Origin: Nitrospira sp.
GTDB taxonomy: Bacteria > Nitrospirota > Nitrospiria > Nitrospirales > Nitrospiraceae
Length of the DNA: 43,566 nt
Assembly: GCA_029881435.1 (NCBI GenBank)
Contig: JAOUMR010000018.1
Span: 1 to 43,566 of the forward strand
Direction of reading: 5' to 3'
Part shown: positions 1 through 43,566 of the stretch, one piece after another
Layout of the letters: each line of letters opens with the position of its first letter
Numbering within the stretch: position 1 is the stretch's first letter
Translations under genes and position numbers: made by a program
Notes under the pieces: generated by a model
What the model saw: only the letters and a program-made list of their open reading frames with translations
What the model was told of the DNA's origin: nothing
Databases searched by the model: none

Positions 1-277
1 CGTGGAACCGACTTTTCCGGTGCAACCTCTTTATGCTCCGTCGACGTATCACTCTTCTGTGCCGGAGCGGCTGGCGGGTGTGGCTTGGCTTCCGGTACCG
101 GCTTCGGTGGCGTAGGTTGACTGTCGGTCGTGGCTGGAGATTGTTGTAGCCGTGGAACCGACTTTTCCGGTGCAACCTCTTTATGCTCCGTCGACGTATC
201 ACTCTTCTGTGCCGGAGCGGCTGGCGGGTGTGGCTTGGCTTCCGGTACCGGCTTCGGTGGCGTAGGTTGACTGTCGG
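1..277. repeat. 150-bp-period tandem repeat, two copies of at least 127 identical bases
   Basis: Bases 1-127 are repeated without a mismatch at 151-277, so the period is 150 bp (50 codons) and the reading frame of the minus-strand gene is kept. The first copy is cut by the window edge, so more copies may lie to the left. The intervening bases (128-150) are not repeated to the right of 277. Identity at synonymous sites points to recent duplication or ongoing gene conversion. Confidence 0.9.
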
Positions 278-479
278 ATACGGTCGGTGGCTTGGCCTCT
301 GGTGACGGTTTGGGTGCCGAGGACTGACTGTCGGTCGCGGCCGGCGCCTGTGTCGCACTGGACGCAGGCTTTTCTATTGCACTTTCCTTTTCCTGTGCCT
401 CAGATGCCTCAGAGCGTGCGCCCATCGGCCAGATCAAGAACAGACTCAGAACGATGAGCGCTCGTGATGACTTGGTCAT
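1..479 (-). CDS. Secreted Pro/Lys/Glu-rich repeat protein (N-terminal part, runs off the left edge)
   Basis: This minus-strand frame opens with ATG at 479, preceded by a strong AGGAGGAAT ribosome site, and stays open to base 1, giving about 159 residues with no stop. The first ~25 residues form a signal peptide (basic start MTKSSR, then a hydrophobic stretch LIVLSLFLIW, cleavage probably after Ala-Arg-Ser). The rest is low-complexity sequence rich in Pro, Lys, Glu, Ala, Ser and Thr, with recurring phrases such as TDSQPTPPKPVPEAKP. It carries an exact tandem repeat at DNA level. No catalytic domain is visible in the part present. Pro-Lys/Glu-rich extended segments occur in periplasm-spanning or envelope-tethered proteins, so a periplasmic spacer or wall-contact role is possible, but the functional domain, if any, lies outside the window. 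It lies downstream of the glycosyltransferase/MFS pair, separated by a strong hairpin. Confidence 0.7.
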   Translation of the reverse strand, partial: MTKSSRALIVLSLFLIWPMGARSEASEAQEKESAIEKPASSATQAPAATDSQSSAPKPSPEAKPPTVSDSQPTPPKPVPEAKPHPPAAPAQKSDTSTEHKEVAPEKSVPRLQQSPATTDSQPTPPKPVPEAKPHPPAAPAQKSDTSTEHKEVAPEKSVP

Positions 480-572
480 CTCGCGATTCCTCCTCGTAAA
501 CCTCACCCCTCGGAGTTCACCCATGCATTCTAACCCGCTGCCGCTCCCCTGTCATCTGCGCAGGTCACGAGA

Positions 573-596
573 CAGCCCCCTATCATTAGGGGGCTG
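573..596. terminator. Strong 10-bp hairpin between the MFS gene and the repeat-protein gene
   Basis: The arm CAGCCCCCTA (573-582), a 4-base loop and the perfect complement TAGGGGGCTG (587-596) form a GC-rich stem. It lies 48 bases downstream of the MFS stop codon (minus strand) and upstream of the repeat-protein start. The only pyrimidine-rich tail (CTCTTATTCT) follows it on the plus strand. It therefore fits a classical Rho-independent terminator only weakly for the minus-strand operon, but it could still end or attenuate transcription. Confidence 0.5.
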
Positions 597-643
597 CTCT
601 TATTCTGTTCAGCCGATGTTGATGGAGACCGTTCGGTGTAGAT

Positions 644-1984
644 CTACGTCTGAGCGGGGCTGGTTTGAGCTGGAAATGGGCCACCCGTGGCAACTGTTAC
701 GCCTTGTGCATGCGATTTATAAAAACTGAAGAGCCATGCAGTCGCGGCTGTCATCAGAAGAATGACGCTGATACCCCCTAAGCTGGCGGCAGGCCCGATC
801 GTATCCGCGGCCCATCCGAAGCCTGCCATTCCCGCCATCGATGAGGCCATCCCTCCTGTTGCAAAACTTGTAAAGACTCGGCCGAGGAGATGCGCCGGCG
901 TCAATTCTTGAAGCATCGTCCACACCAACGGCGTAAACATGGCCGTGCTTCCCCCGATCACCGCGATCAGAGCTCCGGCAGCAACTGGGGCTTCAAGAAA
1001 GCCAAGTGCAGCCACAGCAATACCCCCGATCGCGAGCGCGCCAGACATGAATCGGAGACGCCACGGTACGTCTCCCTTCGAGATCGACGTGAGAAAGAGG
1101 GACGCGAGTAACATCCCGACGCCTAGCGCCGACCAGAGCCATCCAAGTTGCATCGGACCTGCTCCAAGCACCTCTTTCGCAAAGACGGGCAACAAAAAGA
1201 TGAAGGCACTAATGCCGACGCTATAGAGGGTGGCCGTCAACATGAGGAGCATGACGGTCTTTTGTTCGACGAACACGAAGCGGAAACCAACCAGCAAATC
1301 GCTGATGATGCCCTCCGTCAACCCTCTGCTCGCGGCACGCAAATGATCGAACGATTCACGCACTCGAATGGGGACTATGCACAGCGCAGAGACAAAGAAC
1401 GTGGCTGCATCAACATAGAGCACGTTTTGAGCTCCGATGAGCGCAATGCCGAGACCGCTGAGGGCGGGACCTACCAGAAGTCCCACATTGGTTGTCGTTT
1501 GCATCAGAGCATTGGCGGCAACAAGCCGATCTTTGGGTACGATCAGTGGGACCGCGGAGGTCAAGGCCGGCCCGAAGATGGTGGAGAAGATCGCGGTAGC
1601 GAACACAAGGACATAGAGCCGATCGAGCGTCAGGGCCTCCATGGCATAGAGCACCGGGATCAAGAGCACCATCAGGGTGCGAAGCAAATCGACCCCGATC
1701 ATGACCGGCTTCTTTCGAACGCGATCCAGATACACACCGATCAGGGGACCAAACAGCAAGGGGGGGAGGGTTTGAAGCAGTCCGACCATCGTCATCTTGA
1801 GCGCCGACCCGGTCATATCATAGACAAACCAGAGCAACGCCACTTTATTGAGACTGTCACCGATCTGCGAGATCGTCTGGCCCGCGAACAAGAAGCCAAA
1901 GTCTCTTGTCTTGACCAGTTCCCAGCCTCGAGCACGATTCGGAGTCGGGCGGGTATCGGTCAAGTCAGCGGTCGTATCAGACAT
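644..1984 (-). CDS. MFS transporter, DHA3/MFS_3-like
   Basis: A 446-residue major facilitator superfamily permease of the inner membrane. After a short polar N-terminus (MSDTTADLTD) it starts with the typical segment KTRDFGFLFAGQTISQIGDS and has about 12 hydrophobic segments. The conserved stretch PLIVPKDRLVAANAL between helices 4 and 5, and the loop motif DRVRKK after helix 2, are typical of the MFS_3/DHA3 group, whose known members export macrolides and other small molecules. Substrate is not predictable. The frame can be extended upstream to 2275, but the ATG at 1984 is chosen because it overlaps the glycosyltransferase stop by 8 bases (ATGTCTGA), a normal coupled arrangement, and the extension has no MFS character. 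Being cotranscribed with a GT4 enzyme suggests, but does not prove, export of a glycosylated compound. Confidence 0.85.
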   Translation of the reverse strand: MSDTTADLTDTRPTPNRARGWELVKTRDFGFLFAGQTISQIGDSLNKVALLWFVYDMTGSALKMTMVGLLQTLPPLLFGPLIGVYLDRVRKKPVMIGVDLLRTLMVLLIPVLYAMEALTLDRLYVLVFATAIFSTIFGPALTSAVPLIVPKDRLVAANALMQTTTNVGLLVGPALSGLGIALIGAQNVLYVDAATFFVSALCIVPIRVRESFDHLRAASRGLTEGIISDLLVGFRFVFVEQKTVMLLMLTATLYSVGISAFIFLLPVFAKEVLGAGPMQLGWLWSALGVGMLLASLFLTSISKGDVPWRLRFMSGALAIGGIAVAALGFLEAPVAAGALIAVIGGSTAMFTPLVWTMLQELTPAHLLGRVFTSFATGGMASSMAGMAGFGWAADTIGPAASLGGISVILLMTAATAWLFSFYKSHAQGVTVATGGPFPAQTSPAQT

Positions 1985-3104
1985 GTCGGCCTCGTCCAAA
2001 AACTTTGTGCGACTCGGTCTTGAAAGACTCACTATTGGACCGCTCGAATGGCATGCTTGGTGTGGCTTGCATCGCCCCATCGTCGAGCAGCAGCCGTTCA
2101 TACAACGCCACGTAATCACGGGCCATCCGATCCGCGGTAAACCGTTCGTCAAACGCAGCCCGGCACTGCTTTCGATCAATACGAGAAACCTGGCCCACCG
2201 CGTCCACCATCTCGTCAACGGTTTCGCAAATAAAGCCGGTAACCCCATGATTGACGATTTCTGGAATCGAGCCACGCCGATAGGCTATCACCGGGGTTCC
2301 GCAGGCAAACGCTTCAATCAGCACCAGCCCAAACGGTTCCGGCCAGTCATAGGGACACACGAGCGCCATCGCATTGCCGATGAACTCATCTTTTTCAGAG
2401 TCGGAGATCTCTCCGACAAACTCAATCAAGGGATGGTCGAGTAACGGCTCAATTTCAGCTTCAAAGTACGTCCGGTCTGCACGGTCCACCTTTGCCGCAA
2501 TGCGCAGTGGAATCCCAGCTCGTTTGGCGATCTCAATCGCCTGGTCTGGCCGCTTTTCAGGAGCAGTCCGTCCCAAAAACGCTAGATACCCCCCGGATTG
2601 GGGTTGAAATGTGTACAAATTACGCGGAAGCCCGTGATACACAGTGCCGGCCCAGCTGGCCCAGGGCAGCGGCCGGCGTTGGGAGTCAGATATGGAGACC
2701 AATGGCATTTCAGAAAATTCGCGGTAAACCGGCTCAAGCTCCGGAAGATCCAAGCGGCCATGCAGCGTCGTTACGACGGGAACGGGATTTCTCCGCGCCA
2801 ACGGAAATCCGTTGAAATCCAAGTGTGAGTGAATAATATCGAAGTCGGTTGCCGATCCAAGACCCCGTTCCTGCAGCATCATCAGTGGAGCATCGCGGTT
2901 GAAGATGCCGGTATTCAACCGGAGAGCTTGCGGGCAAATCGCTTCAAGCTGCGCGGTCGTTTCCGAGTCGCCGCTGGCAAACAATGTCACATCATGCCCT
3001 AAGGCGACCAACTCTTCCGTAATGTACGAAACGATTCGCTCGGTTCCACCATAGAGTTTCGGCGGAACGCTTTCCCAGAGCGGAGCCACTTGTGCGATTC
3101 TCAT
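1977..3104 (-). CDS. Glycosyltransferase family 4 protein
   Basis: A 375-residue GT-B fold glycosyltransferase. The N-terminal Rossmann-like half has the GT4 opening MRIAQVAPLWESVPP followed by the acceptor-side motif YGGTERIVSYITEEL and HDVTLFASGDS. The C-terminal half carries the nucleotide-sugar motif GRTAPEKRPDQAI and the E-x7-E signature EPFGLVLIEAFACGTPVIA, with a terminal NHGVTGF segment. Such enzymes transfer a sugar from an NDP-sugar with retention of configuration; donor and acceptor cannot be read from sequence. The start at 3104 is supported by AGGAAG a few bases upstream. It is the first gene of a two-gene operon with the MFS exporter. The last ~30 residues are polar and unlike the family core. 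Confidence 0.88.
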   Translation of the reverse strand: MRIAQVAPLWESVPPKLYGGTERIVSYITEELVALGHDVTLFASGDSETTAQLEAICPQALRLNTGIFNRDAPLMMLQERGLGSATDFDIIHSHLDFNGFPLARRNPVPVVTTLHGRLDLPELEPVYREFSEMPLVSISDSQRRPLPWASWAGTVYHGLPRNLYTFQPQSGGYLAFLGRTAPEKRPDQAIEIAKRAGIPLRIAAKVDRADRTYFEAEIEPLLDHPLIEFVGEISDSEKDEFIGNAMALVCPYDWPEPFGLVLIEAFACGTPVIAYRRGSIPEIVNHGVTGFICETVDEMVDAVGQVSRIDRKQCRAAFDERFTADRMARDYVALYERLLLDDGAMQATPSMPFERSNSESFKTESHKVFGRGRHV

Positions 3105-3576
3105 GAGTCTTCCTTTCTTTCTCTGGTAGTCGGCCGGGTCATTCGATCATCAACGTGTTTAGGCGTTAGTTAGTGAGGTGGGCCGGGTTGATCGTGACCA
3201 CCCAAAGATGTTTGAGGGTTGAACTTTGATGCGCGGTTCGTTGAGACATTCATGCTGCTTATATTTCCTCTCCTATCGAGCGTCATCCTACGCACCGCAT
3301 GTCTTTGAGCTCAACGGACAAAACCTCTTGAATCCAACCGAAATATGTCCAGTCGCCGAAACTTGACTTGCCGTTCGGCCTTACAACGGCTACCCGTCCG
3401 ATAGGGGAATGATTCCTGAGTTTTCGTGGGGCCATTTGAACCTGCATCGGACAAGAACCCTCATACATAGCCATAGCGATCACTGATGGGGAGAGACCTC
3501 GACCTCTATGGCCGTCGCGGCGTACCAAGTCTTCCGCAACGATACAAGGGCAACGCCCATCGTGCGGAGCGATCTC
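3105..3576. other. Intergenic stretch with one doubtful small ORF
   Basis: This region separates the start of the glycosyltransferase from the end of the next minus-strand gene. A minus-strand frame at 3283-3528 encodes 81 residues from a TTG codon. It is rich in Met, Gly and aromatic residues near its end, has no recognisable motif and no well-placed ribosome site, so I do not call it a gene. The promoter of the glycosyltransferase operon should lie here; an AT-rich box (AATATAAG on the minus strand near 3257) is the only candidate I see. Confidence 0.4.
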
Positions 3577-4869
3577 TTACTCAGGGATCCGCGCGGCCTT
3601 TACGATTTTCTCTCCTCTGATTTGCTCAAGAAATCGATCGGGAGGGACTGCCGGGGGAACAATCCGTACTTCCTGCCAACCTTCGTTTAACACTCCTTTA
3701 TGACCCTTCTTTTCATGGACCCACTGGTCGATACTTTCCTGACTGGTTCCCTCACTGAAAGTGACCCAGAAGAGGAACGGCTGCATCGGAGAGTTCTGTA
3801 GACTCTCTGCCACCTGCAATGACTGATTTGTTCTCGCCACATCCCCTCGAGTCGCCAGCAAACGCTCCGGGTTTGGATCGACGGCCTTCGATGCGTTCAC
3901 ACTCGCCGTGTGAAGCTTGGCCGCCAGAGTCTGATTATGCTCTTCCAGACTGGCCACCTCTCTTGATAACTTGGCATTGTCTTCCGTGAGGCTTCTGATC
4001 GCCACTTCAAGCTGCTCTTGATCCACCACTCCCCTGTTGGCAGGATGATGAGGTGTCGTGCGAGCCGTCTCAGGTTCAAGGTTTTCCTGGGGCTTCTCCA
4101 TCTCTTCCTTGACCATGACGACCTTGGACGCCACAGACTCTTGGCTCGACGACAGTTTAGCCATGGATAGGTGGAGTTGCGCCATCCCTTTCTGCTGAAA
4201 ATCCAAAGCCTCCCCAACCTTCTGCTGCATCCGCGCGAGTTCACCCAACTGCTGTTCCAGCTTTTCCATTTCAGTAACCGAGACGGTCCGGAGCGCTTCT
4301 GGTTGTATCCCCGTAGTCATCATCTGTTCCGGGCCCATCCAGGTCGCTACTCGATCAAGCACCAGTCCAACCACCATGACCGCCAACAAAGCTTGCGTGA
4401 AGGCGACCGTCCGCATACTGTGAGCGATCGCTGCGTCTGGACGCCGAATCGCTAGTCTGTCGGCTACGTCGGTAAGAGTTTTCCCCATCCGACTCCAAAT
4501 CCGACTCCAAAAACTCGGTTTAGGAATAAATACGGCACTAAGCGATCCGCCTTGGGCTGTATTGTGGACACACAGCTCGACCGCATCGGACGAAAGCTGA
4601 ATGCGGCTCGTCCGATACCCATATTCAGATGCCACTAACCCGCCTAGGAGAGTTCCGTCTTCCGTTCGGAGCTGTATCGTCTCGATGTGATCGAGACTCT
4701 TGGCATGCAGCGTCGCATCCATCCCGGCGCCCTCAAGCTCACCAACCCGCCGTTCATTCACATACACCTGTATCGGGTCCAACACGCCGGAGACCGAGCG
4801 GTTGGGTCGGCTGCTCAATGATTGAAGGAGTTGTGATCGATACGCTTCCAAATCCTCTTCGTAACCCAT
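3577..4869 (-). CDS. Membrane protein with cytoplasmic N-domain and long coiled coil, function unknown
   Basis: A 430-residue protein I cannot assign to a named family. Residues ~1-115 form a soluble domain containing YVNERRVGELEG and GYEEDLEAYRSQ. A basic patch precedes a single transmembrane helix at about 158-175 (TQALLAVMVVGLVLDRV). The region ~205-340 is highly charged and heptad-like (EKLEQQLGELARMQQKVGEA, SREVASLEEHNQTLAAKL), which predicts a coiled coil. The C-terminal ~75 residues are compact (FLFWVTFSEGTSQESIDQWV) and could be a small folded domain. The layout resembles cell-envelope scaffold or sensor proteins with a membrane anchor and a periplasmic coiled coil, but this is inference. 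It stands alone, transcribed from ATG at 4869 with AGGAGGC just upstream. Confidence 0.7.
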   Translation of the reverse strand: MGYEEDLEAYRSQLLQSLSSRPNRSVSGVLDPIQVYVNERRVGELEGAGMDATLHAKSLDHIETIQLRTEDGTLLGGLVASEYGYRTSRIQLSSDAVELCVHNTAQGGSLSAVFIPKPSFWSRIWSRMGKTLTDVADRLAIRRPDAAIAHSMRTVAFTQALLAVMVVGLVLDRVATWMGPEQMMTTGIQPEALRTVSVTEMEKLEQQLGELARMQQKVGEALDFQQKGMAQLHLSMAKLSSSQESVASKVVMVKEEMEKPQENLEPETARTTPHHPANRGVVDQEQLEVAIRSLTEDNAKLSREVASLEEHNQTLAAKLHTASVNASKAVDPNPERLLATRGDVARTNQSLQVAESLQNSPMQPFLFWVTFSEGTSQESIDQWVHEKKGHKGVLNEGWQEVRIVPPAVPPDRFLEQIRGEKIVKAARIPE

Positions 4870-4940
4870 ATCAGCCTCCTGACTTCCTTTTCTCTATACT
4901 GCAGCTTCATGCCCGGCACTGCATACACCACAGACCCAGC

Positions 4941-5806
4941 CTAGGGTCGTACTAACAATTCCAGACGTGGCTTTTCTTCGGTCAACGACCCGTTGGAACC
5001 CAATCCCCAAGCAGTTTGTATACAGTCTAGGCACAGCGCGAGATGCCAAATTCGGTAATCACACCCGTAGCCTTGAGCGAACATTTCTCTCCATTGTGGA
5101 CGCGAAAGACAGGGATAATGATCCGGTTCACTTTTTCGGTAATGTGCCTGGGCAACCCTGATCAGGCGTTCTGCTTCGCCATTGAATCGTTGCCGATGGC
5201 GTTGTTGTTGACCGGCCAATTCCGCCAACTCTGTCTTCGTGAGACCGATCTCATCCATCGTTCGTTGCCATCCACTCTCACGCCATCGCCGAAAATTCTT
5301 ATAGATGCGCTGGCTTTCCAGCCCATTGAGCCCAGTCACCGCAATCACTTCCCCAGCACCCCACCCATACGAGTGGTGATACAACGCAATCAGCGCATCA
5401 CGGCTGACCACTGCTCTTGCAACAAGCCCATCGAGAAACCTTCCAAGCGGTCTCAGGAGGTCCGGGTGATAACAAAACGGCTCCGGCTTACTGTGCTGCT
5501 TGGCAACCAACGAATCGAACAGAAATAATGGCCGACAGGAACTTCACTACGTCCACAGACCATGAACCGTTCAAGATATTCGGAACCCCAACGGAGCGCA
5601 AATTTCTCATGCTCGATATCATCATTCCACTGGCCGGTTTCCCGTAGAAACCGCTTGGTATAGCCCGTGGCCCGATCCAATAAAACCGGCAAGGCCTGCG
5701 AGACGACTCGATCAAATTCATCCGCCGTCGAGACAACCTCTTCAAGGCGACTCACCGTGACCGTGTGATCAGCCATCACCTGGCTCTTGCTGACTGTATT
5801 CTGCAT
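4941..5806 (-). pseudogene. Conserved hypothetical, possibly sigma-70-like, split by a frameshift
   Basis: Two overlapping minus-strand frames read as one protein. The first, from ATG at 5806, gives MQNTVSKSQVMADHTVTVSR and then an acidic, helical region with SALPVLLDRATGY-like character up to RSEVPVGHYF. It then loses coherence and stops at 5453. The second frame is open through the same point (reading LFDSLVAKQHSKPEPF) and continues to 4941 with LDGLVARAVVSRDALIALYH, GEVIAVTGLNGLESQRIYKN and a helical tail. The second ORF alone would need a TTG start with no ribosome site. Adding one T to a short T run near 5526 would join the frames as HYF-LFDSLVA. The two-part helical layout and the VTGLNGLESQR segment resemble sigma-factor regions 2 and 4 only loosely. 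The break may be real, programmed, or a sequencing error. Confidence 0.55.
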
Positions 5807-6465
5807 TGCCTTTATTTATATCGTGAGGTTATTGTGCCTTCGGCAATATCTGAAGCGCATTGGACAAATATCCCACCGTGCCCGCTGATTTTGTCCGTTG
5901 TTTCGATCATCTCATCCCTGGTAGGGAATCATCGTTTATCGATCTCCCGGATTGAAATCTCCACTACAAAGTTCATCGATCCCATTAGCCCCATTCAGTT
6001 CAATTCGTCTGCGCGTGTTTCTTAGGTATAGAGAGAGAAAACCTCTTCGGCAGAAGCACCTAATCTAACCATCATCACTTAATCAGAATAGACCCGGAAA
6101 TTGCTAGTGGTTTGACGCGTTATATTTGCTCATGCCTCAGGAACCGTGGCTTACTCTGCAGACGATCTTCTAGACAGACTCTTTCCGCGCCATCAGATTC
6201 GGCAATTACTTCTACCCATATATGCGGCTCATGGACTCTCATGCCCCAACATGCTGTAGACAAAGAACCCTCTTCAGCTTTCTGATCTATAGCCAACTGG
6301 AGCATCAAAAGCTCTCACCCTATTCATGGAAGTCGGTGTAACGAGATCAGGCAATGGCAAGGTTTCGACGAATGTGGGGAGCCCACACTCTGTAGAGCTT
6401 AGTAGAGGAAAAGCTAAAAAGACCAGTCGGAGACCACCGTCACGCTCCTGCCAAGGCAGGTGTGC
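5807..6465. other. Long non-coding stretch with two short hairpins and one doubtful ORF
   Basis: No convincing gene lies here. A minus-strand frame at 6120-6308 encodes 62 residues (MMLQLAIDQKAEEGSLSTAC and onward) with a weak GGTGAGAG upstream; it could be a small protein but has no recognised motif. Two compact hairpins occur near the right end: GTGGG-GAG-CCCAC around 6374-6386 and CCTGCC-AA-GGCAGG around 6450-6463, the latter just after the stop of the next minus-strand gene, where it could act as a terminator despite lacking a T tract. Confidence 0.4.
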
Positions 6466-6786
6466 TCACCACTGGTCGTGAAAAAACAGGAAGTACCCAA
6501 CGGCAACCGCGATCGCCTGGAACAGGATCAACCAACCCATGCGACCCCATTTGGCCTCGGACTGGGTGTCCTTCATTCTCCGAAGCAGCGAAGGTTGCGT
6601 CAGGAGAAAGCTCCCGATCAGCTCCCTCGCTTCCTCTCGGCTCATGCTTCTCTCAAGCATAACCTGCTTGATCGCTTCGTCTCTATCGCCTTGCGACAGA
6701 GCTTCTAATGCCTTCTTAGGAAAACTGTGTTGAAGAGATTCTTCGGTCATAATGGAAGGGGAGTGTACCAGAAACGACCTGCTCAC
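6466..6786 (-). CDS. Small tail-anchored protein with L7/L12 C-terminal-like helix pair
   Basis: A 106-residue protein (or 94 if it starts at the internal ATG at 6750). The GTG at 6786 is preferred because AGGAAGAC sits directly upstream, whereas the ATG at 6750 has only pyrimidines before it. The core (about residues 24-65) reads KKALEALSQGDRDEAIKQVM then REEARELIGSFL. This has the spacing of the ribosomal protein L7/L12 C-terminal domain (IK-x-V-x6-9-EA-x3-hydrophobic). A conserved QPSLLRRM follows, then one C-terminal transmembrane helix (WLILFQAIAVAVGYFLFF). The protein should sit in the membrane with its N-domain in the cytoplasm. A clear paralogue lies at 9275-9556. Function unknown; protein-protein contact is the likeliest role for this fold. 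Confidence 0.72.
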   Translation of the reverse strand: MSRSFLVHSPSIMTEESLQHSFPKKALEALSQGDRDEAIKQVMLERSMSREEARELIGSFLLTQPSLLRRMKDTQSEAKWGRMGWLILFQAIAVAVGYFLFFHDQW

Positions 6787-6844
6787 GTCTTCCTGATTTC
6801 AATGGCCCACCTCCGACAGGCGTGCTCTCGTAAGAGGTGATGCG

Positions 6845-7426
6845 TTAGAAGAGCGGGTGGTGCGGCGCAGATGCGAAGGGGGCGCCAGTCGGAACCTCGC
6901 CGGCATTCCCGAGGAATCGCCAAACACCGTCTTCTTTCACCAGATAGTGAATTTCGCGAAACCAGCTGTCGAGTGTGATGCGATTCTCCGTGCGTTCGTC
7001 GGTGCCATACAACCCGCCCGTACAGGTCACTTCCAGGCGCAGTTCATTATTCACCGGTACGACCTTGATATCGGAGAACAGATGGAGTGACTCCAGAGCC
7101 TTGTAATGCTCAAACACCTCGCTCCACACACGTCGGACATCGGTTTCTTTCAACCCATGGTAGTCATAGGTCGACGCATAAAATTTCATGAGGGCATCCA
7201 TATCTTCCTTGCGCAATGCCGTTTCAGCCCGTTCGAACGAGGCAAGCAGCTCTTTCACAACCGGATGGCCAAGCAGGCGTTTTTGGCCGGTGAGCTTCTT
7301 CCCCTCCACCAACAACGTCGTCTCCGGCAACACTTGCACCTTGGCCACGGCCACCCCAACCCCCAACACCGAGCACAAGACCAGGCCAAGACCAATACGC
7401 ACATTCACCTTGCCATATCGCCGCAT
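6845..7426 (-). CDS. Secreted NTF2/SnoaL-like protein
   Basis: A 193-residue exported protein. The start is set at the ATG at 7426, five bases after GGAGGT; the frame extends to 7441 but without a better site. Residues 1-28 are a signal peptide (MRRYGKVNVRIGLGLVLCSV, cleavage near AVA-K). The mature part contains a helical segment with AETALRKEDMDALMKFYAS, then DYHGLKETDVRRVWSEVF and a strand-rich region ending ENRITLDSWFREIHYLVKED and GVWRFLGN. This is the order of the cone-shaped NTF2-like fold, in which the small secreted members are often binding proteins of unknown ligand. No catalytic residues can be named. It is flanked by the tail-anchored protein and the ferritin-like gene, all on the same strand. 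Confidence 0.72.
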   Translation of the reverse strand: MRRYGKVNVRIGLGLVLCSVLGVGVAVAKVQVLPETTLLVEGKKLTGQKRLLGHPVVKELLASFERAETALRKEDMDALMKFYASTYDYHGLKETDVRRVWSEVFEHYKALESLHLFSDIKVVPVNNELRLEVTCTGGLYGTDERTENRITLDSWFREIHYLVKEDGVWRFLGNAGEVPTGAPFASAPHHPLF

Positions 7427-7516
7427 CGGCACCTCCATCAACGAAGCACATCACCCGCCATGCGATAAGGCGAACAATGTTGTCTGCACGAGTGTCTTTC
7501 CCGATTGTGTGAAGGC

Positions 7517-7972
7517 TTAGGAGCGAAATGGCTGGACATCACCCGACTTGCGCAGCATCTTGTTCACCTCGTCAAGGTGCAACTCTTCGCCAACGATCAT
7601 TTCTCGTGCAAATTCTTCCAACAGGACGGACTTTCCTTCAGCGATCTTCAGCAGTTCGTAATACGCGTCGATGGCGCCCTTCTCGTGCTCCAAGCTTTCC
7701 CGCAGAATATCCCCCACGTCATGCTTCTCAGTTTCCAAGAGCGTCCCAATTTTCAGCGATGGGTGGCCACCAAGTAAGGTGACCAGTTCTCCGGCTTTAT
7801 GTGCATGGGCAAGGCTTTCGTCGGCATTACTCTTGAGCCAAGACACGATAGGAATGCGGTTATAGCCGTAGATCATGAGTGAGTAATGCATATAGCGCAC
7901 GACTCCCGCTAACTCGTGCTCCATAATCCGGTTGAGAATCCCTACTGCACGTTGTGTGTCTTGATCATTCAT
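7517..7972 (-). CDS. Ferritin-like di-iron protein, bacterioferritin/DPS-like
   Basis: A 151-residue four-helix-bundle protein. The ATG at 7972 follows GGAGGC by six bases; a longer reading to 8152 lacks ferritin features. Metal ligands can be followed through the helices: E20 in MEHELAGVVRY, E52 with H56 in DESLAHAHKAGE, a Glu in LEHEKGAIDAYYELL, and the E-x-x-H type motif in GEELHLDEVNKML. These fit the ferritin-like superfamily (iron oxidation/storage or peroxide protection). The first E/H pair has spacing E-x3-H rather than the E-x2-H of classical bacterioferritin, closer to bacterioferritin-like DPS proteins. No haem-binding Met can be assigned. It acts in the cytoplasm. It lies downstream of an inverted-repeat structure that may include its promoter. 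Confidence 0.85.
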   Translation of the reverse strand: MNDQDTQRAVGILNRIMEHELAGVVRYMHYSLMIYGYNRIPIVSWLKSNADESLAHAHKAGELVTLLGGHPSLKIGTLLETEKHDVGDILRESLEHEKGAIDAYYELLKIAEGKSVLLEEFAREMIVGEELHLDEVNKMLRKSGDVQPFRS

Positions 7973-8159
7973 TAGATGCCTCCAATTCCGCACCACCGTC
8001 TCGCCTGAGGAAGCGCGAAGGGTACTGCGCCTGTGATGTTTACCGAGGCCGGGCTTCATACCACGGCAATTTCCTCTTAGCCTTTGTAAGTGAGTAAGTG
8101 TACTGCAAAACCTCCCTGTGTATCCATTGCACTCCATTTCTTCGCCATCCACTGCCTCG

Positions 8160-8256
8160 CTTACTCAGAAGTCAGTAACTTAGACAACATAAACAGCCCT
8201 GTAACCCGCATGAATGTTGGATGTGCTGTCGTTCAAATTGCTGACTTCTGAGTAAG
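8160..8256. repeat. Perfect 16-bp inverted repeat, 65-bp spacer
   Basis: CTTACTCAGAAGTCAG (8160-8175) is matched exactly by its reverse complement at 8241-8256. A shorter inner pair (CAACAT at 8185-8190, ATGTTG at 8214-8219) lies between the arms. The element sits in the 377-bp gap between the ferritin-like gene (minus) and a small membrane-protein gene (plus). It could be a paired operator, a cruciform or structured RNA, or a very small non-autonomous mobile element. No target-site duplication is evident. Confidence 0.85.
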
Positions 8257-8349
8257 ACCGCCACCACGCAGCTTGAATCCTTTGCTCCGGCTGTGCCTCT
8301 CACGACAGTAGGATCGTGTGACATCTTATGGTCGGAAAAGAGGTGAGGA

Positions 8350-8499
8350 ATGATGCATAGTCTGATTGAAGGATCGATCGCAATGGGTGGGTTGTTCACA
8401 GCCTTCCTGGTCTCCTACTGGACAGTGAAGGCCTTTGGGCCAAAAGAGGCCATCGTCCCAGTAACCATCGAGTATCGACGCTACAGAAAAGAAGCGTAA
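8350..8499 (+). CDS. Small single-pass membrane protein, 49 aa
   Basis: The sequence AGAGGTGAGGA runs directly into ATGATG at 8350, and the frame stays open for 49 codons to TAA at 8497. The product starts MMHSLIEGSIAMGG, has one hydrophobic helix (about residues 10-28, GLFTAFLVSYWTVKAF), and ends in a basic tail (YRRYRKEA). A cytoplasmic basic tail after one helix predicts N-out/C-in topology. No family is recognised. It is shorter than usual annotation cut-offs, but the ribosome site, the hydrophobic core and the well-formed tail support it. The initiator could be either of the two adjacent ATGs; the second (8353) has slightly better spacing from the ribosome site. Confidence 0.62.
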   Translation: MMHSLIEGSIAMGGLFTAFLVSYWTVKAFGPKEAIVPVTIEYRRYRKEA

Positions 8500-8661
8500 G
8501 CCAACCCGATCGAGGTCAAGCTGGTGTAAGCCCACACCGCTCGGCCTCGGGCGGCTTCAGGGCGCGTCACCAGATAATCGACACCCCCTTCCTCCCCATG
8601 ACTCATCGGGGAACATCCGAGTGCAACGCTGTTTTTCGCGCTTACGCTTAGCAGGCTGAAG

Positions 8662-9060
8662 TCAGGACAGAAACACTGTCACGTGCACTGTTCGTTCGCG
8701 CGGACCGTCCAGTTCGACCAACATCACGGATTGCCAAGTGCCGAGTACCAGCTTGCCGACTGACACCGGAATCGTGAGGGATGGGCCCAGAATCGACGAA
8801 GCCATGTGGGACCAGGCATGAGAGGGATCATGGGCGTGCCGAAAGTGAATGCGCGGAATCATCTGCTCCACCACTTGAAGAAAATCCTGTTCCGTCCCCT
8901 CCCCGATCTCCCCCGTCGTCAATGCGGCAGTCGTGTGGGTGATGAAGAGCGCGCAGAGCCCCTCCTGCATCTTCGCCTTCCGGATCACCGCCTCAACCTG
9001 CTCCGTCAGATCCATGACCTGTTTGCGAGCGGTGGTACTGACGTGCAGGACTTCAGCCAT
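8662..9060 (-). CDS. YjbQ / UPF0047 family protein
   Basis: A 132-residue protein from ATG at 9060; an in-frame GTG three codons upstream (9069) is the alternative, with GAGAGAG in front of it. It contains the family's conserved blocks in order: FITHTTAALTTGEIGEGTE, HAHDPSHAWSHMASSILGPS, LTIPVSVGKLVLGTWQ and ELDGPRERTVHV. The histidines in HTT and in the AHxxSH region form the presumed metal/active site. Members such as E. coli YjbQ have weak thiamine-phosphate-synthase-like activity and the physiological role is unsettled. The protein is cytoplasmic. It appears to be a single-gene unit. Confidence 0.88.
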   Translation of the reverse strand: MAEVLHVSTTARKQVMDLTEQVEAVIRKAKMQEGLCALFITHTTAALTTGEIGEGTEQDFLQVVEQMIPRIHFRHAHDPSHAWSHMASSILGPSLTIPVSVGKLVLGTWQSVMLVELDGPRERTVHVTVFLS

Positions 9061-9274
9061 ATGCGCCACGGCTCTCTCTCACGAAGACAAATTGAACAAG
9101 CTCAGACCACTTTTATCTTCACTCAACACTCAACTTGATAAAAGACCAGCCACGAACCCGACCCCATTCCTTTGCGCCATTGCGCCCGTAGCGAGCCATC
9201 AAGCCTATGGGGGCATTCAATAATACGAACCCTACCTCTACGCTCAACAATTTTGAGTGTCGCCGTACGCGGAT

Positions 9275-9556
9275 TCATGGTCCTTGCATCACGAGATACG
9301 CAACCCCTGCAGCCAGCACCAGTATACTGACCAGCCAACGGATGAATCGCTGTTGCGCCGTGGCTAGCACCTGGTCCATCTTCTTCTTAAGCGCTGGTTG
9401 GGAGGCGAGATAGGCCTCCACCACCCCTTTCGCCTCTGTCAGACCGATATTGCGTTCCTGACGAACGACCTTGATCGCCTCGATCAGGTTCCCATGCCGC
9501 AACGCCTCAACCGCCGCCTTGGGAAGATCCGGAGAACGTCGTGGTTTGTTTGACAT
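9275..9556 (-). CDS. Small tail-anchored protein with L7/L12 C-terminal-like helix pair (paralogue)
   Basis: A 93-residue protein. Residues ~11-50 read LPKAAVEALRHGNLIEAIKV then VRQERNIGLTEAKGVVEAYL, which closely resembles the core of the ribosomal L7/L12 C-terminal domain (VIK-x-VR-x-GL-x-EAK-x-LVE). SQPALKKKM follows, and a C-terminal transmembrane helix (WLVSILVLAAGVAYLVM). It is alignable end to end with the protein at 6466-6786 (shared PK-x-A-x-EAL, EAIK-x-V-x2-ER, QP-x-L-x3-M, then a helix). The N-terminus is basic and short. It is not a ribosomal protein, since the hinge and N-terminal dimerisation domain are missing. Role unknown; the fold is a known protein-docking surface. Confidence 0.75.
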   Translation of the reverse strand: MSNKPRRSPDLPKAAVEALRHGNLIEAIKVVRQERNIGLTEAKGVVEAYLASQPALKKKMDQVLATAQQRFIRWLVSILVLAAGVAYLVMQGP

Positions 9557-9739
9557 ACCCCTTGACCTTATCCAGTTCCTTTTTCCTAACCCGCGTTTTG
9601 TCTCATAGGGTGTGGTTGAGATACCTACGACTTCTTGTTTTCTTGCACAAGTCGCCTCTACGTGCCAAGAGCAAAAGAATCCATCTCCCTGGATAGCGAG
9701 ATCCGTTGAACCAGTTGTATCTGTCTCTTAAAGGGAGGC

Positions 9740-10681
9740 ATGATTCGTTCCAGTACTTCGACCGCTATGCCGCTTTCTCTTCAGATCTTTATCGCGATCT
9801 TCGTCATTGGTGCCTTCCTTCGATCCCGTGCCATCCTGAGCAAGAACCATGCAGAACGATTGGCGACGTTCGTGTTTTCGGTCAGTCTCCCAGCGACGAT
9901 TCTCGTCTCGCTGGATCCTGTACCACTCGCACCCACAGTCTGGAAAATCCCGTTGGCCGCCTGCCTCATCACCCTCCCGATGGTTGTTTGCGCCTGGTTC
10001 CTTGCCCATTTATTACAGCTATCTCGCAAAACGCAAGGCGGGTTCCTATTGGCCACCGGTTCGATCAATTCTGTGTACTTTGCCTTTCCCGTCATCCTCG
10101 CGGCGTTCGGCAACGAAGGATTGACTCAAGCCGTGCTCTTCGACCTCGGACAAACCACGCTGACTCTCACCGTCCTCTACGGCTTAGCCGTCTGGCATGG
10201 CGCACACGCTGTCACACCAAAATCGGCCGTACTCCGCTTCCTTTCTTCTCCACCCCTCTGGGCACTGATCTGTATCATCACGGTGAAAGTATCAGGCTAT
10301 CACCTGCCTTACTGGCTGGTTGAAATACTCAGGCCCCTGCATTTCACCACCACTCCACTCGCCAGTTTAGTGCTCGGACTGTCGATCAGTTTCTCCGCGA
10401 TCCGCCGAACTGCGTGGCTCGCAACATTAGGTGTTGCGGTGCGAATGGGTGGCGGACTATTGCTTGGATTGGCGGCAGCTCGCTGGCTGGATTTGACGGG
10501 ACTGGAACGAGCGGTTGTCATCCTCGTGGCAGCAATGCCATCGGCGGTCAGCTCTGTCATCCTGGCCGCAGAAACAGACCTTGATGAGGAGCTGGTCGCT
10601 TCAATCGTTGCTCTGTCCATTTTTCTAGGTGTGGTGATACTCCCCTGGTTGCCTGAGCTGGCCACCCTGCTCATGGAGTGA
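9740..10681 (+). CDS. AEC-family transporter (auxin efflux carrier / malate permease-like)
   Basis: A 313-residue inner-membrane permease with about 10 hydrophobic helices. Typical features are the N-terminal half with NHAERLATFVFSVSLPATIL, the mid segment GGFLLATGSINSVYFAFPVI around an Asn-Ser-Val/Phe-Pro kink, and a repeat of the same architecture in the C-terminal half (LVLGLSISFSAIRR, then a helix ending PSAVSSVILAAETDLDEELV). These match the bile-acid/auxin-carrier fold. Substrates in bacteria are usually small organic anions, not predictable here. The ATG at 9740 has GGGAGG only one base upstream, an unusually tight spacing. The ATG at 9767 (MPLSLQIF) is an alternative but has no ribosome site. 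It converges on the CBS protein with a 14-bp gap. Confidence 0.82.
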   Translation: MIRSSTSTAMPLSLQIFIAIFVIGAFLRSRAILSKNHAERLATFVFSVSLPATILVSLDPVPLAPTVWKIPLAACLITLPMVVCAWFLAHLLQLSRKTQGGFLLATGSINSVYFAFPVILAAFGNEGLTQAVLFDLGQTTLTLTVLYGLAVWHGAHAVTPKSAVLRFLSSPPLWALICIITVKVSGYHLPYWLVEILRPLHFTTTPLASLVLGLSISFSAIRRTAWLATLGVAVRMGGGLLLGLAAARWLDLTGLERAVVILVAAMPSAVSSVILAAETDLDEELVASIVALSIFLGVVILPWLPELATLLME

Positions 10682-10695
10682 GCGCCAGCGTCCGG

Positions 10696-11532
10696 CTATT
10701 TCTTAGCGAGAAATCTAGGCCGATCCCTGATGGAGACCATTTTTACCAAGTCCCGTATAGAGAGCACCCCGACGATCTTGCCGCTTTCCGTCACGGCCAA
10801 GTGACGTACACTCTGTTCGGCCATCGCTTTACTAGCATCGCGTATGGTGCGATTCACATCGATGCCCAGTAGAGGGGAACTCATCACCGCACTCACGTGA
10901 GTGCTATCTGGATCTCGGTTGCAAGCGAGCCCTTTCCAGACCAAATCGCGCTCGGTTACGATGCCGACGATCTCGCCAGCCTCGATCGTCAGCGATGACC
11001 CGATCCGCTTCTCCCGCATGAGCTTAGCGGACGCGCAAAGAGACGCGTCGCTCTGGATTGTCGCGAGCCCGGTCGCCATCAGGACGCTCAGCGGGCGATA
11101 CACGTTGTCAAGGTCGCAGACGGGACCGCTCTCCGCATCCACAAACGATCGCACGAGATCCCGCACCGAGACGATTCCGACAATCTCACCGGCTTCCGCC
11201 ACACAGAGATGACGCACATGGTGGGTTTCCATCAACTGGCTGGCATCCAACATGGAGTGGGCCCCATCGATCGTCAAAATCGGATTCACCATGACATGAT
11301 CCACCATCGTAGCCATAGGATCTAAACCCACTGCGAGCACTTTCCGTACGAGATCCGCCTCCGTCATAATCCCAACCGGTCCCCGCTTGGGATCCTCCGA
11401 ATCCACCAACAGACAGCCGATCCGCCGGACAGCCATCCGCTCGGCTGCGGCTGTAACCGTCGAGTCCTGTGGAACTACCTCCAAGTAGCGATGCATAAAA
11501 TCTTTAACAGCTCCACCCGCATGCTTATCCAT
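10696..11532 (-). CDS. Four-CBS-domain (double Bateman module) protein
   Basis: A 278-residue cytoplasmic protein made almost wholly of four CBS domains. The repeats are visible as MAVRRIGCLLV...GIMTEADLVRK, METHHVRHLCV...GIVSVRDLVRS, MREKRIGSSLT...GIVTERDLVWK and MAEQSVRHLAV...GVLSIRDLVKM. Each ends in the G-[IV]-[ML]-[ST]-x-[RA]-DL signature whose Ser/Thr and Asp contact the ribose of an adenine nucleotide. Two CBS pairs make two Bateman modules, likely energy or nucleotide sensors. No effector domain is attached, so it probably acts by binding a partner. The start at 11532 is chosen over the longer reading to 11565 because AAGGAG lies five bases before that ATG. Confidence 0.88.
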   Translation of the reverse strand: MDKHAGGAVKDFMHRYLEVVPQDSTVTAAAERMAVRRIGCLLVDSEDPKRGPVGIMTEADLVRKVLAVGLDPMATMVDHVMVNPILTIDGAHSMLDASQLMETHHVRHLCVAEAGEIVGIVSVRDLVRSFVDAESGPVCDLDNVYRPLSVLMATGLATIQSDASLCASAKLMREKRIGSSLTIEAGEIVGIVTERDLVWKGLACNRDPDSTHVSAVMSSPLLGIDVNRTIRDASKAMAEQSVRHLAVTESGKIVGVLSIRDLVKMVSIRDRPRFLAKK

Positions 11533-11992
11533 CACAACTCCTTGCTCCATAGACAGACTGCTCATTCGCTCAATGAATCGTCACAGACCACTTCAGCCCT
11601 AAGTCCTTGGCGACCACTATACCCGATTGTGACGGAACACGCACGGGCACCATTACGTCGATCCGAATACAGTGGCCCATGTGGAAGGGCCGTTCATGTT
11701 TGAATCCTTACTAACCCTTGTGCTCCCAGGCCATCAAGCTAGGGTTTTACCTAGTATCATTATGAAACACTAATCTCTGCACCCTTCACCTCCTACACTT
11801 TCATCGACTACTCTGGTATCCGCACTTCTTATTGTCACCGACACGGCTCTTGACGGTAACTCGTTACAATTACGTACAAACCTAACGAATGAGGTGAATC
11901 ATCACGATGTGTTTCTCGGATCTTTCCTCTCTTGGCATTCAACTTGCCTTTCCGACTTGTAGGCAGCCTGGAATACCTAACAAGGGTGAAAT
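11533..11992. other. Divergent intergenic region, promoter-bearing
   Basis: This 460-bp gap separates two divergently transcribed units. It includes a short palindrome CTAGG-GTTTTA-CCTAG near 11740-11755 and a sigma-54-like element at 11933-11947. A plus-strand frame starting at 11907 after GAGGTG encodes 70 residues but overlaps the next real gene out of frame and has no protein-like composition, so it is not called. Confidence 0.45.
11933..11947 (+). promoter_or_regulatory. Sigma-54 (-24/-12) promoter candidate for the zinc-ribbon operon
   Basis: TGGCATTCAACTTGC matches the RpoN consensus TGGCACG-N4-TTGC at TGGCA and TTGC, with the invariant GG and GC ten bases apart. It is correctly oriented, and transcription would start near 11959, about 34 bases before the ATG at 11993. 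Confidence 0.5.
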
Positions 11993-12307
11993 ATGGAACA
12001 CACAACAAACTCCATCACTGTTCGCATTGACTGGTGCCGTCGCCAGTCCGCACAAGCCAATACAGATCAGGAGGCAGACGGATGGCGCGCAGAAGAGGAC
12101 GGGTTGCGCGATGCCCTGATGCGTGGTGACCACAGTCATGCCTATCGGCTATGCCCTCCAGAGATCCAGGAGCGGTATTCCCGTGGCTTCCAAGATGGAA
12201 CGGTGTTGCTTCACGCCGCGCGGATGGAGCGCACAATGCATGCGACTGGAACCCAGGACCCGACTCCTCAGGTTGAAAGGGACGACCCCCAAGGAGATGA
12301 ACAATGA
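11993..12307 (+). CDS. Small hydrophilic protein of unknown function, operon with zinc ribbon
   Basis: A 104-residue acidic, hydrophilic protein beginning MEHTTNSITVRIDWCRRQSA. AAGGGTGAAAT precedes the ATG, which is a usable ribosome site. The central part (RAEEDGLRDALMRGDHSHAYRL then PPEIQERYSRGFQDGTVLLH) looks helical; the C-terminus is Pro/Asp-rich and probably disordered. No family is recognised. Its stop overlaps the start of the downstream zinc-ribbon gene by four bases (ATGA), so the two are translated together and probably work together. A sigma-54-like promoter lies just upstream. Confidence 0.65.
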   Translation: MEHTTNSITVRIDWCRRQSAQANTDQEADGWRAEEDGLRDALMRGDHSHAYRLCPPEIQERYSRGFQDGTVLLHAARMERTMHATGTQDPTPQVERDDPQGDEQ

Positions 12308-12501
12308 ATTGCCTACGATGCAACGGTCTTGCCGTCAGTGACGACAGTATCGCGGTTGAGATTGGGTCGTCGTCGGACTTTCATGGTTGGCGCTGCGTCA
12401 ATTGTGGAATGATCGTCGACGATGTGATTCAAAATAATCGGCGTACCCCCCAAAGATCGAGAAGATCCAGAGACTCTGAACAGAGCTGCGAAGCCGCCTG
12501 A
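12304..12501 (+). CDS. Zinc-ribbon protein, 65 aa
   Basis: A very small protein with two CxxC knuckles (C3-x2-C6 and C31-x2-C34), the geometry of a four-Cys zinc ribbon, followed by a basic, Arg/Ser-rich tail (RRTPQRSRRSR) that could contact nucleic acid. AAGGAG seven bases upstream gives an efficient start even though it overlaps the preceding gene by ATGA. Zinc ribbons of this size often act as regulatory or adaptor proteins. Partner unknown; the cotranscribed 104-aa protein is the obvious candidate. Confidence 0.72.
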   Translation: MNCLRCNGLAVSDDSIAVEIGSSSDFHGWRCVNCGMIVDDVIQNNRRTPQRSRRSRDSEQSCEAA

Positions 12502-12632
12502 ACGGCAGTGTGTCCTCTATTGACCGTCTGTCCCAGGCTGATACATCCTTGCGTCAACGTCGCGCCCGTGGGAAACAGCGACTGCCGAAGCCGTCTGGTC
12601 TGGTCTGGCCACGTCCCGTATCAGAGATTCTC

Positions 12633-14261
12633 CTAGGGAAGAGGAACGCTCTCGGTTTCATTCCGCTCTTGATCCTGCTTCCGATCTCCTGAGCGCAGGA
12701 GCTTGTCTCCGAGTCCGACGGCCAAGTTGCGGTAGATGATCACGCCGATATCCGGGCGACGTCGAATGAGATCCTCCAGGTCTCGCCGGAGTAGTTCAGC
12801 GACCTCGATCTGATTCACGGCCGTTGCCGTGGCGGAGTGGGGTCTCGCCGAGAGAAGCGACACTTCCCCGCAAGTCTCTCCGGTATGCACGGTACCGATG
12901 ATGCGCGAAGAAGATCCACTACTGATCGTAACTTGCCCCTGAAGCAGCACGTAGAGCCGGTCTGCTGGATCATGGCCGTCAAAGAGCCGTTCACCCGCTC
13001 GTATGGTCTTCACGGTGCAGACTCCAGCCAGCCTCATCGCCTGTTCGGTGTTCATACCATGAAACAACGGAACTTCTTGGATCGCCTGTGCCATGCGAGG
13101 TGCGATGACGCACGTCGAAAACCCCCGCATCACGATGTCGGCAACGGCTTGCACCGGTTCAGTCAGACCGAGCGGTCCCAAATCTTGCAACTTGTTCAAA
13201 CGCACCATCTTCACAATATCGAGCCGCTCCACGTGATAGAACACCATGGCAGGCACATACGCGACCGGGAGAAAATTCAGTTCCAGTAATGTCCGTTGCA
13301 TGCGAGGCGCGTACGCACTGACATCGATCTCAGTGTACTCGATCTCCATCTCCTCCCGACACTTACGTTCCAGTTCGGCCAGAAGAAATCGCACCACGTC
13401 GTCGGCCAGTGCGATGAGCTCGAACACTCGCACAATGTGTTCAACCGAGTCCATGGTATAGCCGACCGCCCCGACGATTTGGCCGCCGGATCGGGCAAGA
13501 AAGTAATTGGTCTGACGAGCTTGCAGCTTGAAGAAGCCATAGTCCAGCCGCATGGGCCCAAAAATCTCGCGATTCCTCACTCGACCTCGCTCAATACGCA
13601 GCAAAGCTGGATAGCCCTCCGCTTGCAGCTGTTCGAGTCGATAGTCGCCGCCGGTCGGGTAAGATGCCGAGTCTTCGTCCACGATAAAGTCCGGTGTGAA
13701 GGGTGGCTGGCTCATCACGAGATTGGCTAAGGCATAGACCTCAGGGATGATTCGAGGATTATTGCGACGCAGGGTCAGGGCGTCGGCGAAATATCGAGCC
13801 AGCAGTGCGAAGCTCTCCCGGTGGCGAAAGAAGTGCTTGAGCGGCAAAAAGCCGGTGGCAATGAATCCCTGGGCCAGACTGATGCGCTGAGCATATGGAT
13901 GCACGGTGCGTGCGACGACGAGCCCCACATGCAGACGGTTCTTGATGGCCTCGAGCCGCTTGTCCATGAGGAGCTTTCCGACCTGCATCCGACGATAATC
14001 GGGATGCACGGCGAGGCGGCCGAACTCTCCGACTAGATCGGAGTGGGCCCCGAAGTCGAACAAGACGGACGCCGTGCCCACCACACGTCCTGCATCCTGG
14101 TCTTCAGCCACAAGAATCAGTGCGTCATCTGTGAAGACGGAGCGCTTCAGCCAGAGTTCGTCATAGAGTTCGCGATGCGGGTAGTCGACGCCGTACACCG
14201 CCAGAAAGATCTCGCGGATCTGGCCCACATCTTCTTCGCGGGCTTCTCGGATTCTAAGCAT
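12633..14261 (-). CDS. GNAT acetyltransferase fused to a cyclic-nucleotide-binding-like domain
   Basis: A 542-residue cytoplasmic protein. Residues ~1-150 form a GNAT domain: IREAREEDVGQIREIFLAVY, then the acetyl-CoA loop region EFGRLAVHPDYRRMQVGKLL. Residues ~225-365 look like a second, degenerate GNAT-type half (NYFLARSGGQIVGAVGYTMD). Residues ~400-515 form a CNB/cupin roll (VPLFHGMNTEQAMRLAG, LYVLLQGQVTISSG, GETCGEVSLLSARPHSATAT). In the phosphate-binding cassette the canonical Pro-Arg-x-Ala-Thr reads Pro-His-Ser-Ala-Thr, so the Arg that holds the cyclic phosphate is replaced and cNMP binding is uncertain. In the mycobacterial cAMP-regulated lysine acetyltransferase the order is reversed (CNB first). 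Lies 20 bp after the M20 peptidase on the same strand, probably one operon. Confidence 0.8.
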   Translation of the reverse strand: MLRIREAREEDVGQIREIFLAVYGVDYPHRELYDELWLKRSVFTDDALILVAEDQDAGRVVGTASVLFDFGAHSDLVGEFGRLAVHPDYRRMQVGKLLMDKRLEAIKNRLHVGLVVARTVHPYAQRISLAQGFIATGFLPLKHFFRHRESFALLARYFADALTLRRNNPRIIPEVYALANLVMSQPPFTPDFIVDEDSASYPTGGDYRLEQLQAEGYPALLRIERGRVRNREIFGPMRLDYGFFKLQARQTNYFLARSGGQIVGAVGYTMDSVEHIVRVFELIALADDVVRFLLAELERKCREEMEIEYTEIDVSAYAPRMQRTLLELNFLPVAYVPAMVFYHVERLDIVKMVRLNKLQDLGPLGLTEPVQAVADIVMRGFSTCVIAPRMAQAIQEVPLFHGMNTEQAMRLAGVCTVKTIRAGERLFDGHDPADRLYVLLQGQVTISSGSSSRIIGTVHTGETCGEVSLLSARPHSATATAVNQIEVAELLRRDLEDLIRRRPDIGVIIYRNLAVGLGDKLLRSGDRKQDQERNETESVPLP

Positions 14262-14281
14262 GATCGCACCGTTGCGGCGGA

Positions 14282-15463
14282 TCAGATGGACGCCGCTTGC
14301 TTCTGGAGTTGCCGGCCGGCGATCTTGGCGATGGCCTGATAATAGGCCGCGCCTACGGCCAAAGCTTCTTCATCGAAGTCGAACTTGCTGGAATGCGCCG
14401 GAAAACCTTCCCGGCCAGGGACTTGGCTGCCGAATCGAACATAGGCGCCTGGAATTCGCTCTAGGTAGTAGCTGAAGTCCTCCGCTCCCATGTTGGCTGT
14501 CTTCAGTGGTAGTACATTCCCTTCCCCGACTGCGTCAACGGCCGCACGACGCGCAAGGCCGGCCAGCTCTGGAAGATTGACAAGCGGCGGCGTGCCTTCT
14601 GTGACCACAATGTGAATCTTCGCACCATGCAACTGCGCGATCGACTCCGCAATGCGGCGAACCGAATTGAGCAGTTGTTGGCGAACCGTCGGATCTTGCG
14701 CTCGTACCGTTCCTTCCAACGTAGCCTGTCCTGCAATGACGTTCGGTGCGGTCCCTGCGTGAAACTGGCCGACTGAAACAACTGAAGGACGGGCGGGATC
14801 GACCTCGCGTGAGACGATGGTTTGCAGCGCCATGATCATCAGGCTCCCCACCACAACAGCATCGATGCTCTCGTGAGGCCTGGCGCCATGAGCTCCTTGT
14901 CCGATGATCTCAACTGTAAAGTTATCGGAAGAGGCGTTGACTGCTCCTTCGCTCACCACAATGGTGCCGGGACGGTAATGGCGATCCAGATGCCCGCCGA
15001 AAATGAGACCAGCCCCCTCAAGCACGCCTTCCTTGATCATGGAGATGGCGCCGGTCCCTTTTTCTTCAGCCGGCTGAAAAAGCAATCGAACCGGTGCAGG
15101 TAGGTCTTTCTCTTGGGATAGTAGCGCAGCGGCGCCGAGCAACATCGTGGTATGCCCATCGTGGCCGCAGGCGTGCATGATGCCGTCATGCACCGAGGCG
15201 AACTCGAGGCCGGTTTCCTCTTGAATGGGGAGCGCATCCGTGTCGGCCCGCAGCACCACACAACGAACTCCGGCCTTTCCAGGGATGTCCGCAACGACGC
15301 CATGACCCGCCACATTGGTACGGCATTCAATGCCGAGACCCTGAAGAAATTTGCTGATCACGGCGGCGGTGTTCGTTTCCTGTCCGCTCAGCTCTGGGTA
15401 CTGATGGAGTACTCTCCGGAGTTGAATCAGGCGGTGTCTGAGAGCTTCAGGTATCAGCGACAT
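14282..15463 (-). CDS. M20-family amidohydrolase / carboxypeptidase
   Basis: A 393-residue metallohydrolase of the hippurate/N-acyl-amino-acid hydrolase group. Metal-site motifs are C99 and H101 in MHACGHDGHT, the catalytic E132-E133 in QPAEEKGTGA, H157 in GGHLDR, and the late His in FPAHSSKFDFDEEAL. The dimerisation insert begins near SSDNFTVEIIGQGAHGARPH. Such enzymes cleave an N-acyl or peptide bond of amino-acid conjugates in the cytoplasm. A Cys-coordinated site (C99) is typical of the aminoacylase-like branch. The start at 15463 follows AAGGTC by seven bases. Placement before a GNAT fusion suggests paired acylation and deacylation of a small amine or amino acid, which is inference. Confidence 0.88.
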   Translation of the reverse strand: MSLIPEALRHRLIQLRRVLHQYPELSGQETNTAAVISKFLQGLGIECRTNVAGHGVVADIPGKAGVRCVVLRADTDALPIQEETGLEFASVHDGIMHACGHDGHTTMLLGAAALLSQEKDLPAPVRLLFQPAEEKGTGAISMIKEGVLEGAGLIFGGHLDRHYRPGTIVVSEGAVNASSDNFTVEIIGQGAHGARPHESIDAVVVGSLMIMALQTIVSREVDPARPSVVSVGQFHAGTAPNVIAGQATLEGTVRAQDPTVRQQLLNSVRRIAESIAQLHGAKIHIVVTEGTPPLVNLPELAGLARRAAVDAVGEGNVLPLKTANMGAEDFSYYLERIPGAYVRFGSQVPGREGFPAHSSKFDFDEEALAVGAAYYQAIAKIAGRQLQKQAASI

Positions 15464-15869
15464 GTTTGTGACCTTGGCGATGAACGTATGACGGCCTGTC
15501 GGTACACCCTTCGCCGGGTCCGGCCAGACGGGCGACCTGAAGGAATCTGGCCTATGCTAGCACAGAAGGGAAGGGGGTGTCCGCAGCCGGATGAAGGCCC
15601 GCGTTCGCCTTGTCTTGTATAAGATTCACGAACCTCTTCCTACACAGAATCGTGTCGGTGGCTCTCTCACCGCACCCCTTCATGTAACGACAGAACTCGT
15701 GAGACGTAAAGTGTGATTAGTGAAGTATCATGGACCGGTGGTTTCTCTCGATTGTATGGTTGAACCAAAAAAACCAAAGAGACCTGATGGATCAGAGTGC
15801 CTTAGAAAAACACACACGACAAGAATCGAGTCGGTAAACAGCTGGCGTCAATCAGAAGACTGTCTATCG
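15464..15869. other. Intergenic region, no gene seen
   Basis: About 400 bases between two minus-strand genes. A plus-strand frame at 15720-15914 (64 residues) overlaps the end of the next gene, has no ribosome site and no motif, and is not called. I see no strong hairpin; the leader and promoter of the M20 operon presumably lie in the left part. Confidence 0.4.
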
Positions 15870-16931
15870 TTATCGGTTCAGGATAATCTGAGCGAAGACG
15901 CCGCTATGGTCTGATACTGACGGTTCAGTTGGATTGATCGGACCAGTTGCATCATTGCCTGGATTGAAGACTACCCTAGTGGTCATCACAGTATCCGTAC
16001 CCGACATGAAGAGGTAATCAATTCGTTGCGGCTTGGGTAATGCCGCGCCGGTTCGGCTGTCGATAAGCCCTTGAACGGGACTTGTTCCAATCGTGCAGTG
16101 GACATCAGCTACACCCTGCCGGCAGAGTGCTTCAGGCGCCTCGCCGAATTGGGTCCGGCGATAGCCCGCGTAGATATCTCGAAGGCCGGCTCTCGTCATG
16201 GTCTCGTACACGGCCTGCTCTGGTAGTCCCTTTGCGAGATCCAGATTGAAGTCTCCTCCGAGGACAAGATGATTCCCGGAGGACTTCCCCTCCACCTGCT
16301 GCATAAACGCCAAGAGCGCATCAACTTGCTGTTGGAGCGCCTCAGTCGCACAGGCCGAGCAGAGGTGCGTATTGTAGATATGGAAATTCCCATATCCCGG
16401 AATAGTCAATTGAGCCACCTGCACATTGCGGGTGATCTTGACTGTGACTCCCTCAAAAACCTCCTCCGACTCGATCGGTAAGAACGCGGAAAAGTGGCGC
16501 GTGATGTTGCAACGACTCAGCATCGCATTGGCCGTGGACAAGACGAACGGGACGCCGCTTTCCCAGGCGACGCGTAGTTCGTAGGGCTCGGCACTACGCT
16601 CGTTCAGGACTCGCTGAAGGTCTCGGGCGCTATCGGCGGTTCCCAACAACTCTTGCAGTCGATCGACATCAGTCAACACCGCTTCCTGCAACATGAGCAC
16701 ATGAACATTGTTCGCCACGGCGAACTGCGCGATGTCAGTCCAGCCCTTGGCCCGAATAGCGGCCGGAGCATCGTATAGACCATTCAATGTGAGGACGTTG
16801 AGCCGCCCGGTTTCGGCAATATCAGGACAGTCAGCGGAAAGCGGTTGCGCTCGCTTCGCAGCGCAGCCGGACACAACCAATGCCAATGCCAATAAGCCCA
16901 TGCTGAGATGGCGTTGATCCATACGCATCAT
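15870..16931 (-). CDS. Endonuclease/exonuclease/phosphatase-superfamily lipoprotein
   Basis: A 353-residue lipoprotein. The N-terminus has a hydrophobic stretch ending in the lipobox VSGC (Cys23). The mature protein contains the EEP-fold landmarks in order: LNVLTLNGLYD, MLQEA (metal-binding Glu), IYNTHLCS (catalytic His), LVLGGDFNLD (Asp/Asn pair), RIDYLFMSG and VSDHSGVFAQI (terminal Asp-His). These residues form the Mg-dependent phosphodiester hydrolase centre shared by DNase I, sphingomyelinases and inositol phosphatases. As a lipid-anchored envelope protein it more likely acts on phospholipid, nucleotide or extracellular DNA than on chromosomal DNA. GGAGGG five bases before ATG supports the start. 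Confidence 0.82.
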   Translation of the reverse strand: MMRMDQRHLSMGLLALALVVSGCAAKRAQPLSADCPDIAETGRLNVLTLNGLYDAPAAIRAKGWTDIAQFAVANNVHVLMLQEAVLTDVDRLQELLGTADSARDLQRVLNERSAEPYELRVAWESGVPFVLSTANAMLSRCNITRHFSAFLPIESEEVFEGVTVKITRNVQVAQLTIPGYGNFHIYNTHLCSACATEALQQQVDALLAFMQQVEGKSSGNHLVLGGDFNLDLAKGLPEQAVYETMTRAGLRDIYAGYRRTQFGEAPEALCRQGVADVHCTIGTSPVQGLIDSRTGAALPKPQRIDYLFMSGTDTVMTTRVVFNPGNDATGPINPTEPSVSDHSGVFAQIILNR

Positions 16932-17135
16932 CTATTCCCTCCCTGTGTAGCCAATCGTTCTATCTACGTTGTGACGAGAAGCATCGCGCCACCCTCTGAT
17001 CGAGCAACTCCTGCTTTCCTCTGAGGACATGCCAAATAGTCACCATTGCGGATGTCCAATGAGGACCTTCCAAGGAGACGCGTTCCGCAATCGTCGACTC
17101 GCCCGATCAAGCCACTCCGACCGGACAGCGAGACT

Positions 17136-17621
17136 TCATCCCTCCGTTGCATGAACGCCTGGTTGATAGGCGCCATACACATAGACCGGAATGGACAAGT
17201 GGCCGAGATGTTTTTCAAGCAACGGCTTCACGTCCTTCCAGTCAAGTCCACCAACACCGGTCGCCAAACGAGGGAGCGCAAGGCTCTTAACCTTCTCCTG
17301 TTCAACAAACTTGGAGAGGGCTTTGAGACAGTGATTAACGTTCTCGATCGTGGCTTTCCCAGGCTTGGCTCCATGGCTGGGAGCTGGTTCCTGAGTAAAC
17401 AGACTCACGATTCGCACTCCACCGGCGCCCGCCCAGGCCCACAGTTCACCGGTCTTCGGAGTATAAGTCTGACAATAATGCCTGAAATCTTTATACATGG
17501 CGGGCCACTGTTGCCTCAGTGACAACGCTAGACCGTTCGTGTAACCATCGTTGGGGGCCACACCGTGCGCCACCATTGCTGCCCCTGTGTGCAAAATATC
17601 TCCTGCCACTTCTTTCAGCAT
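17136..17621 (-). CDS. Macro-domain protein, DarG/TARG1-like
   Basis: A 161-residue single macro domain that should bind ADP-ribose. It opens with KEVAGDIL and contains MVAHGVAPNDGYTNGLAL, where the Asn and Gly residues line the ribose pocket, KPGKATIENVNHCLKAL, and LALPRLATGVGGLDWKDV, which corresponds to the substrate-binding GxGGLxW loop of the TARG1/DarG branch. Members of that branch remove ADP-ribose from DNA thymidine or from glutamate. A Lys is present in the KPGKATIE helix, near where TARG1 has its catalytic Lys, but I cannot confirm equivalence. GGAGG lies just before the ATG. No DarT-like toxin gene is next to it. Confidence 0.82.
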   Translation of the reverse strand: MLKEVAGDILHTGAAMVAHGVAPNDGYTNGLALSLRQQWPAMYKDFRHYCQTYTPKTGELWAWAGAGGVRIVSLFTQEPAPSHGAKPGKATIENVNHCLKALSKFVEQEKVKSLALPRLATGVGGLDWKDVKPLLEKHLGHLSIPVYVYGAYQPGVHATEG

Positions 17622-17732
17622 AGAACCTCCATTAGGTATCCGACCGCAATAGTATGGGGCGGCACGAGATGCCCCGTCTCACACCTATCAATATCGAGTC
17701 AATCGTCCTTGCGAATCTCGTCTCCTTCCGCT

Positions 17733-18224
17733 ATGAAATGGAAAGCGCTTCGCGAACCCAGGATCTCTGTCGTGGTTCATATCAGACCGGCAACCGAGGT
17801 AGATTTTCCTGCACTCCTCCAGGTGCAACGGGAGGCCTTCGAAGCATATGCCGGCATCTACACTCTCAGCGGTTGGACAACGGAAACTCTTGAAAGTCTG
17901 AAAGAAGATGCGAGAGAGAAGCATATTTTCGTGGCCGAGGCGGAAGGAGAGATCGTCGGCTCCGTACGTTATTGGACCGTAGCCGGTGTCTGTGTCATCC
18001 GGTTGCTTTCCGTCAGTCCCACGTACCAGGGGCAAGGAGTCGGGAAGGCGCTGATTCACGAGATCGAACGAGCGACGACCGATGTCCATAAGTTTTACGC
18101 CTGCACTATGCTGCGCACGGCCAAAAACATTCAGTTCTTCATGGACCTTGGATACAAGGCCGAAACTCTTCTCCCAAACCATTATGACCACCTCGACTTG
18201 ATCTGCTTCGCCAAATATCGCTGA
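17733..18224 (+). CDS. GNAT-family N-acetyltransferase
   Basis: A GNAT-fold acetyltransferase of about 163 residues. The frame starts at 17565 but GNAT homology begins near VHIRPATEVDFPALLQVQRE, so the ATG at 17733 or the GTG near 17772 is the likely start; neither has a strong ribosome site. Motif A, which binds acetyl-CoA pyrophosphate, is clear: IRLLSVSPTYQGQGVGKALI (Q-x-x-G-x-G/A). The C-terminal segment ...KNIQFFMDLGYKAETLLP is typical of small-molecule or protein acetyltransferases. Substrate unknown. It is divergent from the macro-domain gene and converges on the SUMF1-domain gene. Confidence 0.8.
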   Translation: MKWKALREPRISVVVHIRPATEVDFPALLQVQREAFEAYAGIYTLSGWTTETLESLKEDAREKHIFVAEAEGEIVGSVRYWTVAGVCVIRLLSVSPTYQGQGVGKALIHEIERATTDVHKFYACTMLRTAKNIQFFMDLGYKAETLLPNHYDHLDLICFAKYR

Positions 18225-18277
18225 GCCACGCCTCGTGAGGCAGACGCTGTCCACTCGTCACACCGACCGATCGGCGG

Positions 18278-19057
18278 TTACGGAGTCTTCGCGCAACGGA
18301 ACCCATAGCCGAACTGCTGACCGGATGGATCGGCATTGAAACGGAAAGAGGTGCGTAGAAATTCGGGAACATAGAGCCACGACCCGCCCCGCACGACCTT
18401 CGTGTCGCCTTTTGCCGGCCCGATGGGGTTCTTTTCAGGACCTTTCTTATAAAACTGATTCCCGTACCAATCGAAGACCCATTCCCAGGCATTACCGGCC
18501 ATATCGTAGATGCCATAGGGACTTTTCCCGGCCTCGAACGACCCAACGGGAGTTAACGCCTGGTGATCATCCCAATCCTTTCTTCCAAAATTCGCATGGA
18601 GTCGAGTCGGCGCTTCATTCCCCCAGGGATAGATCCGCGCATCTGTTCCTCGCGCCGCCTTCTCCCACTCCGCTTCCGTCGGTAGGCGCTTACCGGCCCA
18701 TTTGCAGTAATTGACCGCATCCTCCCACGTCACGTTGACGACCGGGCGTCTTTGATGTTGCGGTTGATTCATAATGCTCCAGTCCGGTGGCTCCTCCATG
18801 TCCGTTACCTTCAGATACCTGGCATACTGTCCCACCGTCACCTCGTACTTATCCATGTAGAAGGCATTGAGGTAGATCCTCCGTGCGGGTTTTTCGTCAT
18901 CCGCGTGATTGCTTCCCCTCGTGAACTTCCCGGCAGACACCAACACCATCTGCTGATCCAGTGTATCGGCCTGCGATCCACTTTCTGCGGCATGTGCAAC
19001 CTCCCCCGAAGCCATGAAGAGGCACAACAGAGTCATTCTCACCAGCATGTGTCTCAT
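18278..19057 (-). CDS. Secreted SUMF1 (formylglycine-generating-enzyme-like) protein
   Basis: A 259-residue exported protein. The start at 19057 is fixed by GGGAGGGG a few bases upstream; the frame runs on to 19156 with no better site. Residues 1-24 are a signal peptide ending near AHA. The rest is a SUMF1/C-type-lectin-like fold with the standard landmarks MVLVSAGKFTRGS, AFYMDKYEVTVGQYARYL, PVVNVTWEDAVNYCKWAGKR, RLPTEAEWEKAARG, YDMAGNAWEWVFDWYG, VRGGSWLY and FGYGFRCA. The two neighbouring Cys residues of true formylglycine-generating enzymes are absent from the segment after RGGSW, so sulfatase maturation is unlikely. Most such proteins are structural or of unknown function. Confidence 0.86.
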   Translation of the reverse strand: MRHMLVRMTLLCLFMASGEVAHAAESGSQADTLDQQMVLVSAGKFTRGSNHADDEKPARRIYLNAFYMDKYEVTVGQYARYLKVTDMEEPPDWSIMNQPQHQRRPVVNVTWEDAVNYCKWAGKRLPTEAEWEKAARGTDARIYPWGNEAPTRLHANFGRKDWDDHQALTPVGSFEAGKSPYGIYDMAGNAWEWVFDWYGNQFYKKGPEKNPIGPAKGDTKVVRGGSWLYVPEFLRTSFRFNADPSGQQFGYGFRCAKTP

Positions 19058-19533
19058 GGACCCCCCTCCCAAATTATGATCACCAGGTACATCCGATCTC
19101 ACCCGTCTGAAAACATAGGAAGCCTGAACATGTCCTGCACGCTTACCTGATAACACTTACAAGATTGATGCCTGACCTTCCATGCAACGAACACTCGGAC
19201 GGCCGTAACTAATACTCCTCCCAAACACTTTCATTCCAATTGGGAGCGCGGTATCGTCGACCCCTGACTGCGCGCATGGAACGATCTGTACCTAACAACA
19301 GCACGCCTTCCCTTCTCAACTCCACTTCCTTAGCGGGTGGAAGGATGGAGCGTTTCCATGACGCCATAGCACGTTTGCACTCATCTTGAGGTCATGTAGC
19401 GTGCGACGGCATTGCGCCACCCTGGCGCAGCCTTATAGGAGCACGCGGCGCTAACGTACCTGTTCAAAATGTTGTTATGTTATCTGCGCATCATGGCGCC
19501 ATAGAAATGCTTCACCTTTCCAACCGCTCTCCC
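19058..19533. other. Intergenic region with a short perfect hairpin
   Basis: No gene is seen in these 476 bases. A perfect 7-bp stem TGCGCCA-CCC-TGGCGCA lies at 19413-19429, about 105 bases downstream of the efflux-pump stop codon (minus strand). It has no T tract in that direction, so it may be a Rho-type end or a processing site. The SUMF1 gene leader occupies the left part. Confidence 0.4.
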
Positions 19534-22500
19534 TCACTCCCATTCCGGTGCCTCCTCTTTTCCCACCTCACGCCCACCAAACACACTATAGAGTGCTGGC
19601 AGCACCACCAGCGTCAAGGCCGTCGAGGTAAAGAGCCCGCCGATCACGACAGTCGCGAGCGGCCGCTGCACCTCAGCCCCGATCCCTTGAGCCAGTACGA
19701 GCGGCAAGAGACCAAGCAATGTCGTCATCATAGTCATGACGACCGGTCGAAGACGCAGGCTGCAACCGGTCAGAATCGCCTCGTCCATCTGCTTCCCTTC
19801 GTGGCGCAACTGGTTGATATATGAAACGAGCACGATTCCGTTCGCTACCGCGAGTCCGAACAGCGCGATGAACCCGATGGAGGACGGCACGCTCAAGTAC
19901 TGCCCGCTCAGCCATAGAGAAACCACACCGCCGAGCAATGCGAAGGGGAGATTGAGGATGATCAACGTGGCATAGCGCAAAGAATGGAATGCCCAAAACA
20001 GCAGAAAGAAGACGAGTCCCAGCGTGACGGGCACCACGACCATGAGTCGTGCGTTAGCCCGTTCCATGTTCTCGAATGCTCCACCCCACACAACGCCGTA
20101 CCCCACCGGTAGATGGATCTGCGTCGCCAGCTTCTTTCTGCCTTCATCCACGACGCCGCCGATGTCCCGCCCGACGACATTGAAGCCGATGTAGATGCGG
20201 CGCTTCACCTGCTCGCGGCTGATGCGGGCCGGACCCTCGCGCATTTCGATCGTGGCGAGATCGCTCATCGGGATCAGTGCGCCGGATGCTGATTTCACCC
20301 GAATCTCCCCGATAGTGCCGATGCTGTTGCGTTGCGGTTCCGGAAACCGAAGCGTCAATTGAAACCGCCGCTCGCCCTCGTACACATGAGTCGCCACCTT
20401 GCCCCCGACGGCGGTTGCGATAATCTCCTGCACGTCGGCCACATTGATACCGTAGCGGGCGATCTTTTGCCGATCGATGTCGATGATGAGATAGGGCTGG
20501 CCGGCGATCTGTTCGACCTTGATATCCTTCACGCCCTTGATCTGCTGCATCAAAGCGGCAATCTCCTCCGCCTTGTCACGAAGCACATCGAGATCGTCCC
20601 CGAACAGCTTGATGGCACATTCGGTCTTGATGCCGGAAATCAGCTCATCGACCCGTTCCTGTATCGGCTGACTCATGAGGATGGAAATGCCGGGAATCTC
20701 CGCCAGCTTCCGGCGGATGGCATCGGTCAGTCCCGATTGAGTCTTTGCCGTCTTCCAGCTACTCCGGTCGTGTAATGACACGATCGGATCGCTCTCATAC
20801 AGTTCTTCCGGATGGTACGGAATTTCGGCCCGCCCGATCCTGCTCACCGCCATCTTCACTTCCGGAAATTCCAACATGACCTTATGGGCTTGCTTCTCCA
20901 ACTCGATGGACTCGGCGAGTGACACGCTCGGAAGCCTCACGACCTGGGGGGTCAGGGCCCCTTCTTCAAGGAGCGGAATGAATTCCCGCCCCACGAATGG
21001 AATGAGGGCGAGGCTGCACAACACGATCACCACGGAACCGGATAGAACAAGGCTTCGGTGCCGGAGCGTCCATTGCAACACCGGCAGATAGCGCCGCCTC
21101 ATCCAGAGCGTCAGGCGCGTCTCTTGTAGGTGATCTCCGCGGAGGAAGAGCGACGCGAGCACCGGTGAGAGGGTCAGCGTCACCAGAACCGAAGCAAGAA
21201 GCGCGATCACCAGCGTATAGGCCAACGGCGCAAACATCTTTCCTTCCATTCCATGCAAGGTCATGAGCGGCAGAAACACGACGCTAATGATTAGAATGCC
21301 AAAGAGGATCGGCCGACCCACTTCTTTGGTCGCCTGAAGAATAACTTCCAAGCTGCTCTTCCGCATGGTGCCGTGGTTCTGAGCGAGGAGCCGATAGACA
21401 TTTTCCACCACGACCACCGACCCGTCCGCAATCACGCCGATGGCGATGGCCAGCCCGCCCAGCGTCATCAAGTTGGCCGATAGCCCTAGCCATTCCATCA
21501 CGATAAAGGTCATGAGCGGAATGACGATCAACGCGACAGTCACGACGAGGGCGCTGCGCACATGGCCCAGGAAGAAGAAGAAGACGAAGACCACCAGGAC
21601 AATTCCTGCGATCAACGCGTTGCGTACGGTCTGAATGGCGGCATTCACCAGCTCGGTCCGATCATAGAAAGGGATGAGCCTTGTGCCAGCCGGGAGGATA
21701 TTGCTCTGCTGCAGATCATCCACCTTAGCCTTAACGGCTTCGACCACTTGACGGGCATTGCCTCCTCGAAGCATGAGCACCGTGCCTATCACCACCTCCC
21801 GCTCTCCATTAAGAACCACCGCCCCATGGCGTACGGCGTGGCCGATGCGGACTTCGGCGACATCCCGCACGAACACCGGCGTGCCGCCGACCTCCTTCAC
21901 GATGATGGACTCGATATCGCCCACGGTCTTGATCAACCCAAGGCCTCGAACGATCGAGCGGTCGGCATGCCGTTCTAACACGTTGCCCCCGACGTTGGCG
22001 TTGTTCTTCACCACCGCCTCGTAGATCTGGTGAAGCGTCAGATCGAACTTGCGCAGCCTGGCCGGATCGACCAGGACTTGGTACTGCTTCACGAACCCGC
22101 CCATGCCGTTCACATCGATCACTCCCGGCACGCTTTTGAGCAGAGGGCGCAGGACCCACTCCTGCATCGTACGTTGATCCGTCAAGGCCCTTTCGACCAC
22201 TGCTGGATCGGTCGCCCCGGCCTCCGGCCCTTCCATATAATATTGATAGACTTCGCCCAGCCCCGTGGTGACGGGGGCCATCACCGGGTCGAGCCCCTCC
22301 GGTAACCGCTCTCTTGCCGCCATGATCCGTTCGAGGACCAACTGGCGGGCGAAGTAGATGTCCACGTCGTCCCGGAACACGACGGTGATCTGGGACAGGG
22401 CAAATTTCGACAGGGATCGGATTTCCTCCATGCCCGGCAGACCCGTTAAGTAGAGTTCGAGGGGATAGGTAATGAAGCGCTCCACTTCGATCGGGGACAG

Positions 22501-22665
22501 CCCCGATGCCTCGGTCAACACCTGCACCTGGATGTTTGTCACGTCTGGGTAGGCGTCAATCGGGATCGATTGGAAGGCAAAGATCCCGACGACAGACAAC
22601 AGACAGGTCAGGACCAGGACCAGTATTCGCTGCCGCAGTGAAAATTCCAGAAGCGAGGCAATCAT
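19534..22665 (-). CDS. CzcA/CusA-family heavy-metal efflux RND permease
   Basis: A 1043-residue inner-membrane RND pump, the usual size for the family. It has the first helix (RILVLVLTCLLSVVGIFAFQ), the family signature IPIDAYPDVTNIQVQV, a first periplasmic loop containing RSLSKFALSQITVVF, the helix-4 proton-relay region near residue 405 (AIGVIADGSVVVVENVYR), and the mirrored second half ending VVMTMMTTLLGLLPLVLAQG. In CzcA helix 4 carries D-F-G-x3-D-G-A-x4-E-N; here the first Asp is Ala while the second Asp and the Glu are kept, so the exported metal cannot be taken to be Zn/Co/Cd. It overlaps the adaptor gene by four bases (ATGA at 22662-22665). Confidence 0.93.
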   Translation of the reverse strand: MIASLLEFSLRQRILVLVLTCLLSVVGIFAFQSIPIDAYPDVTNIQVQVLTEASGLSPIEVERFITYPLELYLTGLPGMEEIRSLSKFALSQITVVFRDDVDIYFARQLVLERIMAARERLPEGLDPVMAPVTTGLGEVYQYYMEGPEAGATDPAVVERALTDQRTMQEWVLRPLLKSVPGVIDVNGMGGFVKQYQVLVDPARLRKFDLTLHQIYEAVVKNNANVGGNVLERHADRSIVRGLGLIKTVGDIESIIVKEVGGTPVFVRDVAEVRIGHAVRHGAVVLNGEREVVIGTVLMLRGGNARQVVEAVKAKVDDLQQSNILPAGTRLIPFYDRTELVNAAIQTVRNALIAGIVLVVFVFFFFLGHVRSALVVTVALIVIPLMTFIVMEWLGLSANLMTLGGLAIAIGVIADGSVVVVENVYRLLAQNHGTMRKSSLEVILQATKEVGRPILFGILIISVVFLPLMTLHGMEGKMFAPLAYTLVIALLASVLVTLTLSPVLASLFLRGDHLQETRLTLWMRRRYLPVLQWTLRHRSLVLSGSVVIVLCSLALIPFVGREFIPLLEEGALTPQVVRLPSVSLAESIELEKQAHKVMLEFPEVKMAVSRIGRAEIPYHPEELYESDPIVSLHDRSSWKTAKTQSGLTDAIRRKLAEIPGISILMSQPIQERVDELISGIKTECAIKLFGDDLDVLRDKAEEIAALMQQIKGVKDIKVEQIAGQPYLIIDIDRQKIARYGINVADVQEIIATAVGGKVATHVYEGERRFQLTLRFPEPQRNSIGTIGEIRVKSASGALIPMSDLATIEMREGPARISREQVKRRIYIGFNVVGRDIGGVVDEGRKKLATQIHLPVGYGVVWGGAFENMERANARLMVVVPVTLGLVFFLLFWAFHSLRYATLIILNLPFALLGGVVSLWLSGQYLSVPSSIGFIALFGLAVANGIVLVSYINQLRHEGKQMDEAILTGCSLRLRPVVMTMMTTLLGLLPLVLAQGIGAEVQRPLATVVIGGLFTSTALTLVVLPALYSVFGGREVGKEEAPEWE

Positions 22666-23900
22666 TGGGTAGGCTCAATCTTATGCCGTTCCATTTGGGA
22701 CTTAAGGGCAAAGGAGCCCTTCGTCACAACCTGCTCGCCCGCCTTGACCCCTTCCAGTACCCTGACCACATCTCCCTCTTCGTTCCCCAACTTGACCGCC
22801 CGTGCCTCGAAGGCTCCCGGCTCCCGTTGAACAAACACCATCTTGCCGACAGGCCCGTCTTGGATCGCCGCAAGCGGCAGGCTCAGTGTGTCCGGGCCGG
22901 ATGCCGCATACACACGGACGAGAGCGAACATTTCCGGTTTCAAGAGGCGATCCGGGTTCGGCACGGTCACCCGCAGGGTCATGGTGCGAGTGGCCGGATC
23001 AAGTACATCCCCTATGTAGGTGATGGTCCCGGTGAAGATCGCGTGCGGATAGGCGGCCAGAATCACGTCGACTTTCCGGTCTTTCCTGATGAATTGCACG
23101 TCCTTCTCCGGCACGTTGCCGATTACCCATACCTCGGTGAGATTCGCCACAGTAAACAGCTTCTGTTCTGTTTCGACTACTTCTCCCCTCGTGATATTGC
23201 GTGTGATGACTCGCCCATTGAACGGCGCCCGCAAAGGCACGTCGGCCTTGATCGTATGTTCCCGGTCCAGCCTGTCGATTTCTTCTCGCGGCACACCGAG
23301 CAGCTCGAGACGGTTCTTGGTCTCACGGGCTTCGGCTCTCGCCGCCTTCATGGCCGCCTCACGCCGCTGCAGTTCTGCCAGACTCACGGCCTTGTTCTCG
23401 TACAACTCCTTGGCCCGCGCGTACGATCGTTCAGCTTCCTCCAGTCTGGCCTCAGCCTTGAGGTATTCGCCCTCGGCCACTCCAAGGTCCACACTGTGGA
23501 GCATCGCCAACAGCGTACCTTTCTTCACATCCTGTCCAACATCGACATGGACCTTCACAACTCGACCACGGATCAGGGTCGTGACCTCGGCTAATTCGTT
23601 TTGGTTGGCCTGGACGGTTGCAGGAAACTGACGATGTGAAAGAATCTGCCCCTGCGTCACCGGCACCAGTTCCAGCTCAATCCGGGATAACTCTTCCGGT
23701 GTCAGGCGCAACCACCCCGGTCGTGTGGAGGATGAGTCCTGTTTGACTGTGGAGGTATCCGCCGGTTTGTTCTCGCAGGCAACGCCCACCGCTACGATCA
23801 CACACGCCACGAGACCACGCATAATCTGAGACAGGAGTCTGGTTGTGTTCTGATTCAGGCGACCGCCACCCATCAATCGATCCCAACTCTTTAGCATCAT
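22662..23900 (-). CDS. RND efflux periplasmic adaptor (CzcB/CusB-like)
   Basis: A 412-residue membrane-fusion protein that links the RND pump to an outer-membrane channel. A hydrophobic N-terminal segment ends at Cys42 (VGVAC), a somewhat non-canonical lipobox, so the protein is probably an inner-membrane lipoprotein. The first lipoyl half is VTTLIRGRVVKVHVDVGQDV, followed by a helical hairpin (EGEYLKAEARLEEAERSYAR and onward), the second lipoyl half (PLRAPFNGRVITRNITRGEV), and the beta-barrel (VWVIGNVPEKDVQFIRKDRK). No N-terminal His-rich metal-binding extension is seen. The start may be either ATG at 23900/23897; no close ribosome site is visible. It is the first gene of the operon; no outer-membrane factor gene is present nearby. 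Confidence 0.9.
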   Translation of the reverse strand: MMLKSWDRLMGGGRLNQNTTRLLSQIMRGLVACVIVAVGVACENKPADTSTVKQDSSSTRPGWLRLTPEELSRIELELVPVTQGQILSHRQFPATVQANQNELAEVTTLIRGRVVKVHVDVGQDVKKGTLLAMLHSVDLGVAEGEYLKAEARLEEAERSYARAKELYENKAVSLAELQRREAAMKAARAEARETKNRLELLGVPREEIDRLDREHTIKADVPLRAPFNGRVITRNITRGEVVETEQKLFTVANLTEVWVIGNVPEKDVQFIRKDRKVDVILAAYPHAIFTGTITYIGDVLDPATRTMTLRVTVPNPDRLLKPEMFALVRVYAASGPDTLSLPLAAIQDGPVGKMVFVQREPGAFEARAVKLGNEEGDVVRVLEGVKAGEQVVTKGSFALKSQMERHKIEPTQ

Positions 23901-24115
23901 GCTGTAAGCTCAGTGCTCCCCTGCACTCCTGTTAACCTTCTCGCACGGGGCATGCCTCTCAAATACATTGTGTTTTAGCACAAATCCGAGTATTCGTTGC
24001 CTATTGCTACTCTGTGTATTTGATGCCGTGACGAAATGCAACAGTCCTTTGCTTGGACCTCTTACCACGATTGATCGATGATATGAGATAGTGATTTCGA
24101 AAGGGACCGTGTCGG
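23901..24115. promoter_or_regulatory. Divergent promoter region between efflux operon and quinone reductase
   Basis: This 215-bp gap must hold both promoters. It includes a small dyad TTGTG-N6-CACAA at 23968-23983, with arms only five bases long, and on the minus strand a partial -24/-12 match AGGCATGCCCCGTGC (23943-23957). Both are suggestive only. Confidence 0.3.
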
Positions 24116-25060
24116 ATGGAGATTCAGGCCCAATTCCCCGACGAACAATCACCAGCCGGTGAGTTTACGCGCCAGGCGGACCTGTTCCGAAACCAGGTGA
24201 CAACCGACGGTAGCTCTGGCTACCCATCTGCCGCCGCCCGCTATCATCTCTACGTCTCATTAGCTTGCCCTTGGGCGCATCGCACCATCATCGTACGGCA
24301 ACTCAAGAAGCTTGAAGGTGTGATCGGGATGACCGTCGTGGATCCCATTCGTAACAAGCAAGGATGGGCCTTTCGCGAGGGACCCGGTCATTCTGTCGAC
24401 GCAATCAACGGGTTTCATTTTCTCAGTGAGGCCTACAGAGCCACAGACCCGCACTTTCGAGGTCGCGTGACTGTTCCAGTCCTCTGGGATACCGTGACCA
24501 AACGCATCGTCTCCAATTCCGACGATGACCTGATGAGAATCTTCAATGGCGCGTTCAATCGCTTTACCGAGAGTCAGATCGATTTGTATCCGGAAAGACT
24601 CCGGCCGAAGATCGACGAGCTCAATAGGTTCATCTATAAGAACGTAAACGACGGCGTCTACCGGGCTGGATTCGCCACGTCCCAAAGCGCCTACGAACGG
24701 GCGGCACGCGGCTTATTCGAAGCACTAGATCAACTCGATGCAAGACTTGCAACCCGCCGTTACCTATTCGGCCCTGAAATTGTTGAAACCGACTGGCGGC
24801 TCTTTGTCACGCTGGTTCGGTTTGACGCGGTGTACTACGGTCATTTTAAGTGCAACGTACGGCGAATCATCGACTACCCGAACCTCTTCGGGTATCTCAA
24901 AGACCTCTACCAAACCGACGGCATCGCTGATACCGTGAATTTCGACCACATCAAGCGGCACTACTACATGACGCACGACGACATCAATCCGACTCGCATC
25001 GTCCCGATCGGACCTGAGCAAAACTTGTCGGCACCGCATGGGCGAGACTATCTCGTCTAG
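24116..25060 (+). CDS. Glutathionyl-hydroquinone reductase (Xi-class GST)
   Basis: A 314-residue cytoplasmic glutathione-S-transferase of the YqjG/ECM4 type, about the family's usual length. The catalytic Cys51 lies in SLACPWAHRT. The thioredoxin-like half continues with IGMTVVDPIRNKQGWAF, then TVPVLWDT and SNSDDDLMRIFN. The all-helical C-domain contains FGPEIVETDWRLFVTLVRFD and the family-specific VYYGHFKCNVRRIIDYPNL and NPTRIVPIGP. These enzymes reduce glutathionyl-hydroquinones to free hydroquinones and glutathione. The ribosome site is AAAGGGA, about ten bases from the ATG. It is divergent from a metal efflux operon; a shared role in redox or metal stress is plausible but unproven. Confidence 0.9.
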   Translation: MEIQAQFPDEQSPAGEFTRQADLFRNQVTTDGSSGYPSAAARYHLYVSLACPWAHRTIIVRQLKKLEGVIGMTVVDPIRNKQGWAFREGPGHSVDAINGFHFLSEAYRATDPHFRGRVTVPVLWDTVTKRIVSNSDDDLMRIFNGAFNRFTESQIDLYPERLRPKIDELNRFIYKNVNDGVYRAGFATSQSAYERAARGLFEALDQLDARLATRRYLFGPEIVETDWRLFVTLVRFDAVYYGHFKCNVRRIIDYPNLFGYLKDLYQTDGIADTVNFDHIKRHYYMTHDDINPTRIVPIGPEQNLSAPHGRDYLV

Positions 25061-25308
25061 TTTCGGCTCTTCACCCCCACACATTCCTATTCGAGTTCGA
25101 GAGCAGAGTCCCCCCAAGGAGTTGTCTAACCGAATGGACAGTCCTGATGATATTTTCCCCAACGCTTCTGAGCCACTCGGTATAGAGGTGGCCGTCTACG
25201 ACTGTTTCTGCAGAGTTGAGCGACTTTCATACTGTGATGATTCGAGCACAAGAGTTGCTCCCGTCAAACAGCGAGTGCTTGTGATCTTCAAAACAGAAAG
25301 GAGCCGTT

Positions 25309-25389
25309 ATGGATATGATGTGGTTGTTCGCAATCGTGATAGGTGGACTCCTCATCGGAGGGCTAGTTGTGTATAAGAAGAGTGCATAG
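25309..25389 (+). CDS. Micro-membrane protein, 26 aa
   Basis: AAAGGAGCCGTT runs into ATG at 25309, an excellent ribosome site, followed by a 26-codon frame ending in TAG. The product, MDMMWLFAIVIGGLLIGGLV followed by VYKKSA, is one transmembrane helix with a short basic tail. It resembles the 27-aa product encoded at 27245-27328 in length, Met-Asp start, helix position and the Tyr-x-Lys-Ser-[Ala/Val] ending. No family is recognised. Single-helix micro-proteins often modulate larger membrane complexes. Confidence 0.6.
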   Translation: MDMMWLFAIVIGGLLIGGLVVYKKSA

Positions 25390-25593
25390 CTTTAGTCGAG
25401 GTAGTTTCCGCTCCATTTCTCCACTGAGTGATCTTCTGTTGATGCGGAACCCGTTAAAGCGGAGAATCTGTTTCAGTGGAGTGAGATGCTCGATTTTTGC
25501 AAGCCCTGGGTGACTGCGATCTTGCTCGCCTCTTGGGAGGCGAGCAACGACTCGCCGAGTGGAAGGATCTCTGCCAGAAGTGATGGCCTTACC
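25390..25593. terminator. Intergenic region with a strong 11-bp hairpin at 25522-25547
   Basis: TTGCTCGCCTC (25522-25532), the loop TTGG, and GAGGCGAGCAA (25537-25547) form a perfect 11-bp stem without a T tract. A second, looser pair CTCCACTG (25419-25426) / CAGTGGAG (25474-25481) lies upstream. Together they could make a structured RNA, or end transcription of the micro-protein gene and of the opposing relic. Confidence 0.4.
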
Positions 25594-26058
25594 TCACGGC
25601 CAGGAGAAGTACGCACTCTGCTGAACCAGTTTTATTGAGACGCTTCCCTGGAGAAAACGGGCTCCTGCGCCCCGTCCTTTTGCTCCGGTTATTGTCATGT
25701 CCGGCTGTTCACAGTTTACCACCTTCATGGTCTCTTCTGCGGCTGGGCCTACACGCGGGAATTGTCCGACTCGATACCCAACTTTCTCGAGCTTGTCGGC
25801 ATCCTGTGCAAGCAATTTTTCCCCCGCTTCCATCACGACGATATAACGCAGAAGCGGCATGACGTGGACCAGTAGAATTATGATCGCCTCGGCGTCTGGC
25901 TTGAGCTTGAATTGCTTGGTCAGGAACTGAAACGCTTTCGTGGAGGATGGAGAGCCGTCCGTCGCAAACAGAATCCGCCGAATGGTTTGTGCCCGTTCCT
26001 TGATGATCAGGATGGGAGAGCCAGCACGAAGCCTTTCAAACCCTCTTCCGCCAATGCC
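25594..26058 (-). pseudogene. Remnant of a tandem universal stress protein (UspA)
   Basis: Reading the minus strand from about 26058, the frame gives the end of one Usp domain (GIGGRGFERLRAGSPILIIK) and then a full second domain: RRILFATDGSPSSTKAFQFL, ILLVHVMPLLRYIVVMEAGE, DMTITGAKGRGAGARFLQGS and VSIKLVQQSAYFSWP. The ATP-binding loop G-x2-G-x9-G-S/T is intact. There is no ATG, GTG or TTG in a sensible place upstream, and the first ATG (25860) would remove the first beta strands and the DGS nucleotide loop. The C-terminus also ends abruptly where the last strand should be. The first domain has been lost, so I call a decayed gene. Confidence 0.65.
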
Positions 26059-26171
26059 CTTGAAACAAAGAACCCAAAAATAAATGATTGGCGGGTAACT
26101 CGACTTTTTTGGTAGAGTGCGCCACTACTGCCTCGATACTCGTTTTATTAATTTCAAGAGGTATCCGAAGG

Positions 26172-27095
26172 ATGATGACAACAGCTGGATGTAGGCCGGC
26201 CTGCTTCGGGCAACGTGAATATGGTTTCGTTCTTGTCGTCATATTAATCGTGCTCTCCGGTTGCGCTGCTCAAAAAGCCGCAACCAGCCCACTCACCCCA
26301 AACATCGGACAGAACCCACAGCCTGTTCTTCTGGCTGATGCCGATCCAAGGACCATCTCGTCAGCTGCACCAGGCCACGACGCGTCTTCTGAAGAGCCTT
26401 TTGATCCGTTTTCCAAACCGGGTGAAGAGGGGGTCGAAGAGTACGATCCATGGGAGCCGCTTAATACCAAAGTATTTGAATTCAACCGGCAGCTTGATCG
26501 CTGGCTGCTGAAGCCTGCGGCCAAGGGTTATAACTTCATCGTCCCCAACATCGTCCAGGTGGGCATCAGCAACTTCTTCTACAATATTCGTGTCACGCCA
26601 CGCTTCATGAATAATCTTTTCCAGGGCAAGTTCAAAGGCGCGGGGATAGAAGCCGGTCGCTTCCTCATCAATACGACGGCCGGGGTGGGTGGATTCTTTG
26701 ATGTGGCCCAACACTTCCACCTGACCACGCCGGAAGAAGATACCGGACAGACACTCGGGTTTTATGGAGTCAAACCCGGCCCTTATATCATGGTGCCGTT
26801 TCTGGGACCGTATACCGCTCGAGATCTTGTCGGGTACGTTGGAGACTTCGCCCTGAATCCCGTCTATTGGTTGATGTTCCCGGTGATTGAGATTGATGCC
26901 ATTCCTTCAGTCATCCCCCATGCAAATAGGACGACGAGTTCTCTGATTCTCCTGACGGCGCGTGGAACGGAAATCGTGAACGATCGTTCCTTGAATTTGG
27001 AGAAGTTCCAGGGGGTGGAGGAGTCCACCCTGGATCTCTATGCGGCGGTCCGTAACGCTTACCTCCAAAAGCGAGCCAAGGCAATCCGAGAATAA
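26172..27095 (+). CDS. mlaA: MlaA/VacJ-family outer-membrane lipoprotein
   Basis: A 307-residue lipoprotein. A hydrophobic signal ends in the lipobox LSGC (Cys31), followed by a Pro/Ser/Asp-rich linker to ~85. The MlaA domain then starts with EEYDPWEPLNTKVFEFNRQL and continues with NFFYNIRVTPRFMNNLFQGK, RFLINTTAGVGGFFDVAQHF and EEDTGQTLGFYGVKPGPYIM to LVGYVGDFALNPVYW. These are the hallmark blocks of the ring-shaped protein that takes phospholipid from the outer leaflet of the outer membrane and passes it to periplasmic MlaC. The start at 26172 is preferred over 26088 because only then is the signal peptide at the N-terminus. mlaC lies about 12 kb away at 38987; no mlaE, mlaF or mlaD is in the window. 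Confidence 0.9.
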   Translation: MMTTAGCRPACFGQREYGFVLVVILIVLSGCAAQKAATSPLTPNIGQNPQPVLLADADPRTISSAAPGHDASSEEPFDPFSKPGEEGVEEYDPWEPLNTKVFEFNRQLDRWLLKPAAKGYNFIVPNIVQVGISNFFYNIRVTPRFMNNLFQGKFKGAGIEAGRFLINTTAGVGGFFDVAQHFHLTTPEEDTGQTLGFYGVKPGPYIMVPFLGPYTARDLVGYVGDFALNPVYWLMFPVIEIDAIPSVIPHANRTTSSLILLTARGTEIVNDRSLNLEKFQGVEESTLDLYAAVRNAYLQKRAKAIRE

Positions 27096-27244
27096 TTGAT
27101 CGACGTTCTTTGAGCTCTCACGTCGCTGTCTTGACGTGCGCGTGGTGTCTCCACAAAAGACGGCCCCGTTTTGGATGACCATCGAAGTTGGCTTGCCTTC
27201 CCCGCTGAGCCATGATCACACATTGCGGAGTGGTCGAGTGCCGT

Positions 27245-27328
27245 TTACACGCTCTTGTTGTAGATGATAATGCCAACAATGAAGATCACAAGCATCACGG
27301 CCGCAAACGTTAAGAAGGTACTATCCAT
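27245..27328 (-). CDS. Micro-membrane protein, 27 aa
   Basis: On the minus strand GGAG lies eight bases before ATG at 27328, and the frame runs 27 codons to TAA. The product, MDSTFLTFAAVMLVIFIVGI followed by IIYNKSV, is a single transmembrane helix with a short polar end. It matches the 26-aa product at 25309-25389 in size, Met-Asp start and the Tyr-x-Lys-Ser ending, so the two look like members of one micro-protein family, on opposite strands about 1.9 kb apart. Confidence 0.58.
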   Translation of the reverse strand: MDSTFLTFAAVMLVIFIVGIIIYNKSV

Positions 27329-27779
27329 AGTAGTTACTCCGTTCGCCTGGACCCGTTAGCAGCGAAATGGTACGCCACAGCACACATCCCAAGGATGAGA
27401 CCTATGGACAGCTCTTGCCTGAAGAAGACCGAAAAGGACGATACCCCAACCTCTGAAGTCAAACAACAACGCGTCTCCATGGACATTAGGAAACCAAGAT
27501 CTTCCAAAACTTATTCCGCAGAAAACATGCTGTCAAGTAACTTGGACGGAATGCCCAGGGCAAATTGTTCGGCGCAGAATATGAGGTGGCCGCAAGGTCA
27601 CTCCGGTCTTTATAGGTACACAAAGACCGATGACAGGATTATAGCGACGCCGTAACCGTGAGCAGTAGGCTCACCCGCCAGTGAAGCAATAAAGATGTGG
27701 AAAAAACAAGCCGCGCAAAATTATGAGGATTGCGTATCTTTGTCGAAACGAATCCGGCGGAAAACTGGGAAGAAAATTA
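27329..27779. other. Intergenic region with doubtful plus-strand ORFs
   Basis: Two plus-strand frames, 27395-27655 (86 residues, Lys/Ser-rich) and 27695-27883 (62 residues, very basic), lack recognised motifs. The second overlaps the minus-strand HTH-like gene. Neither is called. The region is AT-richer than its surroundings. Confidence 0.35.
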
Positions 27780-28040
27780 TTAGACAGCAGTCTGAACGCG
27801 ACCGTGTCTTGAAGAAACGTTGGAAAGCTCACATGCTGGTGGATAAGCCTGAACCGAGTAGGTCCGATCTGGGTCGAGCGTAACGCAAACCTTACCTGTC
27901 TTATCGAGGTAATCGATGGCCAAATATACTTGATTCCAGGTTAGGTCAGGACACAGCCCAACCACCTCTTCCATTGAACAGCGAGCCCCAAACTCCTCCA
28001 GTGCTCGATGAACATGGTCTATAATCGCTGAAACTTGCAT
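27780..28040 (-). CDS. Small winged-helix/HTH-like protein
   Basis: An 86-residue protein from ATG at 28040, with GGAAGG five bases upstream (the frame extends to 28055 with no advantage). The body MQVSAIIDHVHRALEEFGAR, then CSMEEVVGLCPDLTWNQVYL and AIDYLDKTGKVCVTLDPD, has the helix-turn-helix-wing order of a small winged-helix DNA-binding domain: three helices, then a two-strand wing ending RTYSVQAY. The last ~20 residues are polar. I do not recognise a named family. It lies 163 bp downstream of the response regulator on the same strand and might be cotranscribed with it. Confidence 0.65.
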   Translation of the reverse strand: MQVSAIIDHVHRALEEFGARCSMEEVVGLCPDLTWNQVYLAIDYLDKTGKVCVTLDPDRTYSVQAYPPACELSNVSSRHGRVQTAV

Positions 28041-28203
28041 GAGACCTTCCTGCACAATATATGATATGAACGAATGATATGAGTTCGTACGACGATTGTG
28101 AACTAGGAATGTCCCTAGTAAGCGGAAGGTATATTACTAGCGGTTTGAGGTCGTACTTAGTATAAGCTTCGGTCTCTATCAAGTACCTGGCTCAAGAGCA
28201 TCC

Positions 28204-28857
28204 CTACGTCGACACGCTCACGAGGCCCTCAGCAATTGCGTACTTGATTAGCTCGGCGGTGGAATGTAGATCGAGCTCGCCCATGATGCGAAACTTGTGG
28301 AATTCTACGGTCTTCACGGAAATATTGAGAATGGAGGCGATCGCCTTGGTGCTTTTTCCTTCCGCGACAAGCTGGAGCACCTCACGTTGCCGTTGCGTCA
28401 AAGACGACACCAACGGCTTGCTTGGCTGCCCATCTGGAGATTGGAGCGTCGCCGCCAACACATCCTTCGTGATCAGCGGAGTCATGTAGTGTTGACCCGT
28501 CATGACCGCCTGGATAGCTTGCTTGAGTTCCACCGCCGCTGAACGTTTGATCAGATAGCCTGCGGCCCCAGCCTTAAAGGCTTCGGTGGCATAGGTGGGA
28601 GTGGCATGCATAGTCAGAAAGATGAGCTTGCTTTCCGGCACCGACTTGGTCAACTGGCGTGCCGCATCCAGCCCGTTGAGCAGCGGCATAGAGATATCGA
28701 GCAATATGATATCTGGGCGTAGCTGCTCAGCCATATCGACCAGCGTACGCCCATCTTCCACCATCCCAACCACTTCGCCCTCAGCTTCGACCAGCTTCCG
28801 TAGCCCAGCCAGAACAATGGCGTGATCATCTGCCATCAAAATACGCGGCCGTTTCAT
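28204..28857 (-). CDS. NarL/FixJ-type response regulator
   Basis: A 217-residue two-domain regulator. The receiver has the acidic pocket D10-D11, the phosphoacceptor D54 (DIILLDISMP), the conserved Thr in LIFLTMHAT and Lys in GYLIKRSAAV. A linker leads to a LuxR-type HTH at ~150-210 (SLTQRQREVLQLVAEGKSTK, AIASILNISVKTVEFHKFRI), which binds DNA as a dimer. Its start overlaps the stop of the histidine-kinase gene by four bases, so kinase and regulator are coupled as one system. Target genes cannot be read from sequence. Confidence 0.93.
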   Translation of the reverse strand: MKRPRILMADDHAIVLAGLRKLVEAEGEVVGMVEDGRTLVDMAEQLRPDIILLDISMPLLNGLDAARQLTKSVPESKLIFLTMHATPTYATEAFKAGAAGYLIKRSAAVELKQAIQAVMTGQHYMTPLITKDVLAATLQSPDGQPSKPLVSSLTQRQREVLQLVAEGKSTKAIASILNISVKTVEFHKFRIMGELDLHSTAELIKYAIAEGLVSVST

Positions 28858-31800
28858 GTGACCTCCATCTCAAATGGCACCCAGGCACAGACCTTCGTCC
28901 CATGGGTCGGTCTCGATTGAATTCGGAAGAAACCATGCAAGCGCCGCAACCGTTCCTCCATACTGCTCAAGCCCAAGCCTTGTCCTTGGGTGCTCTGGTC
29001 ATCGAGATTAAATCCCTTTCCGTTATCAGTGACAGAGAGGCCGAGCCCTGTGGAAGACCCACGGAGCCGGACGGTCACCAGCGTTGCCTGCGCATGTTTC
29101 ACCACGTTCTGGACGCTCTCCTGCATCACCCGGAAGAGACAGGTGGCGTGATCGAGGGGGACGACAGTCGGAACCCCAAGAATCTTCAGACGGATCGGCA
29201 GGCCCGTGCGCCGGGAAACCTGCTGGACATGGTCTTCAACAGCGGGGCGCAGTCCGGCATGTTCCAAGAGCGACGGATGAAGACGGTACGCAAGGCTGTG
29301 CACATCATCAGAAACCTCTTCCAACCCTTGGCGCAAGGTTGTCAGCCCTTTCGCAAGTTCAGTGGGTGCGATGGAAGGATGGTTCTCGAACGACGCGACT
29401 TCCAGTACCAGCGCAGCCAGTCGCTGGCTCACATCGTCATGCAGGTCCCGAGCGATGCGTCGCCGCTCCTGTTCTTGCGCCGTCAGGAGCTTGGAGTTCA
29501 GCTCCTCCAGCTGCACCTGATGCTGATGCAGCTCCTGCTGGTTACGATGAAGCGCCTCTTCCGCCTGCTTGCGTTCGGTGATGTCGCGATTGGACTCCAG
29601 CGCGTATTCCGTACCGCCATAGGTAACCCGCACATGCCGACTCTCGACGATCAGCCGCCGACCATCCTTGGCCATGTGGGTAATCTCACCATACCACCGG
29701 CCTTCTTGCGCGAGGCAGGCCTCCATTTCTTTGATCGTTGTCGGAGGGCTCGTGTTGAGCAGCGTATGGCTGCTGCGCCCGATCACCTCCTCCGATCGCC
29801 ATCCGTAGAGCTCTTCTGCCCCGCGGTTCCAGTACACGATGCCGCCACCGATCTTCCACACAAAAATGGCATCGTGGGATTGATTCAGCAGGTCCGCTTG
29901 CTGTCGAAGCAACTCCTCCGCTTGCTTACGTTCTGTGATGTCGACCGCGACACCTCCGAACAGAACCGGAGCCCCTTTATGATCGACAATGGGGAATTTA
30001 CTGACAACGGCGTGCCGAATCTCTCCATGTTGGATGAACGACTCGACGGTGTGTAGCGGAACTCCACTTTCCCGCACTTTCCTATCGTGTAGCTCATACT
30101 CCTCCGCAACATCAACCGGCCACAATTCATAGGCAGTCTTTTCCTTCCAATCCAATCCTTTGAGGACAGATTCTTGGAAAAGTCGATTGACGTAGAGGTA
30201 TCGTCCTTGACCATCTTTGATCCACGCGAAGCCATGCAAATTATCCATGAAGGAAGCGAATTGACGCTCACTGAGCTTCAGTGCCTCCTCGGCTTGTTTG
30301 CGTTTCGTGATGTCGATCATCGCCCCCAAGGTTCGTGTGGGGCGACGCGCAGCTCCTTCGTTGTCGAATAACGTCCATGATCGCAAGCTCAGCCAGCCGA
30401 TACTGCCGTCAGGCCGCACCACACGGTGCTCCATCAAGTTCAGATCGTCACCTGCAGAATTATTGGTCAGCTTCATCGCTGTCACGACCGCTTCGCGATC
30501 ATCCGGGTGGATGAGCTTAATGTACCCCTCTACAGAGGCCGGTTCGCCCAATCCCACTCCATAGAGTTCTCTCATCACCGGTGACCAGTAGACGTTCCCA
30601 GTGCGATGGTCGTGATCAAAAATACCAAAGTTCGCCAGGCGAACGACCTGATCTGATCGCTCCTCGGTCTCATGGAGGACGCGCTGTGCCTCCACGCGAG
30701 CGGTCACATCTTCCGTGGCGATCACGATACCGCCGACTTCGTTCCCGCGATACCAGGGGCGAACATTCCAGCTGATCCACTGTACGGAGCCATCAGATCG
30801 GACGAACAGGTCCTCGTCTTCGCTGAGAATTTGTCCGGCCAGACCTCGGCGATGAACCTCCTTCCATCGAGCTGGAATATCGGGAAACAGGTCATAGTGG
30901 GACCGACCGATGACACAATCTCCTGTCAGCTGATACTCCTCCATCCAGCGACGGCTCGCCCCGAGATAACGCATGTCTCGGTCGAACATCGCGATGGCGG
31001 CAGGAGCATGCTCAATAAATAACCGCAAACGCTCCTCGCCTTCCCGCAGTGCTTCGCTCGCCCACTTCTGACTGGACACGTCGACTTGAAATCCGATGAG
31101 TTCGAGCGGCACACCAGCATCATCCCGAACCAGACGCACTTCATCACGAAGCCAGCGATAGGTCCCGTCCATATGAAGGAACCGGTACTCGCGTATGTTA
31201 CGACCGTGTTGAAAGGTTCTCGATAGGCCAGCCAGCACATACGCACGATCATCTGGATGAATATGATTGATCCAAAAATCCGAGTGGTCGGTGAAGTCCC
31301 GCGCACTGTACCCAAGCTGCTCCACCACGTTCTCACTGACGAATGTCGCGCCATAATCCCCGCTTGCCCTACAGGCGTAGAGCACCACCGGGGTGGACGT
31401 CAACAAGATTTGCTGTCTCGCCTGCACAGTTCTCAATGCCGCCGTGCGTTCTTCGACGCGCTGTTCGAGTGTCTCGTTGAACCGGCGAAGTGCGTCTTCC
31501 GCCTGCTTACGCTCCGTGATGTCATTGCCAATTGTGAGCATGCAGGGCTTCCCGTTGAGCTTGATTAAGTTCGTGGCAACGAGGAACTTCCGGAGTTCTC
31601 CGTTCCGCATCCGCATGGATACTTCAAGATTCCTGACCGCTCCTTCTGAACGAAGTCGATCGATCAATCTCGCACGCTCCTGGGGATCAGGCCAGATCCC
31701 CAACATCAACGTGGTCTTTCCGATGACTTCGTCCCGCTTAAAGCCGAAGATCTCTAGGCATGCGTCGTTGATCTCGAGACAGAGCCCGGTCTCGAGGTCC

Positions 31801-31958
31801 GTGATACCGATCGGGTGAGGACTCAGGCGGAAGGCTTCGGCAAAGAAGTCGTCCGTTGCCGATTGGACGGCGTTTTCTTGCCGATCTCCTGCGTGAAGTG
31901 CGGGTGAAAGCGGTCGTGCCCTCACCCAACGCGTTTTCTTGGCGGCTTTGGGTGCCAT
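28854..31958 (-). CDS. Soluble multi-PAS sensor histidine kinase (HisKA_3 / NarL-type partner)
   Basis: A 1034-residue cytoplasmic kinase with no transmembrane segment. Six PAS/PAC units can be counted from repeated ends such as DITERKQAEDAL, DVSSQKWASEAL, DVTARVEAQRVL, DITKRKQAEEAL, DITERKQAEELL and DITERKQAEEAL. The first begins near residue 34 (FFAEAFRLSPHPIGITDLET). A coiled-coil stretch leads to the HisKA_3 dimerisation helix with phosphoacceptor His840 (ARDLHDDVSQRL). The HATPase follows with N-box QESVQNVVKHA, G1 DNGKGF and G2 GQGLGLSSMEERL. Ligands of the PAS domains are unknown; no obvious haem or flavin motif is visible. Acts on the overlapping NarL-type regulator. Confidence 0.92.
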   Translation of the reverse strand: MAPKAAKKTRWVRARPLSPALHAGDRQENAVQSATDDFFAEAFRLSPHPIGITDLETGLCLEINDACLEIFGFKRDEVIGKTTLMLGIWPDPQERARLIDRLRSEGAVRNLEVSMRMRNGELRKFLVATNLIKLNGKPCMLTIGNDITERKQAEDALRRFNETLEQRVEERTAALRTVQARQQILLTSTPVVLYACRASGDYGATFVSENVVEQLGYSARDFTDHSDFWINHIHPDDRAYVLAGLSRTFQHGRNIREYRFLHMDGTYRWLRDEVRLVRDDAGVPLELIGFQVDVSSQKWASEALREGEERLRLFIEHAPAAIAMFDRDMRYLGASRRWMEEYQLTGDCVIGRSHYDLFPDIPARWKEVHRRGLAGQILSEDEDLFVRSDGSVQWISWNVRPWYRGNEVGGIVIATEDVTARVEAQRVLHETEERSDQVVRLANFGIFDHDHRTGNVYWSPVMRELYGVGLGEPASVEGYIKLIHPDDREAVVTAMKLTNNSAGDDLNLMEHRVVRPDGSIGWLSLRSWTLFDNEGAARRPTRTLGAMIDITKRKQAEEALKLSERQFASFMDNLHGFAWIKDGQGRYLYVNRLFQESVLKGLDWKEKTAYELWPVDVAEEYELHDRKVRESGVPLHTVESFIQHGEIRHAVVSKFPIVDHKGAPVLFGGVAVDITERKQAEELLRQQADLLNQSHDAIFVWKIGGGIVYWNRGAEELYGWRSEEVIGRSSHTLLNTSPPTTIKEMEACLAQEGRWYGEITHMAKDGRRLIVESRHVRVTYGGTEYALESNRDITERKQAEEALHRNQQELHQHQVQLEELNSKLLTAQEQERRRIARDLHDDVSQRLAALVLEVASFENHPSIAPTELAKGLTTLRQGLEEVSDDVHSLAYRLHPSLLEHAGLRPAVEDHVQQVSRRTGLPIRLKILGVPTVVPLDHATCLFRVMQESVQNVVKHAQATLVTVRLRGSSTGLGLSVTDNGKGFNLDDQSTQGQGLGLSSMEERLRRLHGFFRIQSRPTHGTKVCAWVPFEMEVT

Positions 31959-31967
31959 GGCGAGAAG

Positions 31968-32309
31968 TTGATTCTAGTCTACTTAGGTAGACCCCGCAAG
32001 CCAAAATTCCCCGCAAGGACATATTTTCTGCACATGATGAATTTTGGCGAATGCTTGCCGCTTCGTCGTGTTGTCAGAACCGAAGCCCTGGAAAGAGGAG
32101 CCCGCGGCCACGTGGATTGCATGGAAGTCGTGCAAGGCAGGGCCCATGCCAGCGCGATCCCCATCGTGCGGGTGTTTCACCCGGAAGCCAAAGTCACCCA
32201 CGAAGCCGCCATCGGCAGTGTGGACAAGAAAGAATTAGAAACCTTGATGGCGCGTGGGCTCTCACCGGAGCAGGCAGTAGAGATGATCGTGAGCGGGATT
32301 CTTCGCTGA
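31968..32309 (+). pseudogene. C-terminal remnant of a SufB/SufD-family Fe-S assembly gene
   Basis: From about 32100 to the stop at 32309 the frame encodes GARGHVDCMEVVQGRAHASA, then IPIVRVFHPEAKVTHEAAIG and SVDKKELETLMARGLSPEQA, ending VEMIVSGILR. This is the C-terminal end of the SufB/SufD fold, with the conserved HEA-IG and D-K-x-L-x2-LM-x-RGL blocks. About 70 residues remain of a family normally 300-450 long. Upstream, the possible starts (ATG 32034, TTG 31968) add ~25-45 unrelated residues and have no ribosome site. The rest of the gene is absent; the histidine-kinase gene (minus) begins at once on the left. A truncated relic is likelier than a mini-protein. Confidence 0.7.
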
Positions 32310-32371
32310 CAGGTCGTCTCGCTTAACGCCTTGATCCCATGGCCGACGCAGAATACTTCGATCATGTCCGA

Positions 32372-33478
32372 TCACGAATCGGTGCGGACACGGAATCGCG
32401 GTTCCAGCGCCTTCAGGTTTTCCATGATGCCGGTATACTCCAGTTCCGCCATGGGCAGCATCGCAGCCCCAAAGAACCCCTGGCGTCGCATGCCGATAGC
32501 TTTATCGGAAACGGTGTCCCGCACTCGGCTCCAGAACGGATGGGCAAACGCGTCCGCCGGTTCGGTAAACCGTCCTTCGTGCATGGCGAACGCGGCACAG
32601 GTGATCACCGGAGGGCCATCGAAGTAGCTGATCCCCGACTGAAGCGGGACCGGCATCAAGGGCATCTGGTGAGAGCCACGCATACCACCTGCCACATACG
32701 CACCGACTGCATAGGGCGCTAAGACCTCGCCCGTCGCCGGAAAATCCTTCTGTACCCGCACCAGCATCACCGGGTCGTCCTTGCCGGTGTACTTCCCGGC
32801 AATGTTATGCAACCGTGAGGTGGATGCCACCACCGCTTGGTCGCCGCTGGCGACGGACCAAACCGATTCCACGACGTAACGTTCGGTGTCCCGCAACAGC
32901 GCGGCAATCTTGTACAATTCTTTCGGGGCATCGAGCTCGATGAGCTTGTCACCTTCCGTATGGTTCACGTCCATGATGACGAAGCGAAAACCTTGTGCCA
33001 TGTTGGGCGCCAGTATCAAACCTGGTGTGTTCATGGGGTCGGCGAAGGCCAGATAGAGCGGGAGATTAAAAGCACCGGGATCGGTCTTGTCAGCCGCGAA
33101 GAACAAAAAGGGCTCATTCGGCCGCTCGTTGAATTCCATCTCCGCCACGGCCGGTCCCATCCCCCGCACGTTGCCTGAAAAGGCGTCTTTCAACAAATCC
33201 TGACCGGCACCGTACAGCCCCTGCTGTTTGGCCACTGCTGTCCCGGCGAGGAAGGCATCCCACGCCAGTTTATGGACGGCTTCGTGTCCCACGCCATGCC
33301 TGTGACTCATCAGGATCGCGATATCGTCACCGGTACTACTGATGTAATGGTCGATCAACAGCGAGGAGCCCTGCTTGGCAACATGACTCCGCACGCTTTC
33401 CAGCACTTGCCGCGATGGACAGATATGGCCGCCAATGGAACCGATATCGGCTTTGATGATGCTGAGGGTGACTTTCAT
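32372..33478 (-). CDS. fbp: Class V fructose-1,6-bisphosphate aldolase/phosphatase
   Basis: A 368-residue bifunctional enzyme of gluconeogenesis that condenses dihydroxyacetone phosphate with glyceraldehyde-3-phosphate and removes the 1-phosphate. The start at 33478 has AGAGGAG eight bases upstream; a longer frame to 33820 has no homology. It begins MKVTLSIIKADIGSIGGH, has metal-binding acidic clusters (ISSTGDDIAI, FNLPLYLAFADPMNTPG, VIMDVNHTEGDK), and the aldolase pair Tyr230 and Lys233 in GKYTGKDDP, where Lys forms the Schiff base. The C-terminal block is GISYFDGPPVITCAAFAMHE. Typical of archaea and deep-branching or autotrophic bacteria, and consistent with a Nitrospira-like autotroph. A minus-strand sigma-54-like element lies about 58 bp upstream. 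Confidence 0.93.
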   Translation of the reverse strand: MKVTLSIIKADIGSIGGHICPSRQVLESVRSHVAKQGSSLLIDHYISSTGDDIAILMSHRHGVGHEAVHKLAWDAFLAGTAVAKQQGLYGAGQDLLKDAFSGNVRGMGPAVAEMEFNERPNEPFLFFAADKTDPGAFNLPLYLAFADPMNTPGLILAPNMAQGFRFVIMDVNHTEGDKLIELDAPKELYKIAALLRDTERYVVESVWSVASGDQAVVASTSRLHNIAGKYTGKDDPVMLVRVQKDFPATGEVLAPYAVGAYVAGGMRGSHQMPLMPVPLQSGISYFDGPPVITCAAFAMHEGRFTEPADAFAHPFWSRVRDTVSDKAIGMRRQGFFGAAMLPMAELEYTGIMENLKALEPRFRVRTDS

Positions 33479-33974
33479 GGTGATACTCCTCTTCTGGAGG
33501 ACAATGAGCGCAGTTCTTGCCTGAACATAAACTACGCAATCCCGATGCCACAGAGATCTTCGCGAATCTTTCATACATTCCCATGGCTGGTTCATGGAGG
33601 TACGAAACACGGGCAACGAATCAGGTAATCGGTTGGGGTAGGCGTCTACAGCGAAGTGAGGCACGATGAGGCAAGATGCAACAGTGGACGAGTCCCACAC
33701 CCAGCCTTGCAACAAGCCGATAACTCCATCCTTACGATCGACGGCTCTCGCGATTCTGGCAGCGGCACCATCGTGCACCTGGCGGTCGCGTTCTCCGTGC
33801 ATACAGACCAGCTGATCCATCCTGAACCAGTATGCCGCAGATCAGATTATTCCCTTTGCGGCCATGGCAGCGGGCGACAGCCAGTTTGTCATTCCCGCGA
33901 TGGGCGACCCCTTCCGTGCGCAGCTTGTCCGTTCCTTCGCGCTTTGTTTAGAATGTTGTATCCCCGAGGTAATT
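33479..33974. other. Divergent intergenic region
   Basis: Nearly 500 bases between the aldolase/phosphatase (minus) and a lipoprotein gene (plus). Long open frames run through it on both strands as extensions of those genes, but they carry no recognisable protein. A sigma-54-like element for the minus-strand gene lies at 33536-33550. Confidence 0.4.
33536..33550 (-). promoter_or_regulatory. Sigma-54 (-24/-12) promoter candidate for the FBP aldolase/phosphatase
   Basis: On the minus strand the sequence reads TGGCATCGGGATTGC: TGGCA and TTGC are exact, with GG and GC ten bases apart. Transcription would start near 33525, leaving a ~47-base leader before the ATG at 33478. Confidence 0.5.
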
Positions 33975-34484
33975 ATGCCTCAGATCCTCGCTTCTGGCCT
34001 TCTGCTCGGTTTTCTGCTCGCGCTGGCGTCGTGTGGAGACTCCAGTTACCAAGTCCGTCAACCCATGGGCTATGGCGTGATGCCACCGGGAGAAACCTGG
34101 GTAGCTGTTGACAGCACCTACCAATCCCCGGCACGTAACATGGTGTACTTCGACCCAACGACGATTCGCCGAGACGGAGCTCGTGTCACGCTGTGGCAGT
34201 TAACCGACTATAAGGTGATGCAAGGGAACGCGCCGTTTGGGCGGTTCATGCTGGGGCCTCACCGGTTTTTCTCGACGAAGTCGCACAAGGAATTGGACTG
34301 CGTCAACAACCGTGTTCGGTTGTTGGCGTCCTCTGAGCACTCTCAACACATGGGCACCGGCGCCCAACATGCGGTGGCGGTTGCCCAAGGCTCCGGACTT
34401 CCCATTGAACCAGGCAGCATCAACGAGGCACTGTGGAACGTAGCCTGTGGCAAGACAGGAGAAGGTATCGATTATTCTTCATGA
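33975..34484 (+). CDS. Lipoprotein resembling the surface-adhesin protein E / CNP1-like group
   Basis: A 169-residue lipoprotein; GAGGT five bases before the ATG at 33975 fixes the start. The lipobox is LASC (Cys20). The mature domain contains WVAVDSTYQSPARNMVYFDP, TTIRRDGARVTLWQLTDYKV, then SHKELDCVNNRVRLLASSEH and a final NEALWNVACG. The two Cys residues (DCVNN and VACG) are in the positions where small secreted proteins of this group form a disulphide. Such proteins have a beta-rich fold and mostly unknown function. The similarity is by pattern only. Confidence 0.68.
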   Translation: MPQILASGLLLGFLLALASCGDSSYQVRQPMGYGVMPPGETWVAVDSTYQSPARNMVYFDPTTIRRDGARVTLWQLTDYKVMQGNAPFGRFMLGPHRFFSTKSHKELDCVNNRVRLLASSEHSQHMGTGAQHAVAVAQGSGLPIEPGSINEALWNVACGKTGEGIDYSS

Positions 34485-34492
34485 GGCGCTCT

Positions 34493-34623
34493 CGATGGGC
34501 ATGCCCTGTCCGCGACATGTGTCCTCTTGCTACAGATCGCAGTCGCTCCTTGTCGCAGAATTCCCCCAATCTTTCGTCCGTCGTTTGTTCCATCCCGCCT
34601 ACCCCTCTGAGATATGGCTCAAG
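34493..34623. repeat. Direct repeat, copy A (degenerate), left of the cytochrome cluster
   Basis: This ~131-bp stretch aligns along its length with 38430-38559, including shared blocks GCTACAG, CCTTGT-GCAGA-TTCCC and GAGATAT-GCTCAA. On the minus strand it can be read as fragments of the small gene at 38386-38646 (for instance GQGMP versus GQGML), but a one-base difference breaks the frame. It is a decayed second copy. Confidence 0.7.
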
Positions 34624-34649
34624 TGTCAAGCTTCCGGCTGAAGGAGTTC

Positions 34650-34664
34650 CGGCATCAACTTTGC
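34650..34664 (+). promoter_or_regulatory. Possible sigma-54 promoter of the porin-cytochrome operon
   Basis: CGGCATCAACTTTGC keeps GGCA and TTGC with correct spacing but has C for the first T, so the match is weaker than the others. The predicted start near 34676 gives a leader of ~85 bases before the cytochrome ATG at 34761. Confidence 0.35.
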
Positions 34665-34760
34665 GAGATATTAAATGGTTTAGAAAACAAAATGGTCGGA
34701 TCCCATAATGGCCCGCTCGTCTTTCTATTTACGGCACCGTATTTTGTCGAGGTGGGAACC

Positions 34761-35090
34761 ATGAGACGCGTTTTCATTGTCTTTATCGGTGTTTCCTTCC
34801 TAGCAGGTCTTCTTAACCTGCTACCTGTCTTCGCTCAAACGGAGGAAGCCATACTGCGCGGGCAGAATGTCTTCAAGACAAACAAATGCAGCGTGTGTCA
34901 TTCGATTGAAGGGAAAGGCGGCCGAATGGGACCAGACCTCAGCCAGGTCGGCTCACGCCGAGAAGCGGCATGGTTACATACGTTCCTCAAAGATCCTCGT
35001 TCCGTCATTCCGCAGGGCAAGCAGCCGCCATTTAAGGGAACAGACCAGGAGCGAGAGGAACTGGTGACGTACCTCTCTTCGCTACAATGA
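34761..35090 (+). CDS. Small monohaem c-type cytochrome
   Basis: A 109-residue periplasmic cytochrome. GAGGTGGG precedes the ATG at 34761; the longer frame from 34614 enters the degenerate repeat and is rejected. Signal peptide 1-25 ends at VFA-Q. The haem site is CSVCH (C43, C46, H47) followed by GKGGRMGPDLSQVGSR. The normal distal-ligand region of this class, usually with Met-Pro, reads GKQPPFKG: the Met is Gln. The terminal helix REELVTYLSSL is normal. The haem may use another axial ligand (for example the Met in GRMGP) or be five-coordinate. Its stop overlaps the next start by ATGA, so it is coupled to the decahaem protein and probably feeds electrons to it or takes them from it. Confidence 0.88.
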   Translation: MRRVFIVFIGVSFLAGLLNLLPVFAQTEEAILRGQNVFKTNKCSVCHSIEGKGGRMGPDLSQVGSRREAAWLHTFLKDPRSVIPQGKQPPFKGTDQEREELVTYLSSLQ

Positions 35091-36085
35091 GTTTCGACGT
35101 AGTAAGGACCATGCTCGTGCGAGATGCAACAGGCCTGCGGCGACGCCTATGGATCCGGCTCGTCGGATTGTTCAGCATCCTGCTGGCTTCCACCTTGTGG
35201 CAGTGCTCGCTTGACCAGCGACGCAACCAAGCGGTTTCCCCTCCCACCATCGCAGATGCCGCCTACGTGGGTTCTCAAACCTGCCTGGAATGCCATGCCG
35301 ACCATCAACAGAATATGGAATCAAGCCTTCATGGGAAGATTCTGCTCGGGTCGGTGGCTCGCACGGATCTGCAGAGGCACGGGTGCGAAGCCTGCCATGG
35401 CCCAGGAAGCCGACACCAGGAGGATTACTCCGACCCTTCCGCAATTATCACCTTCGGCTCAGGCTCCCCACAACCGGCTGTCAGCCAGAACGCCGTCTGT
35501 CTCCAATGTCATATGAAAGGCCGCCGACTCTTCTGGCAGGGGAGCGCGCATGAAATACGAGATGTTTCCTGCTTATCATGCCATTCGGTCCATAACGCGC
35601 AAACCCGCCATGCGAATCTGAGAGCGCCCTCTCAATTTCAGTTGTGCAGTCAGTGCCATGCGATCAAGGCTGCCATGGCATTCAATTGGGCGCACATGCC
35701 CGTCCGTGAGGGCAAGATGCAATGCGCCGATTGCCACAATGTCCACGGATCACTGACGGAATCACTCATTCAGGAAAACAGTGTGAACGAGAACTGCTAT
35801 CGATGTCATGCGGACCGAAGAGGACCGTTTTTGTATGAACACCCGCCGGTCCGTGAAAATTGCATCTCGTGTCATGTGGCTCACGGCAGCAACAATCCGC
35901 GGCTCCTGCGCATACGGCCTCCGCGGCTCTGTCAGCAATGCCACAATGAAGCCGGTCATCCCTCGACGGCATTCGGGTTACCGGGTGGCTTGGCCGATCG
36001 GCGAATGCTCGGACGCTCATGCCTGTCGTGCCATATCAATATCCATGGCTCCAACCATCCTTCGGGCTTCGCCCTCACACGCTGA
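35087..36085 (+). CDS. Decahaem c-type cytochrome, DmsE/MtrA/PioA family
   Basis: A protein of 332 residues with exactly ten CxxCH motifs: CLECH, CEACH, CLQCH, CLSCH, CSQCH, CADCH, CYRCH, CISCH, CQQCH and CLSCH. After a hydrophobic export segment at about 20-40, the first haem lies at residues 66-70 and conserved phrases such as VGSQTCLECH, HGCEACHGPGSRH, VSCLSCHSVH, MQCADCHNVHG and RENCISCHVAHGSNN follow. This is the MtrA/DmsE pattern, a linear haem wire that sits inside an MtrB-type barrel and carries electrons across the outer membrane. The ATG at 35087 overlaps the upstream stop; the ATG at 35111 has AAGGA just before it and may be the true start, giving a more usual signal peptide. The barrel gene follows 21 bases later. 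Confidence 0.93.
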   Translation: MSFDVVRTMLVRDATGLRRRLWIRLVGLFSILLASTLWQCSLDQRRNQAVSPPTIADAAYVGSQTCLECHADHQQNMESSLHGKILLGSVARTDLQRHGCEACHGPGSRHQEDYSDPSAIITFGSGSPQPAVSQNAVCLQCHMKGRRLFWQGSAHEIRDVSCLSCHSVHNAQTRHANLRAPSQFQLCSQCHAIKAAMAFNWAHMPVREGKMQCADCHNVHGSLTESLIQENSVNENCYRCHADRRGPFLYEHPPVRENCISCHVAHGSNNPRLLRIRPPRLCQQCHNEAGHPSTAFGLPGGLADRRMLGRSCLSCHINIHGSNHPSGFALTR

Positions 36086-36106
36086 TGTCTATGAGAGGAC
36101 TGGCAT

Positions 36107-38389
36107 GTGATGACCCCACATCGCCATCGAGTTAACACCCTTGCCGTGGCGATGGCTGGTATCGTCGCATTCACGGCCTTGTGCGGTGGAGGGCAGGTCC
36201 GCGGTGAGGAAATCGGGCCGCCGCCTCCCCACTGGAAAGAATCCCTGCCGTTCCGGCTGGAAGGAGAGGTGGAAGCGGGATTTCAGACGTTGAGCGGGAA
36301 CACCGGTTCGCCGACGTTCTTTGAATATCGCGATCTCGCAGGGAAGCCCACCATCCCGAACCTGCGGTTGAAGGCAGAGGACTCATTGGGAACCCGGTTT
36401 CTCGAACTGGGCGGGAGAAACATGACCAGAACTGATGGGTCTTTCTTTCTGCATGCGGGACAGTACAACGCGCTTCAATTTGACTTCGGCTATGACAGGC
36501 TCCCCCATGTGATCGGCTTGAATCGAACAACGATCTACAGCAATCAGGGAGGCGGTAAATTCGCTCTCCCCGGCGGGCCCCTTGATCCAGTTACCGAGGG
36601 AGCGTTCAATGCCGTGCCCGGCACGACGGTCGGCCAACGAAATGCGATCGCCTCGTCCGTGAACAGCCTGCTTCAGCCCACCAGCCTCGGCTTTCAAACC
36701 GATACGGCTCACATGGGGTTGCGATACCTGCTCACCCCTGACCTCACATTGACGGCCAACTATTCTCGGAGAGAGAAATCGGGCACGAGCCCATTCGGGG
36801 GTGTGATCGGCACCCCCGGCGGGCCGGTCGTGGAATTCGCCGCTCCACGCGACGAGCGCATTCATGAAATGGGAGCCACCGCCGAATACGCCAAGGATTG
36901 GTATCAGCTCCGCATGAACTACACCGCGTCGCTCTTTGAGAACGGAATCAATCAGGTTGAGTGGGACAACGTGTGCGGGAACGGGGCTCCCTGCGGAAAC
37001 CTTTCAGGCTTCGGTCGTGCCGCGACGATGCCGAACAACCTAGCGCACACTTTTTCCGGCGCCGGTGGCGCCAGCCTGCCCTGGTGGTACACCCGCCTGA
37101 CGGGAAACGTTTCCTACGCACTCTGGCGGCAGGACCAGACATTTATGCCGGTTTCGACGCTCTCCTCGCGCAATTTTTCCGATGCGGGAGCGACAAGTCC
37201 AAAAGCCGCCATGGACGTCCTGCTTGCCAGTTTTGGCCTGACCAGTCGACCTGTTTCAAGCGTCACACTGACGGCACGGTACCGCTACTACCATCTCGAC
37301 AACAACACACCGATACACACGTTCACCAGCGCGCTGTTTCCTGGCGATACCGGCGTCGGACAAACGAACCGTACGACGCCGATCAGCTTCCGCAAGCAGA
37401 ATGTGAGTGCCAATGCGGCCTGGCGGATGACGAACCACCTGACAGCCAAGATCGGCTACGAATGGGAACGCTGGGGCCGTTCGTTCCGGGAAGCCGCTGA
37501 GTCGGACGAGCATATCGGCAAGGCCGCGCTCGATTATCGGCCCACCGGCTGGGCGATCAGCCGGCTGACCTATAGCCATGGTGTTCGCACGATCGGTGCG
37601 GACGGCTATGTGCAAGTCAGTCCGATAACCGCCGTGGTGCTACCCCAGTTCAGAAAATTCGACCAGGCCGACCGCACACGAGACAAGGTCGAGTGGTTTC
37701 TTCACGCCACCCCGGTTGACCCGATTTCGTTCTCTTTGCAGGTCTATGCCCAGCAGGACCATTTTTTTAATACCAGCTATGGTCTGCAGCAATCTCGAGC
37801 CTATGGCTATTCCGGCGACGTGACTTGGACGCCGTTCGACCGGCTCAGTTTCATCGGGGGTTATGCCCACGACGACTACCAGTCACGCCAGCAAAATTGT
37901 CATGTGGCGTTCAACCCCCTTGGCCCCGGGCCCTGCGATCCGACGAACACCTATTTCAGTCGCCCGCGCGACTTATTGGATACGTGGCACATGGGGATGT
38001 ACGTCATCGCAATCCCTCAGCGCCTGGATCTGAGCCTAGATTACCGCTATACGTTCGGACGGAGTAAATACGGTATGAGTGGGACGTCAGGGGGGGCCGT
38101 CGCCGGCGATCCCGTCCCTATGCCGGATATCAAGAATGTGTTCCACGTCGTCCAGGCTTCAGCACGCTACCGAGTGACGCTCCACTGGACACTCAAGATG
38201 GTCTATCTGTACGAACGCTACCGCGAATCCGACTTTACCGTGGACAATGTGACTCCGTCACTGGCCAACGTAGTCGTGGACGGCTTCACAACTCCGTCTG
38301 CCTCGGATGTACGATCGGTCCTCATCCCGATCCAACACCCAGCCTATGAAGCCCATTTCATGGGGTTCAGCGTGGCGTACCAGTTCTAA
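36107..38389 (+). CDS. MtrB/PioB-family decahaem-associated outer-membrane beta-barrel
   Basis: A 760-residue outer-membrane porin. GTG at 36107 is seven bases after GAGGA; the ATG directly following is the alternative. A signal peptide ends near VRGEE. The rest alternates hydrophobic and polar residues with many Tyr, Trp and Phe, ending in the aromatic terminal strand FMGFSVAYQF as expected of barrels handled by Bam. MtrB/PioB-type phrases occur at the start (FRLEGEVEAGFQTLSGNTGS, FLELGGRNMTRTDGSFFLHA) and in FDRLSFIGGYAHDDYQSRQQ. The N-terminal CxxC of Shewanella MtrB is not seen. It should sheathe the decahaem cytochrome. No surface-exposed OmcA/MtrC-like cytochrome is encoded next to it, as in PioAB systems. 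Confidence 0.9.
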   Translation: MMTPHRHRVNTLAVAMAGIVAFTALCGGGQVRGEEIGPPPPHWKESLPFRLEGEVEAGFQTLSGNTGSPTFFEYRDLAGKPTIPNLRLKAEDSLGTRFLELGGRNMTRTDGSFFLHAGQYNALQFDFGYDRLPHVIGLNRTTIYSNQGGGKFALPGGPLDPVTEGAFNAVPGTTVGQRNAIASSVNSLLQPTSLGFQTDTAHMGLRYLLTPDLTLTANYSRREKSGTSPFGGVIGTPGGPVVEFAAPRDERIHEMGATAEYAKDWYQLRMNYTASLFENGINQVEWDNVCGNGAPCGNLSGFGRAATMPNNLAHTFSGAGGASLPWWYTRLTGNVSYALWRQDQTFMPVSTLSSRNFSDAGATSPKAAMDVLLASFGLTSRPVSSVTLTARYRYYHLDNNTPIHTFTSALFPGDTGVGQTNRTTPISFRKQNVSANAAWRMTNHLTAKIGYEWERWGRSFREAAESDEHIGKAALDYRPTGWAISRLTYSHGVRTIGADGYVQVSPITAVVLPQFRKFDQADRTRDKVEWFLHATPVDPISFSLQVYAQQDHFFNTSYGLQQSRAYGYSGDVTWTPFDRLSFIGGYAHDDYQSRQQNCHVAFNPLGPGPCDPTNTYFSRPRDLLDTWHMGMYVIAIPQRLDLSLDYRYTFGRSKYGMSGTSGGAVAGDPVPMPDIKNVFHVVQASARYRVTLHWTLKMVYLYERYRESDFTVDNVTPSLANVVVDGFTTPSASDVRSVLIPIQHPAYEAHFMGFSVAYQF

Positions 38390-38646
38390 CGACGGCGAGC
38401 CCTCGTCGATTCTTTCTTCACGCCCTTCTGGATGAGCATCCCCTGCCCGTGACTTGCGCATTTCGCTACAGCCTGCGGTTTCACCTTGTAGCAGAGTTCC
38501 CCAATCAGCTCAGCTCTCATTCCTCTCATCCCGTCTAACTCTTTGAGATATCGCTCAAATACCGAACTGCTGATCGAACGCGTCCTGGCGTCGACCTTGC
38601 TGGATATCCGATCAGTCATCTTGAGCACAGGTTGTTTGACCAGCAA
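38386..38646 (-). CDS. Small basic protein of unknown function, present in two copies locally
   Basis: A frame of 86 residues, convergent with the barrel gene and overlapping it by four bases. The likely protein starts at MTDRISSKVDARTR (ATG 38619) or upstream at TTG 38646; neither has a strong ribosome site. It contains VFERYLKELDGMRGMRAELI, GELCYKVKPQAVAKCASHGQ and a Lys/Arg-rich end. A degraded copy of its central part lies at 34493-34623. I do not recognise a family. The existence of a second, decayed copy argues that it was a real gene or part of a repeated element. Confidence 0.45.
   Translation of the reverse strand: MLVKQPVLKMTDRISSKVDARTRSISSSVFERYLKELDGMRGMRAELIGELCYKVKPQAVAKCASHGQGMLIQKGVKKESTRARRR
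38430..38559. repeat. Direct repeat, copy B (intact frame), right of the cytochrome cluster
   Basis: Aligns with 34493-34623 in the same orientation, roughly three quarters identical by eye, with one-base gaps. The two copies bracket the cytochrome-porin operon and are about 3.9 kb apart. Copy B keeps an open frame on the minus strand. Confidence 0.7.
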
Positions 38647-38682
38647 GCGCGCCTATGCGCATCACATGAAGGGAGGAGTTCT

Positions 38683-38883
38683 ATGTCCGTTGCCAAGATC
38701 ATCGAGATCAGTTCTGATTCGCCTACGAGTTTCGAGGATGCCATCGCCCAAGGAATCGCCCGAGCATCCAAGACCATCCACGGGATCAAGTCGGCGTGGG
38801 TGGCAGAGCAACATGTCGTGGTTGAAAACAACAAGGTCACCTTGTATCGCGTGGATCTGAAGGTCACGTTCGTAATGGATTGA
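38683..38883 (+). CDS. Dodecin family flavin-binding protein
   Basis: A 66-residue protein from ATG at 38683, preceded by a strong GGGAGGAG site. MSVAKIIEISSDSPTSFEDA, then IAQGIARASKTIHGIKSAWV and NNKVTLYRVDLKVTFVMD, gives the beta-alpha-beta-beta fold of dodecin, which assembles into a hollow dodecamer. The Trp in SAWV is the residue that stacks on flavin isoalloxazine rings in bacterial dodecins. It acts as a cytoplasmic flavin store or buffer. A weak -24/-12 match (TGGCGTCGACCTTGC at 38586-38600) lies upstream. Confidence 0.92.
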   Translation: MSVAKIIEISSDSPTSFEDAIAQGIARASKTIHGIKSAWVAEQHVVVENNKVTLYRVDLKVTFVMD

Positions 38884-38986
38884 CGACTCGCCGAAAGAGT
38901 ATCGACTCGTGTCACCGCCTGATTAGGAGGCGATTCGACGGTGCCGTGGCGACATCGACAGACGCGGGTGTAGGGGGAGGGGCTGT

Positions 38987-39661
38987 GTGCATGGCGAGTG
39001 GCCACAACCAGGGGTGATCCGAGAGCGGCTGCGCGCGGCTGTGCGGGGCATCGCCCTTCACGCTGCAGTGCAGCTCGTTCTCGTCTGGCCTGTCCTCCTT
39101 GCAGCAGCAGCCGGATCTGAATCACCTACCGAAGCAGTCCGCGGAACAGTTAGCCGAGTTCTCAGTATCCTCGAAGACCCGGCACTGAAGGACCCGGCGA
39201 AACTCAAACCTCGCCGTCGCATGCTGGAGGACGTGATCGCGACACGCTTCGACTATGCAGAAATGTCGAGACGCGCGTTGGCCGCCTACTGGAAGCCTCT
39301 CACCACGGCCGAGCGTACGGAGTTCGTCGAGCTCTTCAAACGGTTTCTCTCCGACCGGTACGCCGAAAAGATCGAAGACTATAGCGGAGAGCAAGTGGAG
39401 TACCGCTCGGAACGGATCGAAGGGACCTATGCGGAAGTCCGAACAGAGCTACACTCAGACAAAACGACTATTCCTATGGACTATCGCCTTTTGTTGAAGG
39501 AAGGTCGGTGGCATGCCTATGACATCATCGTGGACGGCGTGAGCTTGGTGAAGAATTACCGGAGTCAGTTCCAGAAGATCATTCGTGAGAGCTCCTATCA
39601 GGAATTGGTTAACAAATTGCGAGGACGAACCCTGACCGAGGCAAGAAAAACGAAACCATGA
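38987..39661 (+). CDS. mlaC: MlaC-family periplasmic phospholipid-binding protein
   Basis: A 224-residue exported protein from GTG at 38987, with GGGGGAGGGG upstream. After the basic N-terminus (REPLR-like, here IRERLRAAVRGIA) a hydrophobic signal ends near AAAAGS. The domain has LKPRRRMLEDVIATRFDYAE, MSRRALAAYWKPLTTAERTE and FVELFKRFLSDRYAEKIEDY, then YRLLLKEGRWHAYDIIVDGV and SLVKNYRSQFQKII, all typical of MlaC/Ttg2D. MlaC ferries phospholipid between MlaA in the outer membrane and the MlaFEDB importer. Its probable partner mlaA lies at 26172. No transporter genes adjoin it, so the system is dispersed in this genome. Confidence 0.9.
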   Translation: MHGEWPQPGVIRERLRAAVRGIALHAAVQLVLVWPVLLAAAAGSESPTEAVRGTVSRVLSILEDPALKDPAKLKPRRRMLEDVIATRFDYAEMSRRALAAYWKPLTTAERTEFVELFKRFLSDRYAEKIEDYSGEQVEYRSERIEGTYAEVRTELHSDKTTIPMDYRLLLKEGRWHAYDIIVDGVSLVKNYRSQFQKIIRESSYQELVNKLRGRTLTEARKTKP

Positions 39662-39978
39662 CCAGTACCCATCCCCTGTCTCCCGGACACTCATTTTGCG
39701 TTTTTGAACGGCGTGTTCAGGGGGGTGACCGCAAGCCACGACCATCGACTTTGTATGAAGGTCGTAGCGGAAGGCGGCAGTATAGAAAAGCGAATTGCCC
39801 CGAATCGCGACAAGGCCTACCAAGGTCCGTTATTCGCGTACCGCTCATGATGGCAAAATACTTGCCATTCGACAATGACCGATAAGGCACGATCGTTGCT
39901 CATCTTCATTCTTGTATCTCTTCATGCGGATGACCTTCCATCCATATCGATAACTGCTCTAAGGAGGATCTCAGAGCC
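39662..39978. promoter_or_regulatory. Intergenic region with two tandem sigma-54-like elements
   Basis: Two matches lie in the same direction: TGGCAAAATACTTGC at 39851-39865 and AGGCACGATCGTTGC at 39885-39899. The second has GGCACG and TTGC exact; the first has TGGCA and TTGC exact and also lies in the palindrome TGGCAA-N5-TTGCCA (39851-39867). Starts would fall near 39877 and 39911. A 75-residue frame at 39658-39885 overlaps the mlaC stop but has no ribosome site or motif and is not called. Confidence 0.5.
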
Positions 39979-40227
39979 ATGAACGTCGAACCTTCACGCC
40001 AAACCAAAAAGACAAAGCCCCGGCCACCATCGAGCAAACCAGCCAAGGCCGCGGCTCCAACTGCTACACGCACGCGTCAACCGGTGTCGCCCTGCGATGA
40101 TCCGCATATCTTGATCGCGAAGCGAGCCTATGAGCTCTACAGCGAGCGCGGCTATCGGCATGGGTGTGCACTCGATGATTGGCTGGACGCGGAGCGGGAG
40201 ATTATCAGTCAGATCCCACCGGTCTGA
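39979..40227 (+). CDS. DUF2934 protein
   Basis: An 82-residue protein. AAGGAGG lies about 11 bases before ATG. The first ~40 residues are basic, Pro/Lys/Ala-rich and probably disordered. The C-terminal half is the DUF2934 motif: IAKRAYELYSERGYRHGCAL then DDWLDAEREI. The domain is a short helical unit of unknown biochemical role found in many bacteria. It precedes the activase by 44 bases and is probably in the same transcript. Two sigma-54-like elements lie upstream. Confidence 0.85.
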   Translation: MNVEPSRQTKKTKPRPPSSKPAKAAAPTATRTRQPVSPCDDPHILIAKRAYELYSERGYRHGCALDDWLDAEREIISQIPPV

Positions 40228-40229
40228 GG

Positions 40230-40251
40230 GGTCGATTCCCGGTCGATTCCC
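40230..40251. repeat. 11-bp tandem direct repeat
   Basis: GGTCGATTCCC occurs twice in a row directly after the DUF2934 stop codon and before the activase start. Probably a small local duplication. Confidence 0.8.
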
Positions 40252-40271
40252 CCAGTTTCTAGAGGGTCTGT

Positions 40272-43200
40272 ATGTCGTACATCGGCGTGAATATCGGCGC
40301 CCTTACGGTGAAGGTGGCAGCCCTCCGGGGCAACACCAGAACCGCTACAGTGCTGGCCCATCAAGGCCGACCGCTCGAGATCCTTGACGAGGTGCTGGCC
40401 CGTCCGGAGTTCGCGGACGCAGAGCATTTCGGTGTGTCCGGCCAGCTTGGTCATATTTCGGAAGTGGCCGCGGTGCAGCGGGCACTCCGAGAGAGCGACG
40501 GCACATTTGATGCGGTGGTATCGCTCGGCGGGGAATCATTCCTCGTGTACCTCCTGCTGGACGGGAGGATAAGCAATGTCGTGTCCCACAATAAGTGCGC
40601 CGCTGGCAGCGGCGAATTTTTTGTGCAGCAGATCGGCCGGATGGGACTGGGTATGGAGGAAGCGATCCAGCGATCCTTCAGCGGCAAGGTCGTACCGCTG
40701 GCGTCACGCTGTTCGGTCCATTGCAAATCGGACATTACCCACAAACTGAACCGCAACGAAGCCACACCCGAGGATATTCTCCACACGCTGCACGACAGCA
40801 TGTCCAACAAAGTGATTGCATTGCTGGAGAAAGGCACGCGCGAGCTGAAACGAGTCCTCTTGATCGGCGGCGTCACGCGCAACGACGCGATGCTGGCGGC
40901 ATTGCGCGCCAAGCTGCCCGCCACGGAGTTCGTGGTGCTCCCCGAAAGCCCCTGGTTCGAAGCCTGGGGGACCGCCCTGCTCGTGCAGGACTCACCAAAC
41001 GAGACATCTCCGATGATTGCCGCACAGCCAGGCCTCGGCCGTCTCCCGCCACTCCATCTCTATGGCGAACGGGTGCAAGTGATCGCCGCACCACCTCCAC
41101 AGGTCCCTCCCGAAGGGCCGTTGATTCTGGGGGTGGATGCGGGGTCGACGACGACCAAGGCCATTTTGATCGACCCCGCGACGCAGGCTGTGGTGGCGTC
41201 GCATTACGGACGGACTAAAGGAAATCCAGTCTCGGCAACCCGTGAGTGTCTTCAGGCACTTATCAGTCAGGTGGGCAATCATCAGATCGGCTTGATTGGC
41301 ACAACCGGATCGGCGCGTGAACTCGCCGGCGCTTACCTTGGCACCGAACATGTCTATAACGAGATCTCGGCCCATGCGGCAGGCGCAACACATTACGATC
41401 CGGACGTGGACACGATTTTTGAGATCGGCGGACAGGACTCCAAGTACATCTATCTGCGCAATGGAGTACCCATCGACTATGCGATGAACAACGCCTGTTC
41501 GGCAGGCACGGGCTCCTTTCTAGAGGAGAGCGCCCACAGTGACCTCGGCATTACGGTCTCAGACATCGGCGACCTGGCATTGGCCGCTCCGTCACCGGTA
41601 CACTTCAAGGCGACCTGCGCAGCCTTCATCAATTCCGACATTCGTCTTGCCCAGCAACAGGGCCACCCCCGGGATAACATCATCGCCGGACTGGTGTATG
41701 CCATTGCTGGCAATTATCTGAATCGTGTCAAAGGACCGCGCTACATGGGAAAGAAAATCTTTCTGCAAGGAGGCGTCGCGCTGAACCGAGCCGTCGGGTA
41801 CGCGTTCGCCCACAGTGTCGGTCGGCCAGTCGTGATCCCGCCTAACCCGGAATTGCTTGGCGCGCTGGGGGTCGGACTCCTGGCCCTGAAGCGGTCCGAG
41901 GCGATGCTGAGCCACACCGTCGATCTACTTACGCTCGGCGCACCGGAGATGGAGCGAGTCGGCCGGTTCACTTGTGGCGCGTGCAAGATGTACTGTAGCA
42001 TCGACCGGTTCGAGGTCGCTGGACGCCGGTTTCCTTTCGGAGGCCGTTGCAGCCTCTATGAAAATGTCTGGAAGCGCAAGGCCCGAACCGCAGCAGCTCA
42101 GGACCTGGTCGAGAAGCGAGCCGAGGTGCTTTTCCGGATCACCCCCGCGCCACCATCCGCCACCCCGAAATACGAGCGTGTAGAGCGCACCTCTTGGGGC
42201 GTGGGACCAGCCTATGAAAGCGCGAAGGCGTTTGTCCGCGAATCTCTGGGTCGTTCAACCGCGACCCCGATGGCGAGTGGCACGCGCATCGGCATTCCCA
42301 GAGCCCTGACGACGCACTCATTGTTTCCGCTGTACTCTACGTTCTTTTCCCGTATCGGCATGGAAGTCGTACTCTCGGATGTCGACCCGCGGGGCGATCT
42401 GAGTTCACATTCGGGATTCTGTTTCCCCGCGCAGATTGCGCACGGCGCCGTCTTGGACCTGGTGAAGAAAGGCGTAGGTCTGATCTTCATCCCGCACGTC
42501 GTACGCATGCCCCACCCAAACCAGTGCAAAGATTCGTACCTCTGTCCGATCACACAGGCCGGACCCTATTTTCTGGCCAAGGCATTTCCCGATCGCCGCT
42601 TACTCTCGCCCGTGCTGGAGTTCATCGACGGCTACGAGACCTGCTCTGCCTTGGTCGACATGGCGGTGGCGGAGTTGGGGGTCAGGCGCGAGGTGGCCGC
42701 CAGTGCGTGGGAAGCTGCCGTGCAGGCTCAGACGGAAGCCGAACGCACGCTCCGTGAGCTCGGGAAACAGGCGCTCGATGCAGCCATCGCCGCTGGTAAG
42801 CCAGCCATTCTACTCGCTGGCCACAGCTACAACGCCTTTACCCCGGAGGCGTCACAATCTGTAGGCAAGAAACTCTCGAGTATGGGAGTAGCCGTGATCC
42901 CAGCTGACTGTCTTATGTCGGATGGGGAGGGGCCGACCTCCTGGCACTTTGCCAACCAGATCTTGAATGCCGTCGGCATCGCAAAACGCCATCCCAACTT
43001 GTTCCTGCTGAGTGTCAGCAATTTTAGCTGCACGATCGACGCGTTCACCCACTCTATGCTTGCCTCGGAATTGGGCTCGAAACCCTACCTCGTCCTCGAA
43101 ATCGATGCGCACACCGCCGATGCCGGGGTCCAAACAAGGCTGGAAGCCTTCCTGGACATCATCCACAATTATCGGGACGTGCAGAGCGCCGCTGCCAGAC

Positions 43201-43566
43201 CCTTTGCCCCCTGCCGTCTCGTCGCAGGTGGCCGCGTCATCCGATCGAACGGCGAGTCCGTGTCGCTGACGGACCCGCAGGTGAAGGTTTACTTTCCGAA
43301 CTTCTCTCCCTACCACACGAGGGCCTTTGCCATGGGAGCCGGTTGGCTCGGGCTCCACCCCGGCCAAGTCATCCCGTTGGACCGCGCCCAACTCGACAAG
43401 GGGCTGCAACATACCTCAGGCCGCGAATGCCTCCCCCTGCCGATCTGCATCGGCCAGCTGCTTCAGATCCACGAGCAACGCCAACCAGGAGAGATCGCGG
43501 GCTTCTATATGCTCCAGGGTGGCGCACCCTGCGTCAGCGACGCCTATATGGGATATTTTGAACGAT
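40272..43566 (+). CDS. Large 2-hydroxyacyl-CoA dehydratase activase-type ATPase (BadF/BadG, DUF2229), partial
   Basis: The frame opens at ATG 40272 (AGAGGG upstream) and is open to the window end: 1098 residues with no stop. Residues ~1-245 form a first ASKHA ATPase domain: MSYIGVNIGALTVKVAALRG, KCAAGSGEFF near 108, and SRCSVHCKSD near 144; its phosphate loop is GGES instead of GGQDxK. Residues ~283-545 form a second: LILGVDAGSTTTKAILID, EIGGQDSKYI, ACSAGTGSFLEE near 407 and TCAAFINSD. Both keep the two Cys that in dimeric activators bridge a [4Fe-4S] cluster. A CGACKMYC motif follows near 565, then a DUF2229 domain from about 672 (RIGIPRALTTHSLFPLYSTF) and an unassigned C-terminal part. ATP-driven low-potential electron transfer is known for small activators; for this giant form the target is unknown. 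Confidence 0.88.
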   Translation, partial: MSYIGVNIGALTVKVAALRGNTRTATVLAHQGRPLEILDEVLARPEFADAEHFGVSGQLGHISEVAAVQRALRESDGTFDAVVSLGGESFLVYLLLDGRISNVVSHNKCAAGSGEFFVQQIGRMGLGMEEAIQRSFSGKVVPLASRCSVHCKSDITHKLNRNEATPEDILHTLHDSMSNKVIALLEKGTRELKRVLLIGGVTRNDAMLAALRAKLPATEFVVLPESPWFEAWGTALLVQDSPNETSPMIAAQPGLGRLPPLHLYGERVQVIAAPPPQVPPEGPLILGVDAGSTTTKAILIDPATQAVVASHYGRTKGNPVSATRECLQALISQVGNHQIGLIGTTGSARELAGAYLGTEHVYNEISAHAAGATHYDPDVDTIFEIGGQDSKYIYLRNGVPIDYAMNNACSAGTGSFLEESAHSDLGITVSDIGDLALAAPSPVHFKATCAAFINSDIRLAQQQGHPRDNIIAGLVYAIAGNYLNRVKGPRYMGKKIFLQGGVALNRAVGYAFAHSVGRPVVIPPNPELLGALGVGLLALKRSEAMLSHTVDLLTLGAPEMERVGRFTCGACKMYCSIDRFEVAGRRFPFGGRCSLYENVWKRKARTAAAQDLVEKRAEVLFRITPAPPSATPKYERVERTSWGVGPAYESAKAFVRESLGRSTATPMASGTRIGIPRALTTHSLFPLYSTFFSRIGMEVVLSDVDPRGDLSSHSGFCFPAQIAHGAVLDLVKKGVGLIFIPHVVRMPHPNQCKDSYLCPITQAGPYFLAKAFPDRRLLSPVLEFIDGYETCSALVDMAVAELGVRREVAASAWEAAVQAQTEAERTLRELGKQALDAAIAAGKPAILLAGHSYNAFTPEASQSVGKKLSSMGVAVIPADCLMSDGEGPTSWHFANQILNAVGIAKRHPNLFLLSVSNFSCTIDAFTHSMLASELGSKPYLVLEIDAHTADAGVQTRLEAFLDIIHNYRDVQSAAARPFAPCRLVAGGRVIRSNGESVSLTDPQVKVYFPNFSPYHTRAFAMGAGWLGLHPGQVIPLDRAQLDKGLQHTSGRECLPLPICIGQLLQIHEQRQPGEIAGFYMLQGGAPCVSDAYMGYFER

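Follow-up and report, generated by a model that had tools for sequence, protein, structure and literature searches.

Introduction

The MtrAB complex of Shewanella baltica (PDB 6R2Q) pairs a decahaem cytochrome of about 330 aa with an MtrB-type outer-membrane barrel, encoded by adjacent genes. MtoAB-MtoD of Sideroxydans lithotrophicus ES-1 combines a decahaem cytochrome, a barrel and a small class I monohaem cytochrome, without MtrC (PMC4412085). PioABC of Rhodopseudomonas palustris TIE-1, compared here by gene content, also has a decahaem cytochrome and a barrel without MtrC. In published trees, Mto and Pio proteins fall among the MtrAB proteins of complete MtrCAB modules and form no function-specific clade (PMC8805035). 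Within the Nitrospirota, the porin-cytochrome (PCC) complexes of Ca. Manganitrophus were published as porin-dodecahaem complexes, of which PCC_1 was reported to be confined to that family (PMC9040806). We found no report of MtrAB in comammox Nitrospira in the literature searched. Groundwater filters and soils, in which gradients of ammonium, Fe(II) and O2 meet, are common habitats of comammox Nitrospira.

Gene content and arrangement of the locus

The window, the whole 43,566-nucleotide stretch of Nitrospira DNA that was analysed, contained three co-oriented genes at positions 34761–38389 according to an open reading frame analysis. Their coordinates were those given in an earlier note made from the DNA letters.

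34761–35090, forward strand: periplasmic monohaem class I cytochrome c, 109 aa, one CxxCH (PF00034, E = 3.7e-12)
35087–36085, forward strand: decahaem cytochrome of the MtrA/DmsE family, 332 aa, 10 CxxCH (TIGR03508; 6R2Q chain A)
36107–38389, forward strand: outer-membrane barrel of the MtrB/PioB family, 760 aa, start GTG at 36107 or ATG directly after it at 36110

The monohaem and decahaem genes do overlap, by four bases (ATGA), and a gap of 21 bp separates the decahaem gene from the barrel gene. This spacing is operon-like, and the gene order was identical in genome G059.

The ten CxxCH motifs counted earlier within 332 residues are far above chance. The decahaem protein scored 266.9 bits against TIGR03508 (DmsE/MtrA; cut-off 192.2), and its best match in the PDB by sequence was 6R2Q chain A (E = 1.2e-69). 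Its predicted fold matched the same chain (6R2Q_A; E = 1e-16, TMt 0.72); the apo model was moderate (pLDDT 77) with a weak C-terminus, which counts against the reading as a conduit. Beyond the proximal histidines, ten extra ones (positions 82, 110, 155, 169, 203, 220, 252, 266, 291 and 320) were conserved in 34 or more of the 49 relatives compared, and an eleventh, His324, in 30. These ten conserved candidates for distal ligands would be enough for ten bis-His haems.

The 760-residue protein scored 353.4 bits against PF11854 (cut-off 23) and 268.1 against TIGR03509 (cut-off 240.05), in agreement with its earlier description as an MtrB/PioB-type barrel. In this search, which the earlier note had called for, both the barrel and the decahaem protein exceeded their NCBIfam cut-offs. 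The best PDB match of the barrel by sequence was the MtrB-type chain of the Mtr complex 6R2Q. VIA-align matched its predicted structure (pLDDT 82) to 6R2Q_B with Z 28.3 and an rmsd of 2.4 across 643 of 649 residues; the runner-up match reached Z 14.5. The profile scores and the sequence and fold matches to 6R2Q bear out the claim of an MtrAB/PioAB-family porin-cytochrome conduit in Nitrospira. The locus very probably encodes a minimal outer-membrane electron conduit of the MtrAB type, a judgement that excludes the direction of electron flow. A scan of IMG/VR with the barrel as query gave no match.

The monohaem cytochrome has an apparent Sec signal. In an alignment with MtoD-like relatives rather than MtoD itself, both Nitrospira copies have Gln at the position of the distal ligand in place of the usual Met, whereas the relatives have the His expected of an MtoABD system. 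The protein is not a HiPIP, and at the distal ligand it differs from the MtoD type. MtrB-type barrels are elsewhere paired with a small monohaem cytochrome and a cytochrome b/c fusion, as in Ca. Sulfotelmatobacter (L056) and in a class-mate (L036).

No surface multihaem cytochrome follows the trio, as the earlier note had remarked: no adjacent OmcA/MtrC-type gene was present, and no full member of the family was detected genome-wide. The PF22113 search of the host genome gave no match over the cut-off; pentahaem proteins, scanned whole, reached 30.4 and 33.3 bits against a cut-off of 30. The TIGR03507 (OmcA/MtrC) scores observed in that scan were at most 21 (cut-off 209). A multihaem spacing pattern was too tight, since it missed the decahaem cytochrome itself, and was not counted as evidence of absence. 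Genome-wide statements on the host rest on profile and pattern searches.

Host genome

The assignment to Nitrospira held, and the markers in the genome showed the comammox type. The amoA gene was located on contig C152 together with HAO/HaoB/CycA/CycB-like genes; haoB and the CycA-like and CycB-like genes accompany an octahaem HAO-type protein. An NxrA-like protein of 1145 aa with a TAT signal and an NxrB-like protein were also encoded. The co-occurrence of amoA, haoAB-cycAB and periplasmic-type nxrAB in one genome identifies the host as a comammox Nitrospira. The amo and hao genes are located elsewhere in the genome, outside the window seen in the earlier note. For AMO, there was no match in G059 among the matches listed, in a sample without G060.

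Insertion site, associated genes and promoter elements

The trio lies between genes typical of the genus, together with a lipoprotein gene and two copies of a repeated element.

32372–33475, reverse strand: FBPase gene, left flank of the insertion (PF01950)
33975–34484, forward strand: Adhesin_E-like lipoprotein gene, 169 aa from ATG 33975, lipobox LASC (PF16747, E = 1.2e-25)
34529–34566, forward strand: repeated promoter element, copy 1, GCTACAG-N12-CCTTGTCGCAGAATTCCCC, with inverted GCTACA/TGT-GC half sites
34651–34664, forward strand: sigma-54-like −24/−12 site, copy 1, GG-N10-GC, GGCATCAACTTTGC, about 97 nt ahead of the first ATG of the trio
38465–38502, forward strand: repeated promoter element, copy 2, 5' of the dodecin gene
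38587–38600, forward strand: sigma-54-like site, copy 2, GGCGTCGACCTTGC
38683–38883, forward strand: dodecin gene, ancestral neighbour and right flank of the insertion (PF07311, E = 2.3e-23)

The lipoprotein gene had been absent from the earlier note. It belongs to a common block (33908–38405, 89.4% DNA identity) and travels with the trio; its copy in G059 also matched PF16747 (8e-25). Strict matches to the repeated element numbered two in the 3.72-Mb genome, both at the trio locus, and none in the reversed control. The regions of the two copies were 69% identical across 183 bp, and the element was kept 5' of dodecin in relatives. The spacing of the sigma-54-like site was kept in 8 of 8 copies compared. 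This consensus match suggests that the trio may be under sigma-54 control.

Distribution and origin

A survey proposed earlier found the trio in 3 of 79 genomes of the genus, a thin distribution that we counted against the reading as a conduit. Dodecin was syntenic in G013, G041, G059, G060 and G066. In G013, which represents another species, the site is empty and FBPase directly adjoins dodecin-MlaC. In G060, barrel and dodecin adjoin as they do here, on a contig of that genome. The rarity of the trio and the draft state of the genome (206 contigs) might point to an assembly or binning artefact, or to a decaying insertion. A binning artefact is very unlikely because the flanks are typical of the genus and the same junction occurs in G060. 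Against artefact and decay alike, all three reading frames are open, their GC content resembles that of the flanks and dN/dS is 0.14–0.26 across the three genes, a value that also speaks for the conduit. Synteny in two genomes and purifying selection thus bring this explanation close to refutation, and we dismissed it.

In the barrel tree, the Nitrospira protein clustered with those of Rokubacteria, Acidobacteriota and Gemmatimonadota, apart from other Nitrospirota; the nearest barrels were those of the clusters L056, L054 and L057 (support 95–96). The trio was therefore probably acquired laterally by a recent ancestor of the host. In the decahaem tree, every placement tested withstood the AU tests (p 0.10 to 0.35), and this tree therefore does not point to a donor. 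The annotated neighbours of the trio included no transposase or integrase.

Proposed mechanism and direction of electron flow

The locus suggests that the host is capable of extracellular electron exchange. A decahaem cytochrome inside the MtrB-type barrel would carry electrons across the outer membrane, and the monohaem cytochrome could act as a periplasmic shuttle linking this conduit to a bc-type complex or terminal oxidase of the inner-membrane chain. The searches turned up no dedicated surface cytochrome, which makes it probable that Fe(II)/Fe(III), a soluble shuttle or an electrode exchanges electrons directly with the outermost haem. In the use that we favour, the conduit takes up electrons from Fe(II) or a comparable donor as an accessory supply, with electron discharge under O2 limitation as a close rival.

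The earlier note had seen a PioAB-like, possibly oxidizing layout in the lack of a surface cytochrome. The lack of an adjacent OmcA/MtrC stands, but an oxidizing direction does not follow from it, because Mto and Pio fall among the MtrAB of MtrCAB modules (PMC8805035). Inward flow, in which Fe(II) or another external donor is oxidized at the surface and feeds an oxidase via the monohaem cytochrome, as proposed for MtoAB-MtoD, has in our estimate about an even chance. In its favour, the layout, which lacks MtrC but has a monohaem shuttle, is similar to that of mtoAB-mtoD (PMC4412085). The barrel has relatives in Rokubacteria, a group in which PioAB homologues have been taken as a sign of a possible iron oxidizer (PMC10654088), and the cytochrome b/c fusion beside the L056 and L036 clusters suggests coupling to a bc complex. 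The Gln in place of the His of MtoD-type relatives argues against this direction, and without a function-specific Pio/Mto clade homology cannot provide it (PMC8805035).

Outward flow, with electrons from ammonia oxidation passing from quinol or cytochrome c to Fe(III)/Mn oxides, humics or an electrode under O2 limitation, is possible but somewhat doubtful. In MtrCAB modules, the MtrAB core typically works reductively and can run in either direction (PMC8805035). Under anoxic conditions, multihaem cytochromes may allow the ammonia oxidizer Nitrosomonas communis to use a poised electrode (PMC10415592). NapC/NirT-family cytochromes of the host could link quinol to the periplasm; a terminal reductase of the MtrC/OmcA type was, however, not detected as a full family member. 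The potential of nitrite-derived electrons also lies too high for the reduction of Fe(III) oxides at neutral pH. A non-respiratory role of the same conduit (metal or ROS detoxification, redox sensing or iron homeostasis) would fit the associated small lipoprotein gene and the promoter element common to the trio and dodecin, a flavin-binding protein. We consider it improbable, as decahaem wires are costly and characterized homologues serve respiration or electron uptake.

We tentatively hypothesize, at slightly less than an even chance, that in some comammox Nitrospira a laterally acquired conduit with an unusually ligated monohaem cytochrome links complete nitrification with electron exchange outside the cell. 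Either Fe oxidation would then serve as a second source of lithotrophic energy, or ammonia oxidation would be kept going at low O2 by electron discharge. With a genuine MtrAB wire, these bacteria would have access to a donor or acceptor of electrons that is not part of the nitrogen cycle. The trio is a specific marker, testable in cultures and biofilters. It also points to a likely lateral spread of such conduits into nitrifiers, in a genus in which most other members are without them.

Comparison with known systems

Shewanella MtrAB was the best sequence and fold match, but the Nitrospira locus has no MtrC and carries a monohaem gene upstream; an MtrCAB label was rejected, as no OmcA/MtrC-type decahaem surface cytochrome was detected. 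In structure alignments with 6R2Q, the decahaem protein was 42% and the barrel about 20% identical, and the barrel fell outside the Shewanella clade of its tree. Unlike MtoAB-MtoD, the locus has no cymA, and its monohaem cytochrome lacks the MtoD-type distal His, as judged from aligned MtoD-like relatives. The label PioABC did not apply either: the pioC HiPIP gene is missing, the next genes are dodecin and MlaC, and the monohaem protein is a c-type cytochrome. DmsEFAB was rejected, with no molybdopterin DmsA/DmsB genes among the annotated neighbours of the trio. The complexes of Ca. Manganitrophus are likewise porin-cytochrome conduits, from the same phylum. In Ca. Sulfotelmatobacter (L056), the order monohaem–decahaem–barrel is as in Nitrospira, but the genes lie beside a cytochrome b/c fusion. 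The Nitrospira monohaem protein was only 20% identical to those of L056 and L057, its barrel was 27–29% identical to those of L057 and L054, and its decahaem cytochrome was 42–49% identical to those of L056, L054 and L057 (Ca. Sulfotelmatobacter, Ca. Rokuibacteriota and Gemmatimonadota, respectively).

Gene organization and protein family

All three genes of the trio proposed in the earlier note, encoding a monohaem cytochrome c, a decahaem MtrA/DmsE-family cytochrome and an MtrB/PioB-family barrel, were found where it had placed them (34761–38389), including the overlap of the first two.

Features of the trio and the repeated promoter element (window coordinates)
34529–34566, +, promoter element copy 1, before the trio; strict match
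34761–35090, +, monohaem cytochrome gene; open frame, overlapping the decahaem gene by ATGA
35087–36085, +, decahaem gene; open frame with ten CxxCH motifs
36107–38389, +, barrel gene; open frame, starting 21 bp after the decahaem gene
38465–38502, +, promoter element copy 2, before the dodecin gene; strict match

The note's count of ten CxxCH motifs was also correct. Across 49 relatives, ten further histidines of the decahaem protein were conserved (six in 49/49, two in 45–46/49, two in 34–35/49), as many as ten bis-His haems would require, notwithstanding an eleventh candidate, His324 (30/49). This set of motifs and histidines is not a chance pattern. The GC content of the trio (57.9%) was similar to that of its flanks, and dN/dS values between species of 0.26 (monohaem), 0.20 (decahaem) and 0.14–0.17 (barrel) indicate purifying selection.

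In the profile searches suggested by the earlier note, the barrel scored 353 bits against PF11854 and 268 bits against TIGR03509 (cut-off 240), and the decahaem protein 267 bits against TIGR03508 (cut-off 192). By sequence, the best PDB match of the decahaem protein was 6R2Q chain A (E = 1.2e-69) and that of the barrel was chain B of the entry (E = 7e-17); 6R2Q was read as an Mtr complex (MtrAB of Shewanella baltica) from its entry title, as the molecule names in the sequence-match listing are misleading. The AlphaFold model of the barrel (pLDDT 82) matched 6R2Q_B with Z 28.3 and an rmsd of 2.4 Å over 643 residues, the next match reaching only Z 14.5, and the predicted decahaem model (pLDDT 77) matched 6R2Q_A with a TMt of 0.72. 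Profile scores, PDB matches and model folds together make membership of both proteins in the MtrAB-type conduit family well supported. By homology, the cytochrome would be inserted into the barrel.

Distribution, promoter and origin

The barrel occurred in 3/79 genomes of the genus, a survey the earlier note had also proposed: the window's host, G059 and G060. G059 held the complete trio in the same order, with protein identities to the window of 83, 90 and 93%; the G060 contig stops inside the barrel gene (91% identity). In a further genome (G013), the FBPase gene adjoins the dodecin-MlaC genes without the trio, with ~390 bp between matching stretches, and thus represents an empty site. The barrel of G060 adjoins dodecin-MlaC-activase, as it does in the window, which shows the placement to be real. 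G059 carries a 4.5-kb block corresponding to window 33908–38405 (lipoprotein gene and trio, with 89.4% identity at the DNA level) on a different contig, and at its dodecin site a lipoprotein copy meets dodecin inside the repeated promoter element. The simplest reading is that the block was duplicated and the old-site copy then lost by recombination in the repeat; alternatively, this draft genome may combine several strains.

The 38-bp element, GCTACAG-N12-CCTTGTnGCAnAnTTCCCC, had exactly two strict matches in the host genome (34529 and 38465), and its reversed control had none there. A sigma-54-type GG-N10-GC site lies ~85 bp downstream of each copy, at a spacing constant in 8/8 copies compared across the genus, and the regions around the two copies were 69% identical over 183 bp. 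This consensus match suggests transcription of the trio from a copied dodecin-type promoter, under an activator shared with dodecin. A multi-PAS histidine kinase and a LuxR-type response regulator are encoded at 28207–31958, upstream of the trio at a distance of a few kb. At 40272–43565, a very long acyl-CoA dehydratase activase-type protein, conserved in relatives, runs off the contig.

In the barrel tree, the three Nitrospira barrels grouped with Ca. Rokuibacteriota, Ca. Sulfotelmatobacter and one Gemmatimonadota bin (support 95–96). Placing them in one group with the main Nitrospirota barrel clade (p 0.0006), or with either of the same-class barrel groups (p about 1e-6 to 6e-6), was rejected; the groups tested were picked after the tree was seen, and its branches are long. 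The decahaem tree gave no resolved placement of the Nitrospira decahaems. The trio was likely acquired laterally.

Host and direction of electron flow

The host genome (3.72 Mb, 99.85% complete), of which the window is a single contig, carries amoA at C152:280–987. Contig C152 also encodes an octahaem HAO-type protein, HaoB (over its cut-off), CycA (just under its cut-off) and a NapC/NirT-type CycB-like protein. Contig C109 encodes a 1145-aa molybdopterin subunit with a TAT signal and its iron-sulphur partner, a pair we read as the periplasmic type of NXR known from Nitrospira. By these markers the host, earlier called a probable Nitrospira, is a comammox Nitrospira; AMO was present in 47/76 genus genomes sampled. 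Elsewhere in the host genome, a cytochrome c domain is fused to an FGE-sulfatase-type domain beside a NapC/NirT-family tetrahaem cytochrome (L227:2523–3842, G000:C100), and a second FGE-type protein lies in the window (18278–19156). Tandem and single pentahaem cytochromes (L225:3264–5856 and L226:3419–4708; G000:C13 and C128) showed weak ExtKL similarity and are possible partners.

The earlier note had favoured a PioAB-like, possibly oxidising layout. The host genome yielded no full family member of the OmcA/MtrC type, in line with its premise, but such an absence does not point to a direction: according to Baker and colleagues, who refrain from inferring direction, Pio/Mto proteins form no clade of their own (PMC8805035). 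We rank inward flow through the conduit first, as the layout resembles MtoABD and the host is aerobic, yet consider it about an even chance; outward flow is only somewhat less probable.

Comparison with known systems

The monohaem protein belongs to the class I cytochromes and carries an apparent Sec signal. Aligned, both Nitrospira copies have glutamine at the usual distal methionine position and share no methionine after the haem motif, making unusual haem ligation likely. MtoD-like relatives have histidine there, whereas a 38% identical relative in a genome of the same class (L036) retains methionine. MtoD itself is bis-His, at +155 mV (PMC4412085). For the Nitrospira proteins, non-Met ligation and a lowered potential are predicted. 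The gene for the L036 relative is next to those for a cytochrome b/c fusion and a Rieske protein, and an MtrB-type barrel and an OmcA/MtrC-type decahaem protein are encoded nearby (L036:3076–13756, G203); no MtrA-type gene was seen in this stretch. In Ca. Sulfotelmatobacter (L056), a cytochrome b/c fusion precedes a monohaem-decahaem-barrel row. Both neighbourhoods support a role in which the monohaem protein would shuttle electrons between the conduit and a bc-type complex.

In the open literature searched, we found no paper linking comammox or other Nitrospira nitrifiers to MtrB/PioB proteins, though a subscription paper could do so. Cyc2 has previously been observed in Nitrospirales, and PCC_1 is reported to be restricted to Ca. 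Manganitrophaceae (PMC9040806). Conduits of this MtrAB type are known; the host in which this one occurs is unexpected.
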